Virus record (IMG/VR): IMGVR_UViG_3300005732_000009
Span: 1 to 41,552 of that record
Source of the DNA: a virus
Strand: one strand, 5' to 3'
DNA length: 41,552 nucleotides
A program made the position numbers and the translations under genes. Below, piece after piece: positions 1 to 41,552 of the stretch. Position 1 is the stretch's first letter. Each line of letters begins with the position of its first letter. The notes beneath the pieces are model-generated. The model searched no databases and was not told the DNA's origin. It saw only the letters and a program-made list of their open reading frames with translations.

Positions 1-68
1 ACATCGTTGAACGACTCACCGCCCGGAACTGTCGCCCCGAAAAGCTTTAGGTGCGAGTAGGCCGCAGC
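1..68. repeat. Left copy of 68-bp exact terminal repeat
   Basis: Bases 1-68 are identical to 41485-41552. The minus-strand gene that starts at 107 runs off this end and continues in frame from the other end of the window once the overlap is collapsed. This is best explained as assembly overlap of a circular (or circularly permuted) phage genome, not as biological terminal redundancy. Confidence 0.95.
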
Positions 69-107
69 CGCCTCTTTGGCGTCCTTGCCTGAGCTATATC
101 CGGCCAT
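1..107 (-). CDS. Small hypothetical protein, 5' part (gene crosses the window junction)
   Basis: The ATG is at 107, preceded by a GGAGG 8-9 bases upstream. The product starts MAGYSSGKDAKEAAAAYSHL. The reading frame runs off the window at base 1 and continues at 41484 down to a TGA at 41355-41357, giving 78 aa in total. It is the last gene of the leftward late operon and overlaps the end of the preceding membrane-protein gene by 14 bases. The middle is proline-rich and the C-terminus is an amphipathic helix with no membrane segment. I do not recognise the family. Its position right after the lysis genes suggests a late accessory product. Confidence 0.75.
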   Translation of the reverse strand, partial: MAGYSSGKDAKEAAAAYSHLKLFGATVPGGESFND

Positions 108-309
108 TTCCGTCCTCCACGCCCGCGTCGGCACATCCGTGCACCTCGCAGGCCTCGTCTAGTAGTTGGTTAAGATGGTCTCGCACGGGCACCCCCGCGT
201 CTTGGGCGATCGATATGGGCGCCTGTGGCTTGCGTACTGTCGCGACGGCGACGGTGCACATGACGATAACGGCAGCCAAGGCCGAAACGGCCGGAGCGAT
301 TGGGCTCAT
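94..309 (-). CDS. Small membrane-anchored protein of the lysis region
   Basis: This 71-aa product has an N-terminal hydrophobic helix at about residues 4-24 (AVSALAAVIVMCTVAVATV), followed by a soluble tail that ends in a Cys- and Asp-rich stretch (CEVHGCADAGVEDG). The ATG overlaps the stop of the upstream gene (ATGA), as is typical of this tightly packed cluster. A single N-terminal anchor with a periplasm-directed tail would fit a spanin-like or holin-accessory role, but no family is recognised. An uncleaved anchor is more likely than a lipoprotein because no lipobox is visible. Confidence 0.7.
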   Translation of the reverse strand: MSPIAPAVSALAAVIVMCTVAVATVRKPQAPISIAQDAGVPVRDHLNQLLDEACEVHGCADAGVEDGNGRI

Positions 310-536
310 GGGGCACTCTTCTTGCGTTCGAGCGCTGCCCTGAGCGCATCCATTTTCCTGCCGAGCAGACTGTCTTCTTTGTGCTTCGCCTCAAGCTCGC
401 TCACCCGCGCCTCGTGGCTGGCCACGTTAGTCTGAAGCGTGACCGCCCAGATGATAGCGCCCGAAAGGACCGAGAGCACGAACGCGACGACCGCGAGGAC
501 AGTCTTGGCTGACTCGAAGCCCTTGATGATGCTCAC
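306..536 (-). CDS. Small membrane protein with C-terminal coiled coil
   Basis: I chose the GTG at 536, which overlaps the TGA of the preceding gene (GTGA). The longer upstream extension is Arg-rich shadow sequence. The 76-aa product has one transmembrane helix (about residues 10-31, TVLAVVAFVLSVLSGAIIW) and then a charged coiled coil (VSELEAKHKEDSLLGRKMDA) with a basic end. The plan of one membrane helix plus a coiled coil next to an endolysin resembles i-spanins or XhlA-type holin partners. I infer a role in lysis from context only. Confidence 0.7.
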   Translation of the reverse strand: MSIIKGFESAKTVLAVVAFVLSVLSGAIIWAVTLQTNVASHEARVSELEAKHKEDSLLGRKMDALRAALERKKSAP

Positions 537-865
537 AGCCGCGCCCCAATCCAAAAGCCGCCGCACGTAGCCGCGCCGACCGCAGCGCCTGCGAATCCCG
601 ACAGCCACTCCGAGCAGTCGCACGCGGGCGCGGGGGCATCGACGCACAGCGCTGCGGACTCGAGAGCTTGTGCCGCCTCACGTTTCACGGCCACGATCTC
701 GGCCCGTGCGCCAGCGAGCAGCCGCTCAGCCTCGGCGCCTCGGGCGAGTTTGCCGGCGATGACTTCAGCCTCGTGCTGGGTGAGGACCAGCGCCGGCTTA
801 TCGAGGCAGTGGCCCTCGGGATGGACGACGCCGAAGGTGGCGAGGGTCAGGAGCAGCCAGGTCAC
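533..865 (-). CDS. Putative spanin-like membrane protein
   Basis: This 110-aa product starts at a GTG overlapping the previous stop. It has an N-terminal hydrophobic segment (MTWLLLTLATFGVV), a central alpha-helical coiled-coil stretch of about residues 28-75 rich in Ala, Glu, Arg and Lys, a Cys cluster (CVDAPAPACDC), and a C-terminal Gly/Ala-rich hydrophobic segment. A membrane anchor followed by a coiled coil in a lysis cassette fits an Rz-type inner-membrane spanin. The second hydrophobic segment and the cysteines are atypical, so the call is tentative. No separate Rz1-like lipoprotein was found nested in it. Confidence 0.55.
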   Translation of the reverse strand: MTWLLLTLATFGVVHPEGHCLDKPALVLTQHEAEVIAGKLARGAEAERLLAGARAEIVAVKREAAQALESAALCVDAPAPACDCSEWLSGFAGAAVGAATCGGFWIGARL

Positions 866-1119
866 AGCCCACCCCCACTGCGGAAGCGATTACGCATCGC
901 GTCGATACCCTCGCGCTCCGCCTCATCCAGCGCGGGCCCAGGGTCTTCGATGTCATCAGCCTCTTCACGCAGCCGTCGAGCTCGACGCAGCCACTGGGCC
1001 GCAACCGGAGCCGCCACAGCGCCACCCGCGACGCGCTTGTCACCGGTGAGCCACCACGCGACGATGGCGATGAGGATGATGGCGAGGACGGCCCATGCCC
1101 AGCCGGGGATGCGGCTCAT
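862..1119 (-). CDS. Small single-pass membrane protein
   Basis: I chose the ATG at 1119 because GGAGGG lies six bases before it and it overlaps the upstream stop (ATGA); the ATG at 1140 precedes that ribosome site. The 85-aa product has one strong membrane helix (about residues 7-25, GWAWAVLAIILIAIVAWW), a short Gly/Ala linker, then a long charged helix (RRARRLREEADDIED). The topology is that of a membrane-anchored cytoplasmic or periplasmic helix. The family is not recognised; the position suggests a holin-accessory role. Confidence 0.7.
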   Translation of the reverse strand: MSRIPGWAWAVLAIILIAIVAWWLTGDKRVAGGAVAAPVAAQWLRRARRLREEADDIEDPGPALDEAEREGIDAMRNRFRSGGGL

Positions 1120-1397
1120 GCTTGGCCCTCCTGCGGACATTCGTCGGTGTGCTCATGCGGCCCGGTGCGTCGCTCGCACCAGCACCAGTGCCGGAGGCGG
1201 GGAAGCCCCGTGGAATCGTCGCGACTGTGGACCCAGAGGCTGCCGCCAAACATGCGAGCATCGTCAATCGCGTCTCTGAGCCGCTCGCGCCCCGCCATCG
1301 ACGCCTTCGCCCGCTCAAGGTGCATGAACGCCCGGTGAAAAGCTGCGCCGGCGATGGCGGAGACGATGACGATGACAAAGAACCAGCCCTCGCTCAT
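1116..1397 (-). CDS. Membrane-anchored Cys/His-rich small protein
   Basis: This 93-aa product has an N-terminal membrane helix (about residues 4-22, GWFFVIVIVSAIAGAAF). The soluble part ends in a Cys/His cluster (HWCWCERRTGPHEHTDEC), a plausible metal-binding knuckle of the C-x-C...H-x-H...C kind. GGAGGG precedes the ATG by seven bases, and the start overlaps the stop of the preceding gene. An odd combination of a membrane anchor with a potential zinc or disulfide site; function unknown. Confidence 0.7.
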   Translation of the reverse strand: MSEGWFFVIVIVSAIAGAAFHRAFMHLERAKASMAGRERLRDAIDDARMFGGSLWVHSRDDSTGLPRLRHWCWCERRTGPHEHTDECPQEGQA

Positions 1398-1576
1398 GCC
1401 TTCGCCCTCCGGCCAGCCAGGAGGTCAGCGCCACAGAACGCTGTCACGCAGCCGGCGGCGCCAGCATAGAAGCCGCCCGGGGCGTCGAGGTAGACGCCGA
1501 CCGTGCAGGCAACGAGGCCCGCGATGGCGACAATCATCTTGCGATAGCCGACGAGCGGCCTGAGTGCTTCAGTCAC
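1394..1576 (-). CDS. Putative holin (two membrane helices)
   Basis: This 60-aa protein starts at a GTG with GGAGG about ten bases upstream. Two hydrophobic segments are visible, KMIVAIAGLVACTVGVYL and FYAGAAGCVTAFCGADLL, joined by a short DAPGG turn, and the C-terminus is basic (AGRRAKA). Small size, two helices and a positively charged tail, downstream of an endolysin gene, are the usual marks of a class II holin. It is the best holin candidate among the six small membrane proteins here. Confidence 0.6.
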   Translation of the reverse strand: MTEALRPLVGYRKMIVAIAGLVACTVGVYLDAPGGFYAGAAGCVTAFCGADLLAGRRAKA

Positions 1577-1636
1577 GTGCGCGCCCTCCGTCTGGGATTA
1601 CGCATGTGTATTGGGCGCGCCCGCCGTCGAGGCCCA

Positions 1637-1894
1637 TCAGCAGCCCTCCCCATCACAGTCGTTGTCGAGTTCGAAACACTTACAGTCCGGCCTCTCGCCG
1701 CCGCACCAGTCGCACGTCCGGCCAGCGTAGATTCGCCCTCCGTCAGGAAGGGCGTACGCTGTCGTCTCGACGTCCTTCGCCCGCCCTGCAACGCCAAGGA
1801 GCCAATCAAGCGCCTGGATGTGCGCAGGCTCAAGCGGGGCGGCGACGTCACGGCTGTGCAGTCGCGTAGGGATGTACGTAAGCTCAGCAGCCAT
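1637..1894 (-). CDS. Small Cys-rich (zinc-knuckle-like) protein
   Basis: I chose the ATG at 1894 because GGAGGG is seven bases upstream and the codon overlaps the upstream TGA (TGATG). The 85-aa product has an N-terminal helical half and a C-terminal Cys cluster, CDWCGGERPDCKCFELDNDC followed by DGEGC, with at least six cysteines. It may bind zinc. The function is unknown; it is the third gene of the endolysin transcript. The 60-odd bases between it and the holin candidate hold only the latter's ribosome site. Confidence 0.65.
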   Translation of the reverse strand: MAAELTYIPTRLHSRDVAAPLEPAHIQALDWLLGVAGRAKDVETTAYALPDGGRIYAGRTCDWCGGERPDCKCFELDNDCDGEGC

Positions 1895-2208
1895 CAGCAC
1901 GCCCTCCCATTCACCAGGACGTCAGACTTGATGAACGCAGTAATGTCGGGCAGGTCAAAACCCTGCCGCGGCCCCGCAAAAACCCATGGGCCGAACATGC
2001 TGGGGACCCTGCTGACATCATCGACTTCGCCGATTCGCTCCAAAAAGGCCTGCGTCACCAGAGCATACTCACCAAGACAGCCATCACAGATGGTATCCGC
2101 AATCACCCTGTCGATGATGCTACCCTGCTCGTCGTACACGACGGCGGCGACCGCGTAGAGCGAGCCCGAGAACGGGCCCGGCTGCACAAGAATCGTCTGG
2201 TACTGCAC
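1894..2208 (-). CDS. Hypothetical protein downstream of the endolysin
   Basis: This 104-aa product starts at the GTG at 2208, which shares one base with the upstream TAG and lies seven bases after GGAGGG; the GTG at 2214 is too close to that site. It is a mixed alpha/beta sequence (QTILVQPGPFSGSLYAVAAV) with no recognised domain. Its last seven residues, LVNGRAC, are identical to those of the preceding endolysin because the two gene ends share a 21-bp repeat that also carries the next gene's ribosome site. Confidence 0.7.
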   Translation of the reverse strand: MQYQTILVQPGPFSGSLYAVAAVVYDEQGSIIDRVIADTICDGCLGEYALVTQAFLERIGEVDDVSRVPSMFGPWVFAGPRQGFDLPDITAFIKSDVLVNGRAC

Positions 2209-2230
2209 TAGCACGCCCTCCCATTCACCA
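1896..2230 (-). repeat. 21-bp repeated gene-junction sequence (1896-1916 and 2210-2230)
   Basis: The same 21 bases occur at two consecutive gene ends. Each copy encodes the terminal VNGRA region just before the stop and contains GGGAGGG, the ribosome site of the next gene. The rest of the two genes is unrelated, so the repeat is a property of the junction and not of a gene duplication. Confidence 0.85.
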
Positions 2231-2915
2231 ACTCGTTAAACCGCTCGCGAGGCCACTTGCCGCCCGGGTCCCAGCCGACGCCGATGATGCGGTCGCCTCG
2301 CCACTTGGTGCCGCGACGTAGCGGGTCGATGTCCTCGTGTCCCAGCACCGTCGGGCGCTTGCCTGACGTGCGGATGTCGATGCTGTGCGCATCCGCCAGC
2401 TCGATGACTAGCGCCGCCGTGTGCTCGACCTGTGCGTCGGTGTACGTGCCGTCAGGAAGCGGCAGCACGTCGACGCCGATGCTGATGGCGTTGATGTGCC
2501 GGCCGAAGAACTCCTGCGGAGTCGTCACGCCAGGCCACCGAGCGTCCCACCAGTCCCAGACCTTCGCGGGGTCGCGGCCGTGGCGATGCCACCCGGATTC
2601 CCCGCCGATGGGGCGAGCCCACAGGCGCCAGTCTGGCCGCTGGTAGCGCCCGTCAAGCGACGCCGAGTGTAGCGCGACACGCGTATCAGGGGCGAGGTTG
2701 TGCTGCGTGCCAGTGGGCCCGACGAGCACGTGACCGAAGTACTGCGCGCCGGACGTCCGGTACCAGTCGAGGGCCGCGGCTTCGTACTTGGCGGGATCGA
2801 CTGCATACGGCGCACGGCGCTCGGCGCGGACGGCGAGTCCTGAGCCGGTGGAGTGCATCACGATGCAGCGAATCGGCGAAGTGCGCGTTTTCAGATTGTT
2901 TGAGTGCGGCAGCAT
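2208..2915 (-). CDS. Endolysin, N-acetylmuramoyl-L-alanine amidase (Amidase_2)
   Basis: This 235-aa enzyme cleaves the amide bond between MurNAc and L-Ala in peptidoglycan at the end of the lytic cycle. Amidase_2 (T7 lysozyme-like, zinc-dependent) signatures are visible: the first His ligand in CIVMHSTGSG (H21), a GHVLVGPTGTQHNLAPD core strand, ALHSA, HINAISIGVDV, and the C-terminal GHEDIDPLRRGTKW...WDPG block that supplies the last His and the DPG motif. There is no signal peptide, so export needs a holin. The ATG at 2915 is preceded by AGGAGGG. It is the first gene of the lysis group. No separate cell-wall-binding domain is evident. Confidence 0.92.
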   Translation of the reverse strand: MLPHSNNLKTRTSPIRCIVMHSTGSGLAVRAERRAPYAVDPAKYEAAALDWYRTSGAQYFGHVLVGPTGTQHNLAPDTRVALHSASLDGRYQRPDWRLWARPIGGESGWHRHGRDPAKVWDWWDARWPGVTTPQEFFGRHINAISIGVDVLPLPDGTYTDAQVEHTAALVIELADAHSIDIRTSGKRPTVLGHEDIDPLRRGTKWRGDRIIGVGWDPGGKWPRERFNELVNGRAC

Positions 2916-3143
2916 GGGCCCTCCTGCTGCCCCGCATACTATCGCGAAAGCTGATAGTTCTCCACTCAGCCATCAATAATGCTGATACCTCGCAAATGAA
3001 CTTGGCGAGACCGCTGCCCGCTCGTACAGTGGTCTCGCTTCGGGAGTCACGCCTCCGAAGTCCCAGGTCGAGCGCGGAGCACACGACACCAGGGCGCCGG
3101 AACCCATCCGCTGTGGGTGGGCATTTTGTAAGGGAGGGTACCG
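2916..3143. other. Non-coding stretch with inverted repeats between endolysin and accessory island
   Basis: No gene is supported on either strand. It contains an inverted repeat at about 3005-3038 (arms GCGAGACC and GGTCTCGC, 18-base spacer) and next to it a smaller one at 3037-3060 (CTTCGG and CCGAAG). Neither is followed by a clear T-run. They may be weak terminators or protein-binding sites. This stretch should carry the promoter of the plus-strand gene at 3144, but I see no convincing -35/-10 pair. Confidence 0.45.
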
Positions 3144-3365
3144 ATGGACTGTCGGACCAACCGTGGCGTGGCGGGTGTCTGCCTCGAAACCGAATTGGGA
3201 ATCAGGCGGGCGTACCGCAGTGGTGGGAACGTGGGCTTGCTCGAATGGGTCCGCAACGAGACTGAGGGCTGTGGCCAGTCCGAGCTGTTGGCATTACTGC
3301 CAGCCGTTCGGCGTCTGGAGCGGTGGCTCAGCCTACAGGTCGCCGTGTCGGGCAGCGACGACTAG
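3144..3365 (+). CDS. Small hypothetical protein, paralogue of the facing gene at 3397-3558
   Basis: This 73-aa product starts at an ATG preceded by GGGAGGG at good spacing, which is strong support for a real gene on the strand opposite to the flanking late genes. Residues of about 12-40 (VCLETELGIRRAYRSGG, then LLEWVRNE) match the product of the convergent minus-strand gene at 3397-3558 (VCLETELEMRRALRRGG, then LIAWIAAQ). The rest is unrelated. The pattern looks like a short DNA- or protein-binding helix pair. Function unknown; it belongs to the accessory island. Confidence 0.65.
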   Translation: MDCRTNRGVAGVCLETELGIRRAYRSGGNVGLLEWVRNETEGCGQSELLALLPAVRRLERWLSLQVAVSGSDD

Positions 3366-3396
3366 CCACATCCCGGGAGACCGGGCGCCCACATCA

Positions 3397-3558
3397 TCAA
3401 GCCGCCAGCGCCTCGGCTAAGTCGGCCCGCGCCTCTTCTTCGACCTGCGCCGCAATCCAGGCGATGAGTGCCGGCCACCCGCCGCGACGGAGTGCCCGGC
3501 GCATTTCGAGTTCGGTTTCGAGGCAGACCTGTTTGACAGGCTTGCTTTTGTCGGTCAT
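3397..3558 (-). CDS. Small hypothetical protein (53 aa), paralogue of 3144-3365
   Basis: The ATG at 3558 is preceded by GGAGA seven bases upstream. The product is MTDKSKPVKQVCLETELEMR followed by a mostly helical acidic stretch (VEEEARADLAEALAA). Its central 29 residues align without gaps to the convergent plus-strand gene 3144-3365, and an 18-base identity (3177-3194 against the complement of 3511-3528) supports a shared origin. Two homologous mini-genes facing each other within 40 bases is unusual. Function unknown. Confidence 0.65.
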   Translation of the reverse strand: MTDKSKPVKQVCLETELEMRRALRRGGWPALIAWIAAQVEEEARADLAEALAA

Positions 3559-3594
3559 CTTTCAGTCTCCATTGTCTGCCTGATTGTGGAATTG

Positions 3595-3627
3595 AAACCG
3601 CGTCGCCCCACCTAGGTGACGCGGTTT
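3595..3627. terminator. Hairpin between two accessory genes
   Basis: A perfect 10-bp stem (AAACCGCGTC with GACGCGGTTT, 3595-3604 and 3618-3627) with a 13-base loop lies nine bases after the stop of the minus-strand gene 3636-3911. On the plus strand it is followed by TTTCCTCGTTTCT, so it may end transcription in either direction. It separates the small-gene pair from the longer accessory genes. Confidence 0.65.
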
Positions 3628-3635
3628 CCTCGTTT

Positions 3636-3911
3636 CTAAGGCTCGATATTGGTCAAGCCGGCTAAGAGTTGGAGCTGCCGAAGGCTGGACTTACGAACCT
3701 CGATAGCGAGACTCAGCAGGATCTCGGCGGTCGGTTCTCCATATGTCGCTGCTGCGGCCCTCAATTCTCGCACCGCCTCAAGAGTGGCGCTGTTCAGGTG
3801 AGCCGCTGCCAGGAATTTAGCAGCAATCTCGGGCGACTCTGAGCGGGCGTGCAGGAAGCCAAGCGCAGCAGCCCTCTTGATTCGGTGCGCTCGTAACTGC
3901 TCAATCGTCAT
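3636..3911 (-). CDS. Hypothetical helical protein of accessory island
   Basis: I chose the ATG at 3911, seven bases after GGTGGG; a GTG at 3923 in the same frame is possible. The 91-aa product (MTIEQLRAHRIKRAAALGFL) is almost entirely alpha-helical, basic at the N-terminus, with no membrane segment. It overlaps the end of the 349-aa gene upstream by 11 bases, so the two are probably translated together and act together. A hairpin follows its stop. I do not recognise the family. Confidence 0.65.
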   Translation of the reverse strand: MTIEQLRAHRIKRAAALGFLHARSESPEIAAKFLAAAHLNSATLEAVRELRAAAATYGEPTAEILLSLAIEVRKSSLRQLQLLAGLTNIEP

Positions 3912-4950
3912 CTTCTGACCCACCCATCAACCCCAGCAGGATAGGCTCGATGCTTCTCTTGGCTCGCCGCTTCTTCAGCCGTTTGCGCTTGGACTTGCGG
4001 CTGTCGATGTCAGCCTGAATCTTCGTAACAACCGCCGAGTGAACGTTGTTCTTGAGCAGAGCCATTCTCAGGTCGGTCTGCGAAGCGATCTCTTCGGTCA
4101 TCTCACGTCGCGCCTCAACAGATTGAAGCCGAGCGTAGACTGCCGCCACCTTGCGCTGCTCTTGCCGCGCCTGAAGCTCGGTGTGGTCGCGACGGGCGAT
4201 GATTGCGTGGATCTGCACTCGCTGCTTGAGAGTAGCCTCCCCTGACTCCAGCATGCTGATAAGATCCTTGTGGATATCGAACACGCTCACAGACGGAGTA
4301 GCCCCTACGCCGACAGACTCAAGAGCAGCCTGGGCCTCTGCACCAAGACGGGCGGAATCCAGCGCCTGCTCTGGGGTCGTGCTCAACCCCATCTTCCCGC
4401 GAATGAACGAAGCCAGCCCGCCGCCACCTGCCATCCCAACAACTCTCAGACACTGCTGAGCCCACCGCCGCTCGCGAGCGTGCAAGATTCCGTGAGCGTG
4501 CGCCTGATTGATGATCATCGCCATTGTATGAAGCGCTTCAACTCGCATGACTGACGCCGCCGGGCCGCGCGAATCTGGGCGGCGAAGGCGGCGCTGTCCA
4601 AGCGATGTCGGCGAAAGTTTTATTTCCCTTTCGTTCCAGTCGGTTAAGCCTATGTCTCGGCACGTTTTGCCCATCTCGGCCAAAGTTTTAATCAGCCGCT
4701 GAAGGATGCGGTCAACAATTGCGACCACCTTATGGAGTGGGTGACGGTACATACCGAGCGCGGGGCCAGCGGCTGCGTTGCCGACAAACACCACGCCGCC
4801 GGCTACAAACGCGTCAAGTACACAGAACCCGGTATCCAGGCCCTTGATGTAAGCGTTAGCACGCTGTGGCACCAACTGAGTGTCGTTCATTTGGACGACC
4901 TGAAGGTCGGGCGCATCTCCCGATTTGCGGCTCAGACAATGTTCTGACAT
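3901..4950 (-). CDS. Hypothetical 349-aa accessory protein with a possible membrane segment
   Basis: Three ATGs stand in tandem at 4956, 4953 and 4950; GGAGA fits the last best. Residues of about 38-68 form a Gly/Ala/Val-rich hydrophobic stretch (FCVLDAFVAGGVVFVGNAAA) that could be a membrane helix or hairpin. The middle and C-terminal halves are helical and charged, ending in a strongly basic run (RKSKRKRLKKRRAKRS) and then an acidic tip (GGSEDDD). By eye this gene is less GC-rich than the tail genes, as expected for recent transfer. Position behind an XRE regulator in a prophage-type island suggests an exclusion or defence role, but no motif shows it. Confidence 0.6.
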   Translation of the reverse strand: MSEHCLSRKSGDAPDLQVVQMNDTQLVPQRANAYIKGLDTGFCVLDAFVAGGVVFVGNAAAGPALGMYRHPLHKVVAIVDRILQRLIKTLAEMGKTCRDIGLTDWNEREIKLSPTSLGQRRLRRPDSRGPAASVMRVEALHTMAMIINQAHAHGILHARERRWAQQCLRVVGMAGGGGLASFIRGKMGLSTTPEQALDSARLGAEAQAALESVGVGATPSVSVFDIHKDLISMLESGEATLKQRVQIHAIIARRDHTELQARQEQRKVAAVYARLQSVEARREMTEEIASQTDLRMALLKNNVHSAVVTKIQADIDSRKSKRKRLKKRRAKRSIEPILLGLMGGSEDDD

Positions 4951-5015
4951 CATCATTCTCCAGTGTGAGGCCTCCGCTCGCGTCCGTGGAAAGAAGAGAG
5001 CAGGAAGCCAAGTTG

Positions 5016-5036
5016 AACCGCCTTCAGGCGGTTTTT
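5016..5036 (+). terminator. Rho-independent terminator
   Basis: A stem AACCGCC / GGCGGTT with a TTCA loop is followed on the plus strand by TTTTTCTGTTT. It lies between the minus-strand genes starting at 4950 and ending at 5043. The T-run points rightward, so it would stop plus-strand readthrough; on the minus strand the hairpin is followed only by TTCAACTT, so termination there would be weaker. Confidence 0.75.
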
Positions 5037-5042
5037 CTGTTT

Positions 5043-5300
5043 CTAGGCCGCGATCTGCTCGCCGCCGGCCATCTCTTCAGCTTGCTTCATCAGTTCTGAC
5101 GGCTTCATCCCGAGTGCTTCGGCAATGCCGCAGAGCGCCGACGCGCTCCATTGCCCTTGCCCGCGCTCCAGTTTGGACAGATATCCAGGCTGGACTGGAA
5201 AGTCCGCCATGCGCAGGAGGGCGAACATGGTCAGGCCCATGGACTTGCGCCCGTTCCGCACACATTTGCCTATTGCACGATTGATTGTACTGCTCTGCAT
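5043..5300 (-). CDS. XRE-family HTH regulator of accessory island
   Basis: This 85-aa protein begins at an ATG with GGAGG six bases upstream. It is essentially one helix-turn-helix domain of the Cro/C1 (HTH_3) type: a helix around GKCVRNGRKSMGLT, then PGYLSKLERGQGQW (recognition helix with the typical LSKLERG), then SASALCGIAEALGMKPSELM. It diverges from a second HTH gene at 5482 across a 181-base regulatory region and heads the minus-strand accessory genes. It probably controls the island and not the main lysis-lysogeny switch, which lies at 32 kb. Confidence 0.8.
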   Translation of the reverse strand: MQSSTINRAIGKCVRNGRKSMGLTMFALLRMADFPVQPGYLSKLERGQGQWSASALCGIAEALGMKPSELMKQAEEMAGGEQIAA

Positions 5301-5481
5301 CTGACGCCTCCTTTTGCGTGGCCTATACTTTTCTAGGGGCCTGTGAATGTTCCGTCAAGCACATTTTCTGCGACCTGTCTGGAATCTAACGCTGTCATGA
5401 ATTTTATGACAAGCGCTCCTGCGATCAGACTCTCCACGATTTTCGGGCTGCTAGAGCCCGCCGCTCTGGTAGTGTCCAGCT
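5301..5481. promoter_or_regulatory. Divergent regulatory region between two HTH genes, with 19-bp dyad
   Basis: A sigma70-like promoter for the minus-strand gene is visible: TTGACG (complement of 5353-5358), 17 bases, TAGAAA (complement of 5330-5335). A 19-bp near-perfect dyad TGTCATGAATTTTATGACA lies at 5393-5411 (8 of 9 pairs) and is a good operator candidate for one of the two HTH proteins. The plus-strand gene at 5482 has no recognisable ribosome site, so its message may be leaderless or nearly so. Confidence 0.6.
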
Positions 5482-6144
5482 ATGAGCACCAAGGCGACAC
5501 CGAAGACAGTCGGCGGGCTGCCTGAGCAGATCAGGTCATCCTTGGCCGACCTGCGAGCTGAGCGCGGGCTAACGACTCGCGACGTCGCCGAGCGGACTGG
5601 ACTAAACAGATCGGCTGTCAGCGCTTTAGAGCGCGGCGTTCGCCAGGTGACCGTTCACGACATTGAGGCACTGTCAAAGTGCTACGGAGTTGAGCCCGTC
5701 AGCCTATTCGGGGCGGCTCCTGCCCTTGGGGATCTCGTGGTCGCCCGGCTGCTCCGTCGGATGCGGACGCTGTTTGAGAGGGTGCTGAAGGCGGCCAAGA
5801 CCGCGGCTCATTACGATGGCGTCGCGAAGCTGCGGCGAACGATTGAGTTGATTGAACAAGGCGACGTCGAAGCGGGGCGCCGGCAATTCAGGCTCTGCTC
5901 ACCATGGGTGCTGGCGAATCTTCGCGATGAGAGCGGCGAGGTTGTCTACGCACGCGAGGCTGAGCGCCCGGAAGAGGGTGATAGTGACGATGACTTGAGC
6001 ACCCTGCCAGCCGTTGCTGCGACTCAGGGCCTGGACTATCTCGCTGGAGCGATGGCGACGCTCGCACGAAGCGGCCCAGAGCGCACACGCGTCCTCTGGA
6101 TGCAAGACGTTGCGGCGCAACGGGCGCTCAAGAGTCAGGGCTAA
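5482..6144 (+). CDS. XRE-family HTH regulator with long C-terminal domain
   Basis: This 220-aa protein has an N-terminal Cro/C1-type HTH at about residues 18-72: SSLADLRAERGLTTRDVAER, then TGLNRSAVSALERGVRQ and DIEALSKCYGVEPVSLF. The remaining 145 residues are helical, with an acidic linker (ERPEEGDSDDD), and match no domain I know; there is no visible LexA/CI-type Ser-Lys autoprotease. It could be a repressor with a sensor or oligomerisation domain. The start lacks a Shine-Dalgarno. It is followed 52 bases later by a lipoprotein gene that it may control. Confidence 0.8.
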   Translation: MSTKATPKTVGGLPEQIRSSLADLRAERGLTTRDVAERTGLNRSAVSALERGVRQVTVHDIEALSKCYGVEPVSLFGAAPALGDLVVARLLRRMRTLFERVLKAAKTAAHYDGVAKLRRTIELIEQGDVEAGRRQFRLCSPWVLANLRDESGEVVYAREAERPEEGDSDDDLSTLPAVAATQGLDYLAGAMATLARSGPERTRVLWMQDVAAQRALKSQG

Positions 6145-6196
6145 GCTCGCCTCGAAATAATCCCACCCTCACCGCGTCTACTACCCGGAGGCCACA

Positions 6197-6625
6197 ATGC
6201 GAATCATCCTACTCACCATCCTTGCCCTCGCTGGCTGTGACGACGCTGGGAGCACGCCGTGCGACCCAGAGACCGAGGTTTGCTGCGACGCGCCTGAGCC
6301 GGAAGATATCGTTTGCCCGGAGGGCTCAGAGAAGATTGTTACAGAGGACGAGACGTCGCTCACGGTGACATGCCACAACGGCGTGCAGCCGGTTGGAGTC
6401 GGGCTTCAGGTCATCGGCGCAAACACCTACCACTTGAACTACATCGAGGCCGAGAATCGATACGAGCACGAGACGTTCTGCCGTGGGGATCTTGTTGTGC
6501 TGAGATTTCAGCAGTCGGAATCCCGTAGCAGCACTAGGTGCCACAACATCTGCCTTCTCGAAGAGGGGGAAACGTTCTACAACGCATCGTGTAATGAGGC
6601 GCCCCCCTGCCCACCTCAGCCGTAA
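6197..6625 (+). CDS. Cys-rich surface lipoprotein (candidate moron / lysogenic conversion gene)
   Basis: This 142-aa product begins at an ATG after GGAGG. Residues 1-14 are a lipoprotein signal (MRIILLTILALAGC) with lipobox LAGC; the +2/+3 residues are Asp-Asp. The mature chain is small and rich in cysteine (CDPETEVCCD, IVCPEG, TCHNG, FCRG, RCHNIC, SCNEAPPC), suggesting a disulfide-bonded extracytoplasmic domain. It is on the strand opposite the tail genes and its end overlaps the tail-hub gene by ten bases tail-to-tail. Phage lipoproteins in such positions often block receptors against superinfecting phage; that role is inferred. Confidence 0.75.
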   Translation: MRIILLTILALAGCDDAGSTPCDPETEVCCDAPEPEDIVCPEGSEKIVTEDETSLTVTCHNGVQPVGVGLQVIGANTYHLNYIEAENRYEHETFCRGDLVVLRFQQSESRSSTRCHNICLLEEGETFYNASCNEAPPCPPQP

Positions 6626-9600
6626 ATCTTCGCAGCGTCTCCAGCGCCCAGCGTCGCTGCGTCGTCAGCCGGGTGCTGGTAGCCCTTCTGAGCCTCAGTT
6701 GTTGCCGCTGCGGTGTAGTCGTCGCCACGCAGCGTGTCGCCGACCACAAGCGCTGGTGATGCCGCAGCGCTCAGGGTGATCTGGTTGCCGGTGATGTCGG
6801 TGACGGTGAGACCAGCAGTGCTGTTCGCGTAATTGCCTCGAGGGCAGGCCCGCACGCTGTCGCCCACATTCCAGAAACTGATGTCGGTCTGCGCTGAGTC
6901 GTCCACGGGACTGACGGCCTCGGTGTAGCCATTGGCCGCCACCACGTAGATGCTCGATGAGACGACCGACGTGACCTTGAGGCTCGGCGCCACGCCGCTC
7001 AGGGTCCTGTCGTGCCATGTGAGCTTTACTTGAGCGTCCTGCTTGTACGGACTGGGCTCGATGCTAATGACGCGCATCGCCTGATTCACGACGCCCATGG
7101 TGCCGTCGTAGTTGGCGACGTTCGTGGCGCTCACGAGCACCGTTGACCCGGCGTTGAGCAGCAGTGCATCTGCCCAACTGATGTTGCCAGTCACCTGCCG
7201 ACGGCTCTTGCCCAGGTTGCTGAATCGCTGAGCCGTGAAGGGCAGCACCGCACGCACCTGGTCCGTTGGCGACTGCGCGTCCACAGTCACGCCACGCAGG
7301 TCGATCTCTTCGATGCTGCTCGCGCCGTTCTCGCCGATGCTGTCCTGGTCGCGGACCGAGATCGAAAGCCGGTGCTCATCCTCGCTCGGGCTGTAGTTCA
7401 CGAGCACGGTGATGCGGTTGACTAGGCGCTCATCCTCGCTCGGAGTCGGGCGCCTTTCGGCAAGCCACAGCCCGTTTGTGATGGTCTTGATGCTATCCCC
7501 CGCGTACTCGGAGCCCAGTGACACCAGAGTGAGCTTGCGCCGGTAGATGCCGCCTGTGCTGGCCGTCTGCTCGACACGCAGCACCAGCGCCCCGCCGATG
7601 GCCTTCAGAATCGGTTCAATGACCTGCTCAATGGGCGATGAGTCGATGTCGTTCAGGCTGAAGCTCAGGTCGGTCGCTAGCCCGTCTGGGTACGGGAAGC
7701 GGTAAAACGAGTCCACGTCGATCTCGTCGGTCGTCAGGTTGGCGCCACGAGGGAACACGTCAGACGAGGAATTGAAGCCGAGCCCGTCACCGGACATGAG
7801 TATCTGAAGCAAGACAGTCGCCGGGTCGGCATGTGACCACGACACGTCTTGCTCGATGGTGCACCGGACCTGTCCAGGCCAGTCGCCGAACGACAGCGAT
7901 TGAGCACGCTCGTTTTCAGGCACCTCAAGTAGATGGCCCGGCGACCCTGGCGTGATGGTTGCGGCAGTCTGAACGGTGCTGATGCCCATCGCCCAGCGGC
8001 GCTCGGTTCCGTCGTGCTCAGTCCAGCGCAGACGAATGCGTGAGTCGGCTGCAATCACATCGTCAGCCACGTGTATGTAGCGCTCGCCCTTCTGGTAGTA
8101 AGCGTCGGCAACGCCGCGGATTGCGACGGCGTAGCTCTGGGGGCCTGTCAGACTGTCTAGATCCTCTTCGCCGCTCGATTGGATAGTGCGATTGATCCCT
8201 GAGGCCGCACCGCCTCCCTCAAGGTCACTAATCCGCGCTGTGTTCTCGGGGGCAAAAAGGCCAATGCCGTAGTAGAGCCGGTTGAAATTGCTCTCCCAAG
8301 CGGTGAGTCTGACGGTCTGCGTGGTGGCGTCGGTGTTCGGTCTGAAGACGAGGCTGGGACCATTGGGGTGATTGGGGTCGATGCTAACATCAGAAAAGCG
8401 GCCGTTGACGCCAACAACGTCGCCCGGCGACATGTCAGCGTTCATCTTAGCAAGCGCGTCATTGGGCCACCCAACCACCTCGGCAGTGCCTGGAGTGGTG
8501 AGTGGGGTCACATTGATCTGATCCCATGCTGGAGCGTTCTGAATAATCGCGTTGGCCGGGACCGCTACACCTGTTGCCGGGTCAAGGGTCATTGAGTCCG
8601 CCGGCGCCGCGCCCCTGGCAGTGCCGTTATACCCAGTTACCGCAAAGGGCGTGTTGGGTATCTCGTCAATAGTCACGGTGCCGCCTCGGGAGCCAGTGCC
8701 ACCCGTGGCGATGTCGAACGCGTCCTTATGAGCCCGCCACCGGCAGGACACCGCAGCGCCAGCCGCTGACGCAAACGTCACGTTTTCCTTCCACGCCTGG
8801 CCTGCTGCGTAGCCGACCTGGAGCATGAAGCGGTCGGCGCCCAGCCCGTCGAACGTGTGGTAGCCCTGCTGAAGCCCGGTGCGCAGCGTGGCGCCGCCAA
8901 TCTCCTGCTTGAGCGCATTGGTGTGCGGCATGATGTTGATGGCGATTTGCAGCCCGTCGTCACTGCCCTCTGGCGGGGCGATGATGCGGCCGCTGACGTA
9001 CTCGACCCATTCGTCGGGGTGAGTGCCGTTGTGCCGGGCGGCGGTCACGAGCACGCGAGCCTTTCGGCCCTGCCACGCGACGCATTGAGAGTAGACCCTC
9101 GGGGCGAGTCCAGTGATCGGATCAGCAAGGTGCCGGCGCTGCTCTGAGCCGAACCAGCCGCGGGAACTGATGACGGGCACGGTGAAGCGGAACGGCGCAA
9201 CGACGGACCGAGCGCTGTACTGGATGGCCTCCTGCCCAATCCACAGCACGCCACTGGCGGGCCAGTTGCTGATGTCCTCGTTGACGGTGACGAAGCTAGC
9301 GCTGTTCTGCTCAACCGTCTCGGCAAGAGTCGCGGTGTACTGAGCTGCTGAGTCGCGAGCGAGCAGTTGCAGCGCTTCATTGCTGCCGCCGCGCCCGGTG
9401 ATAGCGAGCGTGACTGCGACTTGGCCGGCCTCAGCCGTTGACTTGAGTGGATCAAGTGTCTGGGCCGCTGGCGACACGCCGATGATACCGCGCTTCGCCA
9501 CGTGGCTCCACGCGGTGCCGTAGTTGGGTAGCGTCGGCGGTTGGTCACTGGAGAAAAAGCAATCTTCGAGGCCGTCGATTTCGAGGATGAAGATTTGCCG

Positions 9601-9636
9601 CTGCTGGCGTCGGGCCAGTTCTGTGAAGACGCTCAT
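6616..9636 (-). CDS. Tail tip / central hub protein
   Basis: At 1006 aa this is the largest gene of the window and the last of the tail operon. It begins MSVFTELARRQQRQIFILEI. The C-terminal half contains stretches typical of tail hub proteins (SPIEQVIEPILKAIGGALVL; NAGSTVLVSATNVANYDGT; MRVISIEPSPYKQD). The N-terminal 600 residues are beta-rich and may carry the receptor-contacting part. In siphoviruses the gene after the distal-tail genes encodes the hub that plugs the tube and opens the cell envelope. No lysozyme or peptidase motif is visible. Assignment rests mainly on position and size. Confidence 0.7.
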   Translation of the reverse strand: MSVFTELARRQQRQIFILEIDGLEDCFFSSDQPPTLPNYGTAWSHVAKRGIIGVSPAAQTLDPLKSTAEAGQVAVTLAITGRGGSNEALQLLARDSAAQYTATLAETVEQNSASFVTVNEDISNWPASGVLWIGQEAIQYSARSVVAPFRFTVPVISSRGWFGSEQRRHLADPITGLAPRVYSQCVAWQGRKARVLVTAARHNGTHPDEWVEYVSGRIIAPPEGSDDGLQIAINIMPHTNALKQEIGGATLRTGLQQGYHTFDGLGADRFMLQVGYAAGQAWKENVTFASAAGAAVSCRWRAHKDAFDIATGGTGSRGGTVTIDEIPNTPFAVTGYNGTARGAAPADSMTLDPATGVAVPANAIIQNAPAWDQINVTPLTTPGTAEVVGWPNDALAKMNADMSPGDVVGVNGRFSDVSIDPNHPNGPSLVFRPNTDATTQTVRLTAWESNFNRLYYGIGLFAPENTARISDLEGGGAASGINRTIQSSGEEDLDSLTGPQSYAVAIRGVADAYYQKGERYIHVADDVIAADSRIRLRWTEHDGTERRWAMGISTVQTAATITPGSPGHLLEVPENERAQSLSFGDWPGQVRCTIEQDVSWSHADPATVLLQILMSGDGLGFNSSSDVFPRGANLTTDEIDVDSFYRFPYPDGLATDLSFSLNDIDSSPIEQVIEPILKAIGGALVLRVEQTASTGGIYRRKLTLVSLGSEYAGDSIKTITNGLWLAERRPTPSEDERLVNRITVLVNYSPSEDEHRLSISVRDQDSIGENGASSIEEIDLRGVTVDAQSPTDQVRAVLPFTAQRFSNLGKSRRQVTGNISWADALLLNAGSTVLVSATNVANYDGTMGVVNQAMRVISIEPSPYKQDAQVKLTWHDRTLSGVAPSLKVTSVVSSSIYVVAANGYTEAVSPVDDSAQTDISFWNVGDSVRACPRGNYANSTAGLTVTDITGNQITLSAAASPALVVGDTLRGDDYTAAATTEAQKGYQHPADDAATLGAGDAAKIYG

Positions 9637-10250
9637 AGTTCAGGCCTGTACGCCTCAAGGGCGAAGTGGGAATAGACGCGGACGCCGGCAACCGTCTCGA
9701 CGCGAAGCACAACATCGAGGCCCTGGTAGTTGCTGACGTCGATAAGGCGCGGGGTTGCCCCGCCGGCGACGGTCTCCCACCCTGTGCTCGCCAGGAGGTC
9801 TCGACCTTCGGTGATGCCCCACATCTTCTCACCGCCGCCAATCCGGCCGCCATACCATCCGGTAGGGAGCCGGCCGTTGGCGTTGGTCCACTCGAACGGG
9901 CCGTCAATGACCACGCCGGCTGGGGTCTCCACATGCAGCTTTAGGATCTGTCCGGTCGGTGCCGTGTTGACGGCCGAGATGTTGGCGCCCCACCACACAT
10001 ACTTGGCCAGTGGCGAGACCACAAAGCGCATGCGCGGCTCATTGACCATCGCGCCGACGGGCGGCTCGTCATAGAGCGCGGCCGCCTCCCATTCGCATTG
10101 TTGGGAGATGTAGCGCAGGCCACGGAAGCCGCCCAGATAGCTCTGATTGTTGCCGTATGCGCTCGTCACGCGGCCATAAAGCGGGCGTGCCACGTAGGTC
10201 GCTCGCGGGTCGGGTGACGGTTCCAGTCGGCTCGGGATGATGCCAGCCAT
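9633..10250 (-). CDS. Distal tail structural protein (hypothetical)
   Basis: This 205-aa product starts MAGIIPSRLEPSPDPRATYV and is beta-rich (ILKLHVETPAGVVIDGPF; DVVLRVETVAGVRVYSHF), with many Trp, Tyr and Gly and no membrane segment. Such a jelly-roll-like composition is common in tail tip and carbohydrate-binding proteins. Its ATG lies directly against the stop of the preceding gene and it overlaps the hub gene by four bases, so it is part of the tail operon. Specific function not recognised. Confidence 0.6.
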   Translation of the reverse strand: MAGIIPSRLEPSPDPRATYVARPLYGRVTSAYGNNQSYLGGFRGLRYISQQCEWEAAALYDEPPVGAMVNEPRMRFVVSPLAKYVWWGANISAVNTAPTGQILKLHVETPAGVVIDGPFEWTNANGRLPTGWYGGRIGGGEKMWGITEGRDLLASTGWETVAGGATPRLIDVSNYQGLDVVLRVETVAGVRVYSHFALEAYRPEL

Positions 10251-11303
10251 CTATTTGCCCCACAGTGAGAATGAGAGCAGGCCATCTGCCGGGTACACCG
10301 TCAGTTGAACCCACCCGAAGTAGCCGCCGGGAGCAGGGATGATGTCGCCAGCCAGTAGGGAGATGGTGCCCTCTTTCCACTCGCTGCCGCCGCCTGCCGA
10401 GATGTCGACGCCGGTGAACCCTCGCGCATCGACGCCGGCGAGCCACTGCTGATATGCGTCCTCGTTCGTCTGAGGGCCGTGGCCGATGAAGTGAGTGCGA
10501 GTCGCGCCGCCCTGGAGGCCCTTGATGCGGTAGTTGAGCGTGTGGAGTGAGGCACCCATGTCGAACACGGGCACGAGCACGCGGAACGGGCGCAGCCGGG
10601 AGCCAGCGCCGGTCACGTCGCCCCAGCTTGAGTAGACGCGCACACGCCCGTCGACTGCCGCGGTGCCGTCGGTCAGCGTCTCAAACGTCTCGGCGCTCAG
10701 CGGCTTGTCAGCGGCCAGTTCATCGGTGTCGAGGGGCCACGCGCCATCAACGGCCGTTGAGACCGCCAGCGCGTCGTCTGCGCCAGGATACGTGCCGCCC
10801 GGGCGCAACTCCTTGTACTCCAGCGCGACGGCCTGGATGTCAACGTCGCCGTTGCTCTCGACCAGAATCGTTTCGTAGTCGTTCACGCCGAAGCTGCCTG
10901 CCATGCTGAGCGACGTCGCGCCAGCCTGCCACGCCGCTGCCGCAGGCACTGCCACGGTCGACGTGTTGCCACTGGTGGTTGCGGTGAAGCGAATCTGGCC
11001 GCCAGTCGCTGGCGAGTGGCCGTAGACGCGACACTCGATGCCCAGATGTTGGTCGGTCAGCTTGGGAACCGTGACTTCGTAGCGCGAGGTGAAGGCGCCG
11101 GTGTTGAACACAAAGCCGCCGTTCCACTGCTGTTCGTGGACCGGTTGAGCGTGAACCATCGCAAGGTTGAGGTTGTAGAGGCTGGCGAAGTCGTACCAGT
11201 GGCCGCCCACGCTCGCCGAACCGGCCAGGACAGGCGCGCCGGGTACCAGCGCCAGAGTGTCGGGCAGGACCACGCTACCAGGGGTCGGGATGCGCCTGCT
11301 CAT
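10251..11303 (-). CDS. Distal tail protein, possible receptor-binding or adhesin component
   Basis: This 350-aa beta-rich product has two sandwich-like parts: about residues 25-165 (HWYDFASLYNLNLAMVH ... IRFTATTSGNTSTVAV ... YETILVESNGDVDIQAVALE) and about 215-350 (VFDMGASLHTLNYRIKGL ... GWVQLTVYPADGLLSFSLW). The repeated design is typical of tail adhesion domains. It lies between two other unassigned tail genes downstream of the tape measure. I infer a role in the tail tip or in host recognition; no enzyme motif is seen. Confidence 0.55.
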   Translation of the reverse strand: MSRRIPTPGSVVLPDTLALVPGAPVLAGSASVGGHWYDFASLYNLNLAMVHAQPVHEQQWNGGFVFNTGAFTSRYEVTVPKLTDQHLGIECRVYGHSPATGGQIRFTATTSGNTSTVAVPAAAAWQAGATSLSMAGSFGVNDYETILVESNGDVDIQAVALEYKELRPGGTYPGADDALAVSTAVDGAWPLDTDELAADKPLSAETFETLTDGTAAVDGRVRVYSSWGDVTGAGSRLRPFRVLVPVFDMGASLHTLNYRIKGLQGGATRTHFIGHGPQTNEDAYQQWLAGVDARGFTGVDISAGGGSEWKEGTISLLAGDIIPAPGGYFGWVQLTVYPADGLLSFSLWGK

Positions 11304-12532
11304 GATTCTGCCGCTTCGATGATGGTGGTCATGGGGATGCGTCGCTCAAGGCGTCCGGGCCACTTGAGCATCTGCTTGGACTTGTCGGCCTTGCCTCGGC
11401 GCCCGCGTATTCGCCCGCGGCGCCCGTCGAGTTCGGCTGTGCCCAGCAGGTCATACTCAGGCACCGTGCCCGATGCGTCGGTCCGTACGTCTGCCGTGTA
11501 ACGAGCGCGCCGGGAGTCGCCCCAGACTTGGTACAGCGCCAGCCGGGCGCCCTTCTGAACGCGTGGCATGAACTCGCGCAGGAAGTGGTTGCTGAGGTCG
11601 CGCTCATCCTTGGGGCCGTCGAGCATCCAGGGGACTGACCACGCTCGCCACGTCATCACCTGAGTGCTTGCGAGTTCGCCGCTGGTCAGACGAATTGTGT
11701 TGGTCTCTTCGTCAAACATTGCGGTCGGATAGCCGCGCAGCGGCCGAGTGGCGCCCATCCAGCCGGCGCAAGGCAGATTGGCTGTGAGTGTGCGAACGGT
11801 GCCTGTGTGGCCGACGCTGGCCACATCAGTCTCGGTACCGTCGAAGCCAAGCCAGCGTTGGAAGTCTGAGTTCGCGAAGACGTCAGCGTGAAAGTTCGTG
11901 GCAGGCGAGTCCCAGGAAAAGAAGAAGAAACCGTCATCATTGATGCCGCAGCGATACCGGCGGCTGGCGTTATCCAGCAGGTTGTTTAGGCTGTACTGGA
12001 GGTTTGACAGCCGGTCGCCCGAGTCGGCGTCTGTGATGCTGTCGCGGAACATGATCACAACGTCTTGGGCTTGGTAGCCGATGGTTGGGACCGTGAACGC
12101 GCCGCCGCCGTCATCAAGCTCCAGTCCTGCGTTTGTCACAACACCACGCACCCAGTTGGTCTGGGCTTTGAGCTGATGGATGCCGCCACCGATAGGGGTG
12201 CTCGACGCAGACGCGGTGAACCCGTAAGCCTCCTCGCCCGAGCCGGCTGTGAGGGTAAAGGCCGCCGTGTCGTTCTCGATGGTCACCAGATCATCGGTGT
12301 CGATGTAGATGTTCCACTGAGCGCCGCCGGTCGTCGTCAGTTCCTTCGGAAGAGACGTCGGAACCTCAGAGCCGCGACCGCACGCGAAGCTGATACCGTC
12401 TTCCCAGAAACTCTGGTCGGTGGGCAGCGTCAGCACTGTGCCGCCACCGAAGTCCATCACGGTGCCAGTCCAGCCTGACGCGTCAACTTCAGAGAGCCAA
12501 GCGAAGGGCGGCGAGACGTCATTTGCTGGCAT
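11300..12532 (-). CDS. Distal tail / tail tip structural protein
   Basis: This 410-aa product starts at an ATG with GGAGG four bases upstream and is the first gene after the tape measure, the usual place of the distal tail (Dit-like) protein. It is beta-rich and shows a long middle section (DVVIMFRDSITDADSGD; NLQYSLNNLLDNASRRYRC) and a very basic C-terminal region (DGRRGRIRGRRGKADKSKQ) that is unusual for this class. Family assignment rests on gene order. Confidence 0.55.
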   Translation of the reverse strand: MPANDVSPPFAWLSEVDASGWTGTVMDFGGGTVLTLPTDQSFWEDGISFACGRGSEVPTSLPKELTTTGGAQWNIYIDTDDLVTIENDTAAFTLTAGSGEEAYGFTASASSTPIGGGIHQLKAQTNWVRGVVTNAGLELDDGGGAFTVPTIGYQAQDVVIMFRDSITDADSGDRLSNLQYSLNNLLDNASRRYRCGINDDGFFFFSWDSPATNFHADVFANSDFQRWLGFDGTETDVASVGHTGTVRTLTANLPCAGWMGATRPLRGYPTAMFDEETNTIRLTSGELASTQVMTWRAWSVPWMLDGPKDERDLSNHFLREFMPRVQKGARLALYQVWGDSRRARYTADVRTDASGTVPEYDLLGTAELDGRRGRIRGRRGKADKSKQMLKWPGRLERRIPMTTIIEAAES

Positions 12533-12540
12533 AATGCCTC

Positions 12541-14082
12541 CTATGCAGCGCCGCGAAGGCTGTTGAGTTCACCGCCGATTTGGGCAGTCTCAAGGCGCGT
12601 GAGCGGGCGAGAGCCGATGGCCAGGTTGAGGTTGATGACGGTCTCCCGCGCTTCGACCTCGGAGCGGTCCGGCCCCGTCCTCGCGGCCCCAGTGAATGGC
12701 GCTTGGTCTTCTTCGCTCGACTCAGTAGTAGTCGGCCCGTTCAAGCCACCGGTTGCAGCAGCCACGCCGCCAGCCAGGGCAGCAGCGACACCGAACGCAG
12801 CAGCTGCCGCGTAGTGAGACGACGCTTGCGCTGGGTTAATGAACGTCATTGCGGCGCCCTTGGCCGCCTCCATCGCAGCGCTGATGACGGCCATTTTGAG
12901 TTGGGCCTCGGCAAAGTCGTTGAGTTGGTCAGCGAAGCTCTCGCCGTAGACGATGGCGTCGTAGGCCGACGACAGCGCCGCCTGGCCGCTTGCCTCAAGT
13001 GACGCCGTGAGCCTGGTGACCGCATCATCGAATGGCTTGGTCGACGCAGTGGCCTTGTCCATGTCGGCGGCGAGGTTGAGAAACGCTCCACCGATTTCCT
13101 GATCCAGCGCATCGGCGAGGTCTGCGATGGCAGGTTTGAACGAGTCGGACCACGCGGTGAGCGGCTCCCAGTCACGTAAAGCAACCTCGAAACGGTCCGG
13201 CAGTCGCTCCCACTGATAGGCAATCTCGTCCGTCGCCTCGGCGAAGATATTGACCGTCTCTCGGGCGCTTTTGCGCGAGATTGAAGCGGTCTTCTTTGCG
13301 GACGCCTTAGCTGCCGCTTCGGTGCGTGCTTGGGACGCCTTCAGGTCCGCGTCGCTGATGAATGGGCCTTGCCAGTCCTCGCCTTGGGACAGCATTGAAA
13401 TGCGGGCCAGCGTGTCCTTCGCCTCGCGCTCCATCAGGTCCAGTTGGGCCACGTACTGCGCTCGAAAGGCCCGCCCAGTAGCTTGCCCGATTGCATCGTT
13501 TTTCGTGAGCGCCCAGCGCGTCACATCATCAGCGTCGGCTTGCCGGATCTTGGTCGCGATTCGCGCGGCCTCAGCTTGCTGAAGCATCAGCAGGTTTTGG
13601 GCTTTTCCGATTTCGACGGCGCGGCGAAGGCTCATTTCCTGGCCAGCGGCGTACGCCTCAAACATCAACGACGTTGCGGCTTTGGCCTCATCAGCCGCAT
13701 CAGCCATGTCAGAGAGGCCTGCGCGGGCGTCGCTGAGTGCAGACTGGCCCTGGTCCAGAGCGTCGTACATAGCAACGGCGGCCATCGTGAGACCGCCAAC
13801 GACAGTGGTTACGACAGTCGCGACGGTGCCAGCCTGCCCAAGGATTGACTGGAGCCGGTCGGTGGCCTTGAACGAACGACCGAGAGACTTCTCAAGCCTC
13901 TTGTCGAGCTTCTCGCTGAGGTCGCCGACGGACTGCGTGAGCCCGCCGGTGCCGCCCTTGGCCTTGTTCGCCTGCGCGCCGAAATTGACCATTTCGACGC
14001 CGGCCTTTTTCATGGCCAGTTGGGCCTTTTCGAGGTCGTCGTATTGGACCTCGATGATGGCTTTCTGAATGACTGTGGCCAT
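12541..14082 (-). CDS. Tape measure protein
   Basis: This 513-aa, Ala-rich, mostly helical protein starts MATVIQKAIIEVQYDDLEKA, the typical beginning of tape measure proteins. It has a hydrophobic stretch at about residues 84-108 (VATVVTTVVGGLTMAAVAMY) and another at about 400-440 (SSHYAAAAAFGVAAALAGGV), as usual for proteins that enter the host membrane during DNA ejection. At roughly 0.15 nm per residue the length predicts a short tail of about 75-80 nm. It follows directly on the tail assembly chaperone frames, the canonical order, and its ATG overlaps their stop (TAATG). Confidence 0.88.
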   Translation of the reverse strand: MATVIQKAIIEVQYDDLEKAQLAMKKAGVEMVNFGAQANKAKGGTGGLTQSVGDLSEKLDKRLEKSLGRSFKATDRLQSILGQAGTVATVVTTVVGGLTMAAVAMYDALDQGQSALSDARAGLSDMADAADEAKAATSLMFEAYAAGQEMSLRRAVEIGKAQNLLMLQQAEAARIATKIRQADADDVTRWALTKNDAIGQATGRAFRAQYVAQLDLMEREAKDTLARISMLSQGEDWQGPFISDADLKASQARTEAAAKASAKKTASISRKSARETVNIFAEATDEIAYQWERLPDRFEVALRDWEPLTAWSDSFKPAIADLADALDQEIGGAFLNLAADMDKATASTKPFDDAVTRLTASLEASGQAALSSAYDAIVYGESFADQLNDFAEAQLKMAVISAAMEAAKGAAMTFINPAQASSHYAAAAAFGVAAALAGGVAAATGGLNGPTTTESSEEDQAPFTGAARTGPDRSEVEARETVINLNLAIGSRPLTRLETAQIGGELNSLRGAA

Positions 14083-14381
14083 TACCGCCCCCTCTTGGTC
14101 TTGTCCTCGCGGGCCTTGTCCTCAGCACGCTTGAGCCGAATCGCCAACCGCTCAGCGTCGACGGTTTCGAGCCCATCGAGCAGCGCCGCGGTTGGCTGCT
14201 CCACAAGGTCTGGCAGCCGCAGGCCGTCAATCTGTAGACGCCGGTGAATCTGGAGCACCGACGGCGTGACACCAGACTCAATCTGCGCGATGGGGCAGGA
14301 GTAGAATCGAGCGTCAACCAGCGACTCACCAACGCCAGTCCAGACAGCGAAGCCCGGGACATAGCGGCCGGTGGCGTCCAC
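14082..14381 (-). CDS. Tail assembly chaperone, T extension (expressed by -1 frameshift)
   Basis: This frame gives 99 aa from a GTG at 14381, but the start has no good ribosome site, and the frame is open upstream through the end of the previous gene. A -1 slip at 14408-14414 would fuse 220 residues of the preceding gene to 108 residues of this frame, giving 328 aa. That is the G-GT arrangement of lambda-like phages, in which the T part binds tail tube protein and G binds the tape measure. The C-terminus is a charged helix (LKRAEDKAREDKTKRGR). Confidence 0.75.
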   Translation of the reverse strand: MDATGRYVPGFAVWTGVGESLVDARFYSCPIAQIESGVTPSVLQIHRRLQIDGLRLPDLVEQPTAALLDGLETVDAERLAIRLKRAEDKAREDKTKRGR

Positions 14382-14392
14382 CTTCGACCTGC

Positions 14393-15067
14393 TCAGGCCG
14401 GCTGCGAAGGGCCCGCCGCAGCTGCCGCGCTGGCGCCTTCGCTCGGGTCCGCACTCGTCACATCGCCATGCTCGCCCGCCGACTCGGGCTGCCTCAGCAA
14501 GCCATAGGCTGAGTCGGATAGCCCTTTTGGGCGATCACCCATTCCGCTGAGTTGCTGCGCCCGAAAACCCACCTCCTGGCCAATCTCGCGAGCGAGCGGT
14601 GCAGGGATGGCTGCGAGCAGCTCGGCAAGGGTGAACTCGCGGTGAGGGTGCTCGATGCGTACGCAACTCGCGTGAGCCAGCGCAACGAGGCGCCTCGCCT
14701 CCCAAGCCTCGTACTCTTCGAGTTCGGCCGCCTCTTCGTCCGTCAACGCGTCGACCCACTTGGCGAACGTCTGCGCGCCCTCGGTAGTGTCGAGGTTGAC
14801 ACCGGTGACCTCCACTCGCTTGCGGCGAGCGACGACCGCCCCGAAGTGCGGGCGCCTCCCGGCCTTGCGCTCAGCCGCGTCGGTCTCCTTGGCGCTGAGT
14901 GCGCGGAGCACGGCGAAGGTTGCGCCCTCGGGCAGGGTCAAGACTCCGGCGTCACCCGTCGCCATGTAGAGCTTGAGCGTCGCTTTGCTGTTGGCCTGAA
15001 TGATTGCGGGGTCGGACCACAGGGGCAGCCGGACCGGAGCGTCAGAGGCGTCGAGGATAGGAATCAT
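14393..15067 (-). CDS. Tail assembly chaperone (G-like)
   Basis: This 224-aa product starts MIPILDASDAPVRLPLWSDP at an ATG overlapping the tail tube stop (TGATG). An acidic helical centre is visible (ALTDEEAAELEEYEAWEARR), and the tail is Ala/Ser/Pro-rich (ASAAAAAGPSQPA), a flexible linker typical for the frameshift point of G proteins. It lies between tail tube and tape measure. The slippery site lies six codons before its stop. It acts in the cytoplasm during tail assembly and is not expected in virions. Confidence 0.8.
   Translation of the reverse strand: MIPILDASDAPVRLPLWSDPAIIQANSKATLKLYMATGDAGVLTLPEGATFAVLRALSAKETDAAERKAGRRPHFGAVVARRKRVEVTGVNLDTTEGAQTFAKWVDALTDEEAAELEEYEAWEARRLVALAHASCVRIEHPHREFTLAELLAAIPAPLAREIGQEVGFRAQQLSGMGDRPKGLSDSAYGLLRQPESAGEHGDVTSADPSEGASAAAAAGPSQPA
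14408..14414 (-). other. Programmed -1 frameshift slippery site GGGCCCT
   Basis: Read in the zero frame of the G-like gene, the bases are G GGC CCT, an exact X XXY YYZ heptamer. Both tRNAs can re-pair after a -1 slip (GGG CCC). The stop of the zero frame is five codons downstream, the -1 frame is open from here to 14082, and CCTGAGCAGG just downstream can form a small hairpin. Position between tail tube and tape measure is exactly where dsDNA phages use -1 frameshifting. Confidence 0.8.
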
Positions 15068-16335
15068 CAGTTTGCCATCGCGATACGGAAGCAGGTACCT
15101 GCCGGCGCAGTCGTGCTGTCGTCTCCGGTGTACGGGCCGCCCTGCTTGAAGTTGTAGATGGTGCGCTGGTAGTCGCTTCCGAAGTCTTTGACGTTGGGGT
15201 CGTTCTGTAGCGCGGCGGCTGGCAAGAACATGCTCAGCCCGTTGCCAGCACTGACCGGGCCGAAGCCGATGCAAAGGCTGTGCATTTGACGCTGGTAGAA
15301 CGTCGTTTGCGGAAGGCTGGAGCACTCAGCCGAGGCAATGATGTTGACCTCGGCGTTGAAGTCGACCACCTCGAGGTCGCGCATTCCCGTGATGGCTTCG
15401 CTGTAGCCCTTTGACGCGAGCGTCCAGGACAGGGTGGCGCTGAATTCATCAACGTCGATGGTGTCGCGGGTAATAGCTGCCGGCGCGGCAACCCCGTTGA
15501 CTGCCGTGTCGCCCACAACGGTGTAGCAGTCGAGCATGTGCGCGACTTCGCCGTCAGGGATGGTCGGGTCGACCACGGCCGCGCTGCCGTTGTCGTCATA
15601 GGCGTGGGCAAAGCGAATTGTCCACACTTCCTTGAGTTGTTTGCCGACGAGCGACAGCGCCACCGACTCAGGGCGGCAGCCGACCATAACGGTACGGAAG
15701 CCGACGCCATCGGCGGTGAATGCCAAGCTGTTACCGTAGCCTGCGAGGGTATTGGACACGCTGTAAGTCTGGCAAAGTCGAGGCGTGTAAGTGCCGTCGA
15801 GCGCCGTCGAGAGAGCGGGCGAGACGGTAATGTTTGAGCCGCTGATGTCGGTCACATAGGTGTACTCGCCGCGGTTGGCTACCGATACAGCCACGCCGCC
15901 GCCGATGGTGTAGTTGCCCGGCGTCGTGGCCTCCCACACATTGGCATCAGTGCCCGTAAGCACTGCGTCGCTGGATGCGCCAGCCGCAGTGCGAGTCATC
16001 ACCGCGTTCCACAGCTTGTGGTCAGGCATCGCGTCAATGCTCGCAAACGCGGTCGCGGAGCCGAGGCCCGCGTGAATCTTCTCGATAGTAAACGTGCCAG
16101 TGCGTCGCACCTTCGTCCCGCTCGTGTCAGGCTCGGGCGGGAGGTTGTACGGGCCGGCGCGCGCCTCGATGCGCTCGTTCATCGGCGGCTCGCCGTAAGT
16201 GATGATGGGCGCCCGGTCGCACTCCATCGAGACGAACGAAAGGCCGGAGATGTCGGGCAGGCCGGTTGAGGCGGAGATACTGCCGAAGCTCGACTCGACA
16301 GCGATGCTCAGCGATTTGATATGCGACGTGCTCAT
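15067..16335 (-). CDS. Major tail tube protein
   Basis: This 422-aa protein starts MSTSHIKSLSIAVESSFGSI, preceded by the small hairpin-protein gene and followed by the tail chaperones, the canonical location. It is beta-rich with a recurring Thr/Ser/Gly composition (ANVWEATTPGNYTIGGGVAV). At 422 aa it is well above the 150-250 residues usual for tube proteins, so it probably carries an inserted or appended decoration domain. The assignment rests on gene order and composition. Confidence 0.72.
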   Translation of the reverse strand: MSTSHIKSLSIAVESSFGSISASTGLPDISGLSFVSMECDRAPIITYGEPPMNERIEARAGPYNLPPEPDTSGTKVRRTGTFTIEKIHAGLGSATAFASIDAMPDHKLWNAVMTRTAAGASSDAVLTGTDANVWEATTPGNYTIGGGVAVSVANRGEYTYVTDISGSNITVSPALSTALDGTYTPRLCQTYSVSNTLAGYGNSLAFTADGVGFRTVMVGCRPESVALSLVGKQLKEVWTIRFAHAYDDNGSAAVVDPTIPDGEVAHMLDCYTVVGDTAVNGVAAPAAITRDTIDVDEFSATLSWTLASKGYSEAITGMRDLEVVDFNAEVNIIASAECSSLPQTTFYQRQMHSLCIGFGPVSAGNGLSMFLPAAALQNDPNVKDFGSDYQRTIYNFKQGGPYTGDDSTTAPAGTCFRIAMAN

Positions 16336-16538
16336 TTTGCAAGCCCCGCCCTGACCATGCAGTCTTTTGCTTCAAGCAGCTTTCGCAAGCCTGCCGACAG
16401 CTCAGCGGAAGGTTCACATGATGCTGCCATTTGCTCAGCCAATTCGCCGAACGGGCGGGAGATTCGTTGAAGATGTTCCGGTAGGTGACCCCAGGCAAAG
16501 AACTTGAGGATCGGAAATGTTTTTTCGGCTGGGTTCAT
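16332..16538 (-). CDS. Small helical-hairpin protein, Acb2/Tad1-like candidate
   Basis: The 68-aa product has two helices: about residues 10-38 (FFAWGHLPEHLQRISRPFGE, then LAEQMAASC) and 43-66 (SAELSAGLRKLLEAKDCMVR, then AGL). The layout 'HLP-hLQ-hS-PF-LA ... S-ALRKLLEAKD-hVRA' is one I remember as widespread in small proteins of actinophages. Its order of helix, Cys-Pro/Ser turn, and a second helix with RK-EA-A resembles the Acb2/Tad1 hairpin family, which sequesters cyclic nucleotides to block CBASS and Thoeris immunity. Its place between tail terminator and tail tube is unexpected for an anti-defence gene, so a tail-assembly role remains possible. The start overlaps the previous stop (ATGA). 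Confidence 0.55.
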   Translation of the reverse strand: MNPAEKTFPILKFFAWGHLPEHLQRISRPFGELAEQMAASCEPSAELSAGLRKLLEAKDCMVRAGLAK

Positions 16539-17032
16539 AATGCCTCTCGGTAGACGATGGGAAGCGGGATAGTCAGAATCTGGCCGATGGTGCGCGTACC
16601 AGTGTCGGTGTCCTGCTCGGCAGGCTCACGCGTGAGTTGTTCGCCAGGCACAACGGTGACAATGCCAGTCGTGGCGGTGTCCCACGCGGTGACGGACTGT
16701 GTTGCGCGGATGATGGCGCCGGCGTCCTCGCCCATTGCGGCGAGCATCGCAGGCAGCGTGAAGTCTGCTAGCTTATAGAGGATTTTGATGTCGAAGACGG
16801 CGCGGAGCCGAAGCCCCGGGATTCCACACGCACCGTCATCGCGTGGCACATCATCCGACAGCCGCACGACAAAAGAGCGAGTGTCACCGCGTGACGGGTC
16901 TTCGAGGATGTCGCGGCTGAACCCGCCGGCGACAGACTCCGATGCGGCGAAGGCGCGAGCCGCCATCGTGCGCGGGGTGACGCCCTCGACGATGTTGACC
17001 AGCGTGGCGATGATATCAGTCGGCCCAGCCAT
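16535..17032 (-). CDS. Tail terminator / tail completion protein
   Basis: This 165-aa product begins MAGPTDIIATLVNIVEGVTP, with an alpha/beta pattern and a central FDIKILYKLADFTLPAMLAA segment, as in the gpU-like family that caps the tail tube and docks it to the head. It lies between a gp10-like neck protein and the tail tube, which is the standard order. It overlaps both neighbours by a base or a few bases, so it is translated in one coupled series. Confidence 0.6.
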   Translation of the reverse strand: MAGPTDIIATLVNIVEGVTPRTMAARAFAASESVAGGFSRDILEDPSRGDTRSFVVRLSDDVPRDDGACGIPGLRLRAVFDIKILYKLADFTLPAMLAAMGEDAGAIIRATQSVTAWDTATTGIVTVVPGEQLTREPAEQDTDTGTRTIGQILTIPLPIVYREAL

Positions 17033-17469
17033 CAGCGCAGCCCCGTCAGTGCCTGAAGCGAGGGCGCCTCGAAGGCTTCACGCAGCCGGTCTTGGGTCCA
17101 CTTCTCAAGCCGCTTGAGTGTGTGGGGCCGCAGCACGACGAACGGGCGCGCTGGGATGGCTTCAGAGCCGTCCTTGCGCCGCGTGCCCGCCTGCTGAAAC
17201 CGAGCGTAGAAGGCGCGGGGCTTGACCGTGCCAGCCTTCTTTCGGGCGCTGATGCGCATCTTCGCCAGCATGTTGCCCGTTTGCGTCAGGTCGACCGGGA
17301 TGCCGCGCAATTCCTTGCTCTTGTACGGTTTGAATCTGCCACCCGTCGCACTGATGCCGCGCTCGGTCTGCATCTGGATGTCTTGCGCAATCATCTTGAG
17401 CATGTTGCGAGCGCTCTTGCGCTGCCAGAGTTGGACCTTCTTGGCGCTGATTTTGACGCTGATGCTCAT
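17032..17469 (-). CDS. Head-tail joining (neck) protein, HK97 gp10-like
   Basis: This 145-aa basic protein has the features of the HK97-gp10/minor tail Z family: a long N-terminal helix (KVQLWQRKSARNMLKMIAQD), a central YARFQQAGT...RPFVVLRP section (residues about 95-120; the typical 'G-T-x-RPF' motif is intact), and a C-terminal helix. In this family the protein sits at the head-tail interface. Order connector, gp10-like, terminator, tube is canonical. Confidence 0.75.
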   Translation of the reverse strand: MSISVKISAKKVQLWQRKSARNMLKMIAQDIQMQTERGISATGGRFKPYKSKELRGIPVDLTQTGNMLAKMRISARKKAGTVKPRAFYARFQQAGTRRKDGSEAIPARPFVVLRPHTLKRLEKWTQDRLREAFEAPSLQALTGLR

Positions 17470-18467
17470 CGCGTCCTCGTCATCGTGGCGCGGGACGTCG
17501 TCGGAAAGCCGGTGCTCTGGAATGCTGCGCGAGGTCCGGTGACTGCCACCTCTTCGCCGTCATCAATCTCGCCGTCCTTGTCGAGGTCGATCCAGATAGG
17601 GCGCATCGCCTCGGCGTAGAGCCCTGTTTTGCGTCGCAGGTCTTCGCCGGTCTCTGGACCGTAGGCGCGAGCGAAGTAGGCTTGCGCCGCCTCGGAGTCG
17701 CCACGACTCCAAAGGATCATCGACGCTGCGTGGTAGGCGTGCACCTGCTCGAGCGCAGGCGCCTGGCTCTGGACACTGTTGACAGTGGCGCGCTGGCCGT
17801 CTGCCATCGTGTAGGTCGCAACGTCCTGGTCGATGCGGGTGGCGAGTTCGATGTAGGCCGCGGCGATGCGGTCTTCGTAGTCGGCGGTCCCGTGCGCCAT
17901 GATGGCGAGGTCGGGGAACCGGCGCACCAGGGACGCGGTGGTCAGGCCCGATTGCCACACAACGCGGGTGACCTGGACGAGCCCTTGAGCAAAGGCGTCG
18001 TCGCCGCTCGCGTCGGTGTAGGCGATTGACCACTCGGTGCCGAGGTAGTCAGCTGCCGCGGTCACGTTCGCAGCGCCAATGGCCGTCGACCACGTGGCAA
18101 ACTGAAGCGTCGCTGTAGCCGTCAGCGCAATCGAGCGCGGTAGCGGCTGGGCGAGCAGTATCGACGTGCCGTTGATTCGCACCACGCGGACGGGGAAAAC
18201 CCCATCTTCAGCAGTGATGAGAAAGGCGTCGCCGAACTTAAAGAAATCGTCAGGGACGACCGGACCAGTACTCGCGGTGAGTACCGTCCGGTCGGCACTG
18301 ATGCCACCCGCTGTAATCGTCACATCTGCGACAAGTTGAGCCATCGCGGCGCTAAACGCACCGATACCCAGCGTCACGGCCGAAGTCGCATCGATGGGGG
18401 ATGGGGCGTCCCACGTAAAGGCTGTGTCAGCCCCTACGCGGAACACTCGCGGGTGAAGGGCTGCCAC
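17466..18467 (-). CDS. Head-tail connector protein with EF-hand-like loop
   Basis: This 333-aa product lies between the capsid genes and the neck protein. The N-terminal 125 residues are beta-rich (TAEDGVFPVRVVRINGTSIL); residues of about 190-275 are helical (YEDRIAAAYIELATRIDQDV; QVHAYHAASMILWSRGD), as in gp6/adaptor-type connectors. Close to the C-terminus is DLDKDGEIDDGE, a perfect 12-residue calcium-binding EF-hand/dockerin loop (D1, D3, D5, G6, I8, D9, E12). The combination of a beta domain and a helical adaptor in one chain is unusual. Confidence 0.65.
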   Translation of the reverse strand: MAALHPRVFRVGADTAFTWDAPSPIDATSAVTLGIGAFSAAMAQLVADVTITAGGISADRTVLTASTGPVVPDDFFKFGDAFLITAEDGVFPVRVVRINGTSILLAQPLPRSIALTATATLQFATWSTAIGAANVTAAADYLGTEWSIAYTDASGDDAFAQGLVQVTRVVWQSGLTTASLVRRFPDLAIMAHGTADYEDRIAAAYIELATRIDQDVATYTMADGQRATVNSVQSQAPALEQVHAYHAASMILWSRGDSEAAQAYFARAYGPETGEDLRRKTGLYAEAMRPIWIDLDKDGEIDDGEEVAVTGPRAAFQSTGFPTTSRATMTRTR

Positions 18468-18697
18468 TACTTGGCAACCTTGGGAGCAGGCTTGGCCTTG
18501 ATGGCATACATGGCAGGCTTGCCATCAATGCCTTCACATCGCTTGTTGACTGCCGCGATGGCCTCCTTGAGACCATCAAAGTCGGCAATCTCAAACTGTT
18601 TGCCAGCTCGCCAGTCCTGCCCGTTCCGCTGCCCTTTCGGGGTCGGCACGCAGGTGGCTGACAGTCGGTCTTTCGGCTCAAAACAATACATAGCCAT
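18467..18697 (-). CDS. Small hypothetical head-region protein
   Basis: This 76-aa product (MAMYCFEPKDRLSATCVPTP) starts after GGGAGA and follows the major capsid gene by 12 bases. It is basic and ends in a Lys/Pro/Ala tail (AIKAKPAPKVAK). Small proteins at this position are often head-closure or capsid-associated factors. No family recognised; its stop shares its last base with the next start codon. Confidence 0.6.
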   Translation of the reverse strand: MAMYCFEPKDRLSATCVPTPKGQRNGQDWRAGKQFEIADFDGLKEAIAAVNKRCEGIDGKPAMYAIKAKPAPKVAK

Positions 18698-18709
18698 GGC
18701 GCGTCTCCC

Positions 18710-19741
18710 TTAAAGCAGAACGTCGGTGATGAGGATAGCTTGCTCGGCATCGACGGCCACGAAGTCGTTCGCCTGCTCGGCGTACGAGATTCGGTGAATG
18801 CCGCCAGGCACATCGAAGGCCCCAGCCCGGAAGTCGTACGCGCAGAAGTCGACGGCCGCTGTGGGGCCAAGCTTTGCCTTGGCGCCCTCCTTGCCTGCAA
18901 ACCTCTGCTTCGGGTCCACGTGCGCCAGCCAGATCTGGTCTGACCAGACTGCCGCCTTGGTCGCAGACGACTGACCAATGTTCGAGGTGTCCTGAACAGC
19001 GCCGCCAACGAACACACGATGTGCGGGAATCCCCATTACCTGGGCAATGACGGTCTTGAGCCCCGAAAAGTCGTTGGCAGTCGACAGTACGCGGGAGCCG
19101 ACACCGGCGGCAGCCCCGAAGGCATTCGGCGCGTAACCCCGAACCTCTTCGTTGGCGCTCAGCACACTTGCCACATCGTAAGAGAGGAGCACGGTGTTGA
19201 GTCGACGCCCCCAAGACTGGAGGTGGAACAGGCGCATGATGGCCGAGAGGTCCACAAGCGGTGTGGCCCCTGCTTGGTCCCATTGAGTCGAACCGCCATT
19301 GGGGATGCCGGCGCAGGTGTAGTCAACCCAGTTGCTGGTATTGAACAGCAGGTCGCGGAGGCGGGTTTCAGCCTCCAGCTTGATGCGGTTCGCGACCTCG
19401 GTGGCGACGTCCACATCCTCCGTCAACTGGTCGATGATGTGGTCCTGCTGCATATCCTGCGGAGTTGAGTCCGAGTAGAATTTGCAGTTGAACGTCCCAT
19501 TGAACGGGTCAAGGCGGTGGCTGACGTTGCGGTCTGCACCACGAGCACGAACAAGGTTCTTGCCTGTGATATTGGCAGCGGTTCGCGGGTTAGCCGCCAT
19601 CCACGTACCGCTGATATTGCCCTTCACGTCGACGCGGGGGATGACTCCCTGGTCGATGAGGAAAGACTGCTCAAGGCCGGCCGCAGTAAGGCCGGTGACG
19701 ACGGGGTCGACGGGCCGCTGCCCGTTACGAGTGAATGACAT
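18710..19741 (-). CDS. Major capsid protein
   Basis: This 343-aa protein begins at an ATG eight bases after AAGGAGG, the strongest ribosome site in the operon and fitting for the most abundant virion protein. It lies directly after protease-scaffold and decoration genes. Stretches such as NRIKLEAETRLRDLLFNTSN (the long spine helix of the HK97 fold) and AVWSDQIWLAHVDPKQRFAG followed by a beta-rich C-terminus are typical of lambda gpE-like capsid proteins. No long delta domain is present, in keeping with a separate scaffold. Its role is to form the icosahedral shell. Confidence 0.88.
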   Translation of the reverse strand: MSFTRNGQRPVDPVVTGLTAAGLEQSFLIDQGVIPRVDVKGNISGTWMAANPRTAANITGKNLVRARGADRNVSHRLDPFNGTFNCKFYSDSTPQDMQQDHIIDQLTEDVDVATEVANRIKLEAETRLRDLLFNTSNWVDYTCAGIPNGGSTQWDQAGATPLVDLSAIMRLFHLQSWGRRLNTVLLSYDVASVLSANEEVRGYAPNAFGAAAGVGSRVLSTANDFSGLKTVIAQVMGIPAHRVFVGGAVQDTSNIGQSSATKAAVWSDQIWLAHVDPKQRFAGKEGAKAKLGPTAAVDFCAYDFRAGAFDVPGGIHRISYAEQANDFVAVDAEQAILITDVLL

Positions 19742-19754
19742 GTTTCAGCCCTCC

Positions 19755-20144
19755 TTATCGGTCCAGCGGGGAGCCGACGAGAACGATTTCGATCTCGTCG
19801 TCGGCTGCTGCGGTGAGTTGCCCCGGATGCGGGAGCCAGTTGGCCACATGCACATTCCCAGCGCCTGAGACATACGGAACGAACTTGTTGCTGGCGTTGA
19901 TCATCAGAGCGTGGCTGGCGGTTGCTGCGGTGATGGCAGCGCCTGCCTTGCCAGTCACTCGACCAAGGACGACGGCCTTGAGGTCAACCGTGTCGGTGGC
20001 GCCGCAGCCCTCAAGCATCACGCCGTCAATGGCCGAGCCGGCACCTGAGACACTGGTTGCGAGCCCCGCCGCGCTGAAGGCGAAAGCATCGCCGATGGAA
20101 AAGGCGGTGCTCCCATCGGTGGTCACTGAGTAGTCCTGGTTCAT
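19755..20144 (-). CDS. Capsid decoration (cement) protein
   Basis: I chose the second ATG of an ATGATG pair (20144), six bases after GGAGG; 20147 is possible. The 129-aa beta-rich product (MNQDYSVTTDGSTAFSIGDA ... LKAVVLGRVTGKAGAAITAA) looks like lambda gpD/DUF2190-type decoration proteins that bind the outside of expanded capsids. It sits between scaffold and major capsid genes as in lambda. The start overlaps the protease stop, so translation is coupled. Confidence 0.75.
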   Translation of the reverse strand: MNQDYSVTTDGSTAFSIGDAFAFSAAGLATSVSGAGSAIDGVMLEGCGATDTVDLKAVVLGRVTGKAGAAITAATASHALMINASNKFVPYVSGAGNVHVANWLPHPGQLTAAADDEIEIVLVGSPLDR

Positions 20145-20689
20145 CATGCGCCTCCTGCGTACGCCGCATATTCGCGGGGGTGGGCGACCTGGAACGCAGC
20201 CATTGCTGATGCGTAATCCACGCCTTCGTTTTCGGCGATGTGCGCCTTGACCCACTGGTCAATGCCAGCGGCGGTCGCCAGGGTGGCGTCCACGTTGGCG
20301 ACGTTGGGCGCGCCGCCAATGGAGGTCGAGCCAAGCGCGGGATTGCCAGCGCCAGCGCTGAGGGCCTCCAGGTCGCTGAACAGCCGAACGGGGCACGCGG
20401 CGGCGGCGGTCGCGAGGTCGCAACCATTGGCCACGGCGTATTCCTCGGCGCTTGCCATCTCGGCGTCGTACGCGTGCTCGGCAAGCGCCTTGGCGGCGTC
20501 GCTGGTGCCGATACGGCCCGAGGCGATGAGCGCGTCGATACGCTGCGTCTTGACCTGGGCCTGAGCCTGCGCAGCATGCAGTTGCTGCACGTTGAGGCTC
20601 GCCTCAGCCCGCGCCAACTGCTGGCGGAGTTTGTTGAGTTCGATGTCTTTGTCGACATCAGCGGCCGAGGCCGCGGCGGGTTGGCTCAT
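20144..20689 (-). CDS. Scaffold protein from an internal start (Nu3-like)
   Basis: Within the protease gene an in-frame ATG at 20689 (MSQPAAASAADVDKDIELNK) is preceded by AAGGAGG at eight bases, one of the best ribosome sites in the window. Translation from it gives 181 aa: a coiled coil and a helical C-terminal domain without the catalytic part. This matches lambda Nu3 inside gene C. The product would guide capsid assembly and be removed before DNA packaging. Confidence 0.72.
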   Translation of the reverse strand: MSQPAAASAADVDKDIELNKLRQQLARAEASLNVQQLHAAQAQAQVKTQRIDALIASGRIGTSDAAKALAEHAYDAEMASAEEYAVANGCDLATAAAACPVRLFSDLEALSAGAGNPALGSTSIGGAPNVANVDATLATAAGIDQWVKAHIAENEGVDYASAMAAFQVAHPREYAAYAGGA

Positions 20690-21607
20690 GGCCTCTTCCT
20701 CCTTGTCTTCTGTGCTTTCGTCCGGTGCGCCGCCGTTATCATCGGCGGCCACCTCCTCGTCCTGGGTGTCATCACCGCGGAGCTTGCGCACCAGGGCCTT
20801 GAGTTCGTCCTGGCTCATCTCGTCCAGGTCGGCGTTCCCCTCCATAGGGGCCTCCATTCCGGCGAGGGCCGGGCTTGTGTCATTGGCGCGAGCGCCGGGG
20901 CTGGGTGAACTAGTGGCATCAGTCAGGCCGTCGATAAGGCCCATGCCGAGAGCTTTGCGAGCTGGGAGGATCGCGCCTGCGCCATAAGCCGCGGCGAGTC
21001 CCTCACGCTTAACACCGCGGTTCTGCGCGATGTCGTCAAACATGATGGCAGCGAAGTCATCGACGATGACCTGATATTGGTCAGCCTCTTCGCTGTCGGG
21101 CGCAGCGCACTTGGCCGGCGAGTCGGACGAGCGGAACAACTTAAGACCTTGTGGCCCCTTTCCGACCGGCTTCATCACGCCAAGGCTGCCGACAGTCGAG
21201 GTGACGGTGGCGACCATCGTGTCAGCCGCTGACGCCATCCAGTACGCAGCCGAGCAGCACAGGCCGTCAATGCGGGCAGTAGTCGGCTTGCCAATGTCGC
21301 GAATCGCCTGCATGACCTCGCGGACGCCCGAGACGATGCCGCCCGGGGAATCGACAGCAAAGGTCACGCTGGTGATGTTTGCGTTGGCCTTGGCTGCGGC
21401 GATGGCGTCGAGCAGCGTCGAGCACGCGGTGCCCATCGGGCCGAACCAGCCGAACATCGGCGTCGGTGTAATCATGTCCGAAATGGCAATGACCGCCTCG
21501 CTACCGTTGACGGTGTAGCCCTCTGGCGCATCACCATCAGACGCGGCAAGCGCCTCACCCATGGCTCGGGTCAAATGTGTTGGCTCAATTGCCCAGACGT
21601 GGCTCAT
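20144..21607 (-). CDS. Prohead protease (S49/SppA family) fused to scaffold domain
   Basis: This 487-aa product has an N-terminal S49 peptidase domain at about residues 35-235: VTFAVDSPGGIVSG (oxyanion strand), DGLCCSAAYWMASAAD (nucleophile Ser in the SAAY motif, near residue 118) and VGSLGVM. Residues of about 260-330 are acidic and disordered, and 325-400 form a coiled coil (IELNKLRQQLARAEASLN), the scaffold part. The protease matures the prohead and digests the scaffold. A second start inside the gene would produce scaffold alone, as in lambda C/Nu3. Confidence 0.87.
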   Translation of the reverse strand: MSHVWAIEPTHLTRAMGEALAASDGDAPEGYTVNGSEAVIAISDMITPTPMFGWFGPMGTACSTLLDAIAAAKANANITSVTFAVDSPGGIVSGVREVMQAIRDIGKPTTARIDGLCCSAAYWMASAADTMVATVTSTVGSLGVMKPVGKGPQGLKLFRSSDSPAKCAAPDSEEADQYQVIVDDFAAIMFDDIAQNRGVKREGLAAAYGAGAILPARKALGMGLIDGLTDATSSPSPGARANDTSPALAGMEAPMEGNADLDEMSQDELKALVRKLRGDDTQDEEVAADDNGGAPDESTEDKEEEAMSQPAAASAADVDKDIELNKLRQQLARAEASLNVQQLHAAQAQAQVKTQRIDALIASGRIGTSDAAKALAEHAYDAEMASAEEYAVANGCDLATAAAACPVRLFSDLEALSAGAGNPALGSTSIGGAPNVANVDATLATAAGIDQWVKAHIAENEGVDYASAMAAFQVAHPREYAAYAGGA

Positions 21608-23187
21608 GGTTTCACCGTTCGGGGCTTGCGATTGGGTTCAGGGTCCTCAGCGCCACCCTCAAGACCTGGGCGCCCAGGGCCTGGACGCCCAGCGGGCGCC
21701 TCGCGGCCTGTGCCCTCGTCGGTTGCTACCACGGAGGCCTGCTCCTGGCCGTCGCTTACATCCTTGCTGATGGCGTCGAGTTCTGCGTCGGTGTACTCGA
21801 TACCCATGCGGTCAAGGATTGGACGGATGAGCGCCTTATGCCGCAGGAGACCTGTCGACTTCCAGGCACTCAGGACGCCCACCAGTTCATTAAACGCGTC
21901 GGTGTCGAGGCCTGAGTGTGCAATCTTGGGCGCGAGATGCATCTCACTCTCCCACCCGTTAGCCTTCATGATGCGACCCACAACACCACCTCCAGGCCGG
22001 TCATCGCCGTTGATTTGGCTTGCGATGTTGTCGGCGACATTCTCGACCCATACGTCGAAGTGTGATGCGGACTGTGTTGACAGAGCGCGGCTGCCGGTCG
22101 TGTCGCCGAGGCCCATCGCAAGGAACGGCTGGAGCAGGCCCGAGACAATCTCGTCATTGCTCTGGCGGATTGTGTCGTTGCACTGGCTGGCATCGAAGAC
22201 GCCGCCGATGAAATCGATGTTGATCAGCGTGTCGGACTGAATTGCTGTGGCGCCGCCGACCGCCCATTGTGAGGCTGAGGCGAACGCTGCGTCAGAGGCC
22301 TGCGCGATTTCGTCTGGGGAATAGCCCGCATTAATCATACCCATGCGGTCGGTCTTGACGTGCGGAACTGGCGCGGCAAAGCGGTTGAGGCCTATAGCGC
22401 GGGCGTCCTTCGCCGCGGTCTTGTCTTTCCAATCGGCCCAGACGGACCGCATAATGCCGCCGTCACCTGCCCAGTTGGTGCCAGTAAATCCATGCGTCAG
22501 AAGCAACAGGCGATTGGCTGGAGTCACCGGCATGTGACTGACAGACAACGGGTTGCCACTGCTGTCGATGATGCCGCCGTAGGTCGCGCCGCGGTCAATC
22601 TGCTGGACAGCGGAGAGCGTGCGACCGCCGTCGTCGCTCACCCAGCGATAGTGCGCCGAAGGCTCACAGTCAGCGAAGAAGTCGACCATGGTGCGCAACT
22701 GACCGTCGACACTGCTGCGCCTCACGCAGTCAATCTGCTCGGCGTAGCGGAAGCCCGGAGCGAGCGCGTACCGGCTCAAATAGCTGAGCTGCTGGTCTTG
22801 CCAGCCGTAGCGCATGCGCGACCACATATCGGCGAAGAATGCGCGGTAATACTCGGCACGTGGCGAGTCGTCGGCAGCCACGAACTTCCACGTCGCCGAC
22901 CGGATGGTCTGCAAGTAGCCCTCGACGGCGAGCCGCACCACACCGTCTCGGCGAAGCATGTCCTCAGCGTCGTGGCACCACTGCTCACTGGTCAGTGCAG
23001 TGTTCCGCTCGTAGCCGGTGATTTGGCCGTAGCCGTACTGAGTGCCCGAGGCTGATGTGCGCTCGTAGCCCTCGGCGGTGGGAACGGATGGAGTTGGCTC
23101 ATCCCACCCAAGCGCGACGGCCTGTGTCGGCCTGAAGACCGACCGGATACGCGTCCAGAAGTTGGGAGAGCGTGGCGCCATGGGCAC
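21604..23187 (-). CDS. Portal protein
   Basis: This 527-aa protein follows the large terminase. Helical clip/stem-type regions include CHDAEDMLRRDGVVRLAVEG and SQCNDTIRQSNDEIVSGLLQ, next to FLAMGLGDTTGSRALSTQSA, a pattern I associate with DUF935-type portals. The ring of this protein occupies one capsid vertex, docks the terminase and forms the DNA channel. The C-terminal 50 residues are Pro/Gly/Glu-rich and probably disordered. It overlaps the protease gene by four bases. Confidence 0.85.
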   Translation of the reverse strand: MPMAPRSPNFWTRIRSVFRPTQAVALGWDEPTPSVPTAEGYERTSASGTQYGYGQITGYERNTALTSEQWCHDAEDMLRRDGVVRLAVEGYLQTIRSATWKFVAADDSPRAEYYRAFFADMWSRMRYGWQDQQLSYLSRYALAPGFRYAEQIDCVRRSSVDGQLRTMVDFFADCEPSAHYRWVSDDGGRTLSAVQQIDRGATYGGIIDSSGNPLSVSHMPVTPANRLLLLTHGFTGTNWAGDGGIMRSVWADWKDKTAAKDARAIGLNRFAAPVPHVKTDRMGMINAGYSPDEIAQASDAAFASASQWAVGGATAIQSDTLINIDFIGGVFDASQCNDTIRQSNDEIVSGLLQPFLAMGLGDTTGSRALSTQSASHFDVWVENVADNIASQINGDDRPGGGVVGRIMKANGWESEMHLAPKIAHSGLDTDAFNELVGVLSAWKSTGLLRHKALIRPILDRMGIEYTDAELDAISKDVSDGQEQASVVATDEGTGREAPAGRPGPGRPGLEGGAEDPEPNRKPRTVKP

Positions 23188-23200
23188 AACTTATCGACTC

Positions 23201-23230
23201 AGCCGAACAATTGCCAACGATTGTTCGGCT
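23201..23230. repeat. Perfect 11-bp inverted repeat between terminase and portal genes
   Basis: Arms AGCCGAACAAT (23201-23211) and ATTGTTCGGCT (23220-23230) flank an eight-base loop in the 54-base gap between the portal start and the terminase stop. There is no T-run, so a terminator is unlikely. The arm shares TGTTCGGC with the region just upstream of the small terminase gene, 2.3 kb away, which hints at a common DNA-binding protein. Confidence 0.75.
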
Positions 23231-23241
23231 GGGGCGAACAG

Positions 23242-24822
23242 TTAGCGCATCGTACCTGGGGCGCCCCATCTGCTCGCGGCTGCCGAAAAGTCGCTAGAAG
23301 GCTTCTCGCGCTTGGGAACGTACGACCCCACGCCGATGCGCGCCCCGAAGTGCGACAGCGCCATCCGCACGCAATCAACGCGGTCATCATGTGGAGCCCC
23401 GGCGCCGAATTGTGCGCCCTCCTCGACAAGCCCGGGCACCCATGAGTGTGTCTCGGGGTCGGGGAGGTGCGCGTATCCGCCTTCGACAATGGGCGACACG
23501 GCGACAGCCTTGGCGAGCTTGCTGCCGTCGCCACGGGGGTCGATGCTCACGATCGTCGCAGTGCGCGGCATGTGCTCGCGTAGGGTGCTGACGATGGCGC
23601 CGCCGTTGCTCGCCTGCTCGATGTGCCACGTGGTACACGCTTGCCACCGCTCAATGAGACCGCCTCCCGAGCGCTTGCTGGCGATGACTGGCCCGAGCAG
23701 TCGGGTCATGAGCTCGGTGAAGGTAATGCGGTCGTGTATCTGGTCGAGTAGGTACGCGTGGCGACCGATGCGCCCCCACACTTGGACGCACGTGAAGTCC
23801 GACTCGCTGGACGCTTCACCAAACGCGCTGTCGACGACACCGATGTATTGTTCGATGCGGCCGGGCAATCCGCCGTGCTCCGCGCTCGGCTGCCAGAACT
23901 GCCACCAGTCGGTGGAGAAGATGTTGCCGTAGCCCGCAGCCTTCGGGCGCTGCAACTGCTGGCTCTGGTAGACGCCCGAGCCGTGCTTGTGCCTGATGTA
24001 TTCGAGCGACTCGCGAGGGTGGCGAACGGGGCTGAGTATCTGGCCTTTGACCGTGCGCGGGTCGGTAAATCCGATGGACGTGGGCGGCGTGCTGAACTCG
24101 GGGTCGTACTCCGCGGGCAGGCAAAGGTAGTCCCACCGTTCAGGCTCGTTCTCCAGCAGGTAGCCGATAAGGTCGAGGGTCGCGAGCCGCTGCGCCACCA
24201 CGCACGTCTTGGCTTCGTTCTGGTTCCTAAAGCGGCTTTGGAGGGTGCTGCCGAACTGCTCGTTGACCTGCTGGAGTTGCGGCCCGTACGCCCACTTATT
24301 CTGGGCTGGGTCGTCTAGGATCTGCTGGTCGACGTGTTCGCCGAGCGCGCTGGGAGTGATGGTGTTGGTCACCAGCATTTGGCCGCCGTCGGTGTTCTTG
24401 AAAACGGTCTTCTGCCAGGACCCTTTCTCCTTCTGCCACTGCGGTTGCAGCAGTTCTTGGTAAAGCGGCGAATCGAGAATGCGGCGACGGTCGACGTTGA
24501 GGCGGGTAGCGAGCTTGAGCGAGTGGCTGCCGCACAGGAACGACTCCCAAGGGCTATTGAGCCACACCCAGCACGGGTACAGGATACTGATGATGGTCGA
24601 TTTGGTGTGCCCGGGCGGGATGGCGATGAGCAGTCGCCGTATGCGCCCGTCGTAAAGCGCCTGCATGTGGTCGCAGATAGCCGAGTGGTACCAGGCCCAC
24701 ACAACCTTTTGACCAGGCACCGCTGCGGGCATCATCAGCCGGCAGAACGCTTCGAAGGACTCGTATGCCGCCCGCTTCGCTCTTTCGATTCGGGCCGTCC
24801 GCGCTGGGACGATGAGCGTCAT
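23242..24822 (-). CDS. Terminase large subunit
   Basis: This 526-aa ATPase-nuclease packages DNA. The ATPase part shows a Walker A variant IAIPPGHTKST (residues about 65-74; the PPG-x-x-KS/T form is common in terminases) and a Walker B of the form ILDDP (residues about 165-170). The nuclease part shows GVVDSAFGEASSESDFTCVQ (first Asp) and APHDDRVDCVRMALS (late Asp pair). There is a good fit to Terminase_6/gp17-like enzymes in length and order. It overlaps the small subunit gene by four bases. Confidence 0.92.
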   Translation of the reverse strand: MTLIVPARTARIERAKRAAYESFEAFCRLMMPAAVPGQKVVWAWYHSAICDHMQALYDGRIRRLLIAIPPGHTKSTIISILYPCWVWLNSPWESFLCGSHSLKLATRLNVDRRRILDSPLYQELLQPQWQKEKGSWQKTVFKNTDGGQMLVTNTITPSALGEHVDQQILDDPAQNKWAYGPQLQQVNEQFGSTLQSRFRNQNEAKTCVVAQRLATLDLIGYLLENEPERWDYLCLPAEYDPEFSTPPTSIGFTDPRTVKGQILSPVRHPRESLEYIRHKHGSGVYQSQQLQRPKAAGYGNIFSTDWWQFWQPSAEHGGLPGRIEQYIGVVDSAFGEASSESDFTCVQVWGRIGRHAYLLDQIHDRITFTELMTRLLGPVIASKRSGGGLIERWQACTTWHIEQASNGGAIVSTLREHMPRTATIVSIDPRGDGSKLAKAVAVSPIVEGGYAHLPDPETHSWVPGLVEEGAQFGAGAPHDDRVDCVRMALSHFGARIGVGSYVPKREKPSSDFSAAASRWGAPGTMR

Positions 24823-25517
24823 TGCGCGGCCACGAAGGCCAGCGCCTCGGCCTCAGTCTCGCGGAGCTCGATGGCAAGTGCTGCCGCGGCCTGCTCATCG
24901 CTCGCCCGAATCACGGCATCGAGTTGCTCATCGGTTAGGCCGCTCGCACGGTCGGAGTCGGATACCTTGTCCTCGGTGGCGATGCTCCACGCTGGATCCA
25001 TGTGCTCAAGCACCATCTTGCGTGCCTGATAGCCGGTGGCGCCTCCCGCAATGAGCGTTGATAGCCGTATGGCCGCCTCTGCGACCGTGCGACGGATGCG
25101 CGACACCGCCGACCGGTAAGGCTCCTCACCCTTGGCCGCCATCTCGCGCCACGCAGCCACGTCGTCAGCGCGAAGGCCAGCGGACCACGCGGCAATCTCC
25201 TCGCCATTGCCCGATGCGAGTGCGTGGCCGACCAGCGCCTCAGTCTGTGGGTTGAGGCCGAGGTCGCCCGGTGGCGGCGGGTCGACGCGCACCAGCTCAG
25301 TCGCTGTCGTGGCAAGAGCTGCGGGCGGTGGGGGCGTGGCGACGTTGCGGCCGCTTGTCTTCCACGCGGCTTTGAGCGCCGGGTCTTTGAGCCACGCCCC
25401 GACGGTGCTGGGGGCTGCGCCGAGTTCCTTGGCCACGGCGCGGTTGCTCAGTCCGTCGGCCTTCAACTCGAAGGCACGGAGCTTGTCGTCTAGTCCCTTG
25501 GCTGCTCGTCCGGCCAT
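24819..25517 (-). CDS. Terminase small subunit
   Basis: I take the ATG at 25517 (MAGRAAKGLDDKLRAFELKA); a GTG at 25568 would add 17 residues. The 232-aa product has an N-terminal HTH (GLSNRAVAKELGAAPSTVGA, then WLKDPALKAAW) that would recognise the packaging site, and a long helical C-terminal part for ring formation. It lies directly upstream of the large subunit. No Shine-Dalgarno is visible before either start. Confidence 0.8.
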   Translation of the reverse strand: MAGRAAKGLDDKLRAFELKADGLSNRAVAKELGAAPSTVGAWLKDPALKAAWKTSGRNVATPPPPAALATTATELVRVDPPPPGDLGLNPQTEALVGHALASGNGEEIAAWSAGLRADDVAAWREMAAKGEEPYRSAVSRIRRTVAEAAIRLSTLIAGGATGYQARKMVLEHMDPAWSIATEDKVSDSDRASGLTDEQLDAVIRASDEQAAAALAIELRETEAEALAFVAAQ

Positions 25518-25704
25518 GCCGAACAGTCTAGCTTTATCGTTCGCCCAGGTCGAACGCTGGCGTCGCACGCCGGCCGAACGCGTTCGAACATGTGGCCGAC
25601 AGCTTGATCAAATTTTGGCCGAAGGCCTGTTTGTTCGATGTTTCCCAGGGCAAAAACGTGTGCGCGTTTGGGTCGGATTTCGGGCCCTCCCAATTGGCGC
25701 CCGG
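25518..25704. promoter_or_regulatory. Region with clustered CGAAC/GTTCG motifs upstream of terminase; pac/cos or operator candidate
   Basis: This gap holds several CGAAC/GTTCG elements: GCCGAACA near 25519, a CGTTCG...CGAACG inverted pair at 25538-25556, GAACGCGTTCGAAC at 25576-25589 and TGTTCGAT at 25631-25638. The same TGTTCGGC core forms the inverted repeat at 23201-23230. Small terminase binding sites are often clusters of short repeats at or near its gene, so this may be the packaging site. No gene or terminator is supported here. Confidence 0.45.
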
Positions 25705-25881
25705 CTAAAGAAACCCCACGTCGCTACTGGGCATGTCAGTCGCTACCACTGCATACAGCGACGACGCCTGCGCGTGGAGCCCCGCGGCCCTCTTGCACCG
25801 ACCGGACCACCCACTGCGGGTGACTGCCTCCCTACGCATCGCATTGACCATGCCTGCCACCGCCTCATCCAGCCCGCTCAT
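25705..25881 (-). CDS. Small hypothetical protein (58 aa)
   Basis: The ATG at 25881 overlaps the stop of the upstream gene (ATGA). The product begins MSGLDEAVAGMVNAMRREAV and is helical and basic, with one Cys and a C-terminal GFL. The tight coupling supports a real gene although it is short. No family recognised; it is the last gene before the terminase block. Confidence 0.6.
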   Translation of the reverse strand: MSGLDEAVAGMVNAMRREAVTRSGWSGRCKRAAGLHAQASSLYAVVATDMPSSDVGFL

Positions 25882-26156
25882 CGATCACCCCTCTTTCGCT
25901 CAATAGCCTGCACCAGCCGGTCAGCCAGCGCGTCCACACCCCCATTCTCCCTACCGCACCAAACGTCGCGCCTTAGCTTCTCAACAGCCTCAGCCATACT
26001 GGCGGCCAAACGCTCGACGTCGGCCAGCGCATCGTGCGCAGCGTCAGGCACACCCATATTGGTGGCAGTATGCACCATCTCCGCCACCTCAGCCGTCGCA
26101 TTGATTAGCAACTCCCTAACGCCAGCCACCTGACGCAGCACTTCGAAATCATTCAC
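25878..26156 (-). CDS. Small helical hypothetical protein
   Basis: I chose the GTG at 26156, six bases after AGGAGG; upstream residues in the same frame are shadow. The 92-aa product (MNDFEVLRQVAGVRELLINA) is one long helical protein with an acidic, Ala-rich centre (LADVERLAASMAEAVEKLRR). It overlaps the preceding gene by four bases. Function unknown; one of a series of small genes between replication and packaging blocks. Confidence 0.7.
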   Translation of the reverse strand: MNDFEVLRQVAGVRELLINATAEVAEMVHTATNMGVPDAAHDALADVERLAASMAEAVEKLRRDVWCGRENGGVDALADRLVQAIERKRGDR

Positions 26157-26443
26157 TCTGTACCTCCTGATGTCACCTTCGCATACTCTCCCGCTACCTG
26201 CATGTGCCGACCAGCCGCCTGCGTACACCTCTGCGACCACCATGCCACGAACGCAGCCTGGTGCCCCCGCAGCCTCTTGCGCGACCGCCTAGCGGTGCGT
26301 GGGAGCGGGCTCGCATTGAGACGAACAGAACTCGCCACCCCAACCTCAGCCAGTGCCGCTGCGAGTTCAAACACGCACTCAACCTCAGCCTGCCTGCGCG
26401 TCGCCTCCACCACGCCATGCATCATTGCCGCCAAATCACTCAT
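26153..26443 (-). CDS. Small helical hypothetical protein
   Basis: I chose the ATG at 26443 after GGAGGTGAGACG. The 96-aa product (MSDLAAMMHGVVEATRRQAE) has an acidic helical N-terminal half and a very basic centre (PRTARRSRKRLRGHQAAF) that may bind nucleic acid. The longer open frame upstream reads through the neighbour in another frame and is not supported. Confidence 0.65.
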   Translation of the reverse strand: MSDLAAMMHGVVEATRRQAEVECVFELAAALAEVGVASSVRLNASPLPRTARRSRKRLRGHQAAFVAWWSQRCTQAAGRHMQVAGEYAKVTSGGTE

Positions 26444-26447
26444 CGTC

Positions 26448-26783
26448 TCACCTCCAATCCAGCGCACGCTCAGCGCTCTCCAACAGCCCCAACCCAAAGT
26501 GCTCCCGAGCCAACCGCACGAGTTCAGTCGCAGCGTCCAGCCGCGCCTTGAGCCCATCAGCCTTGCGCTTCCGAGCAGTGGCAGCAGCGATAGGGTCCGC
26601 AGGCGTCGGAGCAGGGCCGACCACCAGCCCGGTCGCGTCGCACTCCCAGCAGTGCAACACCTGTCCACGCCGAAACCACGAGTGACCGGGACCGTCGGCG
26701 CAGTCGGCGAGCGGTAGCACGACATCACGCTTACCTTCGAAAAGGGACAGCGTGCCACGGCGCATCATCTCACCATCAGCCAT
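26448..26783 (-). CDS. Small protein with putative zinc-binding Cys/His cluster
   Basis: The ATG at 26783 lies six bases after GGGAGG and overlaps the upstream gene by eight bases. The 111-aa product has an N-terminal part with CADGPGHSWFRRGQVLHCWE followed by CDATG, a C-x5-H-x8-H-C-x2-C pattern that could bind zinc, and a helical C-terminal half (ATARKRKADGLKARLDAATE). It could be a DNA-binding or regulatory factor. The family is not recognised. Confidence 0.65.
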   Translation of the reverse strand: MADGEMMRRGTLSLFEGKRDVVLPLADCADGPGHSWFRRGQVLHCWECDATGLVVGPAPTPADPIAAATARKRKADGLKARLDAATELVRLAREHFGLGLLESAERALDWR

Positions 26784-27396
26784 CCCGTGCCTCCCAGCCA
26801 ACAGCACGCCCATCAACGACCGCGCCTCGCTGGCCAAACTCCACAGAGTAGTCCTGATGCAGCTGTGCCCACACGCCCGCAGGCTCGTCGACAACGAAGG
26901 CGGGCAAGCCCAACTCTCGTGAGTGCTCCCGTGCATGCACTCGCATGCAGTGCGCCTCCCTTGGCGCAGGTCGATCACTGAGGCTCCACGTCAATGTCCA
27001 CTCAATAGGTATCCACTGCAACGCGCCCGGATTGGCGTAATCGTGCGTCACAATACCGAGATACCAGACGTGTCCATGCCGCTTGTCAGGCACGAGGCTA
27101 GTCTGGATACGCGGCACGGGCAGACTGTCGCCCACACCAAAGGCGTCGGAGCCTGCCGGCTTATGGCGCCGCAGTCGCCGAATGTCACGCTTGCTCGTCG
27201 CTGGCCTGGGCTCACGGCGCTGCGGGCGCACCTTGGTCCACCTCGCGCTGTACACGCCCGCCACCTCTTCAACCACCGACTTGGCCTTGCGCTTGGAATC
27301 GGTCGCACCTCGACTGGTAGGCGTGACCCAGCGCCACATTGCCTCGTGCTTGAATACCGTCCCGAGCACTTCAGCGCCATCAACTAGATACCGCAC
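26776..27396 (-). CDS. Hypothetical protein of the early leftward region
   Basis: This 206-aa product starts at a GTG after GGAGG (five bases). The N-terminal 90 residues are basic (KAKSVVEEVAGVYSARWTKV; RDIRRLRRHKPAG); the C-terminal half is alpha/beta (RHGHVWYLGIVTHDYANPGA; IPIEWTLTWSLSDRPAP). No catalytic motif is recognised. Basic composition and location next to a RusA-type nuclease suggest a nucleic-acid role. It is the longest unassigned gene of this block. Confidence 0.7.
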   Translation of the reverse strand: MRYLVDGAEVLGTVFKHEAMWRWVTPTSRGATDSKRKAKSVVEEVAGVYSARWTKVRPQRREPRPATSKRDIRRLRRHKPAGSDAFGVGDSLPVPRIQTSLVPDKRHGHVWYLGIVTHDYANPGALQWIPIEWTLTWSLSDRPAPREAHCMRVHAREHSRELGLPAFVVDEPAGVWAQLHQDYSVEFGQRGAVVDGRAVGWEARDG

Positions 27397-27460
27397 CGCT
27401 ACCTCCTATCGTCATCAACATCCGCCCACGTCCACCCCCAGCCATCATCACGTCCTTCAC
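27380..27460 (-). CDS. Putative 26-aa micro-protein between junction repeats
   Basis: A GTG at 27460, six bases after GGAGG, opens a 26-codon frame (MKDVMMAGGGRGRMLMTIGG) that overlaps both neighbours. Its C-terminal TIGG matches the ends of two upstream genes because of the shared ATAGGAGG junction. It may be a true micro-protein or merely a linker that keeps ribosomes moving between genes. Confidence 0.4.
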   Translation of the reverse strand: MKDVMMAGGGRGRMLMTIGGSGAVSS

Positions 27461-27603
27461 TCCACACCTCCTATCGTCACAGTCACCTCACATATCCAAG
27501 CCCACGCAGCGTCATCACTGAGCCCCGCAGGCATGGCCTTTGGCCCACGCACCGCACGATGAACCTTGCCGTCCTGGCAGTAGGAACAGTCGAGACGACT
27601 CAC
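27457..27603 (-). CDS. Small Cys-containing protein (48 aa)
   Basis: From the GTG at 27603 the product is MSRLDCSYCQDGKVHRAVRG, then PKAMPAGLSDDAAWAW and ICEVTVTIGGVE. CSYC...H is a possible half zinc finger. The frame has good composition and ends in the VTVTIGG repeat shared with the RusA-like gene. The start is uncertain because no clear ribosome site precedes it; a farther upstream start in the same frame is possible. Confidence 0.45.
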   Translation of the reverse strand: MSRLDCSYCQDGKVHRAVRGPKAMPAGLSDDAAWAWICEVTVTIGGVE

Positions 27604-27610
27604 AAATCCG

Positions 27611-27724
27611 TCATCCCAGACATAGCCTACCGCCGCACGCGTCGCAGTCCACCGACAGCCAGCCGTAGACGCTGCGGAAATAGCGCAGCGTGCGCGCCGC
27701 TTTCTCAGGAGTTGCGACGCGCAT
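27611..27724 (-). CDS. Small Cys-containing protein (37 aa)
   Basis: An ATG at 27724 with GGAGG five bases upstream opens MRVATPEKAARTLRYFRSVY, then GWLSVDCDACGGRLCLG. The C-terminal CDACGGRLC is a zinc-ribbon-like knuckle. It overlaps the end of the RusA-like gene by 20 bases. Good ribosome site and sensible composition support a real gene despite its size. Confidence 0.55.
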   Translation of the reverse strand: MRVATPEKAARTLRYFRSVYGWLSVDCDACGGRLCLG

Positions 27725-28112
27725 CTTCGCCTCCTATCGTCACAGTCACCTCAACCCGCGGCTGGGCCCTGTCCACCCCACAGTGCCGCACGCTCATCGC
27801 AGTCACCACCGTCATATTGTCCTCACTCAGCGCGCCACACTTGACCATGCCGTCGACCACAGCCTTGAGCAGGTTGTCGACATCGTAACGCAGCCGCGTC
27901 GCGCGCCACACATCGACGTGAAGCGTCAGCGGCCCGACTTCCCGTGAGAGGCCCACAGCCAGCGCCTCACGCCCGACGCTCGACTCATACGCGACAGTCC
28001 TAGACTTTGTGTAGAAACGGCCCTTGCCGCGACGTATGCGCGCCTTGGGCACCGGGCGGCCTGGCACCACGAAGTGCACGACGCGCTCAGCCCTTGGCGC
28101 CTCACAGCTCAC
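27705..28112 (-). CDS. Holliday junction resolvase, RusA family
   Basis: This 135-aa product shows the RusA fold signature: an N-terminal VPGRPVPKARIRRGKGRFY strand-basic loop, a helix with YESSVGREALAVG, and the acidic catalytic block YDVDNLLKAVVDGMVKCGAL followed by SEDNMTVV, giving the conserved Asp residues (D-x-D-N ... D-G ... E-D). RusA cuts four-way DNA junctions during recombination and replication of phage DNA. Length is typical (about 120-140). The start is a GTG overlapping the preceding stop. Confidence 0.88.
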   Translation of the reverse strand: MSCEAPRAERVVHFVVPGRPVPKARIRRGKGRFYTKSRTVAYESSVGREALAVGLSREVGPLTLHVDVWRATRLRYDVDNLLKAVVDGMVKCGALSEDNMTVVTAMSVRHCGVDRAQPRVEVTVTIGGEDARRNS

Positions 28113-28411
28113 GGCGAGTCACCCAGCTCAGCAGTCACCGCAGCGACGACCTTGCCCATCAGCTTCGCCATGTCGATGGCGTCGCGCCTGATGGCCTTCA
28201 GCGCAGCGGTGCGCCCCTCGTGCTCAGTGTCGGTCCATGTGTCACGAAACAGGCTCCGATGCATGCTCGACAAGCTCCAGTGCGCCGAGGTGCACCATTG
28301 CCCATTTGGCATAAGCCAGACCTCAGCTGTGTAACCAGCGATGTTGAGGCGAGTCTGCTTCACTCGCGCCGTCTCGTTGTAGGTCACCCACTCAATCGCG
28401 TGCCCACTCAC
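28109..28411 (-). CDS. Hypothetical protein
   Basis: This 100-aa product begins at a GTG overlapping the previous stop (GTGA). The first half is beta-rich with several Trp and Tyr (AEVWLMPNGQWCTSAHW), the second half is a charged helix (HEGRTAALKAIRRDAIDMAK). No family recognised. It is translationally coupled between a coiled-coil protein and the RusA-like resolvase. Confidence 0.65.
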   Translation of the reverse strand: MSGHAIEWVTYNETARVKQTRLNIAGYTAEVWLMPNGQWCTSAHWSLSSMHRSLFRDTWTDTEHEGRTAALKAIRRDAIDMAKLMGKVVAAVTAELGDSP

Positions 28412-28803
28412 GACTCACCCCACTCACGCAACCAAGCCCCAATCCGCGACCGCAGCCTGTCACCCAGCGTCGACCCCGGCAGCAGGCGCCGGCAGTCCTT
28501 GAGCAGCGTCGCTGCCTTCGCAATGGCTGGGGAGTGCTGCGCACAGCCAGGGCTCGCTTCGGCCTCGATGGGGGCGCCTCCGAGACCCATCGCAGCACAC
28601 GCTTCCATCAACTCCTGAATGAGCGCGGCGCGCTCGGCTTTCAGCTCTTCAATCTCGGCCACGACAATGAGTTCCATAGCCTCACTGTCGCACTCCCGAC
28701 GCTCTTGACTAGCTATGTCCAGCAGGCGCCCCAGCTCGGACAGCCTTTCACGCTCAGGCGCCACTGATTCGGCAAACTCTGCCATGCTGATGCATTCACT
28801 CAT
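28408..28803 (-). CDS. Hypothetical coiled-coil protein
   Basis: This 131-aa product has a Glu/Leu/Arg-rich helical region at about residues 15-70 (ERERLSELGRLLDIASQERR; IEELKAERAALIQELMEACA) and a basic C-terminal helix (DCRRLLPGSTLGDRLRSRIG). It starts at an ATG overlapping the helicase stop. It might assist the helicase given the coupling, but no family is recognised. Confidence 0.65.
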   Translation of the reverse strand: MSECISMAEFAESVAPERERLSELGRLLDIASQERRECDSEAMELIVVAEIEELKAERAALIQELMEACAAMGLGGAPIEAEASPGCAQHSPAIAKAATLLKDCRRLLPGSTLGDRLRSRIGAWLREWGES

Positions 28804-30191
28804 TGGTCAATCTCCACAAAGCGCTGGAACCGCTTCTGAAAGCAGAACCGCGGCTTAGCTTTGGCGTTGTGCCGGTTCTTCTTGAATCGCAACTGAACCT
28901 CGACATCCATGCCGCTCGCGCTGGCCTGCTCGGCTGCGTCGGGGTCGACGTGCTCAAGGTGCATGATGGTGGTCGCGTCGTTCTCGATCTGTTTGGACTC
29001 TCGGGCCCTGCCATGCTCGTTGACTTGGCTCAGTTCCAGAATGGCAAGACCCTCAGCACGGGCGAGGTGCTTAAAGTCTTTGGATATCTTTGCAACCTCC
29101 TGCTCTCGATTCTTGCCGCCGTCGCCCTCGATGAGCTGCAAGTAGTCGATGATGAGCAGGCTGAGGCGACCCAGTGGCGGCGGCGCCGGCTTCTCCTTGG
29201 TCGCCTTCGACGCTGCCACGCGGTCAGCGGTCGCCCGAGCTCGGTTTATCTCGCGGACCATGGTTCGAACGTCGGCAACGGTGAGCGATGACTCATCCGA
29301 CAGCATCAGGTTTTCACCGATGGCAGTGAGGCGCCGAACGCCGGTCAGCGTCTTATCGACGTTCAGGAACACCCGGTCGTCGTTTGGCCGGTCTGGCCCT
29401 TCGCCCTGCCGAACAACCGGGCGAATGAACGTCGAGGCGTACACTTGGCCAAGGTTGGCCACCATGCGCCCCACAATCTCCGAGGGTCCCATTTCGATGC
29501 TACAGCCAAGCACGCCGCTGCCCTTCTCAGCCGCAGCGACAGCTAGTGCGAAGCCGACTGCGGTCTTACCAACACCCGTCTCGGCAAGCAGGACGTAGTT
29601 GTTCCCGGGCGTCCAGCCGCCAATCGCATCGTCCAGGTTGCTGTAGCCGGTAGTCACGCCCGGCAGTTGCCCGCCAGCCTCGGCGCGGGCCTTGAGGTCA
29701 TGCACCCAAGCCGCGGCGTAGTGAGCGGCGCTGCCATACTTGGCGCTGGACTTGTGCGATTCCTCAAGGAACCGAAGGTCTCGCACTGCGTCACCGATAG
29801 AGCCTTCAACATCACCGATGGGCGTGCTCTTGAGGTCGCTGAGAACCCTTTCAACCTTGCGTTGTGCCTGGATGAGCCGCCAGCCGTCCTCAAGGTACTT
29901 GAACGTTGACCGGATCCCGAGTCCTGTGCTGCCTAAGCCGCCCGCGTCCCAATAGCCAGACGTGACCTGCTTAACCTCAGCAACTGACATGCTCTGCTCA
30001 AGCACACTGCTCACGGTTACAATGTCAGCGCGGGTCCCGCTGTTGTGCAGGTGCTTGACTGCCTCGAAGAGCAGGCGCGTCGTCCGTGTCGGAAACATCT
30101 CCGCGCTGAGTCTGTCGCCGACGTCGCTGAGGATGTCCGGCAGTGTGATGAGCTTGTAGATGAACTCTTCGGCAATCTCTTCGTAGGTCAT
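28800..30191 (-). CDS. Replicative DNA helicase, DnaB-like
   Basis: This 463-aa enzyme unwinds DNA at the phage fork. The N-terminal domain (about residues 1-110) is helical, as in DnaB. The RecA-like C-terminal domain shows Walker A AETGVGKT (about residues 203-210), Walker B LSLLIIDYLQLIEG, the H4-type SQVNEHGRARESKQI segment and the final RFKKNRHN arginine-finger area. Length is typical for DnaB. It follows loader and initiator genes in a coupled series, as in lambda-like O-P modules but with its own helicase. Confidence 0.93.
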   Translation of the reverse strand: MTYEEIAEEFIYKLITLPDILSDVGDRLSAEMFPTRTTRLLFEAVKHLHNSGTRADIVTVSSVLEQSMSVAEVKQVTSGYWDAGGLGSTGLGIRSTFKYLEDGWRLIQAQRKVERVLSDLKSTPIGDVEGSIGDAVRDLRFLEESHKSSAKYGSAAHYAAAWVHDLKARAEAGGQLPGVTTGYSNLDDAIGGWTPGNNYVLLAETGVGKTAVGFALAVAAAEKGSGVLGCSIEMGPSEIVGRMVANLGQVYASTFIRPVVRQGEGPDRPNDDRVFLNVDKTLTGVRRLTAIGENLMLSDESSLTVADVRTMVREINRARATADRVAASKATKEKPAPPPLGRLSLLIIDYLQLIEGDGGKNREQEVAKISKDFKHLARAEGLAILELSQVNEHGRARESKQIENDATTIMHLEHVDPDAAEQASASGMDVEVQLRFKKNRHNAKAKPRFCFQKRFQRFVEIDQ

Positions 30192-30880
30192 GCCAGCCCT
30201 CGCATACTCTGGCCCGAGATGACGAACACCCCACCGCCGCGCAGGCGGTCGTAGACGGCAGGCCCTACATCACCGGCCAGTTCATCTGGCGCACTGTTCG
30301 AGGTGCACCAAGTCAACCAGCCGCGCTCCAGCCGGTCACACAGCAGCTGGGTGATGACGTCCATGGCAAACGACGTCTCGCCGTTCCGGCCTGCTCGGGT
30401 GTACCCAATCTCATCGATAGCCAGAACCTCGACGCTGAGCAGGTGCTCAATCGCGACATCAAGACCGCCGAACGCCTTGAGCGTCTGGTGGATGCTTCGC
30501 GTCGACAGCCAAGCAACCGAGCGAGTCTCAGCGGCTCGCCGAAGTTGATTCGCCATGAGCCATGACTTGCCCGACCCAGGCGGGCCGATGAGCGTCAACA
30601 GCCCGTCACCCTCCGCAGTACTCCGAGCCAGCGCAGCCGACGCCTCGCGCCAGCCGTCGGAGCCAGACGGCGCTGACAGGTCGAGGCTCATGGCACCGAA
30701 GTAGCTGAACGGTATTCGAGCTGCGTTGAGTCGACCGGCTGCGATGGCGCTTGAGTAGCAGTCACACCGGGCAGCTCTGAGGCTGCCCGACTCGTTCACT
30801 CGCTCAATCCAGCCGCGTTCGCACTTGTCGCAGTCGTCCCGACTGGCAGTGAGGTGCGGCTTTGTTCGTTGGATCCTCAT
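30188..30880 (-). CDS. DnaC-like helicase loader ATPase
   Basis: This 230-aa AAA+ protein has an N-terminal Cys cluster (CDKCERGW ... ARCDCYS, likely zinc), Walker A IGPPGSGKSW (about residues 94-103), and Walker B VLAIDEIGYTRAGRNGE (about 150-158), with a late Arg-rich region (YDRLRGGGVFVISGQSMRG). It would load the downstream DnaB-like helicase at the origin. It overlaps both neighbours by four bases. Confidence 0.88.
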   Translation of the reverse strand: MRIQRTKPHLTASRDDCDKCERGWIERVNESGSLRAARCDCYSSAIAAGRLNAARIPFSYFGAMSLDLSAPSGSDGWREASAALARSTAEGDGLLTLIGPPGSGKSWLMANQLRRAAETRSVAWLSTRSIHQTLKAFGGLDVAIEHLLSVEVLAIDEIGYTRAGRNGETSFAMDVITQLLCDRLERGWLTWCTSNSAPDELAGDVGPAVYDRLRGGGVFVISGQSMRGLA

Positions 30881-31749
30881 TTCTTCTCAAGGTCCTTTGC
30901 AATTTGGGCCCACACGTCGAGGTTGGTCTCGCAGTCAATGCGGCGACGCTTGCCGTTGGTGGGTGATGATGATTTGCGTGATTTCGTGAATTGGCCCACT
31001 GCTCGGTCGCAGATCCATTCCACCGGCGCCGCCTTCTTTCCTTCGGTCAGAAGCTCGCGGTAGCCAGCTAGGAGCCACTTGGCTCGTTCCTCTGGGGTGG
31101 TGATGCCAACGTCGTTCAGATCCTCGTTGCCGAGCCTGACAATCTTCTCCAGCTTAAAGCCGTGCTCCATGACTCGATGCTTGCCCTTGCGGTTGAGCAA
31201 GAACACGAGGTCAACGAGGTCTGCTGGTGAGGCCGAGAGGTAGGTCGGAACGGCTCGGTCTTCTTCTTCTTTAAGAGAAGGTGATTCTCTGAAAGACTCT
31301 GAAGAACTCTGATCTGTCCCCAACTTGTTTGGGTGGTTGACCCCAACTTGTTTGGGTGGTTGACCCCAACTTGTTTGGGTGGTGGGGTCGTTCTGACCTC
31401 CCAAACTTGTTGGGGTGCCACCACCTACAATAGTTTGGGTGGTACCACCCTCACTTGTTTGGGAGGTCAGCTTCGACTCGTTGATGGCGAATTGGGTCGG
31501 GCAGCCCCGCCTAATACGTGACGTGATCCATCCATTGGCCTCAAGTCGATCGAGGGCCTTGATGGCGGTGACCTCAGCGCAACCTAGCCTGCTCATGGCG
31601 TAGGTAAGCGCAAACGGGCGCCACTCGGCAGCGCTCTTGAACGGGCCGGCGTGAGCGATCGCGATCAGGAACAGCTGGTCGGTCAGGCCGCGTGGGCCCG
31701 CACTAGTGCTCGTGATGATCCGCGACACGTCCATGGGCTTGAGGCTCAC
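30877..31749 (-). CDS. Replication initiator (lambda O-like) with origin inside gene
   Basis: This 290-aa protein starts at a GTG. Residues of about 15-95 form a winged-helix domain (RGLTDQLFLIAIAHAGPF ... CAEVTAIKALDRLEANGWIT) that would bind the origin. Residues of about 95-145 are low-complexity (TTQTSWGQPPKQVGVNHPNK) because the DNA here consists of iterons. The C-terminal part (VEWICDRAVGQFTKSRKSS) probably contacts the loader. The arrangement is that of lambda O: origin repeats within the initiator's own gene. Confidence 0.82.
   Translation of the reverse strand: MSLKPMDVSRIITSTSAGPRGLTDQLFLIAIAHAGPFKSAAEWRPFALTYAMSRLGCAEVTAIKALDRLEANGWITSRIRRGCPTQFAINESKLTSQTSEGGTTQTIVGGGTPTSLGGQNDPTTQTSWGQPPKQVGVNHPNKLGTDQSSSESFRESPSLKEEEDRAVPTYLSASPADLVDLVFLLNRKGKHRVMEHGFKLEKIVRLGNEDLNDVGITTPEERAKWLLAGYRELLTEGKKAAPVEWICDRAVGQFTKSRKSSSPTNGKRRRIDCETNLDVWAQIAKDLEKK
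31318..31468. other. Replication origin with 23-bp iterons
   Basis: Three tandem 23-bp copies (31318-31340, 31341-31363, 31364 on) share the core CCCCAACTTGTTTGGGTGGT. An inverted variant lies at 31397-31416, and further partial copies at about 31430-31443 and 31452-31468. Next to them, 31259-31311 is AT- and purine-biased (TTCTTCTTCTTTAAGAG), a plausible unwinding element. This is the lambda/lambdoid origin design. Confidence 0.85.
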
Positions 31750-31814
31750 GGTGGCGTACCGGCATCAAAGGCTGTGGGTGCTGTAGGTGCGTGTGGTGCT
31801 GTGTTCATGCACCT

Positions 31815-31842
31815 GTTTTACACAATCAGCGAAATCAGTCAA
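31815..31842 (-). promoter_or_regulatory. Leftward promoter for replication/late genes with repeated operator-like elements
   Basis: On the minus strand TTGACT (complement of 31837-31842) and TAAAAC (complement of 31815-31820) are 16 bases apart, a good sigma70-like promoter about 70 bases before the initiator gene. The spacer holds a direct repeat (AATCAG, three bases, AATCAG on the plus strand). Just upstream at 31849-31855 is AATGGGA, whose complement recurs in the repressor/Cro intergenic region at 32277-32283, suggesting a shared repressor site. Confidence 0.65.
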
Positions 31843-31856
31843 CCCCACAATGGGAT

Positions 31857-32267
31857 TTAGGCTGTGCGCGTAATGCGGTCGATCTTGTTCTGTATGACGA
31901 TCCCTACTGCCTGTAGCAGCGTCTCGACATCATCGAGGTGAAGCGCATCAAGAAGCAGCCGCTCATCGCTATTGAGATTCGGGATCAAGTGCTCCTCCAG
32001 ATCGTCGCTTCCTGGAAGCAGCACCCGAGCTGGCACGCCAAAGTACGCAGCTATATCCTCAAGAGCGTTGAGGTTTATCCGCCGCTTGCCGCGTTCTGCC
32101 GCACTCAGTTGTGACGTTGCGAGGTTTGTGCCCGCGGCGACGTCCTGCAGCGTCTTACCGCGGGCCGTGCGGAGCCGGGCTATGCGCTCACCCGTGTCCT
32201 TGGAAAGTTTACTGACGGGCGTCTTCTCTGCCACGGATCTAGAGGCCTTTGTTGGGGTGGTAGCCAA
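31857..32267 (-). CDS. CI-like phage repressor (XRE family)
   Basis: This 136-aa protein (from a TTG at 32267; a GTG 12 codons in is an alternative) has a Cro/C1 HTH at about residues 27-80: GERIARLRTARGKTLQDVAA, then LATSQLSAAERGKRRINLNA and LEDIAAYFGVPARVLLPG. The C-terminal 50 residues are helical and acidic (SDERLLLDALHLDDVETLLQ), fit for dimerisation; no autoprotease residues are visible, so induction would not be through RecA-driven self-cleavage. Divergence from a Cro-like gene and the adjacent leftward promoter make it the likely lysogeny repressor. Confidence 0.8.
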   Translation of the reverse strand: MATTPTKASRSVAEKTPVSKLSKDTGERIARLRTARGKTLQDVAAGTNLATSQLSAAERGKRRINLNALEDIAAYFGVPARVLLPGSDDLEEHLIPNLNSDERLLLDALHLDDVETLLQAVGIVIQNKIDRITRTA

Positions 32268-32325
32268 TTAAGAGTTCCCATTTTGCGAAAAGTGCTTGTG
32301 CTCATAGTGGGTCGCGGCTAGCTTG
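32268..32325. promoter_or_regulatory. Repressor/Cro divergent control region
   Basis: This 58-base gap separates the two divergent regulator genes. It contains TCCCATT (32277-32283), the complement of a motif at the leftward replication promoter, and a possible -10 CATAGT for the plus strand at 32303-32308. Neither gene has a Shine-Dalgarno, so both messages may be leaderless or nearly so. The operators could not be delimited further. Confidence 0.5.
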
Positions 32326-32592
32326 ATGGTCATGAAGATTCACGAACAGCTTGCGACCTGGTTGAAGGCGAAAGGCCTAAGCCAGACGGACTTCTGCGAG
32401 ATTGCCGGTATTAGTAACAGTCACATATCCATGATCCTAAAGGGCAAACGCCTCGCTGGTAGGAGAGTGGCGCACAAGATCGACTCCGCCACAGGTGGCG
32501 CAATCTCGGCCGCAGAGCTTCTTTGTGCGCAGGTTGGACGCGATGATCTTCGCAAAATGCAAAACGCTCCAGCGCAAGTGGAGGCGCCATGA
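32326..32592 (+). CDS. Cro-like regulator (XRE family)
   Basis: This product of about 88 aa (start at ATG 32326 or 32332) is a single HTH: LATWLKAKGLSQTDFCEIAG, then ISNSHISMILKGKRLAGRRV with typical recognition helix, and AHKIDSATGGAISAAELLC. Such one-domain proteins opposite a CI-like gene are usually Cro-type antirepressors of lysogeny that open the early genes. It is the first gene of the rightward early operon; its stop overlaps the next start. Confidence 0.82.
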   Translation: MVMKIHEQLATWLKAKGLSQTDFCEIAGISNSHISMILKGKRLAGRRVAHKIDSATGGAISAAELLCAQVGRDDLRKMQNAPAQVEAP

Positions 32593-32885
32593 TGCCACGA
32601 TCTGCGCTGACGCGCGTCGTTTCTCGCTCCGTGCGATTCTCGGCCGACGAAGAAATATTCACAAACTGTGGTCACGCGGTGCTCTGCGCGGCCGAAAAGG
32701 GCTTAGCGATGACGCCAGCGACTCGGATCAAAACGGCTGCGCGGCGACTGCTCACGGGCGGCGCGGTGCTCACCGTCGCGGCTTTGGCGCTTGCGGCGGT
32801 CGGCTCGGTCTACATCACTGCTGTCGCTGGCGTGATTGGCGGCGCCTCTGGCGCGGCGGGTCTGCTTGCCCTGTGTGCGTCATGA
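32592..32885 (+). CDS. Small membrane protein of early operon
   Basis: The start is taken at the ATG at 32592 (TGATG, with GGAGG just before); an internal ATG at 32709 after AAGGG would give a 58-aa form (MTPATRIKTAARRLLTGGAV). The C-terminal part contains one or two hydrophobic helices (AVLTVAALALAAVGSVYITA; VAGVIGGASGAAGLLALC). An early membrane protein next to the lysogeny switch could act in superinfection exclusion; that is inference. Confidence 0.6.
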   Translation: MPRSALTRVVSRSVRFSADEEIFTNCGHAVLCAAEKGLAMTPATRIKTAARRLLTGGAVLTVAALALAAVGSVYITAVAGVIGGASGAAGLLALCAS

Positions 32886-33286
32886 GCAACCAACTGCACG
32901 CACCGCTGCTCGCCGTTGCACCCAAGCCTGCCGCGCCCGACGTCTTCGAGCACGACGACCTCGCGCCGGTGACGCCCGAGACGCAGGCTCACATGCGCAT
33001 GCTCCAGTGCTTCGATGCTCGGATGTCGAACTCGGGGCGCTTCACGACCACGGTCGCCAAGGGTGCCGAGGGCGAGACCTTCGCCGAGACGCTGGCTGGC
33101 TTCCGTGGCTCCTTTCCGCCGTCGATGTCCATCGCGGCAACGCTGCTCCGCAGCCACGGCGATATGGCGCGAACGCGGCACGCTCGAAGCATCGAGGGCG
33201 AGTGGTCGCCGGTGGAGGTGCGCATCGACGCGTTGCTGTCCATGGCTGGCGTGCCCGAGGCTGTGCAGTTGGAGGTGGTGAAGTGA
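32882..33286 (+). CDS. Hypothetical early protein
   Basis: This 134-aa product begins at an ATG overlapping the upstream stop (ATGA): MSNQLHAPLLAVAPKPAAPD. The N-terminus is Pro/Ala-rich; the rest is helical (ETFAETLAGFRGSFPPSMSI; SPVEVRIDALLSMAGVPEAV). It ends VQLEVVK, a C-terminus shared with the next gene because the two junctions carry the same sequence. No family recognised. Confidence 0.7.
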   Translation: MSNQLHAPLLAVAPKPAAPDVFEHDDLAPVTPETQAHMRMLQCFDARMSNSGRFTTTVAKGAEGETFAETLAGFRGSFPPSMSIAATLLRSHGDMARTRHARSIEGEWSPVEVRIDALLSMAGVPEAVQLEVVK

Positions 33287-33483
33287 GTGCTACGGATGAT
33301 GAGCGTAAAGGCTGCATAGCTGCTGGGCTCGTGCCGAAGATGCAGTACTTCGTGGTCAACCGAGGCGTGGCGATGTGTCGGCATGGGCAGCGGTATGCCA
33401 TGTGCTCCGATTGTGGCTCGGACTTGTCCCACTATGATGATGGCGGGGCTGATGAGGTTGTGCAGTTGGGGGTGGTGAAATGA
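33283..33483 (+). CDS. Small putative zinc-binding protein
   Basis: From a GTG overlapping the previous stop this 66-aa product contains CRHGQRYAMCSDCGSDLSHY, a C-x8-C-x2-C...H arrangement that could bind zinc, preceded by a beta-like MQYFVVNRGVAM. It ends VQLGVVK, nearly identical to the end of the preceding gene. Probably a regulator or nucleic-acid-binding accessory; function unknown. Confidence 0.65.
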   Translation: MSATDDERKGCIAAGLVPKMQYFVVNRGVAMCRHGQRYAMCSDCGSDLSHYDDGGADEVVQLGVVK

Positions 33484-33701
33484 GCGACTGCCTCAGCCGG
33501 CCCATTTACGACGCCGAGCCTATCGACACCGCCGAGTGTGACTGCCGTGATGGTGAGCGATGCTCCGACACTCGCTGCGTCTCACGAGTCGGCGAACCCG
33601 CGTGGCGCTCCGCGATGTGGGAGCCTGCGCAGGGACGCGCACCCGTCTACGCTGCCGAGTGGGGCGGCGGTGGTGGCGGCTGGGACGCCTCGACTAGCTG
33701 A
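33480..33701 (+). CDS. Small Cys-rich protein
   Basis: This 73-aa product (MSDCLSRPIYDAEPIDTAEC) has five cysteines in the first 33 residues (CDCRDGERCSDTRC), a Trp-containing middle and a glycine-rich end (EWGGGGGGWDASTS). The ATG overlaps the previous stop (ATGA) after GGGGGTGGTGA. No family recognised; a zinc or disulfide site is possible. A hairpin follows its stop. Confidence 0.6.
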   Translation: MSDCLSRPIYDAEPIDTAECDCRDGERCSDTRCVSRVGEPAWRSAMWEPAQGRAPVYAAEWGGGGGGWDASTS

Positions 33702-33708
33702 TTCACAT

Positions 33709-33760
33709 GCGGGCGGCGTTTGTCGTGTTTGCTGCGGAGCTCTCACGCCGCGCCGCCCGC
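33709..33760 (+). terminator. Long GC-rich hairpin, probable terminator
   Basis: A perfect 10-bp stem GCGGGCGGCG / CGCCGCCCGC (33709-33718 and 33751-33760) with a 32-base loop that can extend the pairing, followed by CTTTCATCTACTT. It lies eight bases after the stop of the preceding gene and separates the first four early genes from the rest. Confidence 0.65.
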
Positions 33761-33818
33761 CTTTCATCTACTTAACGCGATGACACACATAGTCACCGCT
33801 GCGTCTGGAGTCTTGAGC

Positions 33819-34046
33819 ATGGGCGTGACTAAACAACAGTTGAGGTCGCAGATTGCGGCCCTTGATGCCGATGTTACTCGGCTCAAATTCGAACGCAATG
33901 AACTGAGGCGGCTCCTAGCGCAGAACGCTCGGCGGGCCGTGCAGCGGTGCGTCGACTTCCAGGTCGAGGTGTGTGAGTTGAGGGTCGAGGTCGCACTGAT
34001 CAGAATGCAGCGAGACGAGGCACTCGAAGCCTTGGCGTCAGCCTAA
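33819..34046 (+). CDS. Small coiled-coil protein
   Basis: I chose the ATG at 33819, eight bases after GGAG. The 75-aa product (MGVTKQQLRSQIAALDADVT) is one continuous amphipathic helix with heptad leucines (ERNELRRLLAQNARRAV; CELRVEVALIRMQRDEALEA), a dimeric coiled coil. It is the first gene after the hairpin terminator, so a promoter must lie in 33761-33818, but none is obvious. Function unknown. Confidence 0.65.
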   Translation: MGVTKQQLRSQIAALDADVTRLKFERNELRRLLAQNARRAVQRCVDFQVEVCELRVEVALIRMQRDEALEALASA

Positions 34047-34102
34047 TGGAGGTCATCGGCATATGCACACTCATCGTGGCGGCATGGAGTCTGATGCGAT
34101 GA
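34046..34102 (+). CDS. Putative 18-aa hydrophobic micro-peptide
   Basis: An ATG overlapping the previous stop (TAATG) opens MEVIGICTLIVAAWSLMR, whose stop in turn overlaps the next start (ATGA). The whole peptide would be a membrane helix. There is no Shine-Dalgarno, so it would depend on re-initiation. It could be a micro-protein or only a bridge for translational coupling. Confidence 0.4.
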   Translation: MEVIGICTLIVAAWSLMR

Positions 34103-34392
34103 CTCGCGGCGAAGCAGACGCGCTCGCCGAGCTGGTTGCGCACGTCATCGACACCACGCCGCTAGAGCGCGTGTCGGTCGGCATCCTGCGCAAACGGATG
34201 AGTCCGCGCCCGACGTGGGCCAAGACGAAGACGATGCGCGCCGAGCTGCTCGAGCACTACCCCGAGTTGGGGCGCTTCGTTCTCGAAGACGCGCACCTCG
34301 CGGAGCACGACGAGCGGCGCAGGATTGACGCGCATCCAGACGGCGCTGGCATGGATTGGCAAGAGATTAAGGAACGGAGGCGGTTGGGATGA
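34099..34392 (+). CDS. Hypothetical early protein
   Basis: I prefer the ATG at 34099 (MTRGEADALAELVAHVIDTT), which follows GGAG by nine bases; an in-frame ATG at 34063 is possible. The 97-aa product is helical and charged with a basic centre (RKRMSPRPTWAKTKTMRAEL) and ends in ERRRLG. It may bind nucleic acid. Family not recognised. Overlaps the next gene by four bases. Confidence 0.65.
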   Translation: MTRGEADALAELVAHVIDTTPLERVSVGILRKRMSPRPTWAKTKTMRAELLEHYPELGRFVLEDAHLAEHDERRRIDAHPDGAGMDWQEIKERRRLG

Positions 34393-34691
34393 GCGGTCAA
34401 GAGATGCTGGACGCGCTGCGTCAGGACGGGATGGACGCGCACTGCGTCCATCATATGAGTGAGGAGGATGCAGCATATGCTGTCGCGATTGCTAAGAGGC
34501 GGGAAGACCTTGTGCGTGGCTACGCGTGGCTTATCGCATCGAAGCCATCAGGTGAACAGTTTCACTTCGCGGCCATCAATCACGCCATTGTGGAACGGTG
34601 GTCGATGAATGCCCTTCTGTACATCAAAAAGAAAGCATGGGCGGTGATTGATGGCATTCGATCAGCATGCGAGTCAGAGGTGGCAGGATGA
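34389..34691 (+). CDS. Hypothetical early protein
   Basis: This 100-aa helical product (MSGQEMLDALRQDGMDAHCV) starts after GGAGG and overlaps the previous stop (ATGA). It contains EEDAAYAVAIAKRREDLVRG and YAWLIASKPSGEQFHFAAIN, with a C-terminal helix rich in Lys and Trp. No family recognised. Confidence 0.65.
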   Translation: MSGQEMLDALRQDGMDAHCVHHMSEEDAAYAVAIAKRREDLVRGYAWLIASKPSGEQFHFAAINHAIVERWSMNALLYIKKKAWAVIDGIRSACESEVAG

Positions 34692-35062
34692 GCGACACAC
34701 AAGACCTCGCACGGCGCGCAGTCGCCTGCAAGCACTGGCGGTGGATGCCGGGGATGAAGTACCTCGATGATGTCGCTCGCTTCCTAAGGCATTACGACAG
34801 CGGTCCTGACGATACAGGCATGGCGCCACTGCCTGACCTCACAGACCCCGCAACCGTCGGCTGCCTGCTGGCGCTAGTGCGCGAGGCGTGGGGGGACGAT
34901 GTAGTCAACGGGTTACCATGCAAGCGAGCCATCTACGCCATTGGGTGCGGCCGGCGTGGCAAGTGGAGGCTTCGCGATAGCGGCTTTGATCTATCCCCAA
35001 AGCTCGGCGCCTATGACACCGAGGCCGAGGCACTCATCGCGGCATTGGAGGCAGCACCATGA
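34688..35062 (+). CDS. Conserved-looking phage hypothetical protein
   Basis: This 124-aa product starts MSDTQDLARRAVACKHWRWM, a beginning I remember from many phage proteins of unknown function (the CKHWRWMPGM segment). An acidic middle (DLTDPATVGCLLALVREAWG) and a C-terminal acidic helix (DTEAEALIAALEAAP) follow. It precedes the RecT-like gene with a four-base overlap. Function unknown. Confidence 0.7.
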   Translation: MSDTQDLARRAVACKHWRWMPGMKYLDDVARFLRHYDSGPDDTGMAPLPDLTDPATVGCLLALVREAWGDDVVNGLPCKRAIYAIGCGRRGKWRLRDSGFDLSPKLGAYDTEAEALIAALEAAP

Positions 35063-36063
35063 GCACTGAACTAGCAATACAGGGCGGCGACTCAATCGGA
35101 GCCATGGAGCGAACCATTGACGCCTTCACCAAACTGGGCAGGGCGGGCCTGCTGCCGAAGGGAGTCCAGAGCGCAGGCGATGCCACCATCATGGCAATGT
35201 ATGGCGCCCGCTTTAATTGGGGCCCCATCGAGTCGCTGTACAATATCCATGTCATCGACGGAAAGCCGTCACTGTCATCCAGCGCAATGCTTGGCGTCGT
35301 CCTGAGCCACGCCGAGTGCATATACTTCGATCTCATCGAGACCACCGACAAGGTGGCGACGTATGAGACGCAGCGCAAAGGCTCCGAGCGCAAGACCTCG
35401 ATGAGCTACAGCATCGACCAGGCGAAGCGCGCCGGGCTGCTCAACCGCGGGCCATGGAAGCAACATCCCGAGGATATGCTGCGCCATCGTTGCGCGGCAA
35501 AGCTCGCACGGGCCGTCTATCCTGACGTGTTGAGCGGCGTCTACACGCCCGACGAGGTGCACGACTTTCGCAACGAACCCGCGCCGCGCAACATCCGGTC
35601 GGCCGAGGCCCCGAAGGCTGCCGAGCCTGAGCACATCGAAGACGCTGAAGTCATCGACGAGCGTGAGCCTGACGCCGAGGCGAAGCCAGCGCGGAACCCG
35701 CCGATGAGTGCCGAGCGCTTCGCCAAGGAGTGCGACGCCATGGGCCTGCATCCTGCCGTTGTGAAAGCATGGCGTACCGCACGCAAGGGCGACAAAGACA
35801 AGGGCTGGGATGGCGACGCGGGCGGCTTCCGTATGGCTGGGACCATTGCGAAGCTCGCCAAGCCGGCTGAGCAACTCGACCTCGCGGCGTGGTTCGTCGA
35901 GGCGTATCCCGACCCGAAGGATATCGCCCGTGCGTTTGCCATGGTCAACGGGCTGACGATGGGCGAGGCCGAACGCGTGCGCGACAAGATGGACGGTGAT
36001 ATCTACGGCGCATGGGCTGTCATGGGTGGGGTGATTGAGCGATTGCAGAAGGGTGGTGAGTGA
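35059..36063 (+). CDS. RecT-like single-strand annealing protein
   Basis: This 334-aa protein shows the RecT pattern over residues of about 15-180: DAFTKLGRAGLLPKGVQSAG, then MYGARFNWGPIESLYNIHVI, DGKPSLSSSAMLGVVLSHAE, an AGLLNRGPWKQHPEDMLRHR block and the closing YPDVLSGVYTPDEVHDFR. RecT proteins anneal complementary strands during phage recombination and repair. The C-terminal 150 residues are Ala/Glu-rich and helical and may bind SSB or DNA. No exonuclease partner gene (RecE or lambda Exo type) is seen nearby. Confidence 0.82.
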   Translation: MSTELAIQGGDSIGAMERTIDAFTKLGRAGLLPKGVQSAGDATIMAMYGARFNWGPIESLYNIHVIDGKPSLSSSAMLGVVLSHAECIYFDLIETTDKVATYETQRKGSERKTSMSYSIDQAKRAGLLNRGPWKQHPEDMLRHRCAAKLARAVYPDVLSGVYTPDEVHDFRNEPAPRNIRSAEAPKAAEPEHIEDAEVIDEREPDAEAKPARNPPMSAERFAKECDAMGLHPAVVKAWRTARKGDKDKGWDGDAGGFRMAGTIAKLAKPAEQLDLAAWFVEAYPDPKDIARAFAMVNGLTMGEAERVRDKMDGDIYGAWAVMGGVIERLQKGGE

Positions 36064-36263
36064 TGCTGAAGGGCGACGAATATGCTGACCATCCCTTGAA
36101 TTTCGCGTCGGTCAACATGCGGCGGTGGCCAAACTACGCGCCGTATTGTGGCCGCTGCCCAGGCATGGTGCGCATGCGCCGAGTCAGCCCACTGCGCGCT
36201 GAGTGCGTGGTGAGAGGGTGTGGCGCGGTCCATGAGATAGTTCAGGAGCAGAGTGATGACTGA
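36063..36263 (+). CDS. Small zinc-finger-like protein
   Basis: This 66-aa product starts at an ATG overlapping the RecT stop (TGATG) after GGTGGTGAG. A C-x2-C ... C-x4-C arrangement (YCGRCPG ... ECVVRGCG) in a basic context (MVRMRRVSPLRAE) suggests a zinc ribbon. Function unknown; probably nucleic-acid-related. Confidence 0.65.
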   Translation: MLKGDEYADHPLNFASVNMRRWPNYAPYCGRCPGMVRMRRVSPLRAECVVRGCGAVHEIVQEQSDD

Positions 36264-36825
36264 CCTCGACAGAGCGAAGAACGTGGCAGCCAATGCGTTG
36301 CCGTCCAACCTGGGTGATGTGTCGCGAGCCATCCAGATTATGCAGTCGACACTCTACGGAGTGCCGAACCGTACCGGTGTGATGCTCAAGCTGCGTGAAG
36401 AGGTCGACGAACTCGCCGAGGCTATCGAAGCCAACGACGGCGAGGCTGCGCGGGCCGAGTTGGCCGACGTGCTGTTCCTTGTGCTCGACATGGCACGGTC
36501 GCTCGGGATGACTCCGAGCCTACTCGCTGAGGTCGCTCACGGCAAGCTAATGGTGAACCTGGAGCGCGACTGGCGCCAGGGTGACGACGGCCGCTGGTCG
36601 CATGTGAAGTGGCTGCCACTTGGCAAGCACGGCAGTGAGTCGTTGACGTCAGGCAAACGGTCGCTCGCGACAGTTATCTGGTGGGACGAACTCCAGGCTT
36701 GGGAATGGTCGCTGTATGACGAGCGTGGCCGAATCTGCGACCAAGGCCGCTGCTCTGACAAGTATGGCGCGAAGGTCGCCGCACGAGAGGCGCTCCACAT
36801 GCGCGATGTGAAGGGAGGCGAGTGA
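36256..36825 (+). CDS. MazG-like nucleotide pyrophosphohydrolase with C-terminal extension
   Basis: I chose the ATG at 36256 after AGGAG. The 189-aa product contains the MazG/dUTPase-like all-alpha signature: LREEVDELAEAI (E-E-x2-E) and, 14 residues on, ARAELADVLFLVLDMARSLG (E-x2-D), which bind Mg2+ for cleavage of NTPs to NMPs. Phage MazG homologues adjust nucleotide or alarmone pools. The last 90 residues (WLPLGKHGSESLTSG ... WWDELQAWEWSLYDERG) are an extra beta-rich, Trp-rich domain not usual for MazG. Confidence 0.82.
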   Translation: MTDLDRAKNVAANALPSNLGDVSRAIQIMQSTLYGVPNRTGVMLKLREEVDELAEAIEANDGEAARAELADVLFLVLDMARSLGMTPSLLAEVAHGKLMVNLERDWRQGDDGRWSHVKWLPLGKHGSESLTSGKRSLATVIWWDELQAWEWSLYDERGRICDQGRCSDKYGAKVAAREALHMRDVKGGE

Positions 36826-37040
36826 TGGGACGTAAGATGAAGCGCGCTAGCCGGCGAGCGCTACGCCGTAGGGTGGCGGCGATCAAGTTCATGCAGGGTG
36901 GGCGGTTCGCCGGGCGCCGAGAGTTGCGAGCGGCTCGCAAGCACGCTGTTGAACTGGGTTGGCTACCGAACATGCACACACTCATCGGCGAGGATGGGCG
37001 CGGCGTCTATTGGCTTGGCCGTAGGCGGGGTGGTGAGTGA
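36825..37040 (+). CDS. Small highly basic protein
   Basis: This 71-aa product begins MGRKMKRASRRALRRRVAAI and ends YWLGRRRGGE. With about one third Arg/Lys it is probably a nucleic-acid-binding protein. The ATG overlaps the MazG stop (TGATG), and the gene end repeats the same junction sequence (GGTGGTGAGTGATG). Confidence 0.65.
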   Translation: MGRKMKRASRRALRRRVAAIKFMQGGRFAGRRELRAARKHAVELGWLPNMHTLIGEDGRGVYWLGRRRGGE

Positions 37041-37240
37041 TGGCCAAGTTCATCAAGCCAGAGACTGACGTTACGAAGTACGGCAGGCACATGCACAGCC
37101 TCAACGTGTGGCGTGACGGCGTGTTGACGCCGCGGAGTTATGGCAGTGAGCGCGACCTGCGCCGCGCTGCCAGAGATTACGACGAAGAGACAGTGATACA
37201 GCCGCCGCGAGTGGCAAAGGAGTGGATACATGGACAGTGA
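37040..37240 (+). CDS. Small hypothetical protein
   Basis: This 66-aa product (MAKFIKPETDVTKYGRHMHS) is charged and probably alpha/beta (LNVWRDGVLTPRSYGSERDL). It is coupled to its neighbour by TGATG and overlaps the following gene by 11 bases. No family recognised. Confidence 0.65.
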   Translation: MAKFIKPETDVTKYGRHMHSLNVWRDGVLTPRSYGSERDLRRAARDYDEETVIQPPRVAKEWIHGQ

Positions 37241-37439
37241 CCAGACGTTCTGCGACTGTGGCGATGAGGCAGCCAAGCAGGCATACAATACCGGCGACGG
37301 GTGGTGGCTCTATTCGGCATGCCGCAACTTCGACGAACTCGGCTGCGAGCCTCAAGACGAGGCATGGCCGTTCGCCGAAGACGCATCAGTCGGAATGGCA
37401 GAGCTTGAGAAGCTTGGGTTTGAGGAGGCTGGCGAATGA
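37230..37439 (+). CDS. Small acidic Cys-containing protein
   Basis: This 69-aa acidic product ([20 protein letters not shown]) begins seven bases after AAGGAG. It has CDC and two later cysteines and several Trp/Tyr ([16 protein letters not shown]). Acidic small early proteins in phages can mimic DNA, but nothing specific supports this here. It overlaps the SSB start (ATGA). Confidence 0.65.
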
Positions 37440-37927
37440 GCGGCGTCAACAAGGTCATTCTCGTCGGACGCCTCGGGCAAGACCCCGAGCTACGCTACGC
37501 GAAGTCAGGCCAGCCCGTCTGCAACCTCAGCATCGCCACCAGCGAGATGTGGAACGACAAGGACGGCAACCGCCAGGAACGCACCGAGTGGCACCGCATC
37601 GTCGTGTGGGGCCATCAGGCCGAAGCGTGCGGCAAGTACCTTGCCAAGGGCCGCGAGGTCTACGTTGAGGGTCGCATCCAGTCGGGCAAGTACACCGACC
37701 GCGATGGCAACGAGCGCAAGACGTTCGAGATTGTCGCGCAGCAGGTGAACTTCCTCGGCTCACGCAACGACGGCGGCGGCGGAAGCCGTGCGCAGCACTC
37801 CACCGAATCAACCCAGGGTGGCGGCTGGGGCGGCGGCTCCACTTCGGGCCGTGCGCAGCACTCCACCGATGGAGGCTGGAGCGGCAAGCAGGGAGGCGGA
37901 GTCGACGACGACCCGATTCCGTTTTGA
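37436..37927 (+). CDS. ssb: Single-stranded DNA-binding protein
   Basis: This 163-aa protein has the classical SSB OB-fold at residues 1-107: [20 protein letters not shown], then [50 protein letters not shown] and [13 protein letters not shown] Gly-rich linker with an in-frame duplicated 22-bp segment (37785-37806 and 37848-37869, giving two RAQHST copies) leads to the acidic tip DDDPIPF, the docking site for replication proteins. Length is typical. Confidence 0.95.
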
Positions 37928-37929
37928 GG

Positions 37930-38163
37930 GTGCGGACAGTCACCGACGCGCAGCGCGTCATTGAGATCGTTCGCCGTCGCTGCTGCGCCTACATTGGCAA
38001 CCATTGCGACTGCAAGTTTGGAATCGAGAAGGCAGCAGGCCGCGTCTTCGGTGAGGCGGGCAACGGCTGTCCTGAGTTGCGCGACGTTGCTGAGTTGCTG
38101 TCGCTACTCACGCCATATGAGCGGCAAAGGCTGGCGAAGCGACTGGCGAAGGTGCGAGCATGA
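37930..38163 (+). CDS. Small Cys-containing hypothetical protein
   Basis: The start is uncertain: a GTG at 37930 or a TTG at 37924 overlapping the SSB stop. The product of about 77 aa (RTVTDAQRVIEIVRRRCCAY, then IGNHCDCKFGIE) has a clustered CC...C-x-C motif near residue 20-30 and a helical C-terminus (ELLSLLTPYERQRLAKRLAK). It may bind a metal. Function unknown. Confidence 0.6.
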   Translation: MRTVTDAQRVIEIVRRRCCAYIGNHCDCKFGIEKAAGRVFGEAGNGCPELRDVAELLSLLTPYERQRLAKRLAKVRA

Positions 38164-39347
38164 TAGCCACACTACAACACCGGCTCCGCGCTCGCCTGCG
38201 TGATGCCTTCGCCGACCTCAACGCGCCACTACTGCGCCGCGTCTCCGCGCTGGAGCTTGCGTACCAGGAGCAGCGTGAAGTGGCGAGCAAGACCTACCGC
38301 GAGGTCGACGCCTCGCTTGACCGGCTGTGCATCCGCGTCGACGCCCTGGATGGTACTGACATTGACCATGGGCCAGCGAGCCCGCCGCTGCCGGTCATTG
38401 CCAGCTACAAGATGGCGCGCCCTTGCTCCTGCGGTGACTTGGAGCGCGTGACTGCCCAGCGTGACGAGCTGACAGAGCTACTCGCGTCGACCATGGGTGA
38501 GCGTGACTCGATGGAACAAATCAACGAGAAACTGCGCCTCGACCTGGACTGGCAGAGGCGTGCAGACAAGCTACCGCGTGACGCGCTCAAATCCATGGAG
38601 ACACTGCTCCGCAACGCCGAGCGTGACCGCGACGCTGCGGAGGCACGGGCCGAGAAGGCTGACACCACGCAGTGGGAGAGGATTGCTGAAGCACTCAGGG
38701 AGACAGGCGAGCGAACGGTTGACGGCGCACGAGATGAGATTCTGCGCCTCAAGGCTGCCGCGGCTGACAGGGACGAGGCGCTTGCCGGACTACGCGCCAC
38801 AATCGCAGAGCGAGACAAGGCCGAGCGTGAGCGTGACGCTGCGGAGGCGCGAGCCGAGAAGGCTGAGTGTCATGCGCTCGACCTTGCCTTCGAGCTCAAG
38901 GATGCTGAGACGCGAATTGAGAAGGCTGAGTTTGCGGCTCACAGTGCTGCCGCCGACGCATTCAACGCACGCGTCGTGGCGAAGGGCGCGAAGGCGGGAA
39001 TGGAACGCGCCTACGAGTTATGCCGAGAGGCTGAAGCGCGGGCGCATGACCTAGCGAACCAAGTCACGGCGCTGCAATGCGCGGGGGATGTGGATAAGTC
39101 GCCGATTCAGGCGCGGTGGGTCTCGGCTAACTCCGAGGTCCTGGGCGAGGTCAATCTCGTGTCTGACGAACAGACGGTCGCGACTGTTCGAATGGAGGCG
39201 TTCGACTGGCGGTGGCGCGTCTTTATCGAACCAGATGAGCCGGGCTCAGTATTTGTCACCGGTGCAGATAGCGAGCGCTCCATTGCCAAAGAGCAGGCGC
39301 TTGAAGAGGTACGCGTCCACTGGGGCCAGGTGGAGGTGGTCGAATGA
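38160..39347 (+). CDS. Long coiled-coil protein with internal repeats
   Basis: This 395-aa product starts at an ATG overlapping the previous stop. Residues of about 85-310 are a long charged coiled coil (RDELTELLASTMGERDSMEQ; ADRDEALAGLRATIAERDKA). A DAAEARAEKA element occurs twice, 68 codons apart, with a matching DNA repeat, so the rod grew by duplication. The last 80 residues are a separate globular domain (WVSANSEVLGEVNLVSDEQT; WRWRVFIEPDEPGSVFVTG). Long coiled coils in early phage genes often organise DNA or inhibit host factors; the role here is unknown. Confidence 0.7.
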   Translation: MIATLQHRLRARLRDAFADLNAPLLRRVSALELAYQEQREVASKTYREVDASLDRLCIRVDALDGTDIDHGPASPPLPVIASYKMARPCSCGDLERVTAQRDELTELLASTMGERDSMEQINEKLRLDLDWQRRADKLPRDALKSMETLLRNAERDRDAAEARAEKADTTQWERIAEALRETGERTVDGARDEILRLKAAAADRDEALAGLRATIAERDKAERERDAAEARAEKAECHALDLAFELKDAETRIEKAEFAAHSAAADAFNARVVAKGAKAGMERAYELCREAEARAHDLANQVTALQCAGDVDKSPIQARWVSANSEVLGEVNLVSDEQTVATVRMEAFDWRWRVFIEPDEPGSVFVTGADSERSIAKEQALEEVRVHWGQVEVVE

Positions 39348-39646
39348 CAACCACCGAATCAAACATGGGCGCCATCGGCGTCCGGGCCTTCGCACTGCCG
39401 CACGACACCGGCCCAAGTCGTCGCGAGCAACTCACGCTCCGCGGGGTGACGCTGCACCGCGTGGTCACCCACGTCGGCGGCGAGCCGGTGGCCGTCTACT
39501 CGCAGAAGCCCTACGCGTGCGACCTGGTGCGCGGAGTCGCTGCTGCCGTCATCGCGAGCCGGGCGCTGGGTGACGAGGCGCGGAAGCTACGGGAGTCCGT
39601 GCTGCGTTGCGCCCGGCCGATGGGTCACGGATTGGGGGCGTGGTGA
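39344..39646 (+). CDS. Hypothetical protein before excisionase
   Basis: This 100-aa product (MTTTESNMGAIGVRAFALPH) is alpha/beta, with LTLRGVTLHRVVTHVGGEPV and a C-terminal helix (ASRALGDEARKLRESVLRCA). It is coupled to both neighbours by four-base overlaps. No family recognised. Confidence 0.65.
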   Translation: MTTTESNMGAIGVRAFALPHDTGPSRREQLTLRGVTLHRVVTHVGGEPVAVYSQKPYACDLVRGVAAAVIASRALGDEARKLRESVLRCARPMGHGLGAW

Positions 39647-40161
39647 GCGCATGTACCCCACCGACCTACCTCAAGACCGAGGAAGCCGCGGCCTACATCC
39701 GCATCGCACCGTCGACCCTGCGGACGTGGGTACGTCGTGGCATCATCGCGCCCGATGGCCGGGCCGGCAGTCACGGCGCTCACCTGTTCCGCCACGCCAC
39801 GCTTGACGCTGCGGTCGCTGGCTTTGCGCACCGGGTCGCCGGCGCTACGGTTTACGACGCAGCAAACGGAGGCGGCAGTGAGCACCAAACCGACGAAGAC
39901 GAAGCACGCGGGAGTGTGGAGGCGGGCGGACGGACGGTACCTGATACGGGCATCGCAGCGGACGGGCGGCAAGCAGCGGGACGCGGTGCGGACGCTGAAG
40001 GCGGGGACGACCATCGCCGAGGCGGTGCGAGCCCGGTCCGCGCTGGTGACGCAGCTCGCCGCAAAGGTCGAAGCTGCGGCGCAGCCCGAGGCGTGGAACC
40101 CGAGCCGCGAGACCGCAGCGCCTACCTTCACCTCGTTCGTGCTGCAATGGGCGAAGCATAA
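39643..40161 (+). CDS. Excisionase-like MerR/HTH_17 protein; 3' part overlaps the integrase
   Basis: From a GTG overlapping the previous stop, residues of about 7-50 are a classic HTH_17 excisionase helix-turn-helix: TYLKTEEAAAYIRIAPSTLR, TWVRRGIIAPDGRAGSHGAH and LFRHATLDAAVAGF. Such small proteins bind at attP and turn the integrase towards excision. The open frame continues to 40161 (172 aa), overlapping the integrase by 284 bases in another frame. The C-terminal part is Ala/Gly/Arg-rich and may be real or simply lack stop codons by chance. Confidence 0.75.
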   Translation: MSACTPPTYLKTEEAAAYIRIAPSTLRTWVRRGIIAPDGRAGSHGAHLFRHATLDAAVAGFAHRVAGATVYDAANGGGSEHQTDEDEARGSVEAGGRTVPDTGIAADGRQAAGRGADAEGGDDHRRGGASPVRAGDAARRKGRSCGAARGVEPEPRDRSAYLHLVRAAMGEA

Positions 40162-41059
40162 GTCGCCCGGACTGCGCGCCTCGACGCGGGCTCATTACAC
40201 ATCAGTCATCGCCGAGCGCATCCTGCCCCACTTCGACGGGCTCCGAGTCGACGAGATTACGCGCATGAGCGTGCTCGGCTGGGTGACGACAGTGCAGGCG
40301 CTGACTAATCGGTCCGGACGCCCCTACGCCACCGCGACGTTGCGGTCATGGTGGCGACCTCTCGCCTCAATCCTCAAAGACTGCGCCGCCGAGTACGGGC
40401 TGCCCGACCCGACTGTACGCGTGCGGCCGCCCGAGTCGACGGTCAGCAACGTGCGGGAGCAGGTGACCCTCACGCCGGCGCAAGTCGGCAGGCTGCTCGG
40501 CGTCATCAAGACCGACTGGCCGCAGTGGTACGCCGAGGCGTATCTGCTCGCCTTCACCGGGCTGCGCGCTGGCGAGTTGCACGCGCTGCAGTGGGGCGAC
40601 ATCGACGATGCTCGCGGCGTGCTGCATGTGCAGCGAGCGGTGTGGAAGGGCAAGGTTGGCCGGACGAAGACGGGCGCGGCTCGCGAGGTCGCGCTGACCG
40701 AGCCTATTCGCGAGGTGTTGCGCCAGCATCGCCAGACCATGGTACGCGAGCAGCACGAGGGCCTCGCGTCTGGACTCATGTTCCCAAGCGACACGGGTGG
40801 GCATCGGTTCGCCTCGTCGCTCAAAAACACGCTGGCGAAAGCTGCGAAAGCAGCAGGGATCGAGACGCGAGTGGGACCGCAGGTCATGCGCCGCTCGCTC
40901 AATACCAGCCTGCTAGAGTTGGGCGTCGACGCCGTAATCCTGCGGTCGCAGATGGGCCACGCGTCCGAGCAGATGACGCAGCTCTACGCGGGCATTCACC
41001 CCGAAGCTAAGCGTGCGGCGGTGGACCTGCTGCACCGCGCTGTGACAGGAGAGGGATGA
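39878..41059 (+). CDS. int: Tyrosine integrase
   Basis: I chose the GTG at 39878, preceded by GGAGG; earlier starts in the frame lie in the excisionase HTH. The 393-aa protein has an arm-binding N-terminus, a SAM-like core-binding domain (about residues 80-190: FTSFVLQWAKHKSPGLRAST) and a catalytic domain with R230 (FTGLRAGELHALQWGDID), K264 (GRTKTGAAREV), R338 (QVMRRSLNT), H361 (QMGHASEQM) and nucleophile Y370 (QLYAGI). The position usually held by His in HxxR is Gln (Q335). It inserts phage DNA at a tRNA-Gly gene, judged from attP beside it. Confidence 0.93.
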   Translation: MSTKPTKTKHAGVWRRADGRYLIRASQRTGGKQRDAVRTLKAGTTIAEAVRARSALVTQLAAKVEAAAQPEAWNPSRETAAPTFTSFVLQWAKHKSPGLRASTRAHYTSVIAERILPHFDGLRVDEITRMSVLGWVTTVQALTNRSGRPYATATLRSWWRPLASILKDCAAEYGLPDPTVRVRPPESTVSNVREQVTLTPAQVGRLLGVIKTDWPQWYAEAYLLAFTGLRAGELHALQWGDIDDARGVLHVQRAVWKGKVGRTKTGAAREVALTEPIREVLRQHRQTMVREQHEGLASGLMFPSDTGGHRFASSLKNTLAKAAKAAGIETRVGPQVMRRSLNTSLLELGVDAVILRSQMGHASEQMTQLYAGIHPEAKRAAVDLLHRAVTGEG

Positions 41060-41124
41060 AACTGCTGTGAGTCTGCCCGAAAGTCACAGCACCCCAGACT
41101 CGGGGCCGAGCGCACAAAAAGAAA

Positions 41125-41147
41125 AAGCCCAGGGATTACCTGGGCTT
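41125..41147 (-). terminator. Rho-independent terminator beside attP
   Basis: A perfect 9-bp stem AAGCCCAGG / CCTGGGCTT with loop GATTA (plus strand) is followed on the minus strand by TTTTCTTTTTGT. It lies right after the tRNA-like 3' end, in the same orientation, so in the prophage it probably ends the tRNA-Gly transcript. It may also stop the leftward late transcript. Confidence 0.85.
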
Positions 41148-41151
41148 ATTC

Positions 41152-41196
41152 GGAGCGGGAAACGGGATTCGAACCCGCGACTTTCAGCTTGGGAAG
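41152..41196 (-). other. attP core: 3' half of a tRNA-Gly(CCC) gene
   Basis: Read on the minus strand this 45-base stretch is the anticodon loop to the 3' end of a tRNA: loop TTCCCAA (anticodon CCC), stem GCTGA, variable loop, T-arm with TTCGAAT, acceptor TTCCCGC and discriminator T, then CCG (no encoded CCA). The expected 5' anticodon arm is absent (bases after 41196 do not pair), so it is a partial gene. Next to an integrase this is the classical attP identity segment that restores the host tRNA after integration. Confidence 0.85.
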
Positions 41197-41354
41197 TTTT
41201 GCGAAGGGGGCAGGGTGTTGACGCAAGGCCTACTGCCGCAACGATTGGTGTCACGTGGCAGCAGTCTTCAGCACCCTGCCAGCCGCTGGGTGCTGTGACC
41301 TCCGCTGTGACCCTTTCGACGCACTGGGCGAACCATTAAGCGACGCTTAAGAGT

Positions 41355-41552
41355 TCACGGCACCGACGCGTTGATGGTCGCAAACATCCACTGCAGCGTT
41401 GCCAGCGTGAACGCCTCCAGCTCTGAGACCGTCGGGTCATTCGGGCACGGCCCGGGGTTGGTCGGCGGCGGTGCGCCGGGGTCTACATCGTTGAACGACT
41501 CACCGCCCGGAACTGTCGCCCCGAAAAGCTTTAGGTGCGAGTAGGCCGCAGC
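41355..41552 (-). CDS. Small hypothetical protein, 3' part (continues from base 1)
   Basis: This is the C-terminal portion of the 78-aa gene whose ATG is at 107. After the shared 68 bases it continues PGAPPPTNPGPCPNDPTVSE, then a helix ending QWMFATINASVP and TGA at 41355-41357. Just beyond the stop is a TTAAGCG-A-CGCTTAA palindrome (41335-41349). See the entry at 1-107. Confidence 0.75.
   Translation of the reverse strand, partial: AAAYSHLKLFGATVPGGESFNDVDPGAPPPTNPGPCPNDPTVSELEAFTLATLQWMFATINASVP
41485..41552. repeat. Right copy of 68-bp exact terminal repeat
   Basis: Identical to bases 1-68. Removing one copy restores an uninterrupted gene across the junction, which supports a circular map of 41,484 bp. 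Confidence 0.95.

What the first reader, a model, noticed from the sequence alone, without database searches (positions are those of the whole stretch)
2916..6625. Accessory island with its own pair of XRE regulators, a lipoprotein and unknown genes
Between tail hub and endolysin lies a stretch with two divergent HTH genes around a 19-bp dyad, an HTH-headed minus-strand pair (349 aa with a membrane-like segment plus 91 aa), a Cys-rich lipoprotein on the plus strand, and terminators. It breaks the late operon and has opposite strands, as in moron cargo expressed by the prophage. The 349-aa and 91-aa overlapping genes are the best candidates here for an undescribed two-gene exclusion or defence system.
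Basis: inference. Interest (0 to 1): 0.75.

Follow-up and report, generated by a model that had tools for sequence, protein, structure and literature searches.

The report
Lipoprotein island beside phage tail hub
A phage that probably infects myxobacteria carries, beside its tail-tip gene and facing it, a regulator and a lipoprotein gene that most likely keep rival phages out of an already infected cell; relatives keep such a gene at this spot although its sequence keeps changing.

Summary
Between the tail hub (6616-9636, minus) and the amidase endolysin (2208-2915, minus) lies a regulator-controlled island: divergent XRE genes (5043-5300 minus, 5482-6144 plus) around a 19-bp dyad, an overlapping 351/91-aa minus-strand pair, a Cys-rich lipoprotein (6197-6625, plus), hairpins, and an unreported inverted pair of paralogous small genes. 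The 351/91-aa pair is orphan in every collection searched and nothing ties it to defence. The recurring part is the lipoprotein. In distant relatives of the hub from Myxococcota genomes (about 23-28% identical), a lipoprotein gene convergent with the hub sits at its 3' end: all five complete loci of the window's myxobacterial clade and three of six in a second clade, mostly within 10 bp tail to tail. The lipoproteins are mostly unrelated in sequence; in three of five an XRE gene directly precedes them. Coliphage Rtp has the same layout (J-like hub, then antisense rtp44/rtp45), and Rtp45 is a proven superinfection-exclusion lipoprotein. Best reading: a lysogenic-conversion module whose lipoprotein masks the receptor or blocks entry used by the phage's own tail. 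This is inferred; no function was tested. A new variant of a known kind.

The parts
6197..6625 (+). 142-aa Cys-rich, acidic predicted lipoprotein (MRIILLTILALAGC|DD...), convergent with and overlapping the last 10 bp of the tail-hub gene; proposed superinfection-exclusion lipoprotein
   Evidence: positional counterparts in relatives
5482..6144 (+). XRE220, XRE-type regulator directly upstream of the lipoprotein (52-bp gap), possibly leaderless, probably co-transcribed with it
   Evidence: Pfam HTH_31 E 7.4e-12; 5' sequence without ribosome site
5393..5411 (.). 19-bp dyad TGTCATGAATTTTATGACA, candidate operator overlapping the -35 box of the minus-strand promoter-like site
5383..5412 (-). sigma70-like promoter match TTGTCA-18-TAGATT reading towards XRE85
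   Evidence: consensus match only
5043..5300 (-). XRE85, small XRE/Cro-like protein divergent from XRE220
   Evidence: HTH_3 E 2.4e-4; PHROG repressors; ribosome site
5015..5034 (+). hairpin with T-tract on the plus strand, between XRE85 and the 351-aa gene
3901..4956 (-). 351-aa orphan protein; hydrophobic segment about residues 44-62, predicted long C-terminal helix, basic C-terminal region
   Evidence: no meaningful match in any library or collection; low-confidence model, mean pLDDT 50.7
3636..3911 (-). 91-aa orphan protein, start overlaps the 351-aa gene's 3' end by 11 bp
3594..3628 (+). 14-bp stem hairpin, terminator-like, with T-rich tail on the plus strand
3397..3558 (-). p53, small protein, paralog of p73, inverted orientation
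3144..3365 (+). p73, small protein, paralog of p53
6616..9636 (-). tail hub/tail-tip gene (neighbour, not cargo); anchor used to find relatives
   Evidence: distant relatives match PHROG tail baseplate families and one lies downstream of a tape-measure gene; the window copy has no family match of its own

Best explanation
The island is a lysogenic-conversion (moron) module whose conserved working part is the plus-strand pair XRE220 -> lipoprotein, convergent with the tail-hub gene. In the lysogen, or early in infection, the XRE regulator and the lipoprotein are made from their own promoter. The lipoprotein is exported, lipidated and placed at the outer membrane, where it blocks the receptor or entry step used by the phage's own tail tip, so that the cell is not infected again and progeny are not lost on it. 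Late transcription of the hub reads antisense through the lipoprotein and XRE220, which would switch the module off during virion production. XRE85 and the dyad probably control the 351/91-aa minus-strand genes, whose role is not known. Shown: gene anatomy, the lipoprotein signal, and the recurrence of hub plus antisense lipoprotein in relatives. Inferred: timing of expression, membrane location, receptor blocking and the antisense switch.
For: Hub homologues were found by profile search in Myxococcota genomes. An antisense lipoprotein gene lies at the hub 3' end in the window (overlap 10 bp), L099 (4 bp), L100 (adjacent), L109 (4 bp, two lipoproteins in a row), L123 (adjacent, nested between plus-strand tail genes), L143 (2 bp), L127 (371 bp) and L098 (856 bp); in L147 it abuts the next tail gene, and in L129 antisense lipoproteins lie upstream of the hub and after the next tail gene. 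By an automatic rule 7 of 19 hub loci have one within 1.5 kb against about 1 expected (P about 5e-5), and 5 of 19 within 15 bp (P about 2e-11 from the background rate). The pattern was noticed on the first three loci; of the 15 complete loci read later, three more abut the hub within 5 bp. An XRE/HTH gene precedes the lipoprotein on the same strand in the window, L109 and L100, and more distantly in L099. In coliphages, RBPs and their exclusion proteins lie directly downstream of gpJ (PMC9586334, PMC8594841); Rtp shows J-like rtp43 followed on the opposite strand by rtp44 and lipoprotein rtp45, and Rtp45 blocks RBP binding to LptDE (PMC12685063).
Against: No exclusion phenotype or expression data exist. 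The lipoprotein (142 aa) is about twice the size of T5 Llp, Cor and Rtp45 and has no sequence similarity to any phage record. About half of the hub relatives lack it at that spot, including a whole clade (L124, L125, L128, L144) and two viral contigs (L102, L103). The hub identity rests on distant relatives; the window protein has no family match and its model is poor. Lipoproteins are common in these bacteria, so other roles remain open. The P values use a crude lipobox rule and treat related loci as independent.
Confidence: 0.5

Rival explanations
1. The lipoprotein is a lysogenic-conversion factor that changes the host surface or fitness (predation, adhesion, stress), unrelated to exclusion; the site beside the hub is simply a permissive place at the end of the tail operon.
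For: Sequence-unrelated lipoproteins at one locus fit a cargo hotspot. Two lipoproteins in a row in L109. The ends of tail operons are common moron sites (own knowledge).
Against: A general hotspot should hold varied cargo; here the gene next to the hub is repeatedly a lipoprotein, and in one locus it sits inside the tail operon (L123).
Confidence: 0.27
2. The XRE85-351-91 minus-strand genes are an undescribed two-gene defence or exclusion system.
For: Overlap of the two genes, a hydrophobic segment, own divergent regulator with candidate operator.
Against: No relatives anywhere searched, absent from all related loci, no PADLOC match; a hairpin separates XRE85 from the 351-aa gene.
Confidence: 0.1
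3. The lipoprotein is an outer-membrane spanin or other lysis protein.
For: Lies near the lysis genes; o-spanins are lipoproteins (own knowledge).
Against: It is on the strand opposite to the endolysin and the rest of the late operon, is longer and more Cys-rich than usual o-spanins (own knowledge), and its counterparts lie by the hub.
Confidence: 0.05
4. The 351/91-aa and p53/p73 genes are late structural or lysis-accessory genes of the phage, and only XRE220-lipoprotein is inserted cargo.
For: The 351/91-aa genes and p53 lie on the late strand just upstream of the endolysin.
Against: Own promoter-like site and regulator upstream; orphan; no match to PHROG structural or lysis families.
Confidence: 0.15

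Closest known systems
Rtp45 and the rtp43-rtp44-rtp45 locus of coliphage Rtp (gpJ-downstream exclusion locus of Drexlerviridae)
   Same: J-like tail-tip gene followed directly by an antisense unit that encodes a lipoprotein; Rtp45 is a superinfection-exclusion lipoprotein (PMC12685063).
   Different: The Rtp antisense unit holds rtp44, which is taken as the RBP; here the phage has an integrase, the unit starts with an XRE regulator, the lipoprotein is about twice as long, and there is no sequence similarity.
Llp of phage T5
   Same: Lipoprotein gene next to the receptor-binding tail gene oad and on the opposite strand; blocks receptor FhuA (PMC9586334).
   Different: Divergent rather than convergent; lytic phage; 77 aa; no sequence similarity found.
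Cor of temperate phages phi80 and N15
   Same: Exclusion protein encoded a few genes after the J homologue.
   Different: Same strand as the tail genes, smaller, no XRE partner, no sequence similarity found.
Ltp of Streptococcus thermophilus phage TP-J34
   Same: Lipoprotein of a temperate phage that mediates exclusion (PMC3952083).
   Different: Gram-positive host; genomic position and sequence were not compared here.

Membership tests
gpJ-downstream superinfection-exclusion lipoproteins (Llp/Cor/Rtp45 kind) | Encodes a lipoprotein (signal peptide with lipobox) | tested here: met
   MRIILLTILALAGC in the window and lipobox genes in relatives
gpJ-downstream superinfection-exclusion lipoproteins (Llp/Cor/Rtp45 kind) | Lies directly beside or downstream of the tail-tip/receptor-binding gene | tested here: met
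   Tail to tail with the 1006-aa hub and in relatives; that the hub is a tail-tip protein rests on distant relatives only
gpJ-downstream superinfection-exclusion lipoproteins (Llp/Cor/Rtp45 kind) | Transcribed separately from the late operon | tested here: met
   Opposite strand, downstream of its own XRE gene; actual transcripts not testable here
gpJ-downstream superinfection-exclusion lipoproteins (Llp/Cor/Rtp45 kind) | Sequence similarity to a known exclusion lipoprotein | tested here: not met
   tblastn against 50,697 phage records, which include T5, phi80, N15 and Rtp, gives no match at E 1; PMC9586334 notes that similarity between Llp and Cor is itself low
gpJ-downstream superinfection-exclusion lipoproteins (Llp/Cor/Rtp45 kind) | Prevents infection by phages that use the same receptor | not testable with these tools
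   needs a phage and a host
Moron / lysogenic-conversion island | Own regulation and orientation independent of flanking phage operons | tested here: met
   Divergent XRE pair, opposite strands, hairpins
Moron / lysogenic-conversion island | Expressed from the prophage | not testable with these tools
   no RNA data
Known anti-phage defence systems (PADLOC) | 351-aa or 91-aa protein matches a defence family | tested here: not met
   no match at E up to 1; only the generic HTH domains of the XRE proteins match control-protein and similar models
Spanin (o-spanin) | Encoded with the lysis genes on the late strand | tested here: not met
   Opposite strand and beside the hub in the window and relatives

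The most novel reading that the evidence does not exclude
Temperate phages of Myxococcota carry a general, position-defined exclusion slot: a convergent lipoprotein gene, often behind an XRE regulator, tail to tail with the hub. Its occupants belong to several unrelated, undescribed lipoprotein families exchanged to match the hub's receptor, so new exclusion proteins can be found by position alone.
Probability: 0.4. Interest if true: 0.65.

Novelty: new variant of a known kind. Interest (0 to 1): 0.5.

Why it matters
Exclusion lipoproteins next to the tail-tip gene are worked out for coliphages. Finding the same layout, with sequence-unrelated lipoproteins and a linked regulator, in distant temperate phages of Myxococcota would show that the locus is a general solution reached with different proteins. 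It would also give a simple rule for finding exclusion proteins, and pointers to phage receptors, in a phylum whose phages are little studied.

Tried and rejected
Homologues of the 351-aa protein: pattern scans of viral and genome contigs, tblastn on phages, six-frame search of 379 Myxococcota genomes and PDB search gave only chance-level matches; the best one (L089) is a protein that looks like a glycine-cleavage T protein, matched over 95 residues. Structure models of the 351-aa protein (mean pLDDT 50.7) and of the hub (37.5) were too poor for a fold search, so none was run. Single-sequence scans with hub and terminase found nothing; profile searches with hub alignments did. The lipoprotein has no relative among phages or 361 Myxococcota genomes. 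Relatives of p53 in phages and plasmids: none. The weak SulA match of p53 (E 0.003) is dismissed as far below its cut-off. Locus L146 was a chance match. Rfam found no RNA family in the window and ARAGORN no tRNA.
Full report
What is in the window. The window is a 41,552-base virus record of a divergent temperate tailed phage: terminase, portal, protease and major head protein, DnaB-like helicase, SSB and a tyrosine integrase. The late genes run on the minus strand to the hub (6616-9636) and, after the island, to an amidase endolysin (2208-2915; Amidase_2). The host is probably a myxobacterium: the most identical SSB match (68%) is in a Myxococcota genome, and hub relatives were found in Myxococcota genomes.

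The island. From right to left: a 142-aa lipoprotein gene on the plus strand whose last 10 bp overlap the hub's 3' end; XRE220 upstream of it on the same strand, without a ribosome site and perhaps leaderless; a 181-bp divergent gap with the 19-bp dyad; XRE85 on the minus strand; a hairpin; the 351-aa and 91-aa minus-strand genes overlapping by 11 bp; a strong hairpin; and two small paralogous genes, p53 (minus) and p73 (plus), in inverted orientation. Codon-position bias supports the named frames over the competing plus-strand ORFs. GC is slightly lower than in the flanks (0.59-0.60 in 4001-6000 against 0.62-0.65). The dyad is real but only moderately improbable (2.75% of resampled gaps); it covers the -35-like box of the single minus-strand promoter-like match in the gap. 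The phage has another divergent HTH pair by its replication genes (31857-32267 and 32323-32592), and XRE220 is related to that XRE136 (E 3e-10), so the island pair is an additional regulator set and not evidently the main lysogeny switch.

The 351/91-aa pair. Every search failed to find a relative. The single-sequence model shows only a long C-terminal helix with confidence. The pair was not found in any of the related loci. It stays an orphan pair of unknown role, and calling it a defence system has no support beyond layout.

The lipoprotein is the recurring feature. Searching Myxococcota genomes with the hub gave relatives about 23-28% identical, and profiles reached a second, more distant set. 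Reading the DNA around them showed that the gene facing the hub's 3' end is a lipoprotein in L099, L100, L109, L123 and L143 (1 to 4 bp away), L127 (371 bp) and L098 (856 bp, behind a small minus-strand gene). In L147 a lipoprotein abuts the following tail gene, and in L129 antisense lipoproteins lie before the hub and after the next tail gene. No such gene was seen at the hub in L124, L125, L128, L144, L142, L145, L102 and L103; L126 has a gap of N nearby. An automatic lipobox rule, which misses L100, finds 7 of 19 loci with an antisense lipoprotein within 1.5 kb against a background that predicts about one (P about 5e-5), and 5 of 19 within 15 bp (P about 2e-11). These numbers are rough because the rule is crude and the loci share ancestry. 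The pattern was noticed on the first three loci, but of the 15 complete loci read afterwards L109, L123 and L143 again abut the hub within 5 bp. On the hub tree the feature is present in all five complete loci of the window's myxobacterial clade and three of six loci of a second clade, and absent from a third.

What the lipoproteins have in common. Mature parts are 89-170 aa, acidic (net charge -9 to -21) and mostly Cys-rich. Only L109a-L143 and L123-L143 show likely similarity (Z about 5.5); the window's is unlike all others and has no relative in phages or 361 genomes. An XRE/HTH gene precedes the lipoprotein on the same strand in the window, L109 and L100 (weak domain score in L100), and lies further upstream in L099.

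Mechanism. In coliphages the receptor-binding protein and its cognate exclusion protein are encoded directly downstream of gpJ (PMC9586334, PMC8594841). I checked records: in Rtp the J homologue rtp43 is followed by rtp44 and the lipoprotein rtp45 on the opposite strand; in T5 the lipoprotein gene is next to oad on the opposite strand; in phi80 and N15 cor lies three genes after the J homologue on the same strand. Llp blocks FhuA from the periplasmic side (PMC9586334) and Rtp45 reshapes LptD so that the RBP cannot bind (PMC12685063). The window has the Rtp-like layout. I therefore infer that the lipoprotein masks the receptor or entry step of the phage's own tail, is made from an XRE-controlled promoter independent of the late operon, and is silenced by antisense late transcription. 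The layout is shown here; the function is not. It resembles this family by position and lipoprotein nature, but fails the sequence-similarity test and is larger, so I do not file it as a homologue.

Verdict. Observation confirmed; interpretation partly supported; the likely actor is the lipoprotein and not the 351/91-aa pair.

Noticed in passing
window 3144-3365 (+) and 3397-3558 (-): Two small paralogous genes (41% identical over 49 aa, shared VCLETELxxRRAxRxGG motif) in inverted, convergent orientation inside the island; no relatives of p53 in phages or plasmids.
   Followed up: partly
window 31857-32592: A second divergent HTH pair (XRE136 minus, 89-aa HTH plus) beside the replication genes, probably the main lysogeny switch; XRE136 is a paralog of XRE220 in the island.
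   Followed up: partly
window 41160-41200: A tRNA 3'-half-like sequence (GGATTCGAACCC...CTTGGGAAG) just after the integrase, likely the attachment site; ARAGORN calls no complete tRNA.
   Followed up: no
L109, L099, L100 (one genome, G215): One bacterial genome holds three different hub homologues on three contigs, each with a different antisense lipoprotein; an apt polylysogen for exclusion tests.
   Followed up: partly
L147 3067-4014: A second, collagen-like (GPQG repeat) lipoprotein gene near the tail end of a related prophage.
   Followed up: no
L123 5388-5777: Antisense lipoprotein gene nested inside the tail operon, between the hub and further plus-strand tail genes, directly adjacent to the hub stop.
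   Followed up: partly
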